Shown here: piece after piece, positions 1-64,000 of the stretch
Numbering within the stretch: the first letter of the stretch is position 1
How the letters are laid out: every line of letters begins with the position of its first letter
Source of the DNA: a virus
Direction: 5' to 3' (one strand)
Length of the DNA stretch: 64,000 bases
Virus record (IMG/VR): IMGVR_UViG_3300034107_000314
Location: 1-64,000 of that record
The notes under the pieces: generated by a model
What the model was told of the DNA's origin: nothing
Databases searched by the model: none
Seen by the model: only the letters and a program-made list of their open reading frames with translations
Program-made: the position numbers and the translations under genes

Positions 1-3022
<3,022 letters not shown>

Positions 3023-3030
3023 GGACGCCA

Positions 3031-3366
3031 ATGTTATCATTCTCACCTCTCTCAACAACCTCATTCGCATCATTAGGTGGCATCAGTCCACTTTATGTAT
3101 CTGCGATATTCAATGCCGAGGGCGATTTAGACTTATCGCCAACTATTAAATTATATGAATCGGCAACATTTGACTGTTTTGCAGATTTATCAGCAAGTTT
3201 ATACGTTGTACGTCAAATAAATGTGTATTATACTGTATACGTAACTACAGATAAAAACTACATTTCAAATTTTTATGTCAATACAGATTTAAACTACCAA
3301 TTAACTGTTACAAGATCATTAGATCTCCTTCTCAATGCAGTAAAGGAAACTCAAGATGGCTTCTGA
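3031..3366 (+). CDS. Small virion-region protein, unknown function
   Basis: A 111-residue protein not recognised as any family. It starts 8 bases after the delta-60 gene behind an AAGGA site and overlaps the next gene by 11 bases, so it is clearly within the operon. It is rich in Ser, Thr, Tyr and Leu, has no signal peptide or membrane segment, and looks beta-rich, with repeated Y/V/T strands near residues 55-95. A small accessory structural protein fits the context, but no function can be assigned. Confidence 0.6.
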   Translation: MLSFSPLSTTSFASLGGISPLYVSAIFNAEGDLDLSPTIKLYESATFDCFADLSASLYVVRQINVYYTVYVTTDKNYISNFYVNTDLNYQLTVTRSLDLLLNAVKETQDGF

Positions 3367-3661
3367 AATACACTATGGTGATATTGGAGTTAACTTTAAT
3401 ATAACAGTTATGAATGGAACTGCGGTTCTCGATGTTTCTAATGCTGACGACATATATATTATATTTCAAAGGCCCGATGGTAGTGACTTAACAAAAACTG
3501 CCACTCTAGTCACAAATGGCACTGATGGAAATATAAGATATACGAGCGTTAGTGGCGACTTAGATCAAGTTGGCACATGGCAAATTCAAGCAAGAGTAGA
3601 TTTTGGGGCCAGCGTCTTTTCTACAGATATTCAAAAATTTAAAGTCTATAGGAATATATAA
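3356..3661 (+). CDS. Ig-like/BppU-N-type virion protein
   Basis: A 101-residue protein that starts with a short strand and IGVNFNITV. It then has the pattern expected of the small beta-sandwich at the start of phage baseplate or fibre proteins (BppU N-terminal/DUF2479 type): a strand, DVSNADDIYIIFQRPDG, a G-NIRYT segment and GTWQIQARV. Start: ATG 3356 follows AAAGGAA. It lies between the fibre/decoration genes and the connector genes, so it may be an adaptor for the fibre proteins. The family match is from pattern only. Confidence 0.55.
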   Translation: MASEIHYGDIGVNFNITVMNGTAVLDVSNADDIYIIFQRPDGSDLTKTATLVTNGTDGNIRYTSVSGDLDQVGTWQIQARVDFGASVFSTDIQKFKVYRNI

Positions 3662-3662
3662 T

Positions 3663-4175
3663 ATGGCATGGCAAAATGAAATGGTTATAATATTAAGACA
3701 CATCGTAGACGATCTAGATTCATTAAATTATATGTTTAGCGATTCTAGACTAGAAGAATCAATCTTAGTAGCGTCTCAACTAATACATAATGAGCTGGAA
3801 TTTAATATAGAATACACTATCGAAGTGGATAATGGATTCCTAAGCCCAGATCCAACATTAACTTCTCCTAAAGATGATGACTTTATTGCTTTGTGCTGCA
3901 TGAGAGCAGCTGTGATGCTAATGACTAGTATGATAAAAACATATTCCCTTAAATCTATATCTATACGCGATGGGGCATCTGCACTTGACACCCGTGGTAT
4001 TGTACAGGGATTAACTCAAGTGTATAAAGATATTACTACAAAATATGCAGATATGAAATTTGCATATGAAACAGGTAAACTTGGATTTGGCAAATCTATT
4101 TTAGGTCCATATTCTCCCGGTTCAGACACTGCAAATCGTGGATATGTAGACTATAGAGCTGGTTTCTTTAATTAA
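3663..4175 (+). CDS. Putative head-tail connector/adaptor protein
   Basis: 170 residues. The frame extends upstream, but the ATG at 3663, right after the previous stop at 3661 and behind AGGA, is the likely start. It is mostly helical, with a central FIALCCMRAAVMLMTSMI helix typical of phage head-tail connector proteins and a C-terminal extended, Gly/Pro-rich tail (SILGPYSPGSDTANRGYVDYRAG). With the following three genes it occupies the usual place of neck proteins between head genes and the tail tube. The family call is by position and general pattern, not a diagnostic motif. Confidence 0.5.
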   Translation: MAWQNEMVIILRHIVDDLDSLNYMFSDSRLEESILVASQLIHNELEFNIEYTIEVDNGFLSPDPTLTSPKDDDFIALCCMRAAVMLMTSMIKTYSLKSISIRDGASALDTRGIVQGLTQVYKDITTKYADMKFAYETGKLGFGKSILGPYSPGSDTANRGYVDYRAGFFN

Positions 4176-4186
4176 AGGAGATATAA

Positions 4187-4402
4187 ATGGCAGACGTTAC
4201 ACAAAAAATTAAAAGTGGCAATGCACAACCTCAAGAGGGTCGCATTGTTCTTCAGGGGCAAAATGCATTCTTCAGTGGTTATCAAACTATCAACGCCCCT
4301 GTAAATAAAGGTTTAACTGTTGCACAATTTGAAACAGCCTTAGACTCTAGATTGGATCGTCCTCGTTATTACACATCAACACCTTCTGGATTACAGTATT
4401 AA
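4187..4402 (+). CDS. Small neck-region protein, unknown
   Basis: A 71-residue protein with a strong AAAGGAG site 8 bases before ATG 4187, which implies good translation. The sequence has a GRIVLQGQNAFFSGYQTI strand region followed by a helical stretch and a SGLQY C-terminus. No family was recognised. It sits between two connector candidates, so a small capsid-neck or connector accessory role is plausible. Confidence 0.6.
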   Translation: MADVTQKIKSGNAQPQEGRIVLQGQNAFFSGYQTINAPVNKGLTVAQFETALDSRLDRPRYYTSTPSGLQY

Positions 4403-4404
4403 TT

Positions 4405-4914
4405 ATGGCTATTTCTCTACCGGATAATATATTCGATATCTTTAATGAGACTGTAGATAATATCTGGAGTAGAAATATAACATTAGTATATCCAGAGATT
4501 AGAGAAGAGTGTCCAAACTGCACATTCAATGGATCTCGGTCTAATGGTATATATAAAACCGGAGGACCATATCCTTTTGAAGATGGATTTTTATGTCCAT
4601 ATTGTGAAGGCGCTGGATATAAAATGGTTGAAACAACAGAGCAAATTCAGGCTAGGGTCTATTACTCTCAAAAAGAATGGGTAAAGATCGGTCCACAGGT
4701 CCAACTCCCTAATGCCGTAGCTCAAATTGTAGCAAAGATAACTGACTTACCCAAGTTGCAAAAAGCTAAATACTGTATACCTCATTACTATCCAGAGGTT
4801 GATAATTATAATAATCAAAGACTACAGAGGGTTAGTGATTTTTATCCACAGGGATTTTTGCAAAACCCGGTAAGGTATGTTGTAACATTTTGGAATGCAT
4901 ACAATGAATCTTAA
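4405..4914 (+). CDS. Zinc-binding neck/connector-region protein
   Basis: 169 residues. Two CxxC pairs (CPNC near residue 32, CPYC near residue 62) flank a Gly-rich loop and form a probable zinc ribbon. The remainder is a mixed alpha/beta domain with PKLQKAKYCIPHYYPE and a strand-rich C-terminus ending RYVVTFWNAYNES. It begins two bases after the preceding stop. Zinc-ribbon connector or tail-completion proteins occur in many long-tailed phages at this position. The metal site is visible; the exact neck role is inferred. Confidence 0.55.
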   Translation: MAISLPDNIFDIFNETVDNIWSRNITLVYPEIREECPNCTFNGSRSNGIYKTGGPYPFEDGFLCPYCEGAGYKMVETTEQIQARVYYSQKEWVKIGPQVQLPNAVAQIVAKITDLPKLQKAKYCIPHYYPEVDNYNNQRLQRVSDFYPQGFLQNPVRYVVTFWNAYNES

Positions 4915-5530
4915 AGGAAATATTAAACTTATTGATTCTAGTTCTAAAATATCATCTAATATATTAAAAGCTTTAACAGATGAATTAAAAACTATTATCG
5001 CTAAGAAGAGACCAAAGATAGAATCAGAAATTAAAACAGTTATTAGATCAGCTTTATTAAAATCTCCTGAAATACAATCCCTAAAGGACGGTATACTAAA
5101 ATTTGATTTTGGTTTAGATTTTGACCCCTCTGATGAATTAGTAAATGCTATTATTAATGCCACCTATGTATATTTTAGATCTTTTAGATTAAATTTAAAT
5201 GGGGCATCGAACGCACTGAGTATTTATATCCAACCCTCTGATTTCTCCAACTTGCTAAGTAATAATTTTGCTCAAATCACTACAGAAAAAGGCGTTAGTT
5301 TGCCTTGGTTGCAATGGTTGTTAACAGAGGGTGATGCAATCGTAGTAACTCAATATAGTGTAGAATATGGGCCAAGCTCGTCTAGTCGTTCTGGTGGTGC
5401 AACAATGAAAGTGGGAGGAGTCTTTAAAGTTAATTCAGCTTTCTCTGGTACAGTTGATGATAATTTTATTACTCGCGCTTTAGAAGGTTATCAAGATAAA
5501 ATTCAACAGATTATAAGGGACAATATATGA
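4904..5530 (+). CDS. Putative neck/tail-completion protein
   Basis: 208 residues from ATG 4904, which overlaps the previous gene by 11 bases and has GGA at a proper distance; an ATG at 4895 is the alternative. The N-terminal half is a long charged helical region (SSNILKALTDELKTIIAKKR) with a conserved-looking middle, VSLPWLQWLLTEGDAIVV, then a Ser/Gly loop and a helical end. This resembles gp10/neck-like proteins that close the head-tail joint. The assignment rests on position between connectors and the tail tube and is tentative. Confidence 0.45.
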   Translation: MNLKGNIKLIDSSSKISSNILKALTDELKTIIAKKRPKIESEIKTVIRSALLKSPEIQSLKDGILKFDFGLDFDPSDELVNAIINATYVYFRSFRLNLNGASNALSIYIQPSDFSNLLSNNFAQITTEKGVSLPWLQWLLTEGDAIVVTQYSVEYGPSSSSRSGGATMKVGGVFKVNSAFSGTVDDNFITRALEGYQDKIQQIIRDNI

Positions 5531-6504
5531 GTTATAATCCCGGATTAGTTGGCATAGAAAATACTCAAGATTCAGCACTTTCTAATATTTTGCTAGATAA
5601 CTTTGTTGCATTCTACGACTGGGGTTTGATGGATAAAGGTGGTTTTTCTAATCTTACAATACCAAATTCAGGAATGTATGGTGGGTCAAAAACAACTTTA
5701 AGAATTGCACAAGACCCTAATTATCCCAATGGAAAAGTATGGCAAGCATTTAAAGAAAACTGGGTGTGGGAAACGGGCATATCAAAAACAACACAACCTA
5801 TACAAATTTCTGGTGTATATGTAAATAACAATTTCATACCCTATACATACAATGCAACTTCAGGATATTATGTTGGAGCTGGCCCATCTGGTTATAGAAT
5901 TAATTATCCTGATGGAAGAGTGATATTTAATAATGCAATACCGACAAGCTCTACTGTGCAATTAAACTATAGCTATAGATGGGCTAAAGTAGACAAAGCT
6001 GAAGGTGTTCCATTTTTTAGACAAATTCAAAATAATAGTTTAAAAATAGATCAGAACTTTCTTACTGGTTCTGGTGAGTGGGCGCAGCTGGGGCAAACGA
6101 GGGTTCAATTACCAGCAATTTTTGTAGAAGTTGTTCCTAATAGAACGTATCAAGGTTTACAGTTAGGTGGTGGCCAATGGGCAAATACAGATATTCTATT
6201 TTATGTATTATCTAATCGTGAATCGGATTGTTCAAATATACAAAATATTATTTCTTATCAAAATGATAGGATTATAACATTATTCAACAGCAATAAAATA
6301 TCAAAGAGTGGGGCATATGGATTATCTTTTAACGGCAATCTATCGGATAAGAAATACTCCTATCCTTACTTATTAGAGAATTACCCCTATCAATCGTGTA
6401 CTATAAGAGATACAAAAATTAATAATATAGCTCAACTATCGGTTGATTTTTATATCGGAACTGTTAGGTGTTCAACTCAAGTAGAATTGACATCTTTAAC
6501 TTAA
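5527..6504 (+). CDS. Virion structural protein, unknown
   Basis: 325 residues starting at an ATGA overlap with the previous stop, behind AAGGGA. It is beta-rich, with many Tyr, Asn and Gly residues. Visible segments include FVAFYDWGLMDKGG near the N-terminus, a YRINYPDGRVIF hairpin and a central NRTYQGLQLGGGQWANTDI segment. No catalytic motif, signal peptide or membrane segment was seen. It lies directly before the tail tube gene, from which it is separated by a promoter-like sequence, so it probably ends the head-neck transcription unit. Confidence 0.6.
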   Translation: MSYNPGLVGIENTQDSALSNILLDNFVAFYDWGLMDKGGFSNLTIPNSGMYGGSKTTLRIAQDPNYPNGKVWQAFKENWVWETGISKTTQPIQISGVYVNNNFIPYTYNATSGYYVGAGPSGYRINYPDGRVIFNNAIPTSSTVQLNYSYRWAKVDKAEGVPFFRQIQNNSLKIDQNFLTGSGEWAQLGQTRVQLPAIFVEVVPNRTYQGLQLGGGQWANTDILFYVLSNRESDCSNIQNIISYQNDRIITLFNSNKISKSGAYGLSFNGNLSDKKYSYPYLLENYPYQSCTIRDTKINNIAQLSVDFYIGTVRCSTQVELTSLT

Positions 6505-6507
6505 AAA

Positions 6508-6523
6508 TGTGTATAGCTTAATA
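6508..6523 (+). promoter_or_regulatory. Promoter-like motif before the tail tube gene
   Basis: TGTGTATA at 6508-6515 matches the first half of the 16-base motif found exactly at 36793 (+) and 63477 (-). It lies in a 62-base gap and is followed by a TAGCTTAA direct repeat (two copies). No TTGACA-like element is visible. It is 59 bases before the start of a gene expected to be very highly expressed. Confidence 0.4.
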
Positions 6524-6566
6524 GCTTAAAGCTTCCTTAATATAGATCTATAACGGAGAACAAAAC

Positions 6567-7610
6567 ATGGCAAATAATCGTATTTTTTATGCAGTCCAAG
6601 CTTTAGGAATTGAATCTCCTAGTGCTAGTGGAAACGGTATCCCTCTTATGGAAGATACTGGTAGTGGCACTATCACTTGGATGAAGGGTGTTCAGAGTGT
6701 TGGTATCACCACAAATTTCAATCTTGAACAAGCTTTTGAACTTGGCCAACTTGCTATTTATGAAAACATTGAAAATATTCCTGAAATTGAAGTGACAGCT
6801 GAAAAGGTTATTGATGGACACGAATTACTTTACTTAACCTCTTGTCCAAGTGGAAATGCAAATATTGTTGTTGCGTCTAATCAAAAAGCTGGTGTTTATC
6901 TAGCTATTTATAATGATGCATTGACATCTGCTAGTGGAACAACAGGTGCTGTTGGAATTGTTTATTGCTCTGGTATGAGACCAAGTACTGTTAGTTATAC
7001 ATTCCCAGTTGAAGGTAATTCCACAGAATCCATCACTCTTGTTGGCAATGATAAAGTTTGGGTAACTGGAGTTCCTCAGTCTGGAGTGACTGGTGGAGCT
7101 GGAGTTAATTTAGGCTCTGGAAACTACCCAGTGTTTCCGGGTATTGACGGCACTGCCCAGTCTCCAACTGGAACAATATTCCGTAGACAGCACTTTGTTA
7201 CTGCTAGCTCTCAATTACCGAATGAAATTAACGTTGCTACAAGTTCTGGTAAAATCCAAAGTATCAGCGCTAGCGTTGATCTTGGTCGCGAAAATATCTT
7301 TGAACTTGGCTCATTCCGTCCATATACAAAGTTCACTTCATTCCCTGTTGCTACAACTTGTGATATTGAAGTCATTTCTTTGAGTGGCGATAGAGTCAAT
7401 GCGGCTGGATCTGGTGGCAATTTGTCAAATAATGAGATTAAATTAATGTTCTTAAATGGTAGCAGATGGCTCAAAATTGAACTAGGTTCTCAAAATAAAC
7501 TGACAAGTGTTAACTATACAGGTGGGGATGCTGGTGGTGGTAATGCTACTATGACATTCTCATATCAAGGCTTTAATTCCTTTAAAGTCTCCACAGGCGT
7601 CCAATCATAA
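6567..7610 (+). CDS. Probable major tail tube protein
   Basis: 347 residues, start ATG 6567 behind CGGAGA. The N-terminal region (WMKGVQSVGITTNFNLEQAF, then strands ending in an EIEVTAEKVIDG segment) is the strand-helix-strand pattern of tail tube proteins, and it is followed by Gly/Ser-rich beta regions. Its place just before the chaperone genes and tape measure is the canonical one for the tube protein. It has its own promoter-like element upstream and a strong hairpin terminator just downstream, as expected for one of the most abundant virion proteins. A diverged paralogue is encoded at 61737-62852 on the other strand. Confidence 0.7.
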   Translation: MANNRIFYAVQALGIESPSASGNGIPLMEDTGSGTITWMKGVQSVGITTNFNLEQAFELGQLAIYENIENIPEIEVTAEKVIDGHELLYLTSCPSGNANIVVASNQKAGVYLAIYNDALTSASGTTGAVGIVYCSGMRPSTVSYTFPVEGNSTESITLVGNDKVWVTGVPQSGVTGGAGVNLGSGNYPVFPGIDGTAQSPTGTIFRRQHFVTASSQLPNEINVATSSGKIQSISASVDLGRENIFELGSFRPYTKFTSFPVATTCDIEVISLSGDRVNAAGSGGNLSNNEIKLMFLNGSRWLKIELGSQNKLTSVNYTGGDAGGGNATMTFSYQGFNSFKVSTGVQS

Positions 7611-7629
7611 AAATAGTTAGGCTATTAGG

Positions 7630-8670
7630 ATGGATAACAAGGATTTTTTAATGTATCGCATAATGAAAGGCCGTCTCCGCTTTTGCAGGGACGGTCTTTT
7701 CTTATATATCAAAGAACCGACCCCTGATACTATGTATGAGTCTATTGCAGTTTATCAGGAGTTTTACGATAAGGCATATGGATCTGGCGCTTTTTTAAAA
7801 GATGAGATATCAGAAATATTAATGGATAAAAATCTATATTCTCCATTCGACGATCAAGATATTGAGAAATATAAAAAGGATATAGAAGAATTAAAACATG
7901 AATGCTACAAAAATTTTCATAGACAAAAAGAATTATACGGTATAAAATATCTTATTAAAAAGACAGAAGATATGATTAATAAGATTTATAGGAAAAAAAA
8001 TCAGTTAGATCATATCACATGCGAAGGCGTAGCGTCACTAGCGCAATGGAACTGGATTATTGAACAGTCAACATATTATGTAGATACAGATAAACTATAC
8101 GATTGGCAATCTTTAAGTCTAAGTACAGTGATGGGAATCTATGAGGATTCTGTAATATTAACTGAAGATTTTAGAGCTATAGCAAGATCAAACAGCTGGA
8201 GACCTATGTGGAATTTAGGAAAAAAAACCGGAGATTTATTTTCTAATCCATCTTCAATGCTTACTAGGGATCAAATCATGTTAGCATCATTCTCTTCTAT
8301 GTATGATTCTGTATATGAAAGTCCAGAAAGCCCTCCAGAAAAAGTTATAGAAGATGATGATTGTTTAGACGGGTGGTTTATTGATCAAAGAAAGAAAAAT
8401 GAAAAATATAAAAAGGAACAAGAGGCCGAAACTATTATCACTAATAAAAAAATAGCAAACTCTAGTGAGATATTTATAGTTGCTCAGACTCCTCAAGAAA
8501 TAGATTATATTGATTCATTAAATAATATTCAGGCGAAGCAGGTAAAGAGGGGAAGAATGGATCAGTTGATGGAAAAGGGGACAATTAAGGACATTGAGTT
8601 TAATGATGTGTTACTTGATTTGCAAGTACAACAAAATAGTAGTATTATTAATAGAGCTAAAGGAAAATAA
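7630..8670 (+). CDS. Putative tail assembly chaperone-region protein
   Basis: 346 residues. The beginning (MKGRLRFCRDGLFLYIKEP, TMYESIAVYQEFYDKA) looks like the substrate-binding start of long-tail-phage chaperone-region proteins, and the rest is charged and helical. Codons about 13-24 are themselves a strong terminator hairpin (7666-7700). The start at 7630 is used because the residues coded across the hairpin look conserved in type; ATG 7651, 7663 or 7732 are alternatives, none with a good ribosome site. Chaperone function is inferred from position between tube and tape measure. Confidence 0.6.
   Translation: MDNKDFLMYRIMKGRLRFCRDGLFLYIKEPTPDTMYESIAVYQEFYDKAYGSGAFLKDEISEILMDKNLYSPFDDQDIEKYKKDIEELKHECYKNFHRQKELYGIKYLIKKTEDMINKIYRKKNQLDHITCEGVASLAQWNWIIEQSTYYVDTDKLYDWQSLSLSTVMGIYEDSVILTEDFRAIARSNSWRPMWNLGKKTGDLFSNPSSMLTRDQIMLASFSSMYDSVYESPESPPEKVIEDDDCLDGWFIDQRKKNEKYKKEQEAETIITNKKIANSSEIFIVAQTPQEIDYIDSLNNIQAKQVKRGRMDQLMEKGTIKDIEFNDVLLDLQVQQNSSIINRAKGK
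7666..7700 (+). terminator. Intrinsic terminator hairpin inside the chaperone-region ORF
   Basis: AAAGGCCGTC(T)CC at 7666-7678 pairs with GGGACGGTCTTT at 7688-7699: 12 base pairs including one G-T wobble, and a single bulged T. The loop is 9 bases and the right arm runs straight into TTTTCTTATAT. It lies 55 bases after the tail tube stop but within the next reading frame. It probably lets most transcripts end after the tube gene, with read-through for the chaperone genes. Confidence 0.7.
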
Positions 8671-8671
8671 C

Positions 8672-9022
8672 ATGGATAATCTTTCAAATTATTTAAAAAA
8701 ATCTTTTGAATTAAAGCAGCGGGGAGAAGAGAAGCGCAAAGAAATGTCCAAAGATAAACTTTTTGGCATTGCTAAGAAAAAAATTCAAACTACAATGATT
8801 GGATCAATATCTAGCATTGAAAATAACTTTGGATTTTTATGGGATGTGGAAAATCCTACTTCAGAACAAAAACAGCTGAAGAATATTTTTGAAGAACTGC
8901 GGTCGGAAATCCTTGATCGTGGTAATACACAAATAAGGAACTTGGAAAATGAGTTTACTCATTATGAAATTTCATGGAAAAAGTATACCATGAATTTACC
9001 TTTTATTAAACGAGGAGAATAA
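8672..9022 (+). CDS. Chaperone-region protein, small, charged
   Basis: 116 residues from ATG 8672, which follows the previous stop directly and has AAAGGA 7 bases upstream. The frame is open back to 8594 but that part lies inside the previous gene. The protein is rich in Lys, Glu and Phe and is predicted helical (NLSNYLKKSFELKQRGEEKR at the start). No known family. Its position suggests a tail assembly chaperone or tape-measure chaperone partner. Confidence 0.6.
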   Translation: MDNLSNYLKKSFELKQRGEEKRKEMSKDKLFGIAKKKIQTTMIGSISSIENNFGFLWDVENPTSEQKQLKNIFEELRSEILDRGNTQIRNLENEFTHYEISWKKYTMNLPFIKRGE

Positions 9023-9024
9023 CT

Positions 9025-9909
9025 ATGTCAGAAGGATTAAGGACGGTTGTTGAAGGTGATGTTACGGTTCTTGTTAAGAAACCAACCCGTAAAGACCTTA
9101 ATGAATCTCAAATTGTTTATAATAAAGCATGGAGAAAGTCTCTTGAGGAAAACGCTATTCTCCGTCAAAAATTAAATGATTATTTAATTGAGCAGGGCGT
9201 ATGGAGTGATGCTAAGCAAAAGCAATATGAAGGATATATTACAAAGATTAATGATAGAGAGCTTTTAATTAAAAAGGGTGGTATTCCACTTAAAAAGGCA
9301 AAAGCTATCGCTCTTGAATTAAGAAAGCTAAGAACTGAATTCAGAGAATTAATCGCAGAGCGAACAGGATATGATAATAATACAGCCGAAGGCACAGCAG
9401 ACAATACAAGGTTTGATTATCTAGTCTCTGTGTGTGTACTTGACCCATCTACCAAACAACCTGTGTTCAAGGATGTTGATGATTATAATGAACGGGGCAA
9501 TGAGCCTTGGGCAGTTAAAGCTGCTAGCGAGCTTGCTAATTTCTTATATAATCTTGATCCTAACTATGAAAGTAATCTTCCTGAAAATGATTTCTTGAAG
9601 AAGTTTAAATTTACGGATGATAAGGGTAGATTGATTAACAAAGATAAGCATCTTATCTCAGTTGATGAAAATGGAGTCGAAAGACTTATTGATGAAGACG
9701 GTTATTTCATAGCGTATGAAGCAGATGGCACGAAATACTACATCAATAGAGAAGGTCATAGGGTTGAAAAAGATGAGGATATTGTTAAGCAACCGTTCTT
9801 GGATGATGATGGCAATGCTATTGATCCAGATGCAGTTGAGTCCGAACCTGAAGAAAAGCCTCCAGAAGTTGTTAAAACTAAAAAAAAGAAAGCTGATTCT
9901 ACTGAATAA
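9025..9909 (+). CDS. Tail assembly chaperone-region protein with acidic tail
   Basis: 294 residues, start ATG 9025 behind GAGGAGA. Residues 1-120 are helical and charged (NKAWRKSLEENAILRQKLND, LKKAKAIALELRKLRTEF). The middle holds a VSVCVLDP strand and an EPWAVKAASELANFLYNLDP helix. The C-terminal third is made of short acidic hairpins (EDGYFIAYEADGTKYYINRE) ending in a Pro/Glu then Lys-rich tail. The arrangement fits a chaperone that binds tape measure and tube during assembly. It is the last gene before the tape measure leader. Confidence 0.6.
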   Translation: MSEGLRTVVEGDVTVLVKKPTRKDLNESQIVYNKAWRKSLEENAILRQKLNDYLIEQGVWSDAKQKQYEGYITKINDRELLIKKGGIPLKKAKAIALELRKLRTEFRELIAERTGYDNNTAEGTADNTRFDYLVSVCVLDPSTKQPVFKDVDDYNERGNEPWAVKAASELANFLYNLDPNYESNLPENDFLKKFKFTDDKGRLINKDKHLISVDENGVERLIDEDGYFIAYEADGTKYYINREGHRVEKDEDIVKQPFLDDDGNAIDPDAVESEPEEKPPEVVKTKKKKADSTE

Positions 9910-9910
9910 T

Positions 9911-9925
9911 TGTGTAATATATAAT
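9911..9925 (+). promoter_or_regulatory. Promoter-like motif before the tape measure gene
   Basis: TGTGTAATATATAAT starts one base after the upstream stop codon. It differs from the exact 16-base motif at 36793/63477 by small internal changes. A TATAAT hexamer is present and no clear -35 element is visible. It is followed within 20 bases by a hairpin with a T-run. Confidence 0.4.
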
Positions 9926-9942
9926 TAGGATGGAAAGTAGCT

Positions 9943-9998
9943 ACATGCTGGATAGTGTCCAATACATATTAAGATGCTTCCGGCATGTTTATTTTTTA
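9943..9998 (+). terminator. Hairpin with T-run in the tape measure leader
   Basis: ACATGCTGG (9943-9951) pairs with CCGGCATGT (9980-9988): 9 base pairs with one G-T wobble around a 28-base loop, followed by TTATTTTTT. It ends just before the ribosome site (AGGAAT) of the tape measure gene. It could terminate the chaperone transcript or act as an attenuator for the promoter-like motif at 9911. The large loop makes it weaker than the hairpin at 7666. Confidence 0.5.
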
Positions 9999-10012
9999 TA
10001 GGAATAAAATAA

Positions 10013-13000
10013 ATGGCTCAAAAGTTCACAATAACTGCTGAATTAAACTTACAAACTAAAAATTTAAGTCAGGTTGTCAACAATTTAAAGCAGCAGTTCC
10101 AAGGGGCCAATTTAAATATTAAAATTAAAGATTTGGCCGCTGCTGAATCTTCAGTTCGTAATATTTCTAAAGGTGCTAAAGATGCTCAAAAATCTTTCTC
10201 TTCTTTAGGTGGAAGTATAGCGGCAGCAGCAAAACGCTTCTCGGCTATTACTCTTGCCACAGGAACCTTCGTTGGCTTAACTAGAGCTATTAAAAATTCT
10301 ATTGGTGCAGCTATTGAATTCGACAGAGAAATGATAAAAATTTCTCAAGCGACTGGAAAAACAGTTAGCCAATTACAAAGCTTAAAAAATGAAGTTGGTA
10401 GTGTAGCATCTACTTTTGGTGTTTCATCTAAAGAACTTATAGAAGCTGCTAGAAATTTAACTCAAGCTGGCTTTGCCGCTGATAAAGTTTCTGGGTCATT
10501 AAAATTATTAGCCCAGACTGACTTAGCAGCTACATTCGATTCTATCGCTGATACCACAGAAGGCGTGATCGCAGTTTTGAGTCAGTTCGGTAGACAAGCT
10601 ATGCAATCGGGTACTGAAGTACAGTTCCTTGAGAAGTCTTTATCTGCAATTAATCAAGTTTCTAAAGAATTTGCTGTTGAGTCTGGAGACTTAATCACAG
10701 CTATTAGAACTACAGGTTCTGCTTTCGAAACTGCTGGCGGTAGTCTTGATGAATTAATTGCATTATTTACATCGGTTAGAGCAACAACACGCGAATCGGC
10801 TGAGAGTATCGCAACGGGTTTTAGAACAATCTTTACAAGAACTCAACGTCTTGATACAATTAACAATCTTAAAAAATTGGGAATTGAATTACAGGATGCT
10901 GAGGGTAAATTCGTTGGCCCGATGGAAGCTGTTAAAAGATTAAGTATAGCCCTCAATACTATTGATCCTAAAGATTTTAGATTCAATCTCATCGTCGAAC
11001 AGTTAGGTGGATTTAGACAAGTTTCTAAAGTTATTCCGCTTATTCAACAATTTGCCACTGCTCAAAAAGCTCTTAGTGTAGCGCAGGGCGCTAGTGGTTC
11101 GTTGGCAAAAGATGCCGCAACCGCACAACAATCATTGTCAGTACAAATACAAAAGACAAGAGAAGAATTTTCTAGATTTATTCGTGAACTAACCGAGAGT
11201 AAAACCTTTAAGGATACTGTCGGCTTTTTGCTAGACATGGCTAACGCTTTTATTAAAGTGGCAGATACGTTAAAGCCATTGATACCTATGATTGCTGGAT
11301 TTGGCGCTATAAAATTAGGCCAGAGTTTGCTTCCGGGTATACAGTCACTCGTAGGAGCTAAGAAAAAATCCCAAGGCGGTAGAGTTCATGCCTTTGCTAG
11401 TGGTGGCGTTGTTCCCGGTCACGGTAATGGTGACACAGTTCCGGCTATGCTTACTCCGGGCGAGTTTGTTATTAGAAAAAGTTCTGTTAAGAAATTGGGT
11501 GCTGATAATTTAGCTAGAGCTAATAAATATGGCATAGGTGGCGAAGTACAATATTATAAAGAAGCTGGCGAAGTAAAAGAAAACGACCCCAACAAAAGAG
11601 ATATATCCAAGGTTCAAGAAAATATCAAAGCTGTAAAGTATACAACACAAGAAAGAGCGGAATCTAAAAATATCGCAGAAGGCGATTTGCCGATGGTGGG
11701 GAAAAAGGGAGAAACAAAAAAGAAAGCTATACCATTTGATATCGGTGCAGCGTTCTTAAGACCGGGAGGTAGAAAAGCAGACACCACTGGCTTTGTACCT
11801 ATACCAAAAGACCAAGAGATAGCTCAAGCAGCATCTAGCACAATATTAGGCGAAAAATTCTATCAAGGTTTTAAAGATTCAGACAAAGAAGGCGAAAGAG
11901 GTGTATATTATAAATTACACTCTAGGTCACTCGCTGATCCCGCCTCAACACAAATAGAAAGTAAAATACAAAGTAAAGTCATTGAAGCTGTTGATGAGTC
12001 TGCTGATATAGTTTCAAATATGACAGGCGTCAAAGCTGACGATGCTCAACTAGGAAAAATATTAAAAAAGGCAAACATAGATCAAGTTAGTGGTAATATC
12101 TTTGAAGCCATGTTGCTTAATTTAAATGCTCCATTTGACTCAGCAGATACTTCTTCAGTTTCTTTTGACTTTAAAGAAGGTTTAGGAAATGTAGCTGGTC
12201 TATTTGACGATGCCCAAAGCTTAGTTTCAAATCCTACAGATGCCAGAAATTCTTTCACAACAGATTCTATTAAAAAAATTGCTCCAAAAATTACAAACTT
12301 AGTAAAAGAAGAAGTGGACAAAGTAGATCTTAAACAGCTTACTGCTGAAAAAATACCATATTTAATAAATGCGGATAAAACAGGCGGGGGTCTTCGTTTG
12401 TCAGATTACACTTCTTTAACTGGTAAAAAAAGTGCAACAACTGATGAGATTCAAGCAAGTTTAAATAAAGCTGGATATACTCTAAAACCCACAACAAAGG
12501 GTAGATATTCTATTGTCAAAGGGGTAGCAGAAGATGAAGAATTTGCAATGGGTGGCTCTCCATCAGGCTCAGACACTGTTCCAGCCATGCTTACTCCCGG
12601 CGAATTCGTTATTAATAAAAAGTCTGCTCAAAAAATTGGTAGCTCTGCTTTAAATAAAATGAATAAAGTTGGTAAGTTTGCCGATGGTGGCCCCGTTCAA
12701 TATTTAAATCCGGGTGGAAATGTTGGAAAGTTTGGGAAAGTTTCGGGCGCAACTGCTCTTGGTGGAGCTAAAGCTAGCCCGTTCCAAGCGTACTCAACTA
12801 AGGCTGCTGGGTTTAACCCGCCTCCATCAGGTCCACCAAATAACCCTAGCTCCAACGCTGCCGCCTCTCAAGCTAGTCAAGCTTTACAAGAAGTTGGAAC
12901 AGCTGCAACATCGCTAAAAGATCAGTTAAACGCAGTGATCGAATCAACTTCAAACGCTGGGGCTGGAATTTTTCTTTTAGGATCTGCGATCTCTTCGGTC

Positions 13001-16000
13001 ACTGCTCAAATGTCAGGTATGGACAAAGCATATGCCGATAGTATTACAGCATTCACTGGAACCTTTTCTACAATATATGGTATTGGACAGTCATTAAAAA
13101 CTACTGGTGCTAGCTTTGCTGCGAATATAATTACTAATAAAAGATATAAAGATTCTATTGATAAAGATACCCAAGCCTTAAACGCTCACAGTAAAGCCCT
13201 GAGTGCTGATAGTGGAACTCCGGGGGGTGGTGGAAATGATAAATATGTTGCTAAGTTCACTACAGCTCTTAAAATTGCTGATGGGGCTATCACGGGCTTT
13301 GCAATTGCTTCTGCTGCTCAGTCGGCTATAGTTGCTTATCAAACTGCTAAAGCGGAGAAAGAAGCTGATAAGCTTAGTAAGGCTATGGATAACTTTACTA
13401 AGAATCTAAGCAATGAGGCAGAGGTTCGTTCAGGAATGAACAGAACTTTACTCGCTTCCGAGAAAGCCCAAGCAAGGGCGAATGCAGCTAGTGGTACGGG
13501 TGCAATGGCGGGTGGTGGAATTGGGGCATTGATAGGAGGCGCTCTTGGTAGTTTGGCTGGTCCAGTTGGCGCTCAAATCGGCGCTACTCTTGGTAGCAGC
13601 ATCGGAACAACCATAGGAGCAGAGTTCTCTAACTCTTTTGATCAAGCTAAAGTTACGCAAGCTGCAACTCAATTAAGCGATGCTTTCTTGACCTCAACAC
13701 GGGGCGTAGACTCTCTTAATAAGTTTATGACAAACATAGACAAAGCAAGCACTGGCGATGTCGAGAAAGAATTTGGAAAAGTTTCAGTAGAGCTTGCAAG
13801 AGCGCAAACAGCTTTAAACTCTTTTGATCCTAAAGTTCTTGAAACTGGTTCTGAAATAATGAAGGCTCAATTTAATAAAGCCGCAGAAACAGTTGCTAAT
13901 TTTCAAAATGGACTTGATAAATTAACTGGCGCTCTCATTGGAAAATACGCTAAAGATATTCAAACAGCTGCATCTGTTGGAAAAATATTAGATATTCAAC
14001 CCTTTGTAGATAAATTTACAGCTGGCAAATCTCAGGAAATTAAAGCTAAATATGCGCCACAAATCGAAAGGGCAAAAACTCCAGTTGAAAAAGGTGAACT
14101 GCAAAAACTTGGAAATCAAGAATTAGCAAAAGCAACCGCAGAATATCAAAAGACTTTACTGCAAGTTAAGTTACAAACTCTAGCTCAAGAACGTGCATTA
14201 GTTTTAGAAAGACAGACCAGAGAAAAGATTATCGGTACGTTAAATGAAGAAATTGCACTGAGAGCAACTCTTGAAAGATTTAATGCAAGCGTTGAAAAGG
14301 CTAGTAGAGCTTCTGATCAATTGGATGCCGCTTTTAGTGATAGCGTTCAGGGACTCAAGTCATCTGCCCCAGATCCTTCTGTGTTCGATATGGAATTCCC
14401 AGATACTAGTTCATTAAATGAAGCAATGTCTGTATTGAGTTCTGTGGGGCCGATTGGAGAGAAATTAGCTACGAGCTTACTAGACTTAAATAAAATTTCA
14501 TTAGGCTTAGGGCCAGCTCTTGAAGCTTTAACGGCTAAGAGTTTTGGTAGTGGTAATATTGATGACGAAATTAAAAAAGTTGTACAAGACGCTTTTGGCG
14601 TAGATGTTGGAAGTGCTGTTGGCGAAAGATTAGTAAAAATTATCAGTGAGCAATTTAAAGGCGTCGATCAAGAAAAAGGTGGGGTTCAGGGCGCGATTGA
14701 CCCTAAGAAAATTAAAGAACAGTTCGAAGGACTTGCTAAAGAGATCAGAGAAAAGGGCAAAGGTATTGCCACTGCCCTCAATGAAGCTGATAATAAAAGA
14801 AGAGCTATCGCGGATAAGATTAATGAGAGTGAGAAAAGAAAATTAGACCTGACTAATCAAAGTATTGATTCCTATCAAAGATTAGTTGAATCTGTTGCTC
14901 AAGCTCAAGGTAGGCCAGTTTCCTTGCTTGAGAAGAACTCTATGAGATTTGCTAAGCAAGTTGCTCTTCTTGGTAAAAACGCTAATAAAAGTATTCCGCA
15001 AATTGGTAAAGATCTTAGCAATGCTAGAAAGTCTCTTAGCTCTGGGCAATTTAAAAATGATCCTATGAAGCAAGCAGAGGTTTCTCGTCAAGCTTCTAGA
15101 TTACAAGAATCTCTCAAGAACTTAGCTGATCAATCTGGTAGAACAAAAGATACACTTAATGAATTAGAAAAATTCAAAGCTCAAAGAGAACAAATACAGC
15201 AAAATTTAACTGACTATGCTTTTGGTACTACAGAAGATAGACAAGGAAAAGATGAGGTAGCGGCAGCGACTAACCAAGCACTTCAAACGGGTGATATCAA
15301 TTCTATTGAAGGCCCAATGAGAAAAGAAGTTCTTGGAATGTTGGATAGCATGGGCGAATTTGGCAAGCAAGCTAAAAAGCAATTAACAGCTAATTATTTT
15401 GCGGGTCAAGGAAATCAACAACTTGCACAAGCAGCTCTAGCTGAATCATCTACTCCAGAACAAGCTTTGATTGGTGAATTATCAACTATTTACCAACAAG
15501 AAATTGCTGCTCAAAAAGAATTGATGGCTTTAGAGAATAGTTATAGCCAAGATCAGATAGCTGAATATCAAAAAATTACTAATCAGATCGCAACATTAAA
15601 TCAAACCCTTGCAGATACGTTAGCTGAGGTTAGAGCGCCAGCAGATAAAGCTGTTGCAGCGGTTGGAGCGCCAGTTCCAAAATTAACTACTGATACTATT
15701 GACGCTGAAACAACTAAAATCAATGGGCAGCTTAAATTATTAGACGCTTCAATTATAACATTCACTGCAAACATTGATAAGATTAATGCTGTTCTTGCTA
15801 AAGTAGAGACTCAGAAAAAAGCACAAGGCGGCTTAATATATAAAGCTGATGGTGGGAATATATTCCAGCCAAAGGGAACTGATACTGTTCCTGCAATGCT
15901 TACGCCGGGTGAATTCGTAATGAAGAAAAGTGCAGTTGATAGAATTGGCGCTGGTAATCTTAGTGCTATGAATAAAGGTTATGCTAAGGGTGGGAAAGTT

Positions 16001-19000
16001 GGTTACTACGCTGATGGTGGATTAGTTGACCCTAAAGTACAAGAGCGTATAGACAAAGCTAAAACAGAAGAAGAAAAATATGACCTTGCCAAAGGATATG
16101 CTAATTCTAAAAAGAATGCAATAGATATCAAAACTGAACAGCCCGGCGCTTTTGGTAGATTGATGGGAAGAAAAGCTGAGCCAGATTATAGCTCTTTGAA
16201 AAAAATGATGATAGGCGTAGGCAAAAAGGCAGATGGGTCTTATGAAAATCAAGTTTCATTAGAATCAATATTAAAAGGTGGAGCTGCAAATTTATTTAAG
16301 ACCAAAGAAGGGTTCCAAGGTGGCGATGTATTTGCTAGGGAATTATCTGATGACGACCAAGCCAGAGCTTTAGCTTTCACAGATGCTTCTTCGGGTGCTA
16401 TTCCTAGTTTTGGTAGGGGTGTATTACAAGGTATGACATCTATACCATTCGTAGATATTGCATCTATTATTGGTAAAGGTATGGGTATAGACATAGATAA
16501 ATTAGAATGGCAAGGAAAGCCAATAGGCAGTCTAAGTAAAGCTAGCTTATATGATGTAGTTGCTAGAAGTTATTTACCACCAGCTCCAACTGATGAAAAT
16601 TCAAAATACTGGGAAGACTGGGGTCTTGAAGGTGGTAAACTACTCAATCCTCTTGAATGGTTAACTGGATCTGTTGCCGCTGGAGCCGGATCAAAATTAA
16701 TGAAGTTTGTTGCTACTAAAGGTATTGTAGGTAGAACAGTAGCTAAGGCTGCAACTAGTGGAAGTAGCTTTATCTTTAAAGCTATTGATAATGTTATAAG
16801 CGCCCCTTTTAAAGCGATTGGTGGAGTGGTTAAAAAGGGATTGGGTATGGGTGCTAAAAAGGGTGGTTCTGAGTTAATTCAAGAAGGTGGAGAAGCTGTA
16901 TTAAAAAGTTCTATAGATGCTCCATTAAAGAGATTAACTGCGGATCAAATCAAAGAAAAAGTTGCAAAAGAAGCTATAGAAAAAGAAGCAAAAGAAAAAG
17001 CTGCAAAAGAATTAGCCGAAAAGCAAACAAAAGAAACAGCAGAACAAGTACAGAAGCAAGCAGCTTTAGAGGCAGAACAGAAAAAGGCTTTAGAACAAAC
17101 AAAGAAACAAAAAGCTCAAGACTCTGCTGAAAATATTAAAAAGGAAAAAGGGTCTGATACGACTATGGATGAGGATTGGGCTAAGGCTCAAGCAGAAGGT
17201 AAAACTATCAAACCTCAAGGTGGAAGTGCAGTAAAGGGCGCGATGATACTCTCCGCTGGAATTTCTGCGGCAGTTACACCAGAAATGGCTACGCCTACTG
17301 TTGCGCCTCCAATTGCTCCATCCCAACTAGAAACTCCTCCAGAAATGGCAGCTCCAGTAACTGAAGCAGCACCTGTAGCTGAAGTTAAACCAGCTGAAAC
17401 TGCTCCTGCTACCACAGAAGAAGCTAAAAAGAAAAAGAAGAAACGTAGAAGAGGTGTGAACCCTAATGCTATGATGCCTATGATGGGCATGGGCATACCT
17501 AATTGGATACAACAGGCTACAGCTCAGGCTCAGGCAGCACAACAGAAAGCTCAAGGCGATTGGTTTAATTTTATGAATCAAGGGCCGCAAGTTATTGCTG
17601 GTCCGGGATTTAGATATTTTGCATCTGGTGGCATGGCTAAAGGTACTGATACTGTTCCTGCTATGCTTACTCCCGGTGAATTTGTTATGAATAAATCTGC
17701 TGTTGATAAGCACGGCGTTGGAATGATGCAGCATTTAAATTCAGGTGGAGAAGTTAAATATTTATCTGGGGGCAGTTTTGTTGGACCACAACAACCAGAA
17801 GATGATTATAATTTAAGTAGAAGCGAAATGACTAGTGAATCAATCAGAACAGGATTGTCTCCTTCTGAACTGAGCGATCAAAGAGATAAATACACAGCAA
17901 AAAGGGATGCTGAAAGAGCTAAAGCAAAAAGTATAATGGATAAAATCCAAAAGGACAAAGCGGATAAAGCTAGTGCAGCAAAAGCTCAATCTGCGGCAGG
18001 AGCTGCTGTTGGAGGCATACTTGATCCTAGTTCTGGATTTGCTAGCTGGGATAAAAATAATAAATTCCTACCTCCGGGAATGGGTCCATCATCGACTCCA
18101 GCTCCAGCCGCTACTGCTGCTCCAGCTAGTCCTGCACAACCCGCTAGAAATGAAAATGCCCAAAGAACACTAGCTTCAAGAAATAAAAGAAGGTCTGGTT
18201 CGGGCGATATTAATGTTGGTAGCATGGCAAATAACGCTATGGTAAACGCTGGACAACAACAAGGTCCGGGATCTTTAAACGCTCTAAGAGAAGTAGCTCA
18301 AAGAAGAGCGTCTGAAGGTAAGCCTCCTGCAACACCCGCAATAACCCCTCCTGCTGCCGCTGCTGGTGCTGCTGGTGCTGCTGCCGCTGCAATGACCCCT
18401 ACTGCTCCTGTTGCTGGCGCAGCCGCTACTGGTGCTGCTGGGGCAGCTGCCGCTCCTGAAGCTCCAAGAAGACCTTCTACGCAAAAGGGTGGAGGTCCGA
18501 TGAGAGATAGAGCAATTCAAGCGAATGCTGCTATGAAGGCTAATAGAATGGGTTTTCAACAAATGATGATGAATCGTAATAGACCAATGACCCGCTCACA
18601 AATGATGGCTGGGGGTGGAGCTGCTAATCCAGCTGCTGAACAACAAGCACAACAAGCGGCGGGTGGTCAAGGGGCTGGAACCAAAGAAGGACAAGCTGCC
18701 CAACAGTTACAAAACTCAGATACACAAGCGGCTAAGGGTGGTGGTAATGCACCAGATATGAGCGCTTTTGCTTCTAGTGTAGAATCCCTTAATCAAGTTG
18801 CTACAACCTTCTCTACTTTTACTGAAACCCTATCCAACCTTGCAAAATCTTTTTCTGGATTAACAGTGACGCATACAGTGACAGTTGACGGTAGTATAAA
18901 TGTTAATGGGGTTAATGCCACTACTATATCAGATTTAATTTCCAAGAATTTAACAGCAGTAATTGGCGCAGAAGTAACAAAACAAATCAATTCTATTAAG

Positions 19001-19006
19001 AAGTAA
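10013..19006 (+). CDS. Tail tape measure protein, 2997 residues
   Basis: It sets tail length and is ejected ahead of DNA. The N-terminal 400 residues hold the PhageMin_Tail region (EFDREMIKISQATGKTVSQL, then FGVSSKELIEAARNLTQAGF). Four copies of a small module with core DTVPAMLTPGEFV lie near 11432, 12572, 15881 and 17647, each followed by a K-S-A/V helix and a Gly-rich YY or YL turn. A glycine-zipper hydrophobic stretch is coded near 13490-13630. Long coiled coils and Lys/Glu- then Ala/Pro-rich linkers fill the rest. At 0.15 nm per residue it predicts a ~450 nm tail. Start ATG 10013 follows AGGAAT. Confidence 0.95.
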   Translation: MAQKFTITAELNLQTKNLSQVVNNLKQQFQGANLNIKIKDLAAAESSVRNISKGAKDAQKSFSSLGGSIAAAAKRFSAITLATGTFVGLTRAIKNSIGAAIEFDREMIKISQATGKTVSQLQSLKNEVGSVASTFGVSSKELIEAARNLTQAGFAADKVSGSLKLLAQTDLAATFDSIADTTEGVIAVLSQFGRQAMQSGTEVQFLEKSLSAINQVSKEFAVESGDLITAIRTTGSAFETAGGSLDELIALFTSVRATTRESAESIATGFRTIFTRTQRLDTINNLKKLGIELQDAEGKFVGPMEAVKRLSIALNTIDPKDFRFNLIVEQLGGFRQVSKVIPLIQQFATAQKALSVAQGASGSLAKDAATAQQSLSVQIQKTREEFSRFIRELTESKTFKDTVGFLLDMANAFIKVADTLKPLIPMIAGFGAIKLGQSLLPGIQSLVGAKKKSQGGRVHAFASGGVVPGHGNGDTVPAMLTPGEFVIRKSSVKKLGADNLARANKYGIGGEVQYYKEAGEVKENDPNKRDISKVQENIKAVKYTTQERAESKNIAEGDLPMVGKKGETKKKAIPFDIGAAFLRPGGRKADTTGFVPIPKDQEIAQAASSTILGEKFYQGFKDSDKEGERGVYYKLHSRSLADPASTQIESKIQSKVIEAVDESADIVSNMTGVKADDAQLGKILKKANIDQVSGNIFEAMLLNLNAPFDSADTSSVSFDFKEGLGNVAGLFDDAQSLVSNPTDARNSFTTDSIKKIAPKITNLVKEEVDKVDLKQLTAEKIPYLINADKTGGGLRLSDYTSLTGKKSATTDEIQASLNKAGYTLKPTTKGRYSIVKGVAEDEEFAMGGSPSGSDTVPAMLTPGEFVINKKSAQKIGSSALNKMNKVGKFADGGPVQYLNPGGNVGKFGKVSGATALGGAKASPFQAYSTKAAGFNPPPSGPPNNPSSNAAASQASQALQEVGTAATSLKDQLNAVIESTSNAGAGIFLLGSAISSVTAQMSGMDKAYADSITAFTGTFSTIYGIGQSLKTTGASFAANIITNKRYKDSIDKDTQALNAHSKALSADSGTPGGGGNDKYVAKFTTALKIADGAITGFAIASAAQSAIVAYQTAKAEKEADKLSKAMDNFTKNLSNEAEVRSGMNRTLLASEKAQARANAASGTGAMAGGGIGALIGGALGSLAGPVGAQIGATLGSSIGTTIGAEFSNSFDQAKVTQAATQLSDAFLTSTRGVDSLNKFMTNIDKASTGDVEKEFGKVSVELARAQTALNSFDPKVLETGSEIMKAQFNKAAETVANFQNGLDKLTGALIGKYAKDIQTAASVGKILDIQPFVDKFTAGKSQEIKAKYAPQIERAKTPVEKGELQKLGNQELAKATAEYQKTLLQVKLQTLAQERALVLERQTREKIIGTLNEEIALRATLERFNASVEKASRASDQLDAAFSDSVQGLKSSAPDPSVFDMEFPDTSSLNEAMSVLSSVGPIGEKLATSLLDLNKISLGLGPALEALTAKSFGSGNIDDEIKKVVQDAFGVDVGSAVGERLVKIISEQFKGVDQEKGGVQGAIDPKKIKEQFEGLAKEIREKGKGIATALNEADNKRRAIADKINESEKRKLDLTNQSIDSYQRLVESVAQAQGRPVSLLEKNSMRFAKQVALLGKNANKSIPQIGKDLSNARKSLSSGQFKNDPMKQAEVSRQASRLQESLKNLADQSGRTKDTLNELEKFKAQREQIQQNLTDYAFGTTEDRQGKDEVAAATNQALQTGDINSIEGPMRKEVLGMLDSMGEFGKQAKKQLTANYFAGQGNQQLAQAALAESSTPEQALIGELSTIYQQEIAAQKELMALENSYSQDQIAEYQKITNQIATLNQTLADTLAEVRAPADKAVAAVGAPVPKLTTDTIDAETTKINGQLKLLDASIITFTANIDKINAVLAKVETQKKAQGGLIYKADGGNIFQPKGTDTVPAMLTPGEFVMKKSAVDRIGAGNLSAMNKGYAKGGKVGYYADGGLVDPKVQERIDKAKTEEEKYDLAKGYANSKKNAIDIKTEQPGAFGRLMGRKAEPDYSSLKKMMIGVGKKADGSYENQVSLESILKGGAANLFKTKEGFQGGDVFARELSDDDQARALAFTDASSGAIPSFGRGVLQGMTSIPFVDIASIIGKGMGIDIDKLEWQGKPIGSLSKASLYDVVARSYLPPAPTDENSKYWEDWGLEGGKLLNPLEWLTGSVAAGAGSKLMKFVATKGIVGRTVAKAATSGSSFIFKAIDNVISAPFKAIGGVVKKGLGMGAKKGGSELIQEGGEAVLKSSIDAPLKRLTADQIKEKVAKEAIEKEAKEKAAKELAEKQTKETAEQVQKQAALEAEQKKALEQTKKQKAQDSAENIKKEKGSDTTMDEDWAKAQAEGKTIKPQGGSAVKGAMILSAGISAAVTPEMATPTVAPPIAPSQLETPPEMAAPVTEAAPVAEVKPAETAPATTEEAKKKKKKRRRGVNPNAMMPMMGMGIPNWIQQATAQAQAAQQKAQGDWFNFMNQGPQVIAGPGFRYFASGGMAKGTDTVPAMLTPGEFVMNKSAVDKHGVGMMQHLNSGGEVKYLSGGSFVGPQQPEDDYNLSRSEMTSESIRTGLSPSELSDQRDKYTAKRDAERAKAKSIMDKIQKDKADKASAAKAQSAAGAAVGGILDPSSGFASWDKNNKFLPPGMGPSSTPAPAATAAPASPAQPARNENAQRTLASRNKRRSGSGDINVGSMANNAMVNAGQQQGPGSLNALREVAQRRASEGKPPATPAITPPAAAAGAAGAAAAAMTPTAPVAGAAATGAAGAAAAPEAPRRPSTQKGGGPMRDRAIQANAAMKANRMGFQQMMMNRNRPMTRSQMMAGGGAANPAAEQQAQQAAGGQGAGTKEGQAAQQLQNSDTQAAKGGGNAPDMSAFASSVESLNQVATTFSTFTETLSNLAKSFSGLTVTHTVTVDGSINVNGVNATTISDLISKNLTAVIGAEVTKQINSIKK

Positions 19007-19011
19007 TATAT

Positions 19012-22000
19012 ATGGACCACAAAACATCAGCTAGAGGATTAGGATTAAATATAAGAGGATTAGATGTTAGATCTGGAATTCTAAGCACAATGCCACTTAG
19101 AGTTCAGGCTGAAAATGCCACATATATACCTCATAAAAATAATACAGATTTTACAGTTTCTAACCCAGCTCTTATTAACTATACTCCTTCTGGCATTGCT
19201 AATATTATATTAAATGATTTTTCTTCTAATAAATATGATTCATTTTTTTCATCAAACCAAGGTAAAAATTCTAATGAATATGAACTAGAATGTAGTTGGT
19301 ATATTAACGATATAGATATTGAAGATGATATAGCTATTGTTGGCACTAGAGACTGGACTAGTACTGAGAAATATACCACTATTAAATATTATCCAACTAT
19401 AGTATCTACCGATGTAATATCAAATGTAGCTATACAAAAGACTGAAGACGTAGAAGATAATATAGTCACTTGTAATATATATAACTGGACTGTGAATTGG
19501 GCCACTGCGAGCTTGACATATGGTTCAGGTTATGTTATTATCAACAGTTTTAATTGTGATGGTTCGCAAACTACAACCCCTATATACTTGCCCCCCGGAA
19601 GCACGGGTTCTTTATCTTCCTCTTCTACCGCTAAACCTACATATAGTTTAAATGGTTCTTGGACTAACGACCCCTTAGATCCGGGTGGATTTATTAATTC
19701 AGGACTTTTATCTAGTGAAACAATTACTACTAGTTGTCCAATAGATACGTATAGATACACAGACACTAATTATAGAAATAGAAAATACTGTTTAAAAAAT
19801 ACATTTTCTCATTACGTTCCCAATGCAGATTATCCTGATATCGATGTGTTTACATATTTTAATATTAAAAATTTAAATAGTATTTTTCAAAAACCAAAAT
19901 ATTTAAACAACAGACCCGCAGATAAAAATGTTCAAGGCAATCAATTAAGCTCTAATACTCCATTAGGTAAATACCCAACATATCCTAAAGAATTTCCAGA
20001 CTATAGTGATATTTTCATCCAAGTTGATTACGTCAAATCCACGGGTGGTCTTAGTACCTTAACGGATAATATAGTTATTACATCTGGCATGGATAGTAGG
20101 TATATATATACATTTGGTGGATTTTTAAGTTATAGCGACTATACATTAAAATGCTCTACCCTATCTAGATCTAATTATAGTACAAAATCTAAAGATCTTA
20201 TAGCAGATGATGAAGACTATAAATGGTATATGGTTTATAGAGATACTTCGGGGGATTATGAGTTCTTGACATTGAGTTCATATATTATTCCAAGTTCAGT
20301 ATTAACAACTTCTGCATTAAATACTAATTTTAGTAAAGTCCCCCTAGTTGATAATAGATTTCATAAAATCTTTAATCCTCCTGTAGATATTGGCAATAAA
20401 TTAGATCCTACGACTGGAGGCACATATCTAGTAGAAAATAGTGTGATATCAGCCGATAGTATCAAAGTTATTAAAGTTGCTAATTATGGAAATTGTGGCA
20501 AAGTTGATATATATACTAAAAAGAACGGTAATGTATTGTCAATTAGCGGAAATCAAATTACCTCATCGGGACATGGATTGAATACGGGCGATTCGATAAA
20601 GATTACTTCTGCGTTAAATTCAACATCTGGATTAACACCGTTTAATGGCATAAGATATGTTAGTGGAGTATCTTCTGATAAGTTTGCTATATATTTAGAT
20701 CAAAACTTTAAAACTCCAATTAGTGGAACTGTAAGATCAACAAGCGGTATATTATGGAGTGCATTAGATAAGAGCAACTGGAAGTATAACGGAACTCTAT
20801 ATTCGCCTCAAGGTAAAAATGGATATGGGTTTTCTTCAAAATTAAGATTGGTATCTGAGACAGGTGTTGAATCTTCTAATATCGTTGATCGTGCAATAGA
20901 ATCTAGCACTACTGATGACACATTTACTAAACCTCAAGCATATTTAAATAGCTGGGTTTCGTGGAATAATTTTTATCCATTCGAAAGGGCTACATCTAGC
21001 GAAGCTTCAATAACATTAGAGAATGGGAATAAATTTGGTGCAGACTGCCAAATCTCTAAAGTTTCAGATAATAATTATGTATTAATGATTACAGAACCGG
21101 GGGCAGAAGTATCTTTTAAAATATTTGATGATTTCATCATATCAAGTCAAAGCACTTCTCCAACACAATCTACAGAACCTTTGCCAAATAATCAATTTGT
21201 AATACCTAATTTTCTTCCGCAGGGCAGAGTGCATTTTTACAAAATGACAAAATCTCCATATTCTATTGAATATATGACATCAGTAGCAGCAACTGGCAAT
21301 CCTTGGAAAGCATATGAAGATCTTAATCAGGCACATAAAAGTAAATCTAATATAGATAGCTATACTAATTATCCAATTTCTGTAGAAAAAGTAAAATCTA
21401 ATTATTCAATAACTTATGATAATTATTGGCTTGGTGCTAAATACTATAGTTGGAAAAATAGTCAATACATCTTAGATACTACTTATGGCATCGAAGTACC
21501 TGATCAATCTAATAGCATTAATCGTTATGCCTTTTCAGATAGTTTTGGAAAAGCCGCCGCCTTTGATTTAGATGCTTCGAATAACCATTTATATTGTGTT
21601 GCAACAACAAATGTAAAAAATAGTGATTACAAAAACAGTCTTAGAGTATTTGAAGTAGATTGTTTAGCTGAAGCTTTTAGTATAAATTTAACTAATACTG
21701 GAATTTCATCTTTAAGTGGAATTAGCAATCAGTCTTCATTCTTTTCGTCTCTTGCTCAAGAACACTCTAATGAAATATCTAAATACGGATCAAATGTGGA
21801 TTTTGATGACAGTCGATTAATAATTGGCTGGCCATCTGACAAAAGAGGATTAGAGTATTTATATATTTATGATAGAATTGGATCTGGATATGAACCAATC
21901 CAAACAATTACTAGCGGTGGAAATAATAATTTTGGAGAATATTTTGTTGCAGATAATGATTTCTTGGTTACAAATAGATATTCCGATATTGATGACTCTG

Positions 22001-23379
22001 GAAATGTTACAGACCCATTGAATTACGTATACGTTTATGAACGCGATGCTAGGACTAATAGATATTTATACATGCAAAGAATATCTCCAACTATAGATTT
22101 AACTAAAGATCAGTATCAATCATTAACATCTGATGCATATATACTAACTTCAAATTTGTCATATGATAATACCACAAATGACAGCGCTACGTTAACATCA
22201 GATTTATATGGTAAATATGATATCTATGATAATTCATTAATCGTAAGAGATTATAACGAACATGCATATTTTGTATACAACTCCAATGATAATAAATTTA
22301 TTTGCAGAAGTCACAATTTAGTATCAGATACAGATCTGCTAACTACTTTTGGTGTATTGAGAATGAGGCCCAGTAGCTCGTCTCTATCTAATGGATCTAC
22401 GGGCGAATTCATTGAATCGTTAGAAGTCATGGAAGGAACTCAATTTTTATCAACTGCTAGAATTATCACTAAATCATACCAGAATCCAAATTATTTACCT
22501 CTATTTATGAAAACTACAGAGGGTTATAGTTCTGGCGAATTATATTTAAGTACATATGGTAATTTATTATATGATCCTAAACCTACTGGACTTAGTTTAT
22601 ATATTCAATCTCCACAGCCGCATACGGGTGGAATGACACTATTTGCTAAACAATACGATGAATATGCTAGCGGTATGAATTTATTTTTAAAAGCTATTGA
22701 ACCATACAGCACAGGATTTCCGTTATTTATTAAAAGTAACTTCACTGAAACTGAATTTACACTTGTAATGAATCCAAATTTTGTTAATTATTTTCCATTA
22801 TATCTCAAAACATTTGAAGCTCAAACTCTAGAATTTGATTCAAGTGGAAATCCTACAGGAAATACTATTGAAATTGAATTAGAGGATATTGGATTCAACG
22901 AAGGATCATTTGATCTATTTATTGAAAACTACCATACGGGCGTTCCTAATGGGTGGAATAATATGAATCTCGCCATGAAGACATACCCTTATATGGATTT
23001 TGGTAGAAATTTAAATTTAACAATAGGTCAAAGTCCACCAGTAGCTTCTAGTGGTTTAGAGTTATTCCTTTGCAATCCTAGTGGCACTACACCTAATTCT
23101 AGCGGAGGAAGCTTTGGTATATCTAATTTGTATTTACAAGGGCCAGAACGAGTAAATGGCTACGATTATTCAAATTCAATTAATTTATTTATGAAAAGAA
23201 TTATGGATGTCGAAATGCCTTTATTTGTGTATAATACATATACTAGTGGAGGATTAGATACTTATATACGTGGTGGTATACCTTTTACTGGGGGAATGGA
23301 TCTATATATGTCTGGAGTATCATCTCCTATTAATACTTCAGATTCTGGAACACTTTATATAGCTGGGACTGTATTATAA
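19012..23379 (+). CDS. Large tail protein: FG-GAP-like region and 18 LFxK repeats
   Basis: 1455 residues, first gene after the tape measure. The N-terminal half is beta-rich and contains the GHGLNTGDSIKI type of module seen in phage fibres (about residue 520). Residues ~830-1090 carry FG-GAP-like propeller motifs (FGKAAAFDLDASNNHLYCV, YGSNVDFDDSRLIIGWPSD, FGEYFVADNDFLV). From about residue 1160 to the end there are some 18 short repeats with core L-Y/F-hydrophobic-K, usually after a G-M/L/F-x step. The likely role is tail tip or side-fibre binding to the host surface; function is inferred. The stop overlaps the next start (TAATG). Confidence 0.75.
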   Translation: MDHKTSARGLGLNIRGLDVRSGILSTMPLRVQAENATYIPHKNNTDFTVSNPALINYTPSGIANIILNDFSSNKYDSFFSSNQGKNSNEYELECSWYINDIDIEDDIAIVGTRDWTSTEKYTTIKYYPTIVSTDVISNVAIQKTEDVEDNIVTCNIYNWTVNWATASLTYGSGYVIINSFNCDGSQTTTPIYLPPGSTGSLSSSSTAKPTYSLNGSWTNDPLDPGGFINSGLLSSETITTSCPIDTYRYTDTNYRNRKYCLKNTFSHYVPNADYPDIDVFTYFNIKNLNSIFQKPKYLNNRPADKNVQGNQLSSNTPLGKYPTYPKEFPDYSDIFIQVDYVKSTGGLSTLTDNIVITSGMDSRYIYTFGGFLSYSDYTLKCSTLSRSNYSTKSKDLIADDEDYKWYMVYRDTSGDYEFLTLSSYIIPSSVLTTSALNTNFSKVPLVDNRFHKIFNPPVDIGNKLDPTTGGTYLVENSVISADSIKVIKVANYGNCGKVDIYTKKNGNVLSISGNQITSSGHGLNTGDSIKITSALNSTSGLTPFNGIRYVSGVSSDKFAIYLDQNFKTPISGTVRSTSGILWSALDKSNWKYNGTLYSPQGKNGYGFSSKLRLVSETGVESSNIVDRAIESSTTDDTFTKPQAYLNSWVSWNNFYPFERATSSEASITLENGNKFGADCQISKVSDNNYVLMITEPGAEVSFKIFDDFIISSQSTSPTQSTEPLPNNQFVIPNFLPQGRVHFYKMTKSPYSIEYMTSVAATGNPWKAYEDLNQAHKSKSNIDSYTNYPISVEKVKSNYSITYDNYWLGAKYYSWKNSQYILDTTYGIEVPDQSNSINRYAFSDSFGKAAAFDLDASNNHLYCVATTNVKNSDYKNSLRVFEVDCLAEAFSINLTNTGISSLSGISNQSSFFSSLAQEHSNEISKYGSNVDFDDSRLIIGWPSDKRGLEYLYIYDRIGSGYEPIQTITSGGNNNFGEYFVADNDFLVTNRYSDIDDSGNVTDPLNYVYVYERDARTNRYLYMQRISPTIDLTKDQYQSLTSDAYILTSNLSYDNTTNDSATLTSDLYGKYDIYDNSLIVRDYNEHAYFVYNSNDNKFICRSHNLVSDTDLLTTFGVLRMRPSSSSLSNGSTGEFIESLEVMEGTQFLSTARIITKSYQNPNYLPLFMKTTEGYSSGELYLSTYGNLLYDPKPTGLSLYIQSPQPHTGGMTLFAKQYDEYASGMNLFLKAIEPYSTGFPLFIKSNFTETEFTLVMNPNFVNYFPLYLKTFEAQTLEFDSSGNPTGNTIEIELEDIGFNEGSFDLFIENYHTGVPNGWNNMNLAMKTYPYMDFGRNLNLTIGQSPPVASSGLELFLCNPSGTTPNSSGGSFGISNLYLQGPERVNGYDYSNSINLFMKRIMDVEMPLFVYNTYTSGGLDTYIRGGIPFTGGMDLYMSGVSSPINTSDSGTLYIAGTVL

Positions 23380-25562
23380 TGAGTAAAGTAAGTGTGCTAT
23401 TTGCAGGACAGGAAATTATATTAGAATATGGCTTTGCCTCATCTATACAAAAAGATTTTAATAGAGCTGATGATGGAACTATCTTAACTGAAAAACACTC
23501 TTTAAATCTTAAAGGATCTTTTACGGCAACTGGAAATACAGCTGAAACAAGATATTTAAACTTGCTACAAAAATCGGTAGACTATGCTGATTTTAAGGGT
23601 GGCAAGCTAATTGATCGTTTAGTTAGTTTACAAGGTGGCCCACTCAATGTTGTAAAAATGAAATTAAATGGATCTGTATATGAGCAAGATGGTGATGCTA
23701 TAATCACATATCCGTATGCAGAACTTATGAGTGTTAATATATCTGAACCACCTGACGATACCGCTGGTATTCATTTTCAAGAAATCACTTTAGTTTTCGA
23801 ATCAATTACTCCACCAACAGATAGTATTGCGGTCAAATATAAATTAAAATCTGCTGCTGAAAGTTTTGAGATAAAAAAAGAAGAAGATAAGATGTCATAT
23901 TTTATTATGACAATAAGTAATGATGATTATGTGAGGAATGTCGAAAAAGATCCGTACTACTCATATAGTATCACACATACATTATCGGCTCAAGGATTGA
24001 CTGTTATATATGATAAAAGTAATGCTTTTCCATTTGCAACCAATGCAACCACTAAAGACTTCTTAAACGCAGGCTCTCCTACTAATCCCCAAAGTGTTAA
24101 TAATCAAAAATATGAAGCTTTTTATCAAGCTTATAAATATGTTAATGAAAAGAAAAAAGATAGTTTAGTTGATGTTGCTATATCTACAGATATACATGGT
24201 AGGCCATTTGTAGGCTCAAACATCTTCAATCCATTAGCTTGGGTAGTCACAAGTACAAGTGGGGCAGCTGTATCAGAGTCAACATTTAGAACTACTGATT
24301 TTAAAAAGCAAAATTCTGGAGCTGGAACTGAATACTTTGCCCCAGAATATCCAGAAGTTACTGGGGAACTACAGGCTTCAGGCGCTTTAATCAGTAAAAC
24401 GCTTTGGAATGCTGCATCGGGAGCTGTACACGCCACAGGGCTTTATGGTAAGGGCCGCTATGGTGAATATAATATAGTTAGATCATCGAATGTTGATATA
24501 GTTGGTGGTCAATATTCAATGACAACTAGTTATTTTTATTCCCGAAATCCCGCCACTATTGAAATTAATGGAGTTTTTGAAAAGGGCGAAGATGGAGACG
24601 ATACTATTCGCGTTGAAGGCACAATACAAGGTTTAGATTCTATGGGCGTAGACTCAGATAGAACTAATAAATTTAAAAATGCGCAGACACTTTTTAAACG
24701 CATTATATATGATGGATCTATTAAAACCGGAAGCACTCCAACTTCATATTACACTAAGACCAATCAAAACAATGATCCCAAAAAATATGATACAGTATTA
24801 CCAATATACCCACAGCCAACTGGATCTCCTTATTTAAGCGGAGCAACACTTAATTATGCAGTAGGTACTGGAAATATCACAGGTATGAATATGACTGGGA
24901 TATTAAAAGATAGCGGTACATATAGCACCCAAAGCACGTGGTTTACTGATAAAGTAATTAAACCTTGGGCGTATGGCACTATGATTTACGCATTTGCTAA
25001 CGATGTATTTACTAATAATTCATATTCTCATTATTATGGTATTGATAATGTATTAGACTACAGGCCAACAACAACTTCTATTACCGAAAATAAAATTGCT
25101 GGTACTATACAGTTTAGCGCTACATACAAGGGGATATCTGAAAAAACAAGAGCTTTAAAAAATGCTATGGGTGCATTAACAGTTTCTTTAAACGTACAAG
25201 ATAATAATTATGTTGCGGGAGTTGAGGACACAGAATTAGGATTTTCATATACTTCAATGAGGCAAATTGCAATTGTTCCAGTTATTGGAAGAAAAGAAGG
25301 TCCAATTATACAAAATATGGGTACTACAAAAGAAATGGTAAGAACGGTAACTCTTGAAGCTACTTATGGCGCTGAATATAGATATCCAACAGCACCAGTC
25401 GTCGCAACTGGATTAATGGTATCTAAAATGTTTGCGCCTTCAGGAAAACTTTCTGGACCCGGAAAACCCGATGTAGTTCCATATTTAACAGATTTGCAAT
25501 ATCAATGGGATTGGCCCAATGGTAAACTTTCAATGACAACAGCTTGGACATTTACACCATGA
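23379..25562 (+). CDS. Distal tail/tail-tip structural protein
   Basis: 727 residues, ATG 23379 overlapping the previous stop. The beginning (VSVLFAGQEIILEYGFASSI, then HSLNLKGSFTATGN) resembles tube-like beta-barrel domains of distal tail proteins. Further on, several long beta segments end in an RTVTLEATYGAEYRYPTAP strand. The gene overlaps the next by ATGA. In long-tailed phages the genes after the tape measure encode the tail tip complex, so this is a distal tail protein candidate. No enzymatic motif was found. Confidence 0.6.
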   Translation: MSKVSVLFAGQEIILEYGFASSIQKDFNRADDGTILTEKHSLNLKGSFTATGNTAETRYLNLLQKSVDYADFKGGKLIDRLVSLQGGPLNVVKMKLNGSVYEQDGDAIITYPYAELMSVNISEPPDDTAGIHFQEITLVFESITPPTDSIAVKYKLKSAAESFEIKKEEDKMSYFIMTISNDDYVRNVEKDPYYSYSITHTLSAQGLTVIYDKSNAFPFATNATTKDFLNAGSPTNPQSVNNQKYEAFYQAYKYVNEKKKDSLVDVAISTDIHGRPFVGSNIFNPLAWVVTSTSGAAVSESTFRTTDFKKQNSGAGTEYFAPEYPEVTGELQASGALISKTLWNAASGAVHATGLYGKGRYGEYNIVRSSNVDIVGGQYSMTTSYFYSRNPATIEINGVFEKGEDGDDTIRVEGTIQGLDSMGVDSDRTNKFKNAQTLFKRIIYDGSIKTGSTPTSYYTKTNQNNDPKKYDTVLPIYPQPTGSPYLSGATLNYAVGTGNITGMNMTGILKDSGTYSTQSTWFTDKVIKPWAYGTMIYAFANDVFTNNSYSHYYGIDNVLDYRPTTTSITENKIAGTIQFSATYKGISEKTRALKNAMGALTVSLNVQDNNYVAGVEDTELGFSYTSMRQIAIVPVIGRKEGPIIQNMGTTKEMVRTVTLEATYGAEYRYPTAPVVATGLMVSKMFAPSGKLSGPGKPDVVPYLTDLQYQWDWPNGKLSMTTAWTFTP

Positions 25563-28500
25563 TTAAAATAGATGAACCTATTATGTTCTTAGGAGCTTAT
25601 GTAACAAGCGTAAGTTTAAATGGAAACTGGGGAAGTAGAAGTAGTCAATGTAATATCACTCTTGTTGAACAAAATCCAGACCCTTCAGGCGTAGAAGATA
25701 GATTTGGAAACGTAGCTGATCCTAAAAAAATTGGTAAAAAAATTGATGATATACAGTTTGCTCCAGCCACAGGATATCCAACAATTGGAACCGCTTGTAA
25801 ACTAACCATCGAAGATCCGACAGGAGAATCAGAACCTTTTGTTTTTGTTGGAACCTTACAGAGATGGGGATATGAAGAAGATCCATCCGCTGGTAGAAAA
25901 TATGACGTTACCCTTGAATCTCCCGGAGAGTTTCTAGATAATGTTCATGTTATCTTAAATAAATGGCATGGATATGCTTATACAAGCGACCTTAATTTAA
26001 ATCCTCCAACTCTTAAGCCTTTATTTACATACGCTTCTACAACACAAGAAGATGATGTTGTAAGAGATGTAACAGGTAAAGCAAAGATTGATCCAGTTAC
26101 ACGCCAATTATATCCAAAAACTGGAATTCTATACACTCCTTCAAATGTCATTAATTTATTTGCATATAAAGAGAATGTCCAGAAAGGTGGATTGAATGCG
26201 GTGGGTGGTAAATTTGGTGCTTCAGATATTACTACTCAGGGTTATCCATTAGCTACAATTTTAGAAGATATGAGAGATTGTTGTAATGTCAAATTACAGC
26301 ATCCATTTGGCGGTAAATTAACATTATCAGAAACAGAATATGATTTAGATTTATCTGGATTTCAAGATGCTATGAAAGAAATAGGAGATCTAAGAGTAGA
26401 GGGCGATACTTCGACCTTAACTCAAATCATAGATCTTATAGCTGAAAAATCTTTACATAATTATTATGTTTATATTGATGAACCTCTATATCCAGTTAAT
26501 CCTCCGACAGCCAATGAAATTAAACTTGGTGTTATGCGAGAAGCTTCTATTAAATTTAAATTGATAACAAGAAAAGAACCTCTTGAACCCAAAGCTATAG
26601 AAAATTTAGTTAAAGAATATTTAAGACTAGATAGTCCAGCTCGAATTTTAAAAAGTTACAAATTAGGTCAAGAATCTACATCTAAATTAGTTACTCAAAA
26701 AATGATTATCGGTGGGCCAGCAAGTAGAACTTGGGTAGCTAATAAAGAACATATTTTACCTATTTGGGGACAAAAGGGGTATGGTAAAAATGCATTTTAC
26801 TATTATGGTAATAGCGTAGATGAGTATTATAATATGTTTTCTCCAATCACTGTTACTGCTGACGCTATAAGCATGACAAGAGAAAGGCCAACTACTACTA
26901 ATGTTCAAGAGGGTGATTTCTTAAGCTATCAAACAAATTTACTAGAGATGAGATTAGCTTTAGCGAATGATAGAAATGCATGGAATATATACCATAAACT
27001 ATTTGCCTTAGCATTGAAAGAAGCTGAGATAGGTGGATACTTACCTGCATTCTATGAGACATATAATTATAATTCGCCAATTGCATTGGTTGCAGCGTTT
27101 GGCTCTTTTAATAAAGTAAAAGACCTAGAGCAAATATTTGATGGACGTAATAGTACTCATGATTTAATGGATACTAGTTTCCAGTCAGCAGAAATAAGAA
27201 CATCTTATATGTTTGGAACTAAAGATGCACAGATAGATTATTTACAAAGGGCAATTAATACAAGATGGAATGCGATTTCAGCAGTTGCAAAAACTATGTA
27301 CGGGAGACAGTTTTTAGTTGCTGTTCCGTCTGAACCGGGTGGAGTTGAAAATAACTTCCGATGGAATGTTGCCGATCAAGAACCTAACTATGTATGGCAA
27401 ACTACAGGATCTGCTTGGGCTGGTGAACAAATAATTGATTATATTCCAGATGCATCATTTTATAGTAAAGGAATGGGTGATTTAAAACCAACCGTTACAT
27501 ACCCTTTGTTTAATTATGAGGGATACGCTTCTGGGGGAATCAGAGATTATAGCACTGCTGTATTGGCAGATTATAGTGCTTTTGGATCGCAATATGCTGT
27601 GATTGATTATCAAAGTAAACCACCTTCTGGTGCATGGGATAGGAAAGCCATTACTACCTATGCTGGAGGTCTTAGAATTGATCAGGAATGGGGAACTCGA
27701 TACTTTGACGTTACTAAAATGAAAATCGATTTAAAAGGTTTGCCAGAAAAAAATAAAGTAACTGGTAAGATCACCAAGACTAATAATGTTTATGGATTTG
27801 TAAAAGTAGACGTACCTCCTGTAAAAGTATATGATGAATACACAACCCAAGTAAATGCCTTTGGAGTTCTGGCTCAGTTAATTTTTAGAGATAATTCATT
27901 GATAGGTAAGAAAGCTAGAGTTGGTTATTACAATATGTTTGGCAGTGAGAATGTAGTTGATAATGCAGAAATACCCCCTTCTATGATGCCGCCTATGCTT
28001 ATTAGTATTCCACAGCAAAGTACAAGATATGTATGGGGTCCGTGGTGGGCATTTAGTGATTTTTCTGGTATACAAAAAATTGATCCTAAAGCTAAGCCTG
28101 ATGAAAAAGAGAAACTCATAGCTGCCGCAGATAAAAAAGCAAGAGAGGCTAGAAAAGGAACTCTTAGCTTTGAAGTCAAGCCAGAAATAACGCCAGAAGT
28201 TTTTGGATCTACTGCGATAATGTATACTGAAATGCAAAAATTATGTACAGCCGATTTAACAAAATTGCATTCTGCGGAAACTGGATATATTGAATTAGCA
28301 CAATTTCCTAAATTTAAACTTGGAGACGCTTTGAAAAATGGACCAGCCATTAAGGACATGTCTATTAGTATAAGCGATGCTGGAATTTCTACAACATATA
28401 GTTTTACTAATTGGACAGACGTAGATAGATCTCAAATGTCAAAATATAATTTTTCAAGACTGATGGCTGCAAATAGACTAAAATTTGACAAGAAATCGGA

Positions 28501-28924
28501 AAACGACCAAGCGATTGCAGAAAGACGAGCTTCATTAAAGCCAGTCAATGAAACATTATTAAAATCTATGCATCAATTAAGATTTGATCAGCTTAAGCAT
28601 TCTAATAATGGTGTTTTTTGTAGTATGCAAAACACTATGTGGAGATCGTTAAACCAACCCCAGCCCGGAGATAAGGATTATGATAAATATCCTGTAGTAA
28701 ATGCGCACTCTTCATCTACTGAATCAGCGATGAAATCAATTGGATTAAGTCCTGAAGAAAGTTTTGGATCGTCTTTTGAACAGTCGCATTCTCCAGCTTA
28801 TATTTGGGATCAAAGATTTCCCGAAGCGCATAAAGTATTATTTAACGAGGGGATTGTTAAAGGTTTTGATAATGAAATGCCCCCTTATCCACCACCTCCT
28901 CCAGCACCTACCGCAGGACAATAA
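25559..28924 (+). CDS. Large tail-tip/baseplate hub-like protein
   Basis: 1121 residues from ATG 25559 (ATGA overlap); an upstream TTG at 25544 is unlikely. The N-terminus (FLGAYVTSVSLNGNWGSRSS, then QCNITLVEQNPDP) followed by PFVFVGTLQRWGYEEDPSAG looks like the beta-barrel start of hub or distal tail proteins that bind the tube end. The C-terminus is a Pro-rich tail (PPYPPPPPAPTAGQ). It is the largest tip protein after the FG-GAP protein and is probably a central hub. The family is suggested by pattern and position only. Confidence 0.6.
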   Translation: MIKIDEPIMFLGAYVTSVSLNGNWGSRSSQCNITLVEQNPDPSGVEDRFGNVADPKKIGKKIDDIQFAPATGYPTIGTACKLTIEDPTGESEPFVFVGTLQRWGYEEDPSAGRKYDVTLESPGEFLDNVHVILNKWHGYAYTSDLNLNPPTLKPLFTYASTTQEDDVVRDVTGKAKIDPVTRQLYPKTGILYTPSNVINLFAYKENVQKGGLNAVGGKFGASDITTQGYPLATILEDMRDCCNVKLQHPFGGKLTLSETEYDLDLSGFQDAMKEIGDLRVEGDTSTLTQIIDLIAEKSLHNYYVYIDEPLYPVNPPTANEIKLGVMREASIKFKLITRKEPLEPKAIENLVKEYLRLDSPARILKSYKLGQESTSKLVTQKMIIGGPASRTWVANKEHILPIWGQKGYGKNAFYYYGNSVDEYYNMFSPITVTADAISMTRERPTTTNVQEGDFLSYQTNLLEMRLALANDRNAWNIYHKLFALALKEAEIGGYLPAFYETYNYNSPIALVAAFGSFNKVKDLEQIFDGRNSTHDLMDTSFQSAEIRTSYMFGTKDAQIDYLQRAINTRWNAISAVAKTMYGRQFLVAVPSEPGGVENNFRWNVADQEPNYVWQTTGSAWAGEQIIDYIPDASFYSKGMGDLKPTVTYPLFNYEGYASGGIRDYSTAVLADYSAFGSQYAVIDYQSKPPSGAWDRKAITTYAGGLRIDQEWGTRYFDVTKMKIDLKGLPEKNKVTGKITKTNNVYGFVKVDVPPVKVYDEYTTQVNAFGVLAQLIFRDNSLIGKKARVGYYNMFGSENVVDNAEIPPSMMPPMLISIPQQSTRYVWGPWWAFSDFSGIQKIDPKAKPDEKEKLIAAADKKAREARKGTLSFEVKPEITPEVFGSTAIMYTEMQKLCTADLTKLHSAETGYIELAQFPKFKLGDALKNGPAIKDMSISISDAGISTTYSFTNWTDVDRSQMSKYNFSRLMAANRLKFDKKSENDQAIAERRASLKPVNETLLKSMHQLRFDQLKHSNNGVFCSMQNTMWRSLNQPQPGDKDYDKYPVVNAHSSSTESAMKSIGLSPEESFGSSFEQSHSPAYIWDQRFPEAHKVLFNEGIVKGFDNEMPPYPPPPPAPTAGQ

Positions 28925-28927
28925 AAA

Positions 28928-30454
28928 ATGACAAGTTTTGCTTCAGGATATAGAAATGATTTATGGACTTCTAGGGGCATTGTACCTATTACTGGTGAAA
29001 ATGCACAGACTATAGAAGAAAGATTAAGAAGTGTATCTTTCGACCCTACAAAGATGTATCCCAGTACAGAAACCCCAACACCATATAACAAACACTTCTC
29101 TTCTGGTGTGTTCTTTCAATTTAATACATCGCCCACTTCTTTTGACCTTGACCCTTATTTCTTTTTTGCTAAGAATGATTATTCTATCACTGTTAGATCA
29201 GGGAAATCAAAAGATATCAACCATAAAAAGGAATCTGCAAGTGCTACTCATAGCGTACAAGCAATGGTACACAAAGGGCCACTCTATCTTTCTGGGTGGG
29301 GATATGATATAGCTGGCTTGCCAGTGCCTTCTAGTGGTATATTGCAAGATAGCCGTATCTTTGATCCTAATACTGCCATTGAACGTAGATTATGGAAAAC
29401 TGGCCCTGTTGACTTAAGATGGGATGACGATAGAAAAGTGTGGGTTGGTGGCCCTGAAATTATCGAAGGCAAAATGATGACTTCATTGCCAGCAGGAGAT
29501 TTTGAAACTCCAACTACTGGCTCAGGAGTGATATATAGGATTAAAAAAAATACCCTTGGTACAAAAATTGTATTTTCTAGTTTTAACATAGAACGTAATG
29601 AATCTGGATTTTATAAACCTGATCCATTTGGAATACCAGTAAACGATGTAAGATCTGGTGTGCCAGAGATTGTAACATTGTACAATAGAAATAACAAAGT
29701 TACCTTAGCCTCTGGTGAATATTTCTCTGCAATGAAAATTAATTATGAATGGCGGGTAATGGGTGGAGGCGGTGGAGGAAATTGTATTGTGGGTAAATTT
29801 AAAAAATTAAATTGCTCTGTTCCAACAGTTGTTAAAACCACTGTTCCTTCATTTACATTACGCAAGAAAACTATTTCTAATGCTAGCACTTATGAAATTA
29901 AATTTGATAATATAGGTACAACAAGAGTATTTTATTTTCAAACAGATCAGATATATTTAAAAGATCTTATTCCGTCTGATGCAGCCGGAGGAAAGGTTGT
30001 TTCATCTCTTGGAACTGTAGATATCACACAAACAGTCAATGGAAATGGATTACCGTATAGCGGCTATTTTGCACTTTCGGCTTTTAGAAATTGCGAGATG
30101 AGTAGTGATGTCTATACATTTAAATTTCCTAATAGTGGAGATTATGTAGATTTAGGCACTACTCAGCCAGATGGTACTACTGCCAATGGAGTAGCTACGT
30201 TGGTAAGCTATAAACAATTAAATAAATTATTTGACTGTCCTCAAAGTAATGATAATTTTGGAATTGTCACAGATGATCAAACAGGTAGTGAATATTTTGC
30301 AATGCATCCATTTAAATTTATTAAACACGATGTACGTGTCATAGCTTGCGGTTCTAATATAGAAGTTATCTGTAATAACACTAGGAAAACTGCACATGTA
30401 ATTACAGAAGTGGATGATTGTGCGAATGCAGGAACCTCTGTAAGTAGAGAATAA
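28928..30454 (+). CDS. Tail-tip structural protein, unknown
   Basis: 508 residues, beginning 3 bases after the previous stop. It is beta-rich, with GPLYLSGWGYDIAGLPVPSS near residue 118, a hexaglycine run (MGGGGGGNCIVG) near residue 278 that probably joins two domains, and a few C-terminal cysteines (IACGSNIEVICNN, DDCANAG). No signal peptide or catalytic motif was seen. It belongs to a run of consecutive tail-tip genes with minimal spacing and is probably a co-assembled tip or receptor-binding component. Confidence 0.6.
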   Translation: MTSFASGYRNDLWTSRGIVPITGENAQTIEERLRSVSFDPTKMYPSTETPTPYNKHFSSGVFFQFNTSPTSFDLDPYFFFAKNDYSITVRSGKSKDINHKKESASATHSVQAMVHKGPLYLSGWGYDIAGLPVPSSGILQDSRIFDPNTAIERRLWKTGPVDLRWDDDRKVWVGGPEIIEGKMMTSLPAGDFETPTTGSGVIYRIKKNTLGTKIVFSSFNIERNESGFYKPDPFGIPVNDVRSGVPEIVTLYNRNNKVTLASGEYFSAMKINYEWRVMGGGGGGNCIVGKFKKLNCSVPTVVKTTVPSFTLRKKTISNASTYEIKFDNIGTTRVFYFQTDQIYLKDLIPSDAAGGKVVSSLGTVDITQTVNGNGLPYSGYFALSAFRNCEMSSDVYTFKFPNSGDYVDLGTTQPDGTTANGVATLVSYKQLNKLFDCPQSNDNFGIVTDDQTGSEYFAMHPFKFIKHDVRVIACGSNIEVICNNTRKTAHVITEVDDCANAGTSVSRE

Positions 30455-30455
30455 A

Positions 30456-33368
30456 ATGTCTAATAATTATGGTAGAGATGAGATATTAGTTTATGTAAAA
30501 AGAACATCATACTCTGATAGAGTTCAGGGTGGCATTATTGGCAATTGGGAGTATTACCAAATGGCCAGTTTGCCAACTAATGACAATCCTAGATATTCTC
30601 ATGGGGATAATAATCCCGATCAAAATATTATTAGTACCTTCTACTATAAATTAAAAAATGGACCATCTGATATAGGGATGCAACTTGGCCCATATCCTAA
30701 AGATTCTGGAATAGCAAAAGATGGCAGTGTTTACTATTTCTCTCCTGAGATTATGGCACAGGTAAAACTATATGTTGGAGAAAATGCTGGGAAGCCTGAA
30801 TTTAAAACTTTTTATAAATCTTTTGTAACTGATGTAGCATATAAAGAAGATCATATACCATATAGAAATTATCAATTATCATTTGATAAAGCTGCATCAT
30901 TTCCATATCTTCCAGAGGAATTAATTCATGGCACTGGTATTCCAGAAATAACAATTAAAAAATATGATGGATCTAAAAGAATTACCAATGAAGATCAATT
31001 CAATGAGTTAAAAACTATCCCAATAATAAGTGGTATACCAAAAGTTATAAGGCAAAGTGGAGTTCTAACTCTAACTACTCCATATGCAGATGAGACTGTG
31101 TACAAATCTTATACTATGGAATACCAAGAAAGTTATATCAGTGTTGCTATAGATACTTTAGAATTGGATTCAAAATTATTTATTAGTCCTTCTACTGAAA
31201 CTACTGGTTCATCTGGCAAGCCCAAAATTGTTCTTAATCCATTATCTGTCACTATAGAGAATTTAAAAACTTATACATTTACAGCTGCCGCAGAGAATTA
31301 TTCTACAGTAAAATGGCAATTGAGTGTAGACGCTGGTCAAACATTTGCAGATATACCAAATCAAACATCGACAGTTCTTGTGGGCCAAGCTGGGATTATT
31401 ATGACTGGTTATCAGTTTAGAGCTGTATTTACAAATGCAATTGGATCTAGTTATACGATTCCTGCTACGTTAAGTATAAAAGGATATCCACCCAAAGTAT
31501 CTAATGGTAGAATATTATTAACTCCAGAACCCCTAATTTATAACACGGGAATTCCAAATATTAATCCTTATCCTAATAAATTTATAGTAATGGATAGAGG
31601 AGTTGTAACAGATTTAAATGGAGTTTACCCCCCGTGGGGTTTGACTGCTTGGCATGAAATTCAAAAAAGAAGAGAGGCTGGAACTCAGCTCCATAAACTA
31701 CCTCTTCATGAAATGTATAATCGCACAAAAGCACTCCCCTGTCAAGCTACATATGTTGCTTATAAAATAGGAAAAACTGGTCCGAAAGCAGCGGATCAAT
31801 ATTTTGTTAATAATGCTACTGATCCAAATATGAATAATAAGATTACTTGGACCCCTAGACAAGCTGTATATATTTTTAACAACAATCCAAACGCATATAA
31901 AAGACAACCTGAATGTTGGCCGTGGTCTTGTCGTAGATGGCAAACAGAGAGAAAAGATATCGTCGATCCACAAAATCCAGATGCTTACGAGTTGATATAC
32001 TATACTCAAGATCAGAATGGAAAATTTGAAACTACAACATTAGATAAAATTCCAAAATTAAATATTAATTTTAGTACCTTTACTGGACATGCAGGAGGTA
32101 AAAGTCCATATATTTTAGATTCTGGGCCAACTCCATTGTCAGACGAAGAATCATATATAAAAGGATATTATTACTCTAAACTATCTATTCCAGTTGGCGA
32201 TCTAGATGACGCTCAGATGGAGCAGTGTGGATGCGATCCTGACGATGCTAAAGTTGAATTTGGCGTTGAGATTTTTCCCATCCTTCATCAAGCAACATGC
32301 AAATTAATTCTTAAAGCTGGATTTTTATGTTATAAAACTTTAACATGTCTAGTGCCAAATGTTGGAGTGGCTAATAAAAAAATTATACATCCTTTCAATT
32401 CTTGCAAATTTAATGAAGATTTACAAATTGATTTACAGAAATTTACATATCCAGACTTAGAAATTAATAATGATAGTTTAGATTTCTACGAAAGCGAAAA
32501 GGCTATTTTATCATACGTCTTTAGTTCTGGTAAATTACCTATTGTGACCGATCCATACACTCATGAAAGCGGAATAATAAAATCGTTAGACGGGGGAGTT
32601 GCTATTGATTTAGCGGGTAAGACGGGTTTTGTGTCTGTATCTGCTAGATATCCTTGTAAATATAGTAGCGATATTCATGTATATACAATTGGTGAAGATT
32701 ATACTATGGAGTCATTTTCTTATCCATTAAATGTAATTCATGATTGTCCAACTGATCACCTTGCAAAAGTTTCTCTTAGAGGGAATGGAACTGATTATCA
32801 AGAAGATCCAGAAAAAGTCATGACTGGTGGAGATTACTATATTAATGATAAAGGTCAAAGAATTTTTTGGAACGTCTGTGATAAAGAAACAGAAACGGAA
32901 ATTTATATCTCTAAATCTCTTGGAAATGCGCGTGGTTATGTATCTGCTCAGGATCAGTGTTGTGAATATTGTAAAGAAGTAAAAGAAGGTGCAATTCTTG
33001 CAGATTATTTTTCTAATCCAATATGTTTTGAATTAGATAAAGAAGGTACAAGCGAAAGTATTAATCAATATGAGCAAGCGGGTAGTTGTAAGTTAGACCA
33101 GAGAAAACCATGTGTTAGTGGATTGATACAAGGCAAAGCCACCCTTAGAGCTATTGCTAGACTGTATGGACCTCAAGCTGAATTTGAAGCAACTATTGAT
33201 GTGTTTGATACATATTTAGAATTTGATGGTGGATTATTGATGAATGACACTGGCTTTATTGATGTTGCCGGAGTTGGAGTTAGCGGAGTTCCATCCGTGT
33301 GGGTTATTGGAGATGTTACGTTAGACTCATTTGGCACTATGCCAAGTCCATATGGAGATATAATTTAA
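30456..33368 (+). CDS. Cysteine-rich tail-tip protein with Ig-like domain
   Basis: 970 residues. An Ig-like domain lies at about residues 255-345 (LNPLSVTIENLKTYTFTA, VKWQLSVDAGQTF, YQFRAVFTNAIGSS). The C-terminal two thirds have about 20 cysteines, often paired or closely spaced (CWPWSC, CGCDPDD, CCEYC), which suggests disulphides or metal sites in the mature virion. Ig-like domains on phage tails commonly bind cell-surface carbohydrate. The stop overlaps the next start (TAATG), so the tip proteins are translationally coupled. A receptor-binding or tip role is inferred. Confidence 0.65.
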   Translation: MSNNYGRDEILVYVKRTSYSDRVQGGIIGNWEYYQMASLPTNDNPRYSHGDNNPDQNIISTFYYKLKNGPSDIGMQLGPYPKDSGIAKDGSVYYFSPEIMAQVKLYVGENAGKPEFKTFYKSFVTDVAYKEDHIPYRNYQLSFDKAASFPYLPEELIHGTGIPEITIKKYDGSKRITNEDQFNELKTIPIISGIPKVIRQSGVLTLTTPYADETVYKSYTMEYQESYISVAIDTLELDSKLFISPSTETTGSSGKPKIVLNPLSVTIENLKTYTFTAAAENYSTVKWQLSVDAGQTFADIPNQTSTVLVGQAGIIMTGYQFRAVFTNAIGSSYTIPATLSIKGYPPKVSNGRILLTPEPLIYNTGIPNINPYPNKFIVMDRGVVTDLNGVYPPWGLTAWHEIQKRREAGTQLHKLPLHEMYNRTKALPCQATYVAYKIGKTGPKAADQYFVNNATDPNMNNKITWTPRQAVYIFNNNPNAYKRQPECWPWSCRRWQTERKDIVDPQNPDAYELIYYTQDQNGKFETTTLDKIPKLNINFSTFTGHAGGKSPYILDSGPTPLSDEESYIKGYYYSKLSIPVGDLDDAQMEQCGCDPDDAKVEFGVEIFPILHQATCKLILKAGFLCYKTLTCLVPNVGVANKKIIHPFNSCKFNEDLQIDLQKFTYPDLEINNDSLDFYESEKAILSYVFSSGKLPIVTDPYTHESGIIKSLDGGVAIDLAGKTGFVSVSARYPCKYSSDIHVYTIGEDYTMESFSYPLNVIHDCPTDHLAKVSLRGNGTDYQEDPEKVMTGGDYYINDKGQRIFWNVCDKETETEIYISKSLGNARGYVSAQDQCCEYCKEVKEGAILADYFSNPICFELDKEGTSESINQYEQAGSCKLDQRKPCVSGLIQGKATLRAIARLYGPQAEFEATIDVFDTYLEFDGGLLMNDTGFIDVAGVGVSGVPSVWVIGDVTLDSFGTMPSPYGDII

Positions 33369-34975
33369 TGGGATGCGACTATACTGATGTTGTTAAAGTT
33401 CTAGACTATACACCTGATGCATTTGAGTATGCCAATAGAAAATCTTACCATAAATGGCGATTGATTGGGATGCAAGTTGATCACACGTTTGTTGGTGGGA
33501 TAAGATTGTCAGATCCATATTCTAATCTTCAAGCTACGGGCGTTAATATCAATGGTATGAGCGAAGTAGATAAATCTGGAGTATTTATTACTTATAATCA
33601 AGGTTTAGAGGGGATAGTAACAGGATGTATTGTTTTAGAAGAGATAAATCAAAATAATCAATTAATTAATAGAGGTGCTAGTTATCTTAGAGCTAAGGTA
33701 GACGGGGATGGTAATAATTCTGCTACGTATGGAATTTTAGGCAATTGTAAAAATCCAGACAAAAAAAGATATGGGCAAAGCTCTTATGATACTAACGCAG
33801 TAACTAATTTTTCTGAAGCCGATCAAAGTTGGGCAAGGTTTGAAGGCTTGGAACAACTTCCCGCTATACCAACAAATGTGCAAGACGAATTGTTTAGCAA
33901 GCCAATGCTTAATGCATGGGCAGATCCACAAGATTATTATTTATGCTGTTGTCCAACAAACGAACAGTGGGAAATGCAAGTTCGTATTGAGATAGATGAT
34001 GGAGGGGTTAAAAAATATTTTGTCCAAAGTCCAGTCTATAAACAAGATAATTTCCCAAATAGTATAGATCTAGGAACATTTAATCAATACTATGGAGATG
34101 GGCGTGGAAATAGATATTATTATAGAACATGTGAAGCTATCAGCTATCCACCCGGAGGAATTGGAGAAGGCACAAAACGCCAAAGAGATTCTATAAGTAC
34201 TAAGTTATGTGTTGATTATTCAGATGCTATATATAATGTAGGTTATAGTGGTAAACCAGACGGATTGCTATTTGAAGGATCTATAAATTTACAACAAGTA
34301 ACACAAGGGGTATTTGTGAAACTTACTAGTTTACCATCTTGCAAGCATTTCAATCAAACTATTAACATAAGAATTCCTTCGGGTGCATTTCCAGATACTC
34401 CAGTCGGCAGGGAGAAACAGGATAGATGTTATGATCCAAATGAATATGGATATGATCCAGATCAACCTATGTGCTTTGAGCATATTAGAAAAGAAAGAGC
34501 TGTAATTAGAATTATGCCAGTTTGTATGGCAACTGCTTTCACTCAAGGCAGGGGAGGTGGACAAAAGGCTCAGATAATTAAACATTTTGATGTTCTTGAG
34601 AGGCATTATGATAGATGGGATAAAGCTGCTGGACCGGGCAATGGATTTAAAATTTTTGATGAAGTATTTGACTTCCCTGCTCAAAAAATGAGAGTAAGAG
34701 TTATATCTCATGGTAAAAAGTATCTTGAACAATATGCTAAAGATTTTCCATATAAGATAGTATCTGATGTAAACAATATTGGAACTATTATTCCAAATCC
34801 TGATTTTATGGTTCCGTATTTCTTAACAGGAGGTAATGTCACTGACAGGGCGGGTGGAGCAAAAGGTTGTTCATGTAGTCACTCCGCACAAAGTGTAGGT
34901 AGTTATCCTATACGTCCATATAACCAATTTAAATACTGTCCAAATGATTTTTCAGGTGAAAAGGATTGTAAATAA
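33368..34975 (+). CDS. Cysteine-rich tail-tip protein
   Basis: 535 residues from ATG 33368, which overlaps the previous stop; the open frame upstream to 33299 is probably untranslated. Visible segments include QDYYLCCCPTNEQWEMQV (near residue 190), a long Cys/Gly/Tyr-rich middle, and KGCSCSHSAQSVGSYPIRPY near the C-terminus. Closely spaced cysteines recall the neighbouring genes. It is not recognised as a family. It belongs to the coupled set 30456-36216 and is probably part of the same tip or receptor-binding assembly. Confidence 0.6.
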   Translation: MGCDYTDVVKVLDYTPDAFEYANRKSYHKWRLIGMQVDHTFVGGIRLSDPYSNLQATGVNINGMSEVDKSGVFITYNQGLEGIVTGCIVLEEINQNNQLINRGASYLRAKVDGDGNNSATYGILGNCKNPDKKRYGQSSYDTNAVTNFSEADQSWARFEGLEQLPAIPTNVQDELFSKPMLNAWADPQDYYLCCCPTNEQWEMQVRIEIDDGGVKKYFVQSPVYKQDNFPNSIDLGTFNQYYGDGRGNRYYYRTCEAISYPPGGIGEGTKRQRDSISTKLCVDYSDAIYNVGYSGKPDGLLFEGSINLQQVTQGVFVKLTSLPSCKHFNQTINIRIPSGAFPDTPVGREKQDRCYDPNEYGYDPDQPMCFEHIRKERAVIRIMPVCMATAFTQGRGGGQKAQIIKHFDVLERHYDRWDKAAGPGNGFKIFDEVFDFPAQKMRVRVISHGKKYLEQYAKDFPYKIVSDVNNIGTIIPNPDFMVPYFLTGGNVTDRAGGAKGCSCSHSAQSVGSYPIRPYNQFKYCPNDFSGEKDCK

Positions 34976-36216
34976 TGGAAAGCCTCAGAAGTAAAGATGG
35001 ATTTGATTTTGAAGAAGATGATTCTAAATATCCATATAAAATAGATACGTTTGATATAGGCAATAAAAGAACAACTGCTTTTAATTATTCTCCTAGATAT
35101 TTTAGAAAAAAGGTTGGAGGCTCAAATGGACTGTACCAAGTTATTGGTGGAAATATACCAAGTGACATGGCAACAGAGTATACATTTAATTTTGGTAATA
35201 ATACTAGCTCGCCGCCTCCACCATTAGTATGTAATCTTAATAAAGGCACAGCGGAAAATTTTAGATCTTTTAAAAGTATTAATTTGACTCCAAGTTATAT
35301 TTCTCATTATCGAGTTTCTGAATATCCATCGGAAAAACCCGGAACAAAAAGATCTGAAGCAAATTATATTAATCCTGAAATGGGCAATCTAAATAAACCA
35401 AATTTTATGTATCTTCCGGTTTTTCAAAATTCATGCAGTACGCATCCAAGGGCTAGCGGGTATGCCCATGATGATATTAATGGCATATGTTTAAAATATT
35501 ATGAATATGATCTTCCTCCTGAAGCCGAGGGAAAGTGTTGTCAAGATGGAGTTGACTGTATTAGAAGTGTAAAATTATTTAGCACTACTGGTAGTGAAAT
35601 TCCTGCGAAAGACGAATACGCAACTTTTGATTGCTTGACAGATAATAGGAATGCAAATAATATATTTGATGGTCATGATTGCGGATTTAAAATAAGTTGT
35701 ACCGCTGGATATAGAAGGCAAGGCGGAGTGAGCAACCCGTGTAACTCTTATAATCCATCACCCCCTCCAAAAATTGGATCTTGTCCTAGTATGGGTGGTA
35801 CTACTGAACTAGTTAGTGTTTTTGTAAGTACTATATTTCATTTTGCAGGAAATTCAGACTGTGGGAATAAAAGAAGTACTATTACAGTCAGTAGCATAGA
35901 AGAATGCTCATATTGCGCCTATACTGAATGTAAAAATGGATATTCGCAGCCAATCGAAGGACCAATTAAACCGCCCGGATGGAGTCCCAGCTCTGCTTCA
36001 TATACTAAACATTGTAAAACTATTTCATCTGACAAAGCTAATTATTGTGGATGTCTCTATAATGAAGTGGGTGGTGATGTTTTAATAAGTACTATGAATT
36101 CACCAACAACTAGATTTCCAAACTGGTCTAGGCTATTTATTGACGATAATGGTACTATCACAAGTGCGCCATGTGGTGCTGGTGAACAATATATGACTTG
36201 TAACGATGTTAGCTAA
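34975..36216 (+). CDS. Cysteine-rich tail-tip/fibre protein
   Basis: 413 residues, TAATG overlap with the previous gene. The N-terminal part is Asn/Pro/Tyr-rich and the C-terminal part is dense in cysteine (GKCCQDGVDCIRS, DCLTDNRN, CGFKISCTAGYRRQ, CSYCAYTECKNG, CGCLYNEVGG), giving a look of small disulphide-stabilised modules. Such a pattern is uncommon in phage tail proteins, which fold in the cytoplasm. No enzymatic motif was found. It ends the tip gene block and is probably an outermost, host-facing part. Confidence 0.6.
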   Translation: MESLRSKDGFDFEEDDSKYPYKIDTFDIGNKRTTAFNYSPRYFRKKVGGSNGLYQVIGGNIPSDMATEYTFNFGNNTSSPPPPLVCNLNKGTAENFRSFKSINLTPSYISHYRVSEYPSEKPGTKRSEANYINPEMGNLNKPNFMYLPVFQNSCSTHPRASGYAHDDINGICLKYYEYDLPPEAEGKCCQDGVDCIRSVKLFSTTGSEIPAKDEYATFDCLTDNRNANNIFDGHDCGFKISCTAGYRRQGGVSNPCNSYNPSPPPKIGSCPSMGGTTELVSVFVSTIFHFAGNSDCGNKRSTITVSSIEECSYCAYTECKNGYSQPIEGPIKPPGWSPSSASYTKHCKTISSDKANYCGCLYNEVGGDVLISTMNSPTTRFPNWSRLFIDDNGTITSAPCGAGEQYMTCNDVS

Positions 36217-36226
36217 GGAGAAGGAA

Positions 36227-36571
36227 ATGAAAATTATTTTGGACAAAGAGATCGTTAAGAATATTTTAATTCAGGAAGAGTTTTATAGCAAAGTGCCTGA
36301 ATATTATTTCTTGAAGGAAGCCGGGTATAAGATTTTAGAAGAGATGTCAAGAGAGGGTGGCTGTTCAGCGTGTTCAGAAAGAAATTTGATCGAACCCACT
36401 ATCTCTGCGTTTATATCTCATACTGTCAATCTATTGTTTGACTGTGGCCCCGAAGCTCTAGTTAATTTTAAAAACTTTGTTAAGTTATTAATTGATAAAG
36501 GCGACGATTTACAGATAGGCGTTTTTTACAAAGATAACGACGATGCCGAAGTACAGGAACTAATTATATGA
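36227..36571 (+). CDS. Small protein, unknown
   Basis: 114 residues. ATG 36227 has AAGGAGAAGG immediately upstream; the upstream in-frame codons to 36206 lie inside the previous gene and are not needed. Predicted mostly helical, with one GGCSACSERN cysteine pair and a long helical middle (EPTISAFISHTVNLLFDCGP). It overlaps the next gene by 4 bases. No family was recognised. Its position after the tip genes suggests an assembly or regulatory factor rather than a virion part. Confidence 0.6.
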   Translation: MKIILDKEIVKNILIQEEFYSKVPEYYFLKEAGYKILEEMSREGGCSACSERNLIEPTISAFISHTVNLLFDCGPEALVNFKNFVKLLIDKGDDLQIGVFYKDNDDAEVQELII

Positions 36572-36792
36572 GCGATATTTTTACACTTGCTAATAATTTT
36601 GGTAGATCAGCTTACGAGCATATGAAAGACGGTTTTAAAAAAGTTACAGATGAGGATTTTCAAAAAAGATTAGACATCTGCAAAACATGTGAATATCACA
36701 ATGCAAATACTAATCAATGCAATAAATGTGGATGCTTTTTAAAAATTAAAGCCTCTTGGAACTCTGAAAAATGCCCAATAGATAAGTGGTAA
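36568..36792 (+). CDS. Small zinc-binding protein (DUF6171-like)
   Basis: 74 residues. The C-terminal half has the pattern C-x2-C-E, then C-N-K-C-G-C-F-L-K, K-A-x-W and C-P-x2-K-W. This six-cysteine pattern is common in small phage proteins placed among tail genes and grouped as DUF6171-type. It probably binds zinc; its role is unknown. It starts by an ATGA overlap with the previous gene and is followed at once by the promoter-like motif at 36793. Confidence 0.7.
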   Translation: MSDIFTLANNFGRSAYEHMKDGFKKVTDEDFQKRLDICKTCEYHNANTNQCNKCGCFLKIKASWNSEKCPIDKW

Positions 36793-36808
36793 TGTGTATA
36801 ATATAATG
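36793..36808 (+). promoter_or_regulatory. Promoter-like motif TGTGTATAATATAATG
   Basis: These 16 bases directly follow the stop codon of the preceding gene and recur exactly, on the minus strand, at 63477-63462. The motif contains two overlapping TATAAT hexamers. No TTGACA-like box is visible at the usual distance. A perfect AGGAGG ribosome site and the start of the 318-residue structural protein follow within 34 bases, so this is probably a strong phage promoter. Confidence 0.6.
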
Positions 36809-36841
36809 ATATATCACTTTTTTCCTATGTAGGAGGTTTTA

Positions 36842-37798
36842 ATGGCGTCAATTACTTTTTCGGTTATAGATAATGCTAATGTTGGTAGCGGTATTACTGG
36901 CTCTGGACTTGGATTTTATGGGAGTTCTTTTGGAGCTAGCGTATCGACATTATCATATCAAGATACAACTTATGTTACAAATGCAGATGGAACTGACAAT
37001 GGTGGTTCTGTTAAGAATATTAAATTTTTAGGTAATGCATCTGGATGCTATTTAAGTCCAGCAGCAGCTACAGGTATATTAACTGATATCAATGGTTCTG
37101 AAGCAACCTTAATGATTAATTTCAATCATACAATACCTGTTAAAGTACAGAACTGTCAGCTTAGAATTTATAATAGAGCTAATATTGACACTCCAGCAGT
37201 TGGTGTAATTACTAAAGTTGCTGAGATAGTTAATTTTAATAATATAGCCTATGATACTTGGGTTTCAAGTCCGGGTAATGATACGGGTAATCGCAGGGAT
37301 GCTTTTGGTGATGCTTATTGGTGGGGCGTTGGCTGGCCCAGTGGTGCAGTTTATACTGCTCCAACATATGACACATCTGTAAAACCATATTATATTAATT
37401 CTGTTGGTGTTAAATTTAATAACTTTACAGATTATCAATATATCAAAGGTTCAGGAAATCCTGATGCTGCACTTTCAGCTACTCCACCAGCTTATGAAAC
37501 AGTTGGCGGTAGTGGATTGATTGTTCCATTACTAGATTCGCCCGGTAGTGGTGGTAGATTTCTGCATACAGGAGTAACGCCAGCATTCAAGCCTAAGTTT
37601 ACTCAGTATGTCAATACAACATATCAAGCATTACTTGGTAGAACTGTCCCCTATGCATCCAGCACTTATTTAGCAGATACATATGGTGGCACAGGATATG
37701 ATCTTATGCACACTTGGAGGGTTGCAATTTCCGCTAGTCCTCTGAGCATTGGAAGTAAAACTAATTTTGGATTATATGTTTCATTAGAATATTTATAA
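36842..37798 (+). CDS. Virion-type structural protein, own promoter
   Basis: 318 residues, start ATG 36842 behind AGGAGGTTTT, and preceded by the promoter-like motif. The protein is Gly/Ser/Thr/Tyr-rich and beta-type, with few charged residues and a hydrophobic FNHTIPVKVQNCQLRIYNRA strand region. It looks like a surface or fibre protein and is not recognised as any family. Separate transcription, a perfect ribosome site and the terminator after it suggest high, independent expression, as for a major decoration or adhesin protein. Confidence 0.65.
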   Translation: MASITFSVIDNANVGSGITGSGLGFYGSSFGASVSTLSYQDTTYVTNADGTDNGGSVKNIKFLGNASGCYLSPAAATGILTDINGSEATLMINFNHTIPVKVQNCQLRIYNRANIDTPAVGVITKVAEIVNFNNIAYDTWVSSPGNDTGNRRDAFGDAYWWGVGWPSGAVYTAPTYDTSVKPYYINSVGVKFNNFTDYQYIKGSGNPDAALSATPPAYETVGGSGLIVPLLDSPGSGGRFLHTGVTPAFKPKFTQYVNTTYQALLGRTVPYASSTYLADTYGGTGYDLMHTWRVAISASPLSIGSKTNFGLYVSLEYL

Positions 37799-37896
37799 TA
37801 TCGAGAGAATAGATGGCGACCTTTTTGCTGTTTCGAGTCGCGGCTCATTCTTAAACTATAGTTGAAAACGAACAGCGGTAAACTATAGCGATAAAA
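37799..37896 (+). other. Possible structured 3' region before the terminator
   Basis: Non-coding stretch after the last plus-strand gene. TATCG (37799-37803) can pair with CGATA (37889-37893). Inside, GCTGTT-T-CG can pair with CGAACAGC (one bulge), and GAGT-CGCG-GCTC forms a small hairpin. TAAACTATAG occurs twice, one copy being part of the palindrome AACTATAGTT. This could be a folded RNA element or trailer; no known class was matched. Confidence 0.3.
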
Positions 37897-37926
37897 AAAG
37901 CCCCGGATAATACCGGGGCTTTTTTA
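37897..37926 (+). terminator. Bidirectional intrinsic terminator
   Basis: AAGCCCCGG, a 6-base loop ATAATA and CCGGGGCTT, flanked by AAAAA on the left and TTTTTT on the right. The perfect stem and the A/T flanks make it work in both directions. It sits between the convergent virion (+) and replication (-) gene blocks, so both transcripts end here. Confidence 0.92.
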
Positions 37927-37996
37927 TTGCTTTATCCTTAAGTTATCTTCGATTGGAAGCAATAATCCATCTTTATTAGATAACTATATTGATAAA

Positions 37997-38341
37997 TTAG
38001 ACTTCTTTTTTCTTATCTGCATCCCACTTCATCCAGCCAGCGTCAGGAAGCCACTTGTCGTCCTTGTCCTTGCGTTTAGGGAAGAGTCCCCCGCCTTTCT
38101 TATGTACTCCAAAAGCGAGCTTTGCACGGCAATTCTTGTTCGTACAACGAAGTTCATAATATTCATTCTCTTCTGTGTCTTTGCGTACAACGTGAGTTAA
38201 GTCTTCGCATCCACACTTACCACAACAAGAGATACAAAACACCTCTTCAAGATTGGATAAATCTTTAAAGGCGTCTGTCATCTTATCCGCTTCAACTCCA
38301 ATTGTAACACTACCAACTGTTTTTGTAATTGTAAAACTCAT
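37997..38341 (-). CDS. Zinc-ribbon protein, recombination-linked
   Basis: 114 residues. CGKCGCEDL and LRCTNKNCRAKLAFG form a CxxC...CxxxxC zinc ribbon, followed by a basic HKKGGGLFPKRKDKDDKW segment that could bind DNA. From memory of phage genomes, similar small zinc proteins are often coded beside single-strand annealing genes. Here the neighbour upstream is a putative Rad52/Erf-type gene whose stop is one base before this start. It is the last gene of the minus-strand block and ends 70 bases before the bidirectional terminator. Confidence 0.6.
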   Translation of the reverse strand: MSFTITKTVGSVTIGVEADKMTDAFKDLSNLEEVFCISCCGKCGCEDLTHVVRKDTEENEYYELRCTNKNCRAKLAFGVHKKGGGLFPKRKDKDDKWLPDAGWMKWDADKKKEV

Positions 38342-38342
38342 A

Positions 38343-39137
38343 TTATGCTCCGATTAAAATATTTGCTGGAATTGGTTTGCTATTGTTTTGATAATCATTC
38401 AGCAACTTGATCATATTGATAGCTACTTTCTTTCTGACATCTTCAAGTTTATCATAAGTTTTTTCACCTATGTTAATGAACTTGAGTACGTCGATATTCA
38501 TTTCTCTACATTTATTAGTAAGCAATTTAATTTGCGCTCCACTAATAGGATCTTCTTCCTGATAAGCTCCATCTGTTGGGCCTGATTTAATCATATCTCT
38601 AACAGCTTTGCCAACATCCTTATTGCGAGTCAACTCTTCTGCTGCAACACATCGCACCTTGAGCAGCTTACGCAAACATCGACCTTCTGCACGGGTTGCT
38701 GCTGTAGCACCGGGATATGCCATAAATAAGTCATCAGTATTGATACTGAATACTTCTGCAATATCCCCGTATCGAATTGTTTCACCTGTTGAATGTGAAC
38801 GTACTACGATCTCATATACTACAGTTACACGACCGGGATTATTCGACGTTGAGTCTGAAGATATAACCATATTCACTGGTCTACTATCTACGATCTTACC
38901 AATCAATAGTTCCACGACTCTACGCAAACCGTAACAATTTGGATATTTATCTCCATTAATCTCAATTAATTCGTTGTTAGTAAACTTCGTCATCACATAA
39001 TCATGCCATTCAGGAGACAATGGATCTGGTCCTTCTTCGGCATTTTCAATTATGTTCGTAGTTTTAGAGGTATCGAAGACAGTATCTTCAACATGAGGTT
39101 GATAATTTTCATCGAAAATAGATTCTACATTACTCAT
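38343..39137 (-). CDS. Putative single-strand annealing protein (Rad52/Erf/Sak-like)
   Basis: 264 residues. The central stretch includes RYGDIAEVFSINTDDLFMAY and ATAATRAEGRCLRKLLKVRC, like the conserved helix of Rad52-superfamily phage annealing proteins (A-x-T-x-A-x-G-R). The C-terminal helix set (ISGAQIKLLTNKCREMNIDV, then KVAINMIKLLNDYQ) is the usual end of Erf/Sak-type proteins. These anneal complementary single strands in phage recombination. The partner zinc-ribbon gene follows, and SSB and RecA-like genes are on the same strand. The family match is by motif reading and needs a profile search. Confidence 0.6.
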   Translation of the reverse strand: MSNVESIFDENYQPHVEDTVFDTSKTTNIIENAEEGPDPLSPEWHDYVMTKFTNNELIEINGDKYPNCYGLRRVVELLIGKIVDSRPVNMVISSDSTSNNPGRVTVVYEIVVRSHSTGETIRYGDIAEVFSINTDDLFMAYPGATAATRAEGRCLRKLLKVRCVAAEELTRNKDVGKAVRDMIKSGPTDGAYQEEDPISGAQIKLLTNKCREMNIDVLKFINIGEKTYDKLEDVRKKVAINMIKLLNDYQNNSKPIPANILIGA

Positions 39138-39906
39138 TGTTTATTTCCAATTCTATTAACCGATCCTTTTGATCGGGAAATTTGTTGCTAATTTTAGTCA
39201 ATTCTGATTTGATAAGCTCTACTAGTTGATTATTAGATCGTAAGGATACATGTCTTAATAGATATTTAACTCTAATAACACAAAATCCTTTCGATAATAA
39301 AGCTCCGTTTTTGATCGCATCGTACTTTATATTCCTACTTAGCGAGGTTTCTCCATAAACTGGAAGAAAGTGTTGAGGACCATCTATCTCAATAGCAGTC
39401 CTGAGAGATGGTATGTATAAGTCCACCTCAAACCTCTGTCCGGGGATCAATCCGACCTTATGTATTATAACATCGTACCCAGCTTTTGTCAACTCTTCGT
39501 ACAAGAATCTTTCGGCTTTTGACCCCTCTGTACTTGCTTTTCTTAATGCCTGACCCGCTCTCTTCTGCATCTCCAGTCTCTGCTCAGGAGATTTTAATTC
39601 CCAGTTCTCTTTAGCATTTTGCTTGAAGATTTCCCTATCAGATTCGCTAACTTCACTCCATTTCTTAGATCGTTTGATGCTAATGTTATGCTTTTCTTCT
39701 TTTGTTCTTTTCTTACCTAGCATTGGAGGACTTATCTTTCCTTGATCAAAAGCGATTCTTCCAGCTTCCTTTTTTGATCTAAGGGTGTAGCCAGATTGTT
39801 TAATCATTCTGGCAATTTTATTTGGATAAGTATTTAAAGATTCTGCTATCTCTCTAATACTCATTCCACTTTCATAATCATCTATAATTTTATTTAAATC
39901 AAACAT
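39130..39906 (-). CDS. EDxHD-type endonuclease with HTH and NUMOD3-like part
   Basis: 258 residues. Residues 1-50 form a helix-turn-helix (SGMSIREIAESLNTYPNKIA). A NUMOD3-like GKKRTKEEKHNIS segment follows near residue 65. The C-terminal nuclease core is FEVDLYIPSLRTAIEIDGPQ then H-F, with acidic and His residues placed as in EDxHD/DUF559/Vsr-type nucleases. Such free-standing proteins are usually homing endonucleases. It overlaps both neighbours slightly (8 and 13 bases), so it is embedded in the operon and not inside an intron. Confidence 0.75.
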   Translation of the reverse strand: MFDLNKIIDDYESGMSIREIAESLNTYPNKIARMIKQSGYTLRSKKEAGRIAFDQGKISPPMLGKKRTKEEKHNISIKRSKKWSEVSESDREIFKQNAKENWELKSPEQRLEMQKRAGQALRKASTEGSKAERFLYEELTKAGYDVIIHKVGLIPGQRFEVDLYIPSLRTAIEIDGPQHFLPVYGETSLSRNIKYDAIKNGALLSKGFCVIRVKYLLRHVSLRSNNQLVELIKSELTKISNKFPDQKDRLIELEINNE

Positions 39907-40340
39907 TTATATAATTCATCCATATTTTCTGCAATATAAATATCACTTCTATTAGTAAAATTCTGAACAATTTTTTTGTGCGATTCGCTTCTTACTACGA
40001 TTTTAAACTTATCAAGAATACTTCTACACGCTTCATAGCTCATGACTTGATTTAACCAAGGAATATCCCACAAGAATAACCAATTATCTGTATGTGAATT
40101 ATTTGACAATACTATTTGAGCAGTGTCAAAACTAAAGCACACTGCTTTTCCTGTAAAATTTGATAATCCTATGATATTCATCATAAAGCAATTTGGTGGA
40201 GTCATTGGGGGTATTAAATTTTGATAGAATATATACGGAGATACTTTATTTGTCTCAGCGCCAATTTTTGTGATCAATTGCAATAGTTCAAAATTTTGTT
40301 CGCAGCCACCCAAATTATTAACTACAAATCCTAAATTCAT
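39894..40340 (-). CDS. Glycan-operon protein, unknown
   Basis: 148 residues. Contains GAETNKVSPYIFYQNLIPPM and a DNWLFLWDIPWLNQVMSYEA segment, then an RSESHKKIVQNFTNRSDIYI end that looks like a small Rossmann-type fold. This is the kind of short sugar-binding or transferase-partner protein seen beside glycosyltransferases. Its start (40340) overlaps the previous gene by ATGA. A function cannot be assigned beyond membership of the coupled glycan operon. Confidence 0.5.
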   Translation of the reverse strand: MNLGFVVNNLGGCEQNFELLQLITKIGAETNKVSPYIFYQNLIPPMTPPNCFMMNIIGLSNFTGKAVCFSFDTAQIVLSNNSHTDNWLFLWDIPWLNQVMSYEACRSILDKFKIVVRSESHKKIVQNFTNRSDIYIAENMDELYKCLI

Positions 40341-41086
40341 AGTATCTCCTTTAATTTATCTAATGTTATTTTTGATTCCTTTTCAAACCCCAAATTTTGC
40401 AAAATACTTGCTACTGCATGAAAACTTGTTGACTTGGATAAAACTTCCTCTATCTTATCTTTCATATCTATCTTCTTATTTAATTCTTCAAGTATATTCG
40501 CGTTAAGATCTATTGGGCGACATCCACATAGAATAGAATTATATACATTATCACCACTTGCAAAACTTAACTTTGAAGAAGCGTAAATGTTCTTTCTGGT
40601 TGGTTCTGGAGCATATCCACAATATCTATTATGTTTGACAATTTGACTAGAATAGAATCTAGATATTACAGATTCTGGAACATTAACATTTTCAAGATTT
40701 TCCAGTGGAGTGTCTTCAATTGATACTAGATCAGCTTTATACTTATCTTGCTTTTCTCCCTTTAGATAAACAAATAAATCTGCATGTCCAGTATCCAATA
40801 TCCAATGGTATAAATCGCCAAAAGCGTCTTTAAACATTTTAAAGTTTGGATGTTCAGGAAAATTATCTTTTTGCAGGACACAAACTCTCATATCTGGACG
40901 TTCTTCAATATTCTTAATCACCGCTTTGGTTAAGAAATTTGCATCTGCTATATATAAATCTGGCTTTACAGTATAAAAAGTATCAAAGGTCGATACTGAA
41001 CCGGGATCATGTTTTGCAGCTTTAAATCCTGAATATAATAGGCATCTACCATATGATATCAAACTATTATCGACTAGTGTTTTCAT
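40337..41086 (-). CDS. Probable glycosyltransferase-like protein
   Basis: 249 residues. Mixed alpha/beta with DLYIADANFLTKAVIKNIEE, MRVCVLQKDNFPEHPNFKMF and SKLSFASGDNVYNSILCGCR. The last (ASGDNVYNSILCGCRPI) resembles the C-terminal donor-site loop of GT-B enzymes, where a Gly-rich turn and an N-x-x-L-C-G-C/A motif precede the sugar pocket. The N-terminal half is shorter than a full GT-B. It overlaps both neighbours. Assignment is by fold reading and context and is uncertain. Confidence 0.45.
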   Translation of the reverse strand: MKTLVDNSLISYGRCLLYSGFKAAKHDPGSVSTFDTFYTVKPDLYIADANFLTKAVIKNIEERPDMRVCVLQKDNFPEHPNFKMFKDAFGDLYHWILDTGHADLFVYLKGEKQDKYKADLVSIEDTPLENLENVNVPESVISRFYSSQIVKHNRYCGYAPEPTRKNIYASSKLSFASGDNVYNSILCGCRPIDLNANILEELNKKIDMKDKIEEVLSKSTSFHAVASILQNLGFEKESKITLDKLKEIL

Positions 41087-41780
41087 TATTAATATCCTTT
41101 AAGCTATCTATTTCTTTTATAAAACTATTACCAATATCAATGCATTTAAAGTTTCCATTATTTTCTATAATTTTATTAATTACTTCAAATGTCAACATAA
41201 ATTTGGGATTAAAATCATTTCTTAATATTAATTTTCTTAATATATTAACTTCTTGCTCTGCGAGAAATGCTATTTGACACCACTTTACAGGTAAACTATA
41301 AGATAGCACTGTTGCATTTCCATTTACTATCGTAACTCCAACTTCTTTATCATCAAACTGCTTCCCCTTATCAACCAATAAGAACGATTGATTGAGATTT
41401 ACATTTTTAAACAAATCTTCACTAATTACTAAGTCCCCATGTAAAAATAGTATATTGTCAAGCATTGAGTTGTTGACTGCTATTTTTAAACTTTCCCCAC
41501 TATTTGTATTTTCATAGGCTGGATTTTCAATAATGCGTGCTTGTTTATTGATTTTACGTATAATTTTATTTATATCAAATCCACAAACTATACTAATTTC
41601 ACACTTATTAAAAATCGCATTGATTATATCTATTTGATTGTCTAATATTGTTTTACCATTATATTTTAACAAGCATCTTGGCTCATAGGATCTTGTTCTA
41701 GAACCTAATCCAGCTGCCAATACAATCACTTGAATAGGAGGAAAGTTCTTATTTTTAATATTTCTTGTAAATCTACTCAT
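41067..41780 (-). CDS. Sugar-phosphate nucleotidyltransferase-like protein
   Basis: 237 residues. It opens with VIVLAAGLGSRTRSYEPRCL, the L-A-A-G-x-G-S/T-R signature loop of NTP_transferase enzymes (GlmU, RmlA, phosphocholine cytidylyltransferase type). This is followed by a LLKYNGKTILDNQIDII segment and an LFLHGDLVISEDLF strand carrying the second acidic site (GD). Enzymes of this type activate a sugar or alcohol phosphate with CTP, UTP or dTTP. In this operon it would supply the donor used by the transferases. It overlaps the next gene by 20 bases. Confidence 0.75.
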   Translation of the reverse strand: MSRFTRNIKNKNFPPIQVIVLAAGLGSRTRSYEPRCLLKYNGKTILDNQIDIINAIFNKCEISIVCGFDINKIIRKINKQARIIENPAYENTNSGESLKIAVNNSMLDNILFLHGDLVISEDLFKNVNLNQSFLLVDKGKQFDDKEVGVTIVNGNATVLSYSLPVKWCQIAFLAEQEVNILRKLILRNDFNPKFMLTFEVINKIIENNGNFKCIDIGNSFIKEIDSLKDINNENTSR

Positions 41781-42400
41781 GTTACAAAAAGCGCTTCTGG
41801 GATATACCTAACTAAAGCCTTGTTAAATGCATTACGAATAAGATCCATAGGTTCAACAATAAATGATTCCTTGTTTATAACTTCTTTACTAAAAGATATT
41901 TCTTTAATAGGAATAAAGTAATTAACTAGTTGATGTATAGTTGATAAATACTGATATTGTCCATTCGTAATATAATCAGAGTAGACAATTCCAGTCAACT
42001 TGTCTTCGAATTTTTTAAGCGTTTTCTCTACAAAATTTGACATATAAGTAGAACCAGAAGATAGTGTCATGTATATATCTGTTTGTGAGTACATTTTTTG
42101 TATTGCAAATACTTGTAAAGCTTTCACATCAAGAGTATCGACTGTTTTAATGTAAATATAGTTCACATTATTATGGCTTATCTTTTTGATACTATAGTCT
42201 TTAAACTGTTCATAAATAACTTGAGATTGACTGCAACAGCTATTAAAAAATACATTAATTATATCAGCAGAGCTTTCAGATATAGCACCGTTAGATATCA
42301 TACATATATTTGTTGGCTTTACAGTATTGTCAACTACACTCAACACAGACTTTAAAAAATCTTTACTGTCTTCAATTGGCAATATTACGGTTGATTTCAT
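41777..42400 (-). CDS. GT-A-type glycosyltransferase-like protein
   Basis: 207 residues. The start MKSTVILPIEDSKDFLKSVL and VVDNTVKPTNICMISNGAIS is the N-terminal strand-loop-helix of GT2-like enzymes (P-x-x-x, then S-V-x-x, then the ICMISNG-x strand). A TDIYMTLSSGSTYMSNFVEK stretch follows in the place of the usual DxD region, though here the acidic residues are less clear (TDIYM). The missing canonical DxD could mean an inactive or altered enzyme. It is coupled to the next gene by ATGA. Confidence 0.5.
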   Translation of the reverse strand: MKSTVILPIEDSKDFLKSVLSVVDNTVKPTNICMISNGAISESSADIINVFFNSCCSQSQVIYEQFKDYSIKKISHNNVNYIYIKTVDTLDVKALQVFAIQKMYSQTDIYMTLSSGSTYMSNFVEKTLKKFEDKLTGIVYSDYITNGQYQYLSTIHQLVNYFIPIKEISFSKEVINKESFIVEPMDLIRNAFNKALVRYIPEALFVT

Positions 42401-42926
42401 CTATTTCCTCCCAAGTTTTAATCATTGATGGTGACTGTTCTTTTATTTTTTCTTCATATGTCATATTTTTGACAATATCATTTTCTTCGTCAATCTCTAA
42501 TTTACTTCCTTTTAAATACTTGAAGATATAATTAAAATATGCCATACCATTAATAGAATCCGAATCATGTCTTATTAAAGCTACTGGGATATTAGATGTA
42601 GTTATTTTATTTATTTTTAAATAAAGATCTTCATTAAAATCTTCACCAACAATATTTACAACAGTCCATCCATTTTTGATATTATTAATGAATTGGTCTA
42701 ATATATAGATATCCGGTATTTTATTATAATTTAGTACAATATTATATTGGCATTCCAAGTATCTCATTTCATCAATAATATCGTCAGCAGACTCTTCTAG
42801 ATTATGACAAATACCAATCCAGTTTGGATTATGATGTAATACCTTAGATATATTATCTTTTAATTGTGATAAGTGAGATACATCTTTTAGTATAAAGATG
42901 TATCCTATTTTATTGTATATATTCAT
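42372..42926 (-). CDS. Glycan-operon protein, possible GT-A fragment
   Basis: 184 residues. IYNKIGYIFILKDVSHLSQL, then NWIGICHNLEESADDIIDEM and a YNIVLNYNKIPDIYILDQFI strand-helix series look like a small alpha/beta sugar-nucleotide fold. DSDSINGMAYFNYIFKYLKG has the style of a GT-A acceptor-side segment. No single catalytic motif is certain. Its start overlaps the previous gene by 4 bases; its end overlaps the next by 29. Best read as a divergent transferase or partner. Confidence 0.4.
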   Translation of the reverse strand: MNIYNKIGYIFILKDVSHLSQLKDNISKVLHHNPNWIGICHNLEESADDIIDEMRYLECQYNIVLNYNKIPDIYILDQFINNIKNGWTVVNIVGEDFNEDLYLKINKITTSNIPVALIRHDSDSINGMAYFNYIFKYLKGSKLEIDEENDIVKNMTYEEKIKEQSPSMIKTWEEIDEINRNIAN

Positions 42927-43342
42927 AGTACTTTCGTATACTCAAGTTTAAATTCTATATTACTAAGAACGACAGATTTTAATTGTATATACTGAAATTG
43001 GTTTAGAAAATCTTTTACTAATTCATTTGTAATAAAAGATTTAAACCCCTTGGCCTGTTCTGCCATTTGATTCAATTCTAATAAATTACCAGTTTTTCTA
43101 TATGCAAATACTAGTAGATCAAAATCAATATCGCTAATGATTAAACTTCCTTCAGGTCTAAGTTTCTTTACAATTAGAGAAAGAATATTTGGAATTTTGT
43201 TAATACTATACTGTCTCAACAATCCATCAAGTATAATTGAAGTACACTCAGAATCATCTGCAACATATTCCAACATTTCAACCTGTGATAAAACCTTAAA
43301 TGATTCGTCTTTAATAGACCTGTTTCCAAGATATACTTTCAT
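42923..43342 (-). CDS. Methyltransferase-like protein, short
   Basis: 139 residues. The segment SLIVKKLRPEGSLIISDIDF is the post-motif-III strand of Rossmann methyltransferases (L-R-P-G/E-G-x-L-I-I-S-D). The SAM-binding G-x-G loop of the N-terminal half is not recognisable: residues 1-40 (VYLGNRSIKDESFKVLSQVE) are short and altered. It may be a truncated or structural methyltransferase homologue, or the partner of a split enzyme. It is coupled on both sides by ATGA overlaps. Confidence 0.5.
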   Translation of the reverse strand: MKVYLGNRSIKDESFKVLSQVEMLEYVADDSECTSIILDGLLRQYSINKIPNILSLIVKKLRPEGSLIISDIDFDLLVFAYRKTGNLLELNQMAEQAKGFKSFITNELVKDFLNQFQYIQLKSVVLSNIEFKLEYTKVL

Positions 43343-44424
43343 ATAAATAAATCCTTAACTAAATTGCTATTTGTAAAATTAAACTTATCGACAGAACTAA
43401 TACATTTTTCTGAAATGTCTTGATATGAATCTTTGTTATTTAAAAATAACTCATATACTTCTCTCATTTTATTTTGTAAACCTAACACATCAATATTTAG
43501 CCAGTTGTCTTCAGATGTATATAAATCATCAAATGAATTATTTTCTGAATAACAAGGAGCTAGGTAAGAACGCACTGGATATCCATGAATATCATATTCT
43601 GAAATGCCAATTCCATCAGTATAAATAGGCACTACTCCCAATGCAGTTGCTTCGATGGCTGGATAGCACCAGCCTTCACCATGACTAGGAATTACAATTG
43701 CGTGACACTGCCTAAGAGTAGAGAAAACTATCTCTTCTGGTATCTGGTCAGCAATAACGATTTCTTTTTTAAATTTCTTATACTTTTTCATTTTGGACTT
43801 AACATTATCACAAAATTCTGTGACTTGTTTTATATTTCCAACAGTTTTTATATATAAATTTACTGGTTCTATATATTCAAATTCACTATGGAAAGCAATT
43901 AACAAGCTCTCTAAATTTTCTTTTTCATGTATAGATCCTATGAACACAAAATTAAATTTATTATTTAGCTCAGGTATACTTACTGTAGATTTTGTATCAA
44001 TAATTTTATTATAATTAAAACTATGGTTAAATACTTTTACCTTATCTGCATCAATTCCAGATCGTAATAGACATTCCTTGGATACCTCGCTAGGAACAAA
44101 AATTAAATCCATTAGTTTAATATTTTTAATCCATAGTGTATTCGTTAATTTTAACATATCAAGCTCTAATGCCGCTATGTTAATTGCCCCTCCGATATAT
44201 TTATAATCTTTGGGAAGGTAATGATGGACAACGTAATCAAAATCATCAGATGTTTTAGAAGTTAATTCCTTGATATCCTCTTCAAAATATGTATTTGCAT
44301 TGTTATATTTTATTTGAGTGCAATATACATCATGCCCAGCATTGTGCAGAGCTAATGCATTATATGTAGCGGCTTTTGCCCATTCAGTACCATCAGCAAA
44401 ATTTCCTATATATTTAATTTTCAT
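43339..44424 (-). CDS. Glycosyltransferase, GT4-like (GT-B fold)
   Basis: 361 residues. The C-terminal half carries HAIVIPSHGEGWCYPAIEAT and ALGVVPIYTDGIG, the E-G-x(6)-E acid pair and following Gly turn of GT4 donor binding. The N-terminal half begins KIKYIGNFADGTEWAKAATY, the acceptor-binding start of GT-B enzymes, and FNFVFIGSIHEKENLESLLI opens the second Rossmann fold. It probably transfers a sugar from a nucleotide donor to a glycan, protein or DNA acceptor. It is coupled by ATGA to the genes on each side. Confidence 0.85.
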   Translation of the reverse strand: MKIKYIGNFADGTEWAKAATYNALALHNAGHDVYCTQIKYNNANTYFEEDIKELTSKTSDDFDYVVHHYLPKDYKYIGGAINIAALELDMLKLTNTLWIKNIKLMDLIFVPSEVSKECLLRSGIDADKVKVFNHSFNYNKIIDTKSTVSIPELNNKFNFVFIGSIHEKENLESLLIAFHSEFEYIEPVNLYIKTVGNIKQVTEFCDNVKSKMKKYKKFKKEIVIADQIPEEIVFSTLRQCHAIVIPSHGEGWCYPAIEATALGVVPIYTDGIGISEYDIHGYPVRSYLAPCYSENNSFDDLYTSEDNWLNIDVLGLQNKMREVYELFLNNKDSYQDISEKCISSVDKFNFTNSNLVKDLFI

Positions 44425-46073
44425 TTAGCACCTAATTTCTGTAATCTAGCGTTTTCCCAGTCATTAAACATTGATCTCATATTTAAGCACATATGGAATG
44501 CTTTTTCAATATTAAATTCCTCATATCTTTTTTCCATGTCTGGATGAGAATAATCATTATAATAATATCCGGGAATAGTGGATGTTAAAGTTGCTCTATA
44601 AGTAAGATCCTTTACCATTCTTTTCCACATAGACTGATTAATCAATTCTGGCTTACCAAGTACATGAATAAATAGCCAGCTAATCTGATCTGATGTTGTC
44701 ATATTTGCTATATCACTTGGTAGTGATGTTTGAGGAGTAAATAATCTAGACCCAGATTCCCAAGTTTGAGATTTATCAAGCACCGGAGCGTTTAAGAAGT
44801 AATTAAGCCATTTATTTGCGGCATAATCCCAATTATAAATCTCTTTAGAATTTTCATAGCATTTCTTAGCTATGTAATTTCTCTTGGACTTATCTAAGCT
44901 TAAACTTTCAATAGTTGCTGCTAAAGCTTTATTGTCTGGTATAGCTCGGTTACATCCCGTCTCAAGTTCTTTATAAAGAGCCAGAGGTTTAATGCCAACC
45001 CCTTTAATGTTATTAATCAAAGATTCCATAGCAGAATATTCAATTGATATAACTGGCAAACCTGCGTATGCAGCTTCTAACTGAGGCATTCCCCAACCTT
45101 CACTATTCGCCCATTGAATATAGACATCAAATAGATTATATACTTTATTGAGTTCGTCTTCATTAATCTTGTTTGATATTCCAACTACTGCTGATGAAAA
45201 TGTATTGCATTTATAACAAAATGTTACAGAGTCATTAAAGAATAGTGGCTTGATATCACCACAGTTTTTACACTTGTAGGTCATCAAGACTTTATTTCCA
45301 AGTCCATTCTCTTTAATCAGCTCTGGGATATCCCAACCAACATCAGGATATGCAGTATGGCAATACAGATAGACATTCTTCATGTCAGGGTTGTTATCTA
45401 TAAAGATTTTGAAAGCTTTGAACAAATCGTTATAAAGTTTTCTTCGTTGATTTCTCATGACTGTGCCAAAGATAATGATATCTTCCTCAAGTCCGAAGCT
45501 ATTACGCAATTCTTTCTTATTTTTAATTGGAAAGAAACTATTGCTAGCGCATGGTGATGCTACGTCAATAAAGTTAATATTCTTTGATTGTTTGAGCATG
45601 GTATCTCTTCCAAACTCTGAATATGCGAATACACCATTTGCAGATGAGTAAGTATCGATCCAGCTTGATGCTTGAGGTTCGGCATCTACAGTTGGCATGA
45701 TAGCCCAATTAAAGAAATCTCTAAATGGAGACCTTTCCTCAAATTCAAGCATCCACCAATCTCTAATATCCATTACAAAGTCCGGCTGAAAATCTAGCAA
45801 GACATTATTAAATGAAAATTCTCCAAATTTATTAGCCATAGAAGCATTGTAGAAATTCATCGCCTCATGATTGTTTGCATCTGGGATATTTGCATAAAAT
45901 TTCCAAGGGATATCTTTAATTTCTTCTGCTTCTGGTCCTGAAAAGCATCCTAATTCAGCCACTTCAAGCTCTGGGTGTTTAGATAATCTTTTTAAGATTT
46001 CCTTGGTATATACAGAGTATCCAGTGGGGTGAAAAGACGCCTCAGTTACAAAAAGAACTTTTTTCTTTTTCAT
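44421..46073 (-). CDS. Glycosyltransferase, GT4-like, with zinc-ribbon insert
   Basis: 550 residues. The N-terminal KVLFVTEASFHPTGYSVYTK opens the first Rossmann domain. VSIQWANSEGWGMP-type sequence, read here as IQWANSEGWGMPQLEAAYAG (residues 320-338), is the GT4 E-x7-E donor motif with E325 and E333. Between the two halves of the second domain, four cysteines at about 268, 271, 286 and 289 form a zinc ribbon, which is unusual in GT4 enzymes. The last ~140 residues are an extra helical domain. It is the first gene of the glycan operon, 3 bases after SSB. Confidence 0.85.
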   Translation of the reverse strand: MKKKKVLFVTEASFHPTGYSVYTKEILKRLSKHPELEVAELGCFSGPEAEEIKDIPWKFYANIPDANNHEAMNFYNASMANKFGEFSFNNVLLDFQPDFVMDIRDWWMLEFEERSPFRDFFNWAIMPTVDAEPQASSWIDTYSSANGVFAYSEFGRDTMLKQSKNINFIDVASPCASNSFFPIKNKKELRNSFGLEEDIIIFGTVMRNQRRKLYNDLFKAFKIFIDNNPDMKNVYLYCHTAYPDVGWDIPELIKENGLGNKVLMTYKCKNCGDIKPLFFNDSVTFCYKCNTFSSAVVGISNKINEDELNKVYNLFDVYIQWANSEGWGMPQLEAAYAGLPVISIEYSAMESLINNIKGVGIKPLALYKELETGCNRAIPDNKALAATIESLSLDKSKRNYIAKKCYENSKEIYNWDYAANKWLNYFLNAPVLDKSQTWESGSRLFTPQTSLPSDIANMTTSDQISWLFIHVLGKPELINQSMWKRMVKDLTYRATLTSTIPGYYYNDYSHPDMEKRYEEFNIEKAFHMCLNMRSMFNDWENARLQKLGAK

Positions 46074-46076
46074 ATA

Positions 46077-46400
46077 TTATTCCGTTTTACATCCTGCTGA
46101 TTTGAAATTTTTGACTCTAAATACAATTTTTTGACGATTTTGATCATTAAAAACCCACTTATGCTGTCGGGCTTCAGATTCAATAATAAGCATATCACCT
46201 TTTTTGAAGTGTTTAGCAATGGTTGTAGCACCACTATCCCAAGCTTCAAAATCTAAAAAGTCCACCCTGCGATGCTTTTCCCCTTCTTTATCTTTTCTAT
46301 AGTCTTCAACAGCTAAACAAAAATTAACAACATAAGTATTATTAACTTCCCTTAGTTCTGGCTCATTAGCCAATTTTCCTACAAAACAACAATTATTCAT
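46077..46400 (-). CDS. ssb: Single-stranded DNA-binding protein
   Basis: 107 residues. The OB-fold pattern of bacterial SSB is clear: NNCCFVGKLANEPELREVNN, then VVNFCLAVEDYRKDKEGEKH, VDFLDFEAWDSGATTIAKHF and GDMLIIESEARQHKWVFNDQ. It is shorter than bacterial SSB and lacks the acidic C-terminal tail used for partner binding, ending at AGCKTE. It lies just downstream of the polymerase C-terminal gene, so it fits the replisome set. It covers ssDNA during phage replication and recombination. Confidence 0.9.
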   Translation of the reverse strand: MNNCCFVGKLANEPELREVNNTYVVNFCLAVEDYRKDKEGEKHRRVDFLDFEAWDSGATTIAKHFKKGDMLIIESEARQHKWVFNDQNRQKIVFRVKNFKSAGCKTE

Positions 46401-46409
46401 ATGTAATCC

Positions 46410-47999
46410 TTAAATTTGCATAACTCTTTTTACAACAAATGATTTATCCTTCTTTTCCTGTACTTCTCCATATAATAGTACCGTATTGCCTTCGAAAAGC
46501 AACTTCTTATATTGGGAAAATTCTTCAGAAAAAACCGTAATAGAATCTAATTCACCCGAACTATCTTCGGCAATTACAAATGCCATAAACTCGCCTTCGT
46601 GCTGACCTCTTTTTAGTTTATATTCTCTAACTTGATTTACTTTAACTGCTAATTTGGCATCTTGCATTTTCTTTACTTCGCCATTAGCAATCTCTTTACA
46701 TGTGATATTTACATCATCTAAAGCAAGATTATCTGACTGCGAACAAGTTAAAGAACAACCCATAAGTTTCTGTTCAATATCTGCAATCCACACATAATCG
46801 TCTTCAAGTGAATAAGGAGGATTTTGCAGAGCTTGGTAGATATCTAGTACAGAAGTGATCCTACGGGAATTAATCTTATCATTATTATTAATCATTCTAT
46901 TAACTAATTCAATGAATGGAGCGTTAGCCATGTTTGTGCTTTTCCAATGATCTATGATCCACCCTTGCTCTTTGATAGTTAGCTTATTCCAAATATCAAA
47001 TTCAAAGATCATTCTATTTCTATTAAGCTTATTATTCTTACCTATTAATCCACCTACACTAATAATAGAAATGAATGCATTCTTCTTTATCTCATTGCCA
47101 ATAAGGAACAAGCATTCTAACCAATTGAAGTCTTTGATAGGTTTTCTTGCAATACCTTCCGCTTCTTTGACAACCTTGGCTAATGTTTCCTGTTCACCCT
47201 CTCCAACATTCTTAACATCGCTATATCCAAAGTATATGACATTCCTATCTCTATCCATTGTAAAGCGACGATAGAAGAAGTCAAGTCTAGGGGGCAGAAC
47301 TTCAATTCCTTGTAGTTTCGCATCCATAATCAACTCTTTAATCTCTCGCTGCTTATCTGGCTTACTAGATGCATTGTTTAGATACACTGTATAAAATTTA
47401 ATTGGATCATGAGTTTTACAATATGCAGAAGCAAAAGAGTTAATAGCGTATGCCACAGCGTGAGATTTATTAAATGAATAGCGAGCAGATGCTGCAATCC
47501 ATTCAAAAATCTTAGCTGCTGATACGTCATCTACTAATCCTTTAGCTTTTGCTCCATTGATAAACTTCTCTTCAACTTCTTTCATAAGTGCCGCATCTTT
47601 TTTACCCATAGCTTTACGTAGTGAGTCAGCCTCTTCAGGTGTAAAGCCAGCAATCTCTGTAGCAATACGCATAGCTTGTTCTTGATATACGATAATTCCA
47701 TAAGTTTTACCCAGCACTGTTTCCAGTGCCGGGTGTAAATATTTGGTCTCGTCAATCTTAGCCTTGCGATCTGTATAGTGCTTGGTCATGGATTTGCCGT
47801 CTAATTCGGCCTCTAGCGTGCCGGGGCGAATAATGGATACCAAGTCAGCTAATTCGTCAATAGAGCGAGGTTGCGCCCTTTTTGCCCAACTGGAACCCAG
47901 TCTGGACTCCAATTGAAAAACACCCTTAGTTCTCCCGCTGCAAATCAGATCCCAAGTCGCTTCGTCGTCAAAATTTTTGATATCTTCAATATGAACCAT
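46410..47999 (-). CDS. dnaE: DNA polymerase III alpha subunit, C-terminal half (fingers to OB)
   Basis: 529 residues from ATG 47999, which has AAAGGG 7 bases upstream; ATG 48017 is an alternative. The protein begins where C-family polymerases enter the fingers: TKGVFQLESRLGSSWAKRAQ, then RPGTLEAELDGKS, YGIIVYQEQAMRIA, LRKAMGKKDAALMKE and SFNKSHAVAYAINSF. A helix-hairpin-helix (VKNVGEGEQETLAKVV) and an OB-fold end (EFMAFVIAEDSSGELDSITV) follow. The palm is supplied by the gene at 49118-50620. It starts without extra sequence and no intein motif is present, so this is a true split gene. Confidence 0.92.
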   Translation of the reverse strand: MVHIEDIKNFDDEATWDLICSGRTKGVFQLESRLGSSWAKRAQPRSIDELADLVSIIRPGTLEAELDGKSMTKHYTDRKAKIDETKYLHPALETVLGKTYGIIVYQEQAMRIATEIAGFTPEEADSLRKAMGKKDAALMKEVEEKFINGAKAKGLVDDVSAAKIFEWIAASARYSFNKSHAVAYAINSFASAYCKTHDPIKFYTVYLNNASSKPDKQREIKELIMDAKLQGIEVLPPRLDFFYRRFTMDRDRNVIYFGYSDVKNVGEGEQETLAKVVKEAEGIARKPIKDFNWLECLFLIGNEIKKNAFISIISVGGLIGKNNKLNRNRMIFEFDIWNKLTIKEQGWIIDHWKSTNMANAPFIELVNRMINNNDKINSRRITSVLDIYQALQNPPYSLEDDYVWIADIEQKLMGCSLTCSQSDNLALDDVNITCKEIANGEVKKMQDAKLAVKVNQVREYKLKRGQHEGEFMAFVIAEDSSGELDSITVFSEEFSQYKKLLFEGNTVLLYGEVQEKKDKSFVVKRVMQI

Positions 48000-48201
48000 T
48001 GAATGCCCTTTCGACATAATTCTTATACGCTTCTTCCAGCAATTTTATTAACTCATGATCATCATCAGTTATATATTCAGTCTGAGTATAGTCATCATAA
48101 TAATCCTCAGAATACCAGTCACCATCTGCATCTCGCTTATAATAACCATTATCTGTTTTAACATAGAAAAAGACTTCTCTGCTAACTGATATTATTTTCA
48201 T
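47986..48201 (-). CDS. Small acidic protein between polymerase halves, unknown
   Basis: 71 residues. Tyr/Asp/Glu-rich with a DGDWYSEDYYDDYTQTEYIT core and a helical HELIKLLEEAYKNYVERAF end. Its start (48201) overlaps the exonuclease stop by 4 bases and its end overlaps the polymerase C-terminal gene by 14. No family. Small acidic proteins beside polymerases can be modulators or DNA mimics, but nothing in the sequence fixes this. Confidence 0.55.
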   Translation of the reverse strand: MKIISVSREVFFYVKTDNGYYKRDADGDWYSEDYYDDYTQTEYITDDDHELIKLLEEAYKNYVERAFNGSY

Positions 48202-48905
48202 AATGTAATATCCATAGGGGCATTTGCAAATGACTTCTCAAAGTTAGTCTTAGAATTTAACTTGCGTTGATACTTCATAAATCTGACAAAGATATTTGCA
48301 GTGTCAACAACATCATAGATAGCGTTGTGGGCATTTGCTTTACTCTCTTCGGGGAATCCAAAGAACTCTCTCAGGTATCCCATGTTTAATTTCTTAACTG
48401 CATCATTATCTTCAAACCATCCAAACAATACATCCATCATGTCTACTTTATAAATTTGATGAACGAGCTTTTGCTTTCCGGTTTTTTCTTCAGATGGCCC
48501 ATACATTTGACAATACCTATTTAAGATTGGCATATCATAGTTATTGATATTAAATCCTACAGGAATAGGTGCAAAGTATGGAGATCCTTTCATATTAAAC
48601 TTAGTTACAAAATTAGAGAACTGCTGCCAAGCAACTTTAGGCCCAACAGCTTTTTCTAATTGTTCGCGAGTCTTGCGAGTTACGTCAAGAGCTTCTTGTT
48701 CAACAGGATCGAACCCTGCTTTAATAGCTTTCTCATCATCAAACTCAGGTCGTACTTCAATGTCAAATACTCCACCCGGCTGAAGTGTTAGCTTCTTACC
48801 ATGCAATACTACTGCTGAGATTTGAGTCAATTGACACTTGTTTGGATTCTTGCCTGTGGTTTCAAAGTCAAAAATCAAAAAATCACGATTGCTGTTTAGT
48901 GACAT
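48198..48905 (-). CDS. DnaQ-like 3'-5' exonuclease (DEDDh)
   Basis: 235 residues. FLIFDFETTGKNPNKCQLTQ gives the Exo I motif (D-x-E-T-T-G), PVGFNINNYDMPILNRYCQM gives Exo II (N-x(3)-Y/F-D), and ANAHNAIYDVVDTANIFVRF gives Exo III (H-x4-D). These are the DEDDh proofreading residues. Placed between the two halves of the polymerase, it is the likely proofreading subunit. This would replace the PHP-domain proofreading, whose metal-binding residues are missing here. It could also be RNase T-like. Its start overlaps the previous gene by 23 bases. Confidence 0.88.
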   Translation of the reverse strand: MSLNSNRDFLIFDFETTGKNPNKCQLTQISAVVLHGKKLTLQPGGVFDIEVRPEFDDEKAIKAGFDPVEQEALDVTRKTREQLEKAVGPKVAWQQFSNFVTKFNMKGSPYFAPIPVGFNINNYDMPILNRYCQMYGPSEEKTGKQKLVHQIYKVDMMDVLFGWFEDNDAVKKLNMGYLREFFGFPEESKANAHNAIYDVVDTANIFVRFMKYQRKLNSKTNFEKSFANAPMDITL

Positions 48906-49116
48906 AGTTCTCTCTCAATTCTAAAAATTTATCAATAGCTTCGTTTAGGTCGTAAAATATTTGTGAGAATTTATTATTATGGACTTGATATATTCCATTC
49001 TTCTTCTCTCTGTACCAAGGAACATGATTTCTTAGATCGGATAAGCTCAAATCTTTAAAGTCAATGTCATTACCATCCCTGATAACAGTTGCGTAGTCTA
49101 GAAATTTTTCCTTCAT
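48883..49116 (-). CDS. Small protein between polymerase halves, unknown
   Basis: 77 residues. KEKFLDYATVIRDGNDIDFK, then SDLRNHVPWYREKKNGIYQV and a helical DLNEAIDKFLELRENY end. No recognised domain. It follows the polymerase N-terminal gene by one base and overlaps the exonuclease start by 23. Because it is in the middle of the split polymerase operon it may bind one of the replisome subunits, but that is only inference. Confidence 0.5.
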   Translation of the reverse strand: MKEKFLDYATVIRDGNDIDFKDLSLSDLRNHVPWYREKKNGIYQVHNNKFSQIFYDLNEAIDKFLELRENYVTKQQS

Positions 49117-49117
49117 G

Positions 49118-50620
49118 TTAGTCCTTGTCTGTAATCTGCATAATTTTATCTAGTAAGTTAATCCCAAGCACATCAAATTTAGTCAGTCCAACTTTATCCA
49201 AGTCATGCATTTCAAATGCCACTAATCTATGACCATTCTTATCTGTAATAAGAGGCGCATCATTAATTAGATCTTCATTAGAAATAATTACTCCTGCCGG
49301 ATGTTTTCCTTGAGATTTATAAGTTCCTTCTATTCTTATAGCAAGAGAGAAAAGATCTGACAACTCTCCAGATAAATTACCCCCCTTGTCGATTCTACAC
49401 CACTTCTCAAGTCTCTTTGGATCATTTTCAAGAGTCCACCGAATCACTGATTTGATATCCATTTCTTCCAACTCATCCGAAATGCTAGCTTCTTGTGGCA
49501 AACTTTCAGTGATCTCGTTTAGCTCACTAAAAGATAAGTCCCCATAAACTCTAGCAACATCTTTAACTGCTGATCGACCTTGTAAACGTCCAAATGTAAT
49601 CATCTGATAAACTCTCTCATTGCCATACTTGTTCTTAATATAGTCAATGATTTCATCGCGGTGAACAGATGGAACGTCCATATCAATATCCGGCAAAGAA
49701 ATATTGTCTTTTGTAAATCGACCAGCATTTAAAAATCTAGAGAATAGTAAGTCATATTTCATAGGATCAATATCAATGATTCCAAGTAAATATGACACTA
49801 GACATCCACCAGCACTTCCACGGCCCGGACCCGGCAACCACTTATTGTTTCTTACATATTGAATAATGTCTTGCACAATAAGAAAGTATCCAGACAGTTC
49901 AAATCCATGAATAACAGATAGTTCATACTTAATACGATCAGTATATTCTTTCTTCCTATCGCCTTTTAAATGCATAAGTTTTGCTCGCCATCCATCCCTA
50001 CACAATTGTGTTAAGTAGTCATTTTCAGACATATCTCCACAATCTACGCGAGGTAGCTTGGGCTTAGAAAGAATGCTATACTGTTGCAATTCGGAATATA
50101 ACTGTTTAGTTCCAAAGTATTGCTTTTGACTAGGTATAATCCTATGAGGTGGATGAAAGAAATAATGATCAGACTCAAAGAACTTTTTATATTCTCCCAT
50201 GTCTACATCTTTAGCTTTCTTAAGTGTAGTTTTAAAGTTAAGACATAATACCATTCTATGAAGAATTGCGTCATTCTGTTCAGCATAATAAACTGGCATA
50301 ACTGCTAGTTCATCTTCTGTATAAAATTGTAAGTCTTCTTTATCGTATTCTATCTTTTCTTTAGAAGCTAGCTTAATTAAAGCCCTATACCCTTTTAAGG
50401 ATTTAGCGATGTAATATCCACCGTTCTCTTTCATTCCAAGGATTGGAACAATCCCCGCTTTATTCATGGCATTGAAGAAATCAACAACACCACTAATAGT
50501 TTCAATATCAGCAATTAAGCAATGAGTATAACCTAATTCTTTGCATTTCTTGGCAGCTTCATCTGGTTTGATGAAACCTTTCAATAATGAATAGTGTGTT
50601 GTTATAACTGGCAATATCAT
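49118..50620 (-). CDS. dnaE: DNA polymerase III alpha subunit, N-terminal half (PHP and palm)
   Basis: 500 residues. PHP-like domain (about 1-190) then the palm. Motif G-P-G-R-G-S-A-G-G is at 264-272, the catalytic pair PDIDMD at 310-315 (D311, D313), and the third catalytic Asp is D483 in LTKFDVLG. The gene stops 17 residues later, right where the fingers begin in one-piece enzymes. The first PHP strand reads VITTHYSLLKG instead of the HxH-containing HVHSEYSLLDG type, and ADIET replaces TDHGN, so PHP metal ligands are lost. The remaining half is encoded at 46410-47999. Confidence 0.93.
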   Translation of the reverse strand: MILPVITTHYSLLKGFIKPDEAAKKCKELGYTHCLIADIETISGVVDFFNAMNKAGIVPILGMKENGGYYIAKSLKGYRALIKLASKEKIEYDKEDLQFYTEDELAVMPVYYAEQNDAILHRMVLCLNFKTTLKKAKDVDMGEYKKFFESDHYFFHPPHRIIPSQKQYFGTKQLYSELQQYSILSKPKLPRVDCGDMSENDYLTQLCRDGWRAKLMHLKGDRKKEYTDRIKYELSVIHGFELSGYFLIVQDIIQYVRNNKWLPGPGRGSAGGCLVSYLLGIIDIDPMKYDLLFSRFLNAGRFTKDNISLPDIDMDVPSVHRDEIIDYIKNKYGNERVYQMITFGRLQGRSAVKDVARVYGDLSFSELNEITESLPQEASISDELEEMDIKSVIRWTLENDPKRLEKWCRIDKGGNLSGELSDLFSLAIRIEGTYKSQGKHPAGVIISNEDLINDAPLITDKNGHRLVAFEMHDLDKVGLTKFDVLGINLLDKIMQITDKD

Positions 50621-51648
50621 TCAACAGCTCCCGGATCTTTATAAGTTCCAATCACAAATCCCGGTCTAGTACATGTTTCGACCGTTTTTTGCATTCCAAT
50701 AGTTTTGATTTGATCTTCGACATGATGACACATAGTTCGTTCAGTTCCCGGCCAGTTTGTCTTATAGTAATGACATAGCTTTTGACATTTAAAACTTTTT
50801 CGATCTTGTGATATGGGTTTAGGATTTTGATTTGCTCTGATCTCTTCAAACATTGTTTTCAGAGTATTACTAAGAAAATACTCGTCATCATCTTTATCAA
50901 AAGCAAGCGTAAATGGTCCACCATCCCTACAGAAAAAGATAGTCATTAATGTATATCTATACTTGGGATAGAGTTTGCCAACGGCATAGTGATAAAGAAG
51001 TAGCTGGGTATCCTTCATCAGCTTGTCATAGTCCTTACGCTCTCCAGTCGCCCAATCAAGCCTCTGGCCAGTCTTCCAGTCGATTACTTCTATTGTACCA
51101 TCTTCCATCTCAGTTACAAGATCTATTGTCCCTTTTATCGCAAGATTTCCAGAAATTGGCCCATCTGGGCCATCAAAAGTGAATTTTGCCCAAGGCTCAT
51201 TGATTGGAATGTCAAAGTGAGGTTCAGTATCAATTACTTTTCTATTTCGTGGATCAAATTGACCCTTATTATACGACAATGTATCCCAAACCATTTTTTC
51301 ACAAAATTTATAATCTTTATCATCAAATGAATTATGTGTTGAGTTTTCTCTGTAAAATTGAAAACTTCTATTTAAGACTGAATAAACAAAAGCATCGCTA
51401 TGTAAATCTTTTTCAGTAAAAGAAAAATCACCCAAAGGTTCTTGAGTGATTTTCATGGTTGATCTTTTATTGAACTGAGTCCTTTTTTTACATATTGCTA
51501 ATGTTTCAAGCACTGCGTGAGTTATAGTTCCCAGATCTGCTTTTTTTCCTGATGGAGAATAATGACCCAGCACGTATGTCATAAAATATTGCAGTTCACA
51601 ATATTTCCAGTTGTTAAGACTGGAAGATCTAAAATAAGTAGTAATCAT
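50617..51648 (-). CDS. RecB/Cas4-family PD-(D/E)XK nuclease
   Basis: 343 residues. The nuclease core is visible: SGNLAIKGTIDLVTEMEDGT with the Asp, then EVIDWKTGQRL with the D-x-K pair of the PD-(D/E)XK fold. A Cys near the N-terminus (NWKYCELQY) and three near the C-terminus (FKCQKLCHY and TMCHHV) are arranged as in Cas4/AddB enzymes holding an Fe-S cluster. Such phage nucleases take part in recombination and DNA end processing. It overlaps both neighbours by ATGA. Confidence 0.85.
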   Translation of the reverse strand: MITTYFRSSSLNNWKYCELQYFMTYVLGHYSPSGKKADLGTITHAVLETLAICKKRTQFNKRSTMKITQEPLGDFSFTEKDLHSDAFVYSVLNRSFQFYRENSTHNSFDDKDYKFCEKMVWDTLSYNKGQFDPRNRKVIDTEPHFDIPINEPWAKFTFDGPDGPISGNLAIKGTIDLVTEMEDGTIEVIDWKTGQRLDWATGERKDYDKLMKDTQLLLYHYAVGKLYPKYRYTLMTIFFCRDGGPFTLAFDKDDDEYFLSNTLKTMFEEIRANQNPKPISQDRKSFKCQKLCHYYKTNWPGTERTMCHHVEDQIKTIGMQKTVETCTRPGFVIGTYKDPGAVE

Positions 51649-52460
51649 TTGATTGATGTTACTGCTTGTCTTTTATATACCTGCTCTGGTGGATTTAATA
51701 CTACGTCTTTAGACAACCATTTCCACTCATCTAAAACTTTAAGTAACTCTTGACAAGATTCTTCAATAGACATGTTTGCATTATCTAAGACGTAATCAAA
51801 CCCATTATAATTATCTAACGCTGATTCACTTACATGAGAGTCTTCATTGTGGAATCTTGTTAATCTAATAATTTTTCCTCCGGCTTTTTTAACTGCCTCT
51901 ACTTCATTTTCAAATCTAGCATCAGAAATAATAGCGAAGTTCGATTGTTCTGCTAAAATATCTTTAATTGCTCGATCTGTCCATACATCTGGATATATTT
52001 TTCTACAAATATCTGTGCCAAAATATTGGATAAATTCTCTAGCGGTCATTTCTCCTGTCTTGCCTTTAATTTTTGTAGGCATGTCTTCCCATTTATATTT
52101 AATAGGTGTATTTTTTTGTTGATCTGTTCCATACAATAATTCTTTGTCAATATTAAACAATGAAATTGCAATTTCTTTTAATGTAGTTGCAAAAGCGTAA
52201 TGCTTAACAAAAGGCCATACATTATCTATTGCCCAGATCGCAAAATCCATATCTACTCTGGTAATATCAATAATTCCTTGTCCGCTTTGTGTTTTACCAG
52301 ATGTATCGGTTACTAATGTTTCAATAACTAGTTCCCCTTGATCAGTAATTTCAAAAGCATCGATAATACCATATGATTTTAATTGATATCCATGTAAAAA
52401 ATTACAAAGAGTATTTTTGCCTGATTGTTTTTTTCCAGAAAATGCTAATATTTGACCCAT
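51645..52460 (-). CDS. Deoxynucleoside monophosphate kinase (T4 gp1-like)
   Basis: 271 residues. P-loop ILAFSGKKQSGKNTLCNFLH at the start, FIQYFGTDICRKIYPDVWTD in the middle, and FAIISDARFENEVEAVKKAG then GKIIRLTR near the end match the T4 gp1 dNMP kinase family, which phosphorylates dNMPs for DNA synthesis. It begins at the ATG that follows the primase gene with one base overlap. With dUTPase and ribonucleotide reductase it forms the phage nucleotide supply set. Confidence 0.85.
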   Translation of the reverse strand: MGQILAFSGKKQSGKNTLCNFLHGYQLKSYGIIDAFEITDQGELVIETLVTDTSGKTQSGQGIIDITRVDMDFAIWAIDNVWPFVKHYAFATTLKEIAISLFNIDKELLYGTDQQKNTPIKYKWEDMPTKIKGKTGEMTAREFIQYFGTDICRKIYPDVWTDRAIKDILAEQSNFAIISDARFENEVEAVKKAGGKIIRLTRFHNEDSHVSESALDNYNGFDYVLDNANMSIEESCQELLKVLDEWKWLSKDVVLNPPEQVYKRQAVTSIK

Positions 52461-53596
52461 TAAAAAAGCCCCTTAATTTGTGGTTTGAGTTCGTAATTGA
52501 TATCTTCAATAGACATGTCTCCAATATCCTTCTTTGATATTTTAGGTGTGAAATAATTAAATCTTCTACCACCTTTTTGGATAATGCCTTGTGCTGCCTT
52601 TTGTCCTGCCTCATCATTGTCTGTTAATATAACAATATTCATTACTCCAAGCTCTTCAAGATTAATTAATTGATCTTCACTAAGATCAGATCCAAATATG
52701 CCAGCGCAATTTTTAATACCTGATTCGTATAATCTCCAAACATCGCCTTGACCTTCAACTAATACAATTGTTAATAACTTTTGGATGTGTGGTTTAGTAA
52801 CCGATAGTCCATACAAAAAGAAAGATTTTTTAAAGCCTTTGCTGTTGAACCATTTTGGCTTAGTATGTTCGTCGGTTGCCCTTCCGACACATCCCACATA
52901 CTGAGAATTTTCATCATACACAGGAACGACTGCTCGATTGAACATTTGTCTATTAGAATTATAACACTCTCCAACATCAAAAGCTATCAAAGTTTCTGGT
53001 AAAAAACCTCTACTTATATAGTATTTTGATGGAATGTCAAGTGTTGCAATAACTTGCTCCCGTGATATGTTTAAGTTTAATTTTTCAGATTTACGAGTTA
53101 ATATTTCATTAATCTTATTAATCTCATAAATGCTTTCACTTATCTTTTCTTCTGGTATATCTATGATCTTTTTATTTAAGAATGAAAGTGAAAAATTTAA
53201 AGCTTTATAAAAATTAACTTCTTTACCTTCTCTTTGAGAAAGAACACCTCTCACAAAACCTATCATATTTTTACCATAGTCTTTTTCACAAGAATGCGTC
53301 CAACAAACCCAATTACCTTTAGTCTTAGAACCATCAGTAAAGATGCACGACCCTTCGCAGTTATCTCCTCCATGAACTGGACAAGGAAAGGCTATTCTAT
53401 TTGGAAATTCAGTATATTCAATCTTTAAAGCATTTAGTAATTCTGGAACTTTATCCGATAGCTCATTACATATCGAATAGATCTTCTCCCGACTCACTTT
53501 CTCGTATTTCAAAGGAATTGTCTTGACTTGCATTCGCGGCTCCATTTTTAAGTTCATCTCTTGTATACCATTCAGTAAGTTTAGCAATCGAGCCAT
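52460..53596 (-). CDS. DNA primase, DnaG type
   Basis: 378 residues if it starts at 53596, which overlaps the helicase by 131 bases; starts at 53533 or GTG 53497 would give less overlap. Zinc-binding residues are in PCPVHGGDNCEGSCIF and GNWVCWTHSCEKDYGK. A TOPRIM fold is in TIVLVEGQGDVWRLYESG and NIVILTDNDEAGQKAAQG, with the E and D-x-D metal residues. It makes RNA primers with the DnaB-type helicase whose gene precedes it. The C-terminal helicase-binding domain of bacterial DnaG is not apparent, as in many phages. Confidence 0.88.
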   Translation of the reverse strand: MARLLNLLNGIQEMNLKMEPRMQVKTIPLKYEKVSREKIYSICNELSDKVPELLNALKIEYTEFPNRIAFPCPVHGGDNCEGSCIFTDGSKTKGNWVCWTHSCEKDYGKNMIGFVRGVLSQREGKEVNFYKALNFSLSFLNKKIIDIPEEKISESIYEINKINEILTRKSEKLNLNISREQVIATLDIPSKYYISRGFLPETLIAFDVGECYNSNRQMFNRAVVPVYDENSQYVGCVGRATDEHTKPKWFNSKGFKKSFFLYGLSVTKPHIQKLLTIVLVEGQGDVWRLYESGIKNCAGIFGSDLSEDQLINLEELGVMNIVILTDNDEAGQKAAQGIIQKGGRRFNYFTPKISKKDIGDMSIEDINYELKPQIKGLF

Positions 53597-54914
53597 TCAT
53601 TTTAACATTAATATAATTGCCATACTCAAGTCCAGATCCATGTCTAGCTTTGATAATAACAAGTTTACGATTTCCATTCTCATCACCGTCATCTGCCACT
53701 TCTTCGTCGCTTTTCATTTGAAACTTAGCAACTGTAGACGCAAGCCATTGAAGTCTATCAGATTGTGCGATTTCCTCTTCTCGATTAAGCTGCACAAAAG
53801 ATAAACATGGTAGGTCGTATTTAATACAGAAGTCATTCATCTTTGTAATCTGAAAGCCTAAAGCTTGGTATTCTTGCATGGCAGCGGTTAGTCCAGCTGA
53901 ACTCATCAACTTGAAATAATCGTATATGATTAAGCAATCTTTAGTTCTTCCATTCTCATCAAATCCAACATATTGATGCACCCATCTTTTAATAATGTTA
54001 AGGATGTTATCAAACGGTTGACCTGCGATTGATATATAGTGATACGGTATCTTTTCAATCAACTTGGCTGCGGCAATCACCTTTTCTTTTGAGTTAAAAC
54101 TCTTAGCAAAAGCCCCTTTCGCAATCTCGTTAATCTTAATTCCGCTAATATTTGCTAACATACGGTTTCTTTGATCGCCAAGATCCATTTCTGTATCTAA
54201 ATATAGAACTGGGATATTATAAACTTCCGAAACATACTTTGCCACATTAGTAGAGATCACACTTTTACCAACACCAGTTCTAGCTCCGATTAGAGTGACT
54301 GACTTTCTTCTAAGGCCACCTCCTATCGCTTCATCAAATCTAGGAAAGCCTGTAGGAATACCAAGATAATCAGAAGGATTGTTAATAAGGTAATCTACAT
54401 AAGAATCAATATCTTCGCCAAGAAGTACAGTCTTATTGTTTTGTTCTTTATATGCAAGTGAAGTGATCTCCATGATTGGAGTTTCAACCATGCCAATGAT
54501 ATCTTCTACGCTCTCATCGCCTGTAACTTTAGTCATTGACTTATCACAGACAGATAGCGTCTTTTTAATATCTCTAGCTAATTTAAGTTTAGTTAACTTA
54601 GCAGCAAATTTAGGAATGTTATCTTTATTGATAGGGAAGTTAAAAAGCGACCGGATGAAACTCATTTCAGTCGCTTTATTGATTAATTCATACACGCCTA
54701 ACTTTTGAGCTGTTGAGAATATAGAGAGGTATTCAATATTCTGGTTATTGTTGATAACATCTTGCAAGCATGTAAATATAACCTGATTTAATTCGTGGCT
54801 AAAGTATTCTGCTTGCAAGAAGTCAAGCTCAACATAAACTTCCAGTCCGAACTGACAGATGCCAGCTAAGACGGCACGTTCAACTGGTAAATTCTGTAAT
54901 TCGGACTGGCTCAT
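53466..54914 (-). CDS. Replicative DNA helicase, DnaB type
   Basis: 482 residues. The N-terminal domain (NLPVERAVLAGICQFGLEVY) precedes the RecA-fold. Walker A is LIGARTGVGKSVISTNVAKY, Walker B and the H4 region follow (VLYLDTEMD, then DCLIIYDYFKLMSSAG), and VIIKARHGSGLEYGNYINV holds the arginine-finger/sensor region. It unwinds DNA ahead of the split polymerase. The stop lies inside the primase frame. It begins 1 base after the next upstream gene, in the same operon. Confidence 0.93.
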   Translation of the reverse strand: MSQSELQNLPVERAVLAGICQFGLEVYVELDFLQAEYFSHELNQVIFTCLQDVINNNQNIEYLSIFSTAQKLGVYELINKATEMSFIRSLFNFPINKDNIPKFAAKLTKLKLARDIKKTLSVCDKSMTKVTGDESVEDIIGMVETPIMEITSLAYKEQNNKTVLLGEDIDSYVDYLINNPSDYLGIPTGFPRFDEAIGGGLRRKSVTLIGARTGVGKSVISTNVAKYVSEVYNIPVLYLDTEMDLGDQRNRMLANISGIKINEIAKGAFAKSFNSKEKVIAAAKLIEKIPYHYISIAGQPFDNILNIIKRWVHQYVGFDENGRTKDCLIIYDYFKLMSSAGLTAAMQEYQALGFQITKMNDFCIKYDLPCLSFVQLNREEEIAQSDRLQWLASTVAKFQMKSDEEVADDGDENGNRKLVIIKARHGSGLEYGNYINVKMNGSIAKLTEWYTRDELKNGAANASQDNSFEIRESESGEDLFDM

Positions 54915-54915
54915 A

Positions 54916-55296
54916 TTAATTCACTCCGTAAAACTTTTTCACAACCCAAGGCAACTGATGATAAGCAGAAACTATTTTATCTGCCTGATCTTGTGTTAAT
55001 TGACGATTCTCCAACGCTATATTCTTTTCGGCGATAAGTTTGTTATTCGCTTCAAGCAATCTCTTGTTTGAATCTAGTATACTGTCAGCATAAGACTGCA
55101 TTTCTTCAAGCTGTAGTTCATATTCAAAAACTTGTTTATCCAACTCATCGATTCGCTTCTTTAATTCTTCTTCTGCGGAAGTTCCAAACTGACGATTAGC
55201 AAGCTCGTAAACATGAATGGTTTCAATCTGAGCAACTGCATTTTTAATAACTTCAAGTTGATTGTACACGTTTAATGGATTCTTTTCTTCGCCCAT
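54916..55296 (-). CDS. Coiled-coil protein, possible replication accessory
   Basis: 126 residues from ATG 55296 behind TTGAGG; the longer frame to 55395 overlaps the previous gene and is not needed. It is a long coiled coil (AEEELKKRIDELDKQVFEYE and LEEMQSYADSILDSNKRLLE) followed by QADKIVSAYHQLPWVVKKFY. The stop is one base before the helicase start, so a helicase loader or scaffold role is possible. No family was recognised. Confidence 0.6.
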   Translation of the reverse strand: MGEEKNPLNVYNQLEVIKNAVAQIETIHVYELANRQFGTSAEEELKKRIDELDKQVFEYELQLEEMQSYADSILDSNKRLLEANNKLIAEKNIALENRQLTQDQADKIVSAYHQLPWVVKKFYGVN

Positions 55297-55306
55297 TGTA
55301 TTGTCC

Positions 55307-55534
55307 TCAAGGATAAATTCTGTAGATTGGATATGGATAATATACAGGTTGATACGTTTGAACCTGCACTGGTACATAAATTGTTCTAGGCACAACTACG
55401 TACTGCGGTTGTTGTACTACGTATTGATATTGGACTACGATTGGTTGAGGTTGCTGAACCACAACTGGAATTTGTGGATTAACCACAAACAATTGACCTA
55501 ATGACATTGCTGCCAGTGCTACTAGTGTATTCAT
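55307..55534 (-). CDS. Small secreted V/Q/P/Y-rich protein
   Basis: 75 residues. An N-terminal hydrophobic stretch (TLVALAAMSLGQLFVVNPQ) looks like a signal peptide. The rest is Val/Gln/Pro/Tyr-rich and low-complexity (PVVVQQPQPIVVQYQYVV, then VQTYQPVYYPYPIY), and has no acidic residues. The ATG overlaps the previous stop (ATGA) and GAGAG precedes it, supporting a real gene. It may be exported and act in the envelope. No known family. Confidence 0.55.
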   Translation of the reverse strand: MNTLVALAAMSLGQLFVVNPQIPVVVQQPQPIVVQYQYVVQQPQYVVVPRTIYVPVQVQTYQPVYYPYPIYRIYP

Positions 55535-55848
55535 TTATCACTCTCTCTATTTGTATTCAAAAGACCTTCTGCGAATAACGCCCCATTCATAAAATTAGAA
55601 ACCGCGTTTTCACCCCTTGAAAACGCCACGAAAGCTCTTGAAAAGTTTTCTGGAAAAGGAACATGCTCTTCTATGATTTCTATTACCCATGCGTTATCAT
55701 CAATCTTACTAGCAACCTCTTCTCCTACTTTAGAAAGAATACCGTTCAATGTTTCTTGAGGTTGATCAAGGTCTGAAACTAGTAAAAATTTTCCATCTTT
55801 TGTTAGACCAAACGGTTGAGCTTTCATCCTATCTTGTGTCTCTGTCAT
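55531..55848 (-). CDS. Small protein, unknown
   Basis: 105 residues. MKAQPFGLTKDGKFLLVSDL opening, a helical GILSKVGEEVASKI, a strand WVIEIIEEHVPFPENFSRAF and a short helical end. No family. It is the first gene after a 90-base gap that separates it from dUTPase, with AGGAG before its start, so it may open a transcription unit running to helicase and polymerase. It overlaps the secreted protein by ATGA. Confidence 0.6.
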   Translation of the reverse strand: MTETQDRMKAQPFGLTKDGKFLLVSDLDQPQETLNGILSKVGEEVASKIDDNAWVIEIIEEHVPFPENFSRAFVAFSRGENAVSNFMNGALFAEGLLNTNRESDK

Positions 55849-55938
55849 TCAAATCTCCTATGATTGTACTACTGATTATTCCATATAGCACAATACAATA
55901 GAATGCTATGAATAGTATAAACCCTATTTTAAGATATG
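55849..55938 (-). promoter_or_regulatory. Gap with a possible promoter for the replication operon
   Basis: 90 bases without a gene, the largest gap on the minus strand apart from the terminator region. Read on the minus strand it is AT-rich, with TATACTATT and GCTATATGGAATAAT as candidate -10 elements, and AGGAG 7 bases before the 105-residue protein. The exact 16-base phage motif is absent. A middle- or early-type promoter is a reasonable guess; the site is not certain. Confidence 0.3.
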
Positions 55939-56385
55939 TCAAGACCCTGAACTCCCAAATCCATTTTCCCCGCGAGAAGTCTCATTCAAATTCTCAACGG
56001 AAACTGGTGTAAAATCTGGAGAATATTGAAGCAGCATTTGTGCGATTTTATCCCCATAATTAAAAGTTTGATATTCATTGCTTTCATTAACCAATAAAAC
56101 CTTCACCTCTCCTCTGTATGGCGAATCAATCACTCCAGCCATAGTATCAATCCCCTTCTTCACTGCGTGACCAGAGCGAGGCCAAATTAGCCCAACAAAC
56201 CCCTTTGGAATAGCCACTGCAATCCCAGTTGAGATAAGTCTTCGTTGCCCCGGAGGAATTGTAATTGTTTCTTTCTCGTCATTATACAAATCCAATCCAG
56301 CATCAAAAGCATTAGCTTTATCTGGAAGTTTTGCAGTGGGTGTAAGTAATTTAACTGGTAATTCTCGACTTTCAAATGTACTCAT
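55939..56385 (-). CDS. dut: dUTPase
   Basis: 148 residues from ATG 56385, which overlaps the previous stop (TCATGA). The five motifs of trimeric dUTPase are visible: NAFDAGLDLYN, then IWPRSGHAVKKG (motif 2 R-S-G), IDTMAGVIDSPYRGEV (motif 3, with catalytic Asp), YGDKIAQMLL (motif 4) and RGENGFGSSG (motif 5, P-loop-like end). It hydrolyses dUTP to dUMP and pyrophosphate, keeping uracil out of phage DNA and feeding dTMP synthesis. Confidence 0.95.
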   Translation of the reverse strand: MSTFESRELPVKLLTPTAKLPDKANAFDAGLDLYNDEKETITIPPGQRRLISTGIAVAIPKGFVGLIWPRSGHAVKKGIDTMAGVIDSPYRGEVKVLLVNESNEYQTFNYGDKIAQMLLQYSPDFTPVSVENLNETSRGENGFGSSGS

Positions 56386-56831
56386 GATTTTCCTTTCAAT
56401 AAACAAGATTCACAACGATAATACTCTCTAACGTATAACGGCAATACCATTTCGGATTTCCCGCATAATTGGCATTGCTGCTCAATTTTATTTTTATCAA
56501 TGGGTTTTCTATTTCTTTCAGTTAAAGTGATTTCAGGAGTTTTAATATCTTTTGCGTCAGTTCCATCGTCTAAAAATTGATTTACTCGTTTTTCAATAGA
56601 TATAGACTGCTTTTTGTTGATCTTTGTATTAATATTACTTGATTTTTGCATAGTAAATTGATTCATATCAAATTTATTACTATTAACTTTATCGGTTATT
56701 ACTGTGGGCTTTGGTACTGGTTTTGAATCCAACGCATCTAAAATATCCATTCCCATTCTAATTAAATCAAAATCTCCTGAGTCTTTTCCTCTTTTGATTA
56801 ATTTTTCTGCTCTATCCTTAAGATCGTTCAT
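56382..56831 (-). CDS. Zinc-binding protein, unknown
   Basis: 149 residues from ATG 56831, behind GGAAGG; ATG 56858 is possible but overlaps the previous gene more. N-terminal helical part (NDLKDRAEKLIKRGKDSGDF), then a disordered Lys/Ser/Asn middle (MNQFTMQKSSNINTKINKKQ) and a C-terminal zinc ribbon with CQLCGK and CESCLL. The layout resembles DNA-binding accessory or regulatory proteins. No family was recognised. Confidence 0.55.
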   Translation of the reverse strand: MNDLKDRAEKLIKRGKDSGDFDLIRMGMDILDALDSKPVPKPTVITDKVNSNKFDMNQFTMQKSSNINTKINKKQSISIEKRVNQFLDDGTDAKDIKTPEITLTERNRKPIDKNKIEQQCQLCGKSEMVLPLYVREYYRCESCLLKGKS

Positions 56832-57300
56832 AACTCTTATTCCTTCCCATATTTTCAAGAACCTTCATGGCTGTTTCTACTGATCCAATTGTTGCTTCCC
56901 CCGCTAGTATTCTAGCTTCAGATGTTGTCTTGAGCATTTGTAATTTCAGTCCTGACTTATGATGCCTAATGGCTGAATGGTATTTCTCTTCCCACTTAGC
57001 ATACTTATCATGACTGACACCAGTCACAATATACCATATGCCCTGTTCTGCCCAAGCTTTAACAGCTTTCTCTCTCGCTACAATACTTTTGAGATGCATC
57101 AGATATTGGTTTAGTAAAAAGATTGAGGCTTGATAATCTGGAAATGTCATAGATTTTAATTCTTCGCGAGAATAGTGCAATATCTTTCCTACTTCATGAA
57201 CTTTGTCTCCAAAGTCAGTTCCATAGTCTATTTTACTCTCTGAAATCCAATTGTCAATATTCTCATGGAATTTTTTTATCTTTTCTTCTAATTCCTCCAT
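56818..57300 (-). CDS. Helical protein, unknown
   Basis: 160 residues. Nearly all helical, with EELEEKIKKFHENIDNWISE, YSREELKSMTFPDYQASIFL and REKAVKAWAEQGIWYIVTGV. The central WAEQGIWYIVTGVSHDKYAK is hydrophobic. No motif. It overlaps the Vsr-like gene by 13 bases and the next by 14, and lies between a recombination nuclease and dUTPase, so a recombination or replication accessory role is possible. Confidence 0.55.
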   Translation of the reverse strand: MEELEEKIKKFHENIDNWISESKIDYGTDFGDKVHEVGKILHYSREELKSMTFPDYQASIFLLNQYLMHLKSIVAREKAVKAWAEQGIWYIVTGVSHDKYAKWEEKYHSAIRHHKSGLKLQMLKTTSEARILAGEATIGSVETAMKVLENMGRNKSYERS

Positions 57301-57701
57301 ATCTTACCTCTCCACTCTTCAATAGATTCGTTATGAAACAGTTCTATTAATTCAAAATTATTTATTTCACACCATTGTTTCTTATCTCTATCCCTAGCTT
57401 GAGCTTTATAAAAATCCATTTTACTCTTAAAAAAGAAGTTATTAAACTCTGTGTGTTGTTCGCCATGCACTTCAATAATAAGTTTTCTCACAGGAATAAA
57501 AAAATCCGCCTTAAGGGTGGATTTTCTAGTTGATGTCTTTGTTCCGGGTAATACTAATTCTTCTAAAATTCTATCATTAGGATATCTCTCCTTTAATAGC
57601 TCTTTAGCTTTATTGTGTAGTCCAGATCTTTTTTCTGTATCAACAATATTATTACTTGGAATCCATGAATACTCTTGTTGGTCCAATCCTATAATTTTCA
57701 A
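57288..57701 (-). CDS. Vsr-like/EDxHD endonuclease
   Basis: 137 residues. Catalytic core KADFFIPVRKLIIEVHGEQH, with D, E and H of the Vsr/EDxHD nuclease fold, followed by a helical MDFYKAQARDRDKKQWCE segment. It is coded just after recA (ATGA overlap), which suggests a recombination or repair nuclease, but many relatives are homing enzymes. Codons 59-68 contain an intrinsic-terminator hairpin (57495-57524). Confidence 0.75.
   Translation of the reverse strand: MKIIGLDQQEYSWIPSNNIVDTEKRSGLHNKAKELLKERYPNDRILEELVLPGTKTSTRKSTLKADFFIPVRKLIIEVHGEQHTEFNNFFFKSKMDFYKAQARDRDKKQWCEINNFELIELFHNESIEEWRGKIWRN
57495..57524 (-). terminator. Intrinsic terminator hairpin inside the Vsr-like gene
   Basis: Minus-strand read: AAATCCACC, loop CTTAA, GGCGGATTT and then more T, ending ATTTTTTTATT. 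The 9-pair stem has one G-T wobble and is followed by 7 T. It would stop transcription from recA within the nuclease gene, limiting dUTPase and other downstream expression unless read through. Confidence 0.65.
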
Positions 57702-58696
57702 TATAACATTTCCTTGACTTTAAGTTCAAGCAGGGCGTAGAATTCTGAATGTTCGTGAAGATAATTATATACCTTCTCTTGTCCTTGAAGTTTAACCTTT
57801 TCAGTTTCAATAAAATCAAGGTTATACCAAGATCCAGCAACTGAGATTAATCCAAGGTCAATAGCAATCATAAGAATTTCTTGTACTTTATCAATACCCT
57901 GTCCAAATCTAATCCAACTGTCGCAAGTTTTATATGGTGATCCAATTGACGAACATAAGATATCCCATGTTACTTTTAGTCCAATGACATTCTTATTTTC
58001 TTTTGAAGATCCTGCTGCTTCCCAAGGAGCTACGCTTTTAACTTCCATGCGTGTATCTGCTTGGAATTGGATCTTAACGCCACCATCGGCCATTTTTGAC
58101 TTACCGTAGCCACTTGTGTTTGTAATCATGTGCGTAATCATAATTACTAAGCATTTTTGATTAGGAACCGTTTGCCCAGTTTTCTTAACAAAGTCGGATA
58201 AGATCTTTGGAAGTCCCGGCCTTGTCATTCCACTAATATCTTCATCAAGATCGCGAGATGGAATAAGGGAAGAGATAGAGTCAATGACCAATACGCAACC
58301 CTCATTATCTTTATCTGATATTAATTTTCTTGCAATATCTAAGAATGTTTCTGCTGCTAGTGGCTCATCTCCAGATCTAATAACTTGAACTAGCGATGGG
58401 TCGATCCCCGGAATTTCAAAGTTCATTTCTTTTAATCGACCTTCAACATCAAGATAAATGATCTTGCGACCAAGAGCTTGACAGTTGGCGATGATCTGCA
58501 TAGTTGTCGTTGTCTTTCCAGCCTTTGGAGGACCGGATAAGATCATCCAAGAACCCTCTTTGATACCACCACCAAGAGCCAAATCAATAGCAGGACTAAT
58601 TGATATCGTTTTGTAATTTCTCTTTGTCTCAAGGACTTTATCTCCTGTAGTAACATAGTCGCCATATTTTTTAATAAACTCTTTGTCAGTCGCCAT
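57698..58696 (-). CDS. recA: RecA-like recombinase (UvsX-type)
   Basis: 332 residues from ATG 58696 with AAAGGA upstream; a TTG at 58702 is unlikely. Walker A is ILSGPPKAGKTTTTMQIIAN, a Walker B-type strand VLVIDSISSLIPSRDLDEDI follows, and KCLVIMITHMITNTSGYGKS supports the RecA/UvsX core. TRMEVKSVAP lies in the L2 region. The protein is shorter than bacterial RecA and its N-terminal region is truncated. It drives strand exchange in phage recombination. The Vsr-like gene overlaps by ATGA. Confidence 0.92.
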   Translation of the reverse strand: MATDKEFIKKYGDYVTTGDKVLETKRNYKTISISPAIDLALGGGIKEGSWMILSGPPKAGKTTTTMQIIANCQALGRKIIYLDVEGRLKEMNFEIPGIDPSLVQVIRSGDEPLAAETFLDIARKLISDKDNEGCVLVIDSISSLIPSRDLDEDISGMTRPGLPKILSDFVKKTGQTVPNQKCLVIMITHMITNTSGYGKSKMADGGVKIQFQADTRMEVKSVAPWEAAGSSKENKNVIGLKVTWDILCSSIGSPYKTCDSWIRFGQGIDKVQEILMIAIDLGLISVAGSWYNLDFIETEKVKLQGQEKVYNYLHEHSEFYALLELKVKEMLY

Positions 58697-59132
58697 TTTC
58701 AATTTCCTTTAGTCTCTGCAATAGTGTTTTACTTCCAAAAGATTGTCTAGGAGTGTAGATAGACTCCTTCACTTCTATTATCTCAATTGTATCATGCTTT
58801 GGAGCATTGTCAAGATCAATTCTTATTTTCTGTAAAGAACTTTTGACATTCCTAGCCCCCAAAGAGATGGTTTTAATACCCTCTCTGGAGTTAATAAATT
58901 TCATCATTGCGTCTTCGCCAAACTCTTTTATCAGCTTATTAGCTAATCCGATTTGACGAATATATATACTTTTCCATTTACCTTTATTCCAAAATTTATA
59001 AGGTAATGTGCCAGCCTTTTCATGCTTTGCTTGTCTTTGACAAATAACCTCAGCTACGTACTGAGCAGGAGTGCAAAAATCCCCGGTAGACGGGGATTTA
59101 TATTTACTTAAGTCTGTTCTTTGCTTTGACAT
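58686..59132 (-). CDS. RecA-neighbour protein, unknown
   Basis: 148 residues. PAQYVAEVICQRQAKHEKAG, FWNKGKWKSIYIRQIGLANK and AMMKFINSREGIKTISLGAR suggest a helical DNA-binding protein, followed by a C-terminal tail (FGSKTLLQRLKEIENGD). It overlaps recA by 11 bases, so it is probably coexpressed as a mediator. The first ~20 codons contain a 9-pair terminator hairpin. Confidence 0.5.
   Translation of the reverse strand: MSKQRTDLSKYKSPSTGDFCTPAQYVAEVICQRQAKHEKAGTLPYKFWNKGKWKSIYIRQIGLANKLIKEFGEDAMMKFINSREGIKTISLGARNVKSSLQKIRIDLDNAPKHDTIEIIEVKESIYTPRQSFGSKTLLQRLKEIENGD
59075..59099 (-). terminator. Intrinsic terminator hairpin near the start of the RecA-neighbour gene
   Basis: Minus-strand read: AAATCCCCG, loop TCTAC, CGGGGATTT then TT. 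A perfect 9-pair GC-rich stem followed by five T. It lies within codons 12-19 of the 148-residue gene and would attenuate expression of recA and downstream genes, like the hairpins at 7666 and 57495. Confidence 0.68.
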
Positions 59133-59599
59133 TTACAATTTTCTTTACATCTTTTTTTTTGTTTGTACATAAGATTATCATTTTCTAAAGTGAGTTCTCT
59201 TATTTCTTCGTTTTGTGCCAATGCAAATTCTGGCCAATGAAACTTTTTAACATGTATTTTATTGTCATCTTTTAGAATTCCAAAACACATGTATTTATAT
59301 GTCATAGTATCATTATTTGTAATATCCTTAGATATACCTCTTGATATAAAAAAGTTATCTAAACCATTTTTATCTTCAAAAATAGTTTCTTCTGGCATAC
59401 CGGGGCATATTACTTTAACTTCAGTGATGTTTAAATTATTATTATGACAATATATTTTGAGCCTTGTCCAAGGATCTTTTTGATCTTCTATGTCAAAATC
59501 AGATATTGCTGAATTGCCATCACTCAATATACATCTCCATAGTATTTCGCCACTATGTAGTAATTTTATTGTATGTTGATTATAAGATGTACAGATCAT
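59108..59599 (-). CDS. Unknown protein with cysteine-rich C-terminus
   Basis: 163 residues. SYNQHTIKLLHSGEILWRCI start, WTRLKIYCHNNNLNITEVKV and YKYMCFGILKDDNKIHVKKF strand regions and a helical end with CKENCKCQSKEQT. Small alpha/beta domain; no family. Overlaps its neighbours by ATGA and 25 bases, so it belongs to the recombination operon. Confidence 0.55.
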   Translation of the reverse strand: MICTSYNQHTIKLLHSGEILWRCILSDGNSAISDFDIEDQKDPWTRLKIYCHNNNLNITEVKVICPGMPEETIFEDKNGLDNFFISRGISKDITNNDTMTYKYMCFGILKDDNKIHVKKFHWPEFALAQNEEIRELTLENDNLMYKQKKRCKENCKCQSKEQT

Positions 59600-59823
59600 T
59601 TATCATCTCTAATTTTATGGATATATGATACATTTTTCTGAGCTGCATCTGATCGTCTTTTTGCAGCAGTTTCATCTGCTCTCATTGACGCTTCTTGTGT
59701 CATAGCGATAAAAGCTGTATCCTTCTTTTTGGCAAATACTTCAAAAGTAGTAGGCGATGGAGATTGTACTACGTTTTCTTGTTTTTGCTTTGGCTCATTT
59801 ACTGGTACTTTTTTCTTTGCCAT
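59596..59823 (-). CDS. Small basic protein, unknown
   Basis: 75 residues, Lys/Gln/Ala-rich: MAKKKVPVNEPKQKQENVV opening and EASMRADETAAKRRSDAAQK helix. Probably largely disordered N-terminally with a helical C-terminus, a composition fit for nucleic-acid binding. No family. It is one base after the previous gene and overlaps the next by ATGA. Confidence 0.5.
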   Translation of the reverse strand: MAKKKVPVNEPKQKQENVVQSPSPTTFEVFAKKKDTAFIAMTQEASMRADETAAKRRSDAAQKNVSYIHKIRDDK

Positions 59824-59824
59824 T

Positions 59825-60184
59825 TTAAAATCCTTTATTAATGAATGCTCGTCGAGCTTGTGTTAAAAAAATCTCTCTTCGACTTCTCAAGTATTGAATA
59901 TAATTTTCAAAAATGCTTTTATCTACTTTTTTAAACTGGAAATTGTAAGCATTTATTTTATTCATATCCATTCCATATGGATCGAACAATTCTCCTCTAC
60001 CATGTTTCACGTAGTATATATGTGTAAACTTTTCATTTTCTTTATTGTGCAGCGTAACTGTTTTAGCTACAGCTTTATTCTCATCATCATCTACATAACC
60101 AGTTTTATCTATGTATGCGACTTCAACTAGATCTTCTTCTGGGATAGATAATCCATTAAGATTTTCATTTTCATTTCTTGCCAT
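59825..60184 (-). CDS. Small protein, unknown
   Basis: 119 residues from ATG 60184, which overlaps the upstream stop (TAATG). LVEVAYIDKTGYVDDDENKA, then FTHIYYVKHGRGELFDPYGM and SIFENYIQYLRSRREIFLTQ. The FDPYGMDM segment and basic C-terminal helix have a compact look; no family recognised. The open frame continues upstream but that part is in the previous gene. Confidence 0.5.
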   Translation of the reverse strand: MARNENENLNGLSIPEEDLVEVAYIDKTGYVDDDENKAVAKTVTLHNKENEKFTHIYYVKHGRGELFDPYGMDMNKINAYNFQFKKVDKSIFENYIQYLRSRREIFLTQARRAFINKGF

Positions 60185-60417
60185 TATGTTCCACTCAACC
60201 CTTCCAATTTTTCTTTGACCTTCTGTACGCAATTCCACTTATCAAATCCAACTACATGGATTTCTCCATTGTCAGCCATTTTATATTCTTCAAATAAATC
60301 ATCGCAATCAATTTCCATTGGATCATAGCTACCGTCTGGTAACATTCTATATATATAGATTTTGAATTTTAATACACCCATATGTGGACCGATGTTTATT
60401 TTTTGTCTATTTATCAT
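60184..60417 (-). CDS. Small protein, unknown
   Basis: 77 residues. VLKFKIYIYRMLPDGSYDPM is a hairpin; DNGEIHVVGFDKWNCVQKVK is a second. Small beta-type protein with no known motif. Starts by ATGA overlap with the zinc-ribbon gene and ends by TAATG overlap with the next. Confidence 0.5.
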   Translation of the reverse strand: MINRQKINIGPHMGVLKFKIYIYRMLPDGSYDPMEIDCDDLFEEYKMADNGEIHVVGFDKWNCVQKVKEKLEGLSGT

Positions 60418-60755
60418 AGTTTTCCCGTTTCTATGTATTTAGCTTTTTTTTCTGGAGTTAAATTTGATATTTTTTTCAAATCTTGTCTTTCTTGACGTTT
60501 GTTTAATTTGTCTACTGTCCCATCTTTTGCCATCTTGTCCTCTAATCCGTATCGTCCAAGAGCTTTGGCGTTCTTTTCAGCCAACTGTCCAAGCGTCTTG
60601 ACTTCCTTATTTATTATAACGGGAGGTCCATCTAAAACAACTGACAATCCTTCAAGTTTGCAAAAAGGACATTGTTTTTTCAATGGCTCTTTAATGCTGT
60701 GAAATTGCTCAAATTCTTCTTTGCATTCTGAACACATATAATGATATGTCGGCAT
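60414..60755 (-). CDS. FmdB-type zinc-ribbon protein
   Basis: 113 residues. MPTYHYMCSECKEEFEQFHS and KQCPFCKLEG give the CxxC...CxxC FmdB-like zinc ribbon. The rest is basic and helical (DKLNKRQERQDLKKISNLTP). These are regulatory or structural zinc domains of uncertain role. Coupled by ATGA to the next gene. Confidence 0.75.
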   Translation of the reverse strand: MPTYHYMCSECKEEFEQFHSIKEPLKKQCPFCKLEGLSVVLDGPPVIINKEVKTLGQLAEKNAKALGRYGLEDKMAKDGTVDKLNKRQERQDLKKISNLTPEKKAKYIETGKL

Positions 60756-60756
60756 A

Positions 60757-61020
60757 TTATTCCTCTAATAAATATTCATTTGGATCATATTGTCTATATT
60801 CGTCCCCACTCCATACTAAGAATGTTCTGTAACTTTCTCTATATGCTATCTTTTCACTCTCAGATAAATCCGATCCAGATAATAATAATTCATAAAATTC
60901 TATAAATTCATCATTAATAAATAATGATTCCTGCTGTACGCTAGATTTTTTAGTGTCATAATATACTATGGAGCCAATTAAGGCTCCACAGATTATAATT
61001 ATTGGTAATATCTTCTTCAC
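60757..61020 (-). CDS. Small membrane-anchored protein
   Basis: 87 residues from GTG 61020 (ATGA-type overlap with phoH). One N-terminal membrane segment (ILPIIIICGALIGSIVYY), then a charged helical domain with ESEKIAYRESYRTFLVWSGD. It may be a single-pass envelope protein. No family. Confidence 0.55.
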   Translation of the reverse strand: MKKILPIIIICGALIGSIVYYDTKKSSVQQESLFINDEFIEFYELLLSGSDLSESEKIAYRESYRTFLVWSGDEYRQYDPNEYLLEE

Positions 61021-61706
61021 TTCAATCTTTCTAATATCCTTCCAATGATTTTATTTCTAACAATATCACTAGCTTCTAGGGCGCATATACCAACGCCATC
61101 TAGATTTTCTAGTTTATGGCTGACGCTTTCTAATCCCCCTCTAATGCTCATTGGAAGATCTGATTGGTCTGCATCTCCGTTGATTACTGCGCGTGAATGT
61201 ATGCCAATTCTTGTTATAAACATTTTTATCTGCTCAAATGTAGCATTTTGAGCTTCGTCAAGTATCATAAAACAATCATGAAAATTTCTTCCTCTCATAT
61301 ATTCGAGTGGACACATTTCAATAATATCGCCATCTCTAAATTTTTTCACCATGTCTCTACCGAGATAGGCATTCATCTCTTCAATGATGGGTACGAGATA
61401 AGGTTGGATTTTTTCATCTTTATTTCCCGGTAAAAATCCTAATCCTCTTCCCGCTTCAACCGTAGGACGTGTGATAATTATCTTTGAAATTTTTTGATCT
61501 AAAAGCCAACTGCAAGCTAAGCCGACCGCAACAGATGATTTACCAGATCCTGCTGGCCCAGTACATATAGTAACATCGTTTTCTACCATTGATATAATGT
61601 AGTTTTCTTGATTAAGGCTCTTCGGTTGAAGAACTTTACGATGTGGATTGATAACAGCGGTTGTTTTTGCTTTGTTAGCTTCTTTTCTCATTCTTGATCT
61701 TGACAT
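61017..61706 (-). CDS. phoH: PhoH-like ATPase
   Basis: 229 residues. Walker A is VTICTGPAGSGKSSVAVGLA, and KIIITRPTVEAGRGLGFLPG, FMILDEAQNATFEQIKMFIT (Walker B) and AVINGDADQSDLP are PhoH motifs. Common in large phages; its cellular role is unclear (RNA helicase-like ATPase). Start ATG 61706 behind AGGGAGA. It follows the tail-tube-like gene by 30 bases and overlaps the membrane protein gene. Confidence 0.93.
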   Translation of the reverse strand: MSRSRMRKEANKAKTTAVINPHRKVLQPKSLNQENYIISMVENDVTICTGPAGSGKSSVAVGLACSWLLDQKISKIIITRPTVEAGRGLGFLPGNKDEKIQPYLVPIIEEMNAYLGRDMVKKFRDGDIIEMCPLEYMRGRNFHDCFMILDEAQNATFEQIKMFITRIGIHSRAVINGDADQSDLPMSIRGGLESVSHKLENLDGVGICALEASDIVRNKIIGRILERLK

Positions 61707-61736
61707 GTTTGTTCTCCCTGTGATTATCTAAAATCA

Positions 61737-62852
61737 TTAACCACTGGATATGTTAAATTCACTTGAAGTATTTTTGTAAGTATATCTGTATATTGAATAA
61801 CTGCTTTGACCTGCGTCCCCGCCACTCCTTTCTCTGCTTACTAAGAAATTGTTAGTACCCAAATCTATTTTTAGTTTATTATTAATTCCTAATACTATAC
61901 CAGTAGAAGTCAATGTCTCATATACTGACCTGAAAACATCAGCAACATTGCCTGAGCTTTTTATATACACTCCTGATACGAAGCTTTCTAAAAATTCATT
62001 CAAGCTATCTTCATTAGGATATAGACTTGTTATTGGTATACCTGTATTATAAATCCCACTATGATCAATTCCTTTATAATACCCTGTCTCTTGTAATATA
62101 TTACCAGTTTGTACAGGTATAAAACCTCTGTCGATAATTTCAAAAGAGCATGATATATCAAATGGATATTTTATATATTTATTAGCAACTGTAAGGAATC
62201 TACCATATGATGGAATTTCACCGTAATCAAATCCTATATTTACTTCGGCAGACAGTAAACCATGACCACTTGCCATATGTGCTGCTACTTCTGGAGGCAC
62301 TCCGCTCAAAAAGAAGTCTTTCCTTTTGCTCGTAGTTCCAGTAATAGGCACTATTCCAATTTCTGTTGGAACGATTGCTGTTGGAGGTATTCCACTGCAT
62401 TCTAATGAATGGCCTTGAAAATTTACATCTTCTGTAAAAAAATTATCAGTACCAAATTTATAATTAATTGATGTTAATAATAAATCTTTTAACTCCATTC
62501 CACTTGGATATTGGTTAAATCCATTACTATAATTATACATAACTACCCAGCCTGAACACGGGGAGATTATTAGTCCCCCCGAAGGCAGTATACCAGATGT
62601 TTTACTATTGTATATAACACCTGTATTCAAAACTATAGATGGTGAATCACTCGATATAAATTTAGTGAGACTGACTTCTACATTTGATTTTTTGTAAATA
62701 TTTTTAGCTGCAAATGGATTACCCCAAGTTGGAATTGTAGATACGTCAAAAGTTTGATTTACTGATAAATTTTGAACACCAGATATTTCTACTGTGTTTA
62801 ATTTAAAAGTATGTAAATCATATCTTATTAATACTGGGGCATTGTTGTTCAT
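61737..62852 (-). CDS. Tail-tube-like structural protein (paralogue)
   Basis: 371 residues. The N-terminal TVEISGVQNLSVNQTFDVST then NVEVSLTKFI resembles the WMKGVQSVGITTNFNLEQAF and EIEVTAEKVI segments of the tube protein at 6567, with the same spacing of strands. The rest is beta-rich with Gly/Ser/Pro loops and many SGI/SGV turns. It is coupled to the HNH gene by a 4-base overlap, on the replication strand. It may be a minor tube or tip variant, or serve elsewhere in the virion. Confidence 0.55.
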   Translation of the reverse strand: MNNNAPVLIRYDLHTFKLNTVEISGVQNLSVNQTFDVSTIPTWGNPFAAKNIYKKSNVEVSLTKFISSDSPSIVLNTGVIYNSKTSGILPSGGLIISPCSGWVVMYNYSNGFNQYPSGMELKDLLLTSINYKFGTDNFFTEDVNFQGHSLECSGIPPTAIVPTEIGIVPITGTTSKRKDFFLSGVPPEVAAHMASGHGLLSAEVNIGFDYGEIPSYGRFLTVANKYIKYPFDISCSFEIIDRGFIPVQTGNILQETGYYKGIDHSGIYNTGIPITSLYPNEDSLNEFLESFVSGVYIKSSGNVADVFRSVYETLTSTGIVLGINNKLKIDLGTNNFLVSRERSGGDAGQSSYSIYRYTYKNTSSEFNISSG

Positions 62853-63430
62853 TGTATTTCACAAGCTCCACCAGAGTTATTTTTTTTACTATGATTCGAT
62901 ATTAAAATACACATTTCAATAAAATAATTTTCATCATATGTTCTTTTCATCATATTTATATCCTTGTGAACCCATTGTACATTATTTTCAGTATAACCAA
63001 TAGAACTATCTATTCTATCCAGTGAAGCCGTATGATTTGACTGCTCGTTATATTTTATAATTATATCTTGTCCTGATAATGCGCATTTTTTACCCTGTTT
63101 TAAAAAAAGATTCCAAGCATATTCTATTGTTATTGTAAAATCAACACTTCTTCTGCTTCCTCTTTTTCTTCCGCCAGCACCTCTTTTGATAGAGTCCCAA
63201 TAATCTCCACTAATATCTCCAAATCCTTTCCATTGATGATGGTGATTTCCTTTGGGGGCGCATTTTGAACATCTTTTACTTTGCCCTTGTATTAAATGAG
63301 TAGAATATACATCTCTAATATTACCGCATTCACAAATACATCTCCACACCGTATGATTTCTATTAGTTTGTACTCTTTGCTGTACAGTCCATTTTCCGAA
63401 TTTTTCACCAGTCAGATCTTTTAACTTCAT
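62849..63430 (-). CDS. HNH endonuclease with zinc ribbon
   Basis: 193 residues. The N-terminal zinc ribbon has CICECGNIRDVYS and RCSKCAPKG. The HNH core is KKCALSGQDIIIKYNEQSNH then ASLDRIDSSIGYTENNVQWV and HKDINMMKRTYDENYF. These free-standing enzymes are usually homing endonucleases and often sit next to ribonucleotide reductase genes, as here. Start ATG 63430 follows AGGAG and the promoter-like motif. Confidence 0.88.
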   Translation of the reverse strand: MKLKDLTGEKFGKWTVQQRVQTNRNHTVWRCICECGNIRDVYSTHLIQGQSKRCSKCAPKGNHHHQWKGFGDISGDYWDSIKRGAGGRKRGSRRSVDFTITIEYAWNLFLKQGKKCALSGQDIIIKYNEQSNHTASLDRIDSSIGYTENNVQWVHKDINMMKRTYDENYFIEMCILISNHSKKNNSGGACEIQ

Positions 63431-63436
63431 TTTACA

Positions 63437-63498
63437 CTCCTGTTTTATATCAATATAATCACATTATATTATACACAAAACAGGAGGCAAATGTGATT
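63437..63498 (-). promoter_or_regulatory. Exact TGTGTATAATATAATG promoter-like motif in nested inverted repeats
   Basis: On the minus strand TGTGTATAATATAATG runs from 63477 to 63462, identical to the site at 36793 on the plus strand. It lies within a perfect 10-base inverted repeat (CTCCTGTTTT at 63437-63446, AAAACAGGAG at 63477-63486). An 8-base repeat also crosses it (AATCACAT 63457-63464, ATGTGATT 63491-63498). The arrangement suggests a promoter with an operator or folded leader before the HNH gene. Confidence 0.55.
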
Positions 63499-63500
63499 AA

Positions 63501-64000
63501 TTAAACTAATTCGCAGCCACCAGAAGTACAAGCAAGAGCCTGTTCTAGTTGTGTGTCATCATATATCTCTTCTACAACTGTATAGTCCACTTCTTTGTAC
63601 TCCCGTTTGAGTTCTGTCCATAGTTTGAAGTTATAAATATCCTTCATGCAATATGTAAGCTCTTTAATATCACCTTCAAAATACTTATTAGCAAATTTCT
63701 TGCATCTCTCTACCCATTCGACTTTCGCTTTTCCTTTGATTGGACTTCCAAGACCAGAAATGCTATCACACGCTGCCCAAAGATTATCTTCCCATAAATT
63801 AAGAGCTACTTCGATCAAACCACTTACAAACATAACTCCTTCACCATAATGAGATATCATCTCACTAGGTAAATACACAGCCGTGAATGGGGCTTGTGGA
63901 TAATCTTTATCTCCAGTCACTGGAAGTAAAGAAATGCCGCAGAAGAATTCTCTATTAGCATAGATAAAATCCTCTACTTCATTCCATTCATCGGGCTTAA
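63501..64000 (-). CDS. Class II (B12-dependent) ribonucleotide reductase, 3' end
   Basis: The frame is open to the right edge, so only the C-terminal 165 residues are present. FFCGISLLPVTGDKDYPQAP and FTAVYLPSEM match the region following the radical barrel of adenosylcobalamin-dependent reductases, and the end LACTSGGCELV supplies the C-x4-C redox pair used to recycle the enzyme. It makes deoxyribonucleotides without oxygen dependence. The GTG at 63920 is internal, not the start. HNH endonuclease follows. Confidence 0.75.
   Translation of the reverse strand, partial: KPDEWNEVEDFIYANREFFCGISLLPVTGDKDYPQAPFTAVYLPSEMISHYGEGVMFVSGLIEVALNLWEDNLWAACDSISGLGSPIKGKAKVEWVERCKKFANKYFEGDIKELTYCMKDIYNFKLWTELKREYKEVDYTVVEEIYDDTQLEQALACTSGGCELV

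What the first reader, a model, noticed from the sequence alone, without database searches (positions are those of the whole stretch)
46410..50620. Replicative C-family polymerase split between two genes with a proofreading exonuclease between the halves
Seen directly: the N-terminal gene contains PHP-like domain and palm with all three catalytic Asp (D311, D313, D483) and stops 17 residues after the third. The C-terminal gene begins at the finger domain and continues to the OB fold. Nothing obvious is missing at the joint, and the intervening 1.1 kb holds an exonuclease and two small genes. There is no intein or intron motif. Established: one-piece DnaE enzymes run through this point. Inferred: the parts assemble in trans as a multi-subunit replicase, the break separating palm from fingers.
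Basis: partly seen in the sequence, partly recalled or inferred. Interest (0 to 1): 0.8.

Follow-up and report, generated by a model that had tools for sequence, protein, structure and literature searches.

The report
Phage replicase split into two genes
A large lineage of uncultured, mostly aquatic phages carries its only DNA-copying enzyme as two separate genes, cut exactly between the catalytic 'palm' and the 'fingers', with the proofreading enzyme's gene in between; since nothing seems to glue the halves together, this looks like a natural two-piece version of a bacterial-type polymerase.

Summary
In a 155-kb tailed-phage record, a bacterial-type (C-family, DnaE-like) polymerase is encoded in two genes: polN (degenerate PHP + palm + thumb; D311/D313/D483) and polC (fingers to OB fold). 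Between them lie a small gene, a DEDDh exonuclease and a second small gene. The halves tile without gap or overlap against a one-piece relative. It is not an error, intron or intein: at least 141 distinct viral loci (down to about 40% identity) have the same break and the order polN-Exo-polC, with 0-28 aa beyond the conserved end of polN. Real split inteins occur in the same family, but elsewhere in the gene. The window and 12 relatives of 131-244 kb hold one palm gene, one fingers gene and no PolA or PolB; 76 of 76 classifiable cellular homologues are one-piece. A one-piece form (Exo moved upstream, at least 5 contigs) nests inside the split clade, a secondary fusion showing that the halves work together. 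Best explanation: palm and fingers assemble non-covalently as the phage replicase, with Exo as proofreader. Assembly and activity are inferred. Closest precedent: a different, minimal split Pol III in jumbo phages. New variant of a known kind.

The parts
49118..50620 (-). polN: N-terminal half of a DnaE-type polymerase (degenerate PHP, palm, thumb), 500 aa, catalytic D311/D313/D483
   Evidence: Pfam PF02811 and PF07733; AF2 pLDDT 91, pTM 0.88; Foldseek to Pol III alpha E 2e-32; D311/D313/D483 invariant in 43 relatives
48883..49116 (-). S1: 77-aa small gene between polN and exo; similar 60-91 aa genes sit at this place in many relatives; function unknown
   Evidence: dN/dS 0.06-0.12
48198..48905 (-). 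exo: DEDDh (DnaQ/RNase_T-like) 3'-5' exonuclease, presumed proofreading subunit
   Evidence: PF00929 E 3e-10 and phrog_192 'DNA polymerase exonuclease subunit' E 1e-24; D13, E15, D124, H193, D198 invariant in A3; dN/dS 0.013
47986..48201 (-). S2: 71-aa small gene, not generally conserved (absent in the 96%-identical relatives; a 75-aa ORF at the same place in L021)
46410..48017 (-). polC: C-terminal half (fingers, following helical region, OB fold); probable true start 47999 (Met7)
   Evidence: PF17657 E 3.5e-46; AF2 pLDDT 92, pTM 0.87; Foldseek to Pol III alpha E 2e-21; start site from relatives
46077..46400 (-). SSB, directly downstream, same replication gene cluster
   Evidence: PF00436 E 4e-18
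50617..51648 (-). PD-(D/E)XK (Cas4/RecB-like) nuclease, directly upstream
   Evidence: PF12705 E 4e-19
51645..52460 (-). deoxynucleoside monophosphate kinase
   Evidence: PF21448 E 3e-15
52460..53596 (-). DnaG-type primase (Toprim)
   Evidence: PF13662 and phrog_47
53466..54914 (-). DnaB-type replicative helicase
   Evidence: PF03796 E 6e-18, phrog_19

Best explanation
The phage's replicative polymerase is a C-family (DnaE-type) enzyme whose polypeptide has been permanently divided in the linker between palm and fingers. polN supplies the metal-binding aspartates, thumb and a vestigial PHP; polC supplies the fingers, the following helical region and the OB fold. Both are made, with a DEDDh exonuclease, from one gene cluster (helicase, primase, dNMP kinase, nuclease, polN, S1, exo, S2, polC, SSB), and dock non-covalently through the surfaces that palm and fingers already share in one-piece DnaE, giving a working replicase with Exo as proofreader. 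Shown: gene structure, domain content, catalytic residues, purifying selection, conservation of the break, absence of a joining element and of another PolA, PolB or DnaE in the record, and a nested secondary fusion. Inferred: physical assembly, polymerase activity, the role of Exo, and use of a host clamp.
For: Same break and polN-Exo-polC order in 155 non-redundant viral loci; 141 distinct polN ends all stop at profile position 496-499, all with Exo between. Exactly one palm and one fingers gene and no PolA or PolB in the window's record and in 12 relatives of 131-244 kb. Catalytic Asp invariant. dN/dS: polN 0.042, polC 0.044, exo 0.013. polN and polC distances correlate, r = 0.90 over 94 taxa. 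One-piece forms L225 and L376-L381 nest inside the split clade (supports 100/98, 99/96, 100/99, 97/99; split group monophyletic in 0% of 200 bootstrap trees). Both halves fold confidently alone and match Pol III alpha. No intron; no intein in polN or polC by Pfam. The break-to-break gap varies from 666 to 5,718 nt, which excludes frameshifting or hopping.
Against: No biochemical or structural evidence of association, and no complex was modelled. Association could need Exo, S1 or a host factor. Records may be incomplete, so a second polymerase cannot be fully excluded. The loci came from queries of the split lineage, so they do not give the frequency among all viral DnaE.
Confidence: 0.85

Rival explanations
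1. The halves are joined after synthesis by a split intein, or at RNA level by an intron, so the enzyme is one chain ('fractured gene').
For: Inteins are common in this family: split inteins at palm GPGRG|S (L381, L228) and fingers YxFNK|SH (L106, L120, L229, L231), some with freestanding endonuclease ORFs, and contiguous ones at RPG|C (L236, L260). The gap between polN and polC often hosts homing-type endonuclease genes.
Against: At the polN|polC break only 0-28 aa follow the conserved end of polN in 141 distinct loci; no room for an intein N-fragment of about 90-120 aa. No intein family in polN or polC; Rfam finds no intron. The 'intron' would hold a conserved exonuclease gene. The break lies in a variable linker, not in a conserved motif like the true intein sites.
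Confidence: 0.04
2. polN-polC is not the replicase but an accessory or repair polymerase; the host enzyme copies the genome.
For: In jumbo-phage group 2.2 a split minimal Pol III co-occurs with PolB and was suggested to serve one strand or repair (PMC7824862). No beta-clamp family match in the record.
Against: No other polymerase was found in this record or 12 large relatives; the genes lie in a helicase-primase-SSB cluster; a dedicated DEDDh exonuclease argues for high fidelity.
Confidence: 0.12
3. The split is an assembly or sequencing error, or a decaying pseudogene.
For: Only raw sequence was seen at first; one relative's contig (L011/L040) does end in a chimeric join.
Against: Same structure in at least 141 distinct loci from many metagenomes; dN/dS about 0.04; catalytic residues invariant.
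Confidence: 0.01
4. Exo (or S1) is the physical bridge: polN and polC alone bind weakly and the obligate unit is a PolN-Exo-PolC heterotrimer. (A refinement of the best explanation, not exclusive of it.)
For: Exo lies between the halves in 155 loci; in E. coli the epsilon subunit binds the alpha PHP domain (established knowledge; alpha-epsilon chimera structures 4gx8/4gx9 appear).
Against: Gene position may only reflect co-expression; the PHP, the usual docking site, is degenerate in the window. In L225, with fused halves, Exo is simply moved upstream.
Confidence: 0.3

Closest known systems
One-piece DnaE / Pol III alpha (E. coli 2HNH, Thermus aquaticus 2HPI/3E0D; phage DnaE of Pbunavirus, mycobacteriophages, Moorella phage MTATph1)
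   Same: Same domain order and catalytic triad; both halves align end to end
   Different: One chain; 76 of 76 classifiable cellular homologues are one-piece. In Pbunavirus PB1 the exonuclease sits upstream of a one-piece gene
Split minimal Pol III alpha of jumbo-phage group 2.2 (Iyer et al. 2021, PMC7824862)
   Same: C-family polymerase in two separate proteins without an intein
   Different: Minimal core only, genes far apart, accompanied by a PolB; here full PHP-to-OB architecture, neighbouring genes with Exo between, no PolB
Cyanobacterial split DnaE with trans-splicing split intein (as cited in PMC3919608)
   Same: dnaE in two genes
   Different: There an intein ligates the halves; here no intein, and the break lies between palm and fingers
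Phage 'fractured genes' with split inteins and freestanding endonucleases (Dassa et al. 2009, paper not held; MIJ3 PolB, PMC6892783)
   Same: Replication gene interrupted by another gene
   Different: Intervening gene is a conserved exonuclease; no intein halves. True examples exist in relatives at other sites (L106, L120, L228, L229, L231, L381)
Rossellomorea phage phiT1 gp20/gp18 (PV767480, L054)
   Same: Break at the same palm-fingers boundary
   Different: Falls outside the clade, no exonuclease between, 49-aa ORF instead: apparently independent
Cbastvirus phiST/Larrie, Bacillus phage Jayan, Lysinibacillus phage LC76P1
   Same: dnaE-type gene in two ORFs
   Different: Break just before the palm DxD motif; LC76P1 has an endonuclease-like ORF between (looks intron-like; not tested)

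Membership tests
C-family DNA polymerase (DnaE/Pol III alpha) | Pol-beta-like palm with three catalytic Asp | tested here: met
   PF07733 E 4e-73; D311, D313, D483 invariant in 43 rows
C-family DNA polymerase (DnaE/Pol III alpha) | Fingers domain and C-terminal OB fold | tested here: met
   PF17657 E 3.5e-46, OB weak by Pfam; AF2 model matches full Pol III alpha chains
C-family DNA polymerase (DnaE/Pol III alpha) | Single polypeptide (usual, not strictly defining) | tested here: not met
   Two genes with Exo between, in at least 141 distinct loci
C-family DNA polymerase (DnaE/Pol III alpha) | Polymerase activity | not testable with these tools
   Needs purified proteins
Split-intein (fractured) gene | Intein N- and C-fragments flanking the break | tested here: not met
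   polN tail 0-28 aa in 141 loci; no intein Pfam hit; positive control L381 detected
Intron-interrupted gene | Group I or II intron at the break | tested here: not met
   No Rfam intron in 45800-51000 at E up to 1
Jumbo-phage split minimal Pol III (PMC7824862) | Minimal core without other Pol III domains, accompanied by PolB | tested here: not met
   PHP and OB present; no PolB
DEDDh proofreading exonuclease (DnaQ-like) | ExoI DxE, ExoII D, ExoIII H...D motifs | tested here: met
   Invariant D13, E15, D124, H193, D198 in A3; PF00929

The most novel reading that the evidence does not exclude
An obligate PolN-Exo-PolC holoenzyme in which a C-family active site is assembled from two chains in every infection, with the proofreading exonuclease as the assembly core; inherited over a whole lineage of uncultured aquatic phages and undone once by natural re-fusion.
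Probability: 0.35. Interest if true: 0.78.

Novelty: new variant of a known kind. Interest (0 to 1): 0.64.

Why it matters
Bacterial replicases are textbook single-chain alpha subunits. A stable, widespread natural break between palm and fingers says that covalent continuity through the active-site cleft is dispensable, gives ready-made split polymerases for engineering (for example conditional or ligand-gated ones), and offers a natural split-to-fused comparison for testing what the break changes. It also shows how annotation pipelines can miss or misname replicases in uncultured phages.

Tried and rejected
Sequencing or assembly error: rejected. Full-length dnaE elsewhere: none; the one-piece piece in L011/L040 is at a contig end, fused in mid-gene to a glycosyltransferase ORF, a chimeric join. 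Intron: none by Rfam. Split intein at the break: rejected. Frameshift or hopping: excluded by gaps of 0.7-5.7 kb. Isolated phage with the same arrangement: none found; best INPHARED hits are under about 37% identity, and a distant family member's Exo (L236) finds nothing. Three papers sought on viral replicases and fractured genes are not held. PHROGs did not name the structural genes tried, so the phage could not be classified beyond a terminase match. Clamp-binding motifs were not tested systematically.

Full report
OBSERVATION. The window is part of a 155,259-base virus record with a terminase match, so a tailed phage. On the minus strand the replication cluster runs DnaB helicase, DnaG primase, dNMP kinase, PD-(D/E)XK nuclease, polN, S1 (77 aa), exonuclease, S2 (71 aa), polC, SSB. 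polN carries PHP and Pol III palm; polC carries the fingers and, weakly, an OB fold. Profile alignment to solved Pol III alpha places the end of polN at about E. coli 565-573 and the start of polC at about 579-589, in the palm-fingers linker. polC probably starts at 47999 rather than 48017.

IS IT REAL? Close relatives (96% protein identity) give dN/dS of 0.042 (polN), 0.044 (polC) and 0.013 (exo). Searches of IMG/VR seeded with polN, polC and Exo gave 157 non-redundant split rows including two isolated phages used for comparison; 155 have Exo between the halves, always in the order polN-Exo-polC. Among 141 distinct polN ends, every one stops at profile position 496-499, with 0-28 further residues. 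The gap between halves is 666-5,718 nt (median 932). S1-like small genes recur there, and homing-type endonucleases, glycosyltransferases and other genes are found inserted. As a control, the same classification of 80 loci from cellular genome assemblies gave 76 one-piece, one cut by its contig end and three split; the three are the nearest to the window (a 152-kb contig in a SAR202 MAG, two Flavobacteriales MAG contigs), each with Exo between. The SAR202 assembly has its own one-piece dnaE on another contig.

SOLE POLYMERASE. The window's record has one palm match, one fingers match and no PolA, PolB or beta-clamp family match. In 12 further split records of 131-244 kb the count is the same: one palm, one fingers, no PolB, no PolA, no beta clamp. 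Completeness is not certified.

NOT JOINED. Rfam shows no intron. polN and polC have no intein family match. The family itself supplies positive controls: split inteins at palm GPGRG|S (L381, L228) and fingers YxFNK|SH (L106, L120, L229, L231), and contiguous HNH-like inteins at RPG|C (L236, L260). These sit in conserved motifs and carry about 100 aa of intein on the N side; the polN|polC break has neither feature.

SECONDARY FUSION. L225 and its relatives L376-L381 have a one-piece gene of about 1,139 aa with Exo directly upstream (L381 also bears a split intein in the palm). In a careful tree with one-piece outgroups this lineage nests four starred forks deep within the split clade (100/98, 99/96, 100/99, 97/99), and the split group is monophyletic in none of 200 bootstrap trees; an earlier 60-row tree agrees. 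The simplest reading is one ancient split and one re-fusion; the alternative needs several independent splits with the same break and the same gene order. The linker in the fused form is as long as the two ends in the window together. polN and polC distances correlate at r = 0.90 over 94 taxa (permutation maximum 0.11), though shared ancestry alone also gives correlation (polC-Exo r = 0.87).

STRUCTURE. AlphaFold2 with 43-row alignments gives pLDDT 91 / pTM 0.88 for polN and 92 / 0.87 for polC, confident almost to the break (polC residues 1-8, before or at the probable start, are disordered). Foldseek returns Pol III alpha chains as the best matches for both. So each half is a complete folding unit. 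The complex was not modelled.

PHP. polN of about 620-660 aa keeps the HxH motif, while polN of about 500-550 aa, including the window, has lost it and is about 110 aa shorter. The exonuclease keeps all DEDDh residues, so proofreading is most likely its task (inference).

MECHANISM. Most likely palm and fingers dock through their native interface to form the replicase, with Exo as proofreading subunit (0.85 for non-covalent assembly as the working polymerase). Whether Exo is the bridge is open (0.3).

KNOWN OR NEW. Split Pol III alpha in phages has one published precedent found here: a minimal, dispersed form alongside PolB in jumbo phages (PMC7824862). Cyanobacterial dnaE is split by an intein (PMC3919608). 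Several isolated phages in GenBank have dnaE in two ORFs with other break points, and phiT1 has the same break independently. No isolated phage record has a close relative, and no paper describing this arrangement was found (subscription papers are missing). I therefore rate it a new variant of a known kind, of good interest because it makes the need for covalent continuity in a C-family replicase directly testable.

Noticed in passing
L381:1427-5980; L228:4291-6580: Split intein interrupting the palm at GxGRG|S; in L381 with a freestanding endonuclease-like ORF between (Pfam Intein_splicing on the N fragment).
   Followed up: partly
L106:3497-6440; L120:9859-12757; L229:7596-10537; L231:7602-10534: Split inteins in polC at YxFNK|SH, close to the recalled cyanobacterial DnaE site, so the polymerase is in three genes; L106 and L120 have an endonuclease-like ORF between. 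New candidate split inteins.
   Followed up: partly
L236:7717-10200; L260:7678-10098: Contiguous inteins with HNH-like core at RPG|C in the fingers.
   Followed up: no
window 48883-49116: S1, a conserved 60-91 aa gene between polN and exo, function unknown; could be a small replicase subunit.
   Followed up: partly
window 49118-50620: PHP domain decays in one subclade (HxH lost, about 110 aa shorter) while the DEDDh exonuclease stays intact.
   Followed up: partly
L011:12012-12735: Contig end is chimeric: glycosyltransferase ORF joined in frame to a one-piece dnaE resembling Pelagibacter's.
   Followed up: yes
L054:3140-6422: Rossellomorea phage phiT1 dnaE split at the same palm-fingers boundary, apparently independently, with a 49-aa ORF between.
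   Followed up: partly
L048:2873-6473; L055:4248-7831: Cbastvirus phages phiST and Larrie have dnaE in two adjacent genes split just before the palm DxD motif; the N-terminal gene ends in an extra tail.
   Followed up: no
L003:7773-8570; L021:7712-8542: Related 265-276 aa Cys-rich, homing-endonuclease-like ORFs inserted between S1 and exo (no Pfam hit).
   Followed up: no
L296 (VFHP01000007.1, 152,655 bases): Split replicase on a phage-sized contig binned in a SAR202 MAG; possible host link.
   Followed up: partly
window 41067-46073: Run of glycosyltransferase- and nucleotidyltransferase-like genes directly downstream of the replication cluster; the first two are conserved in order in relatives.
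   Followed up: no
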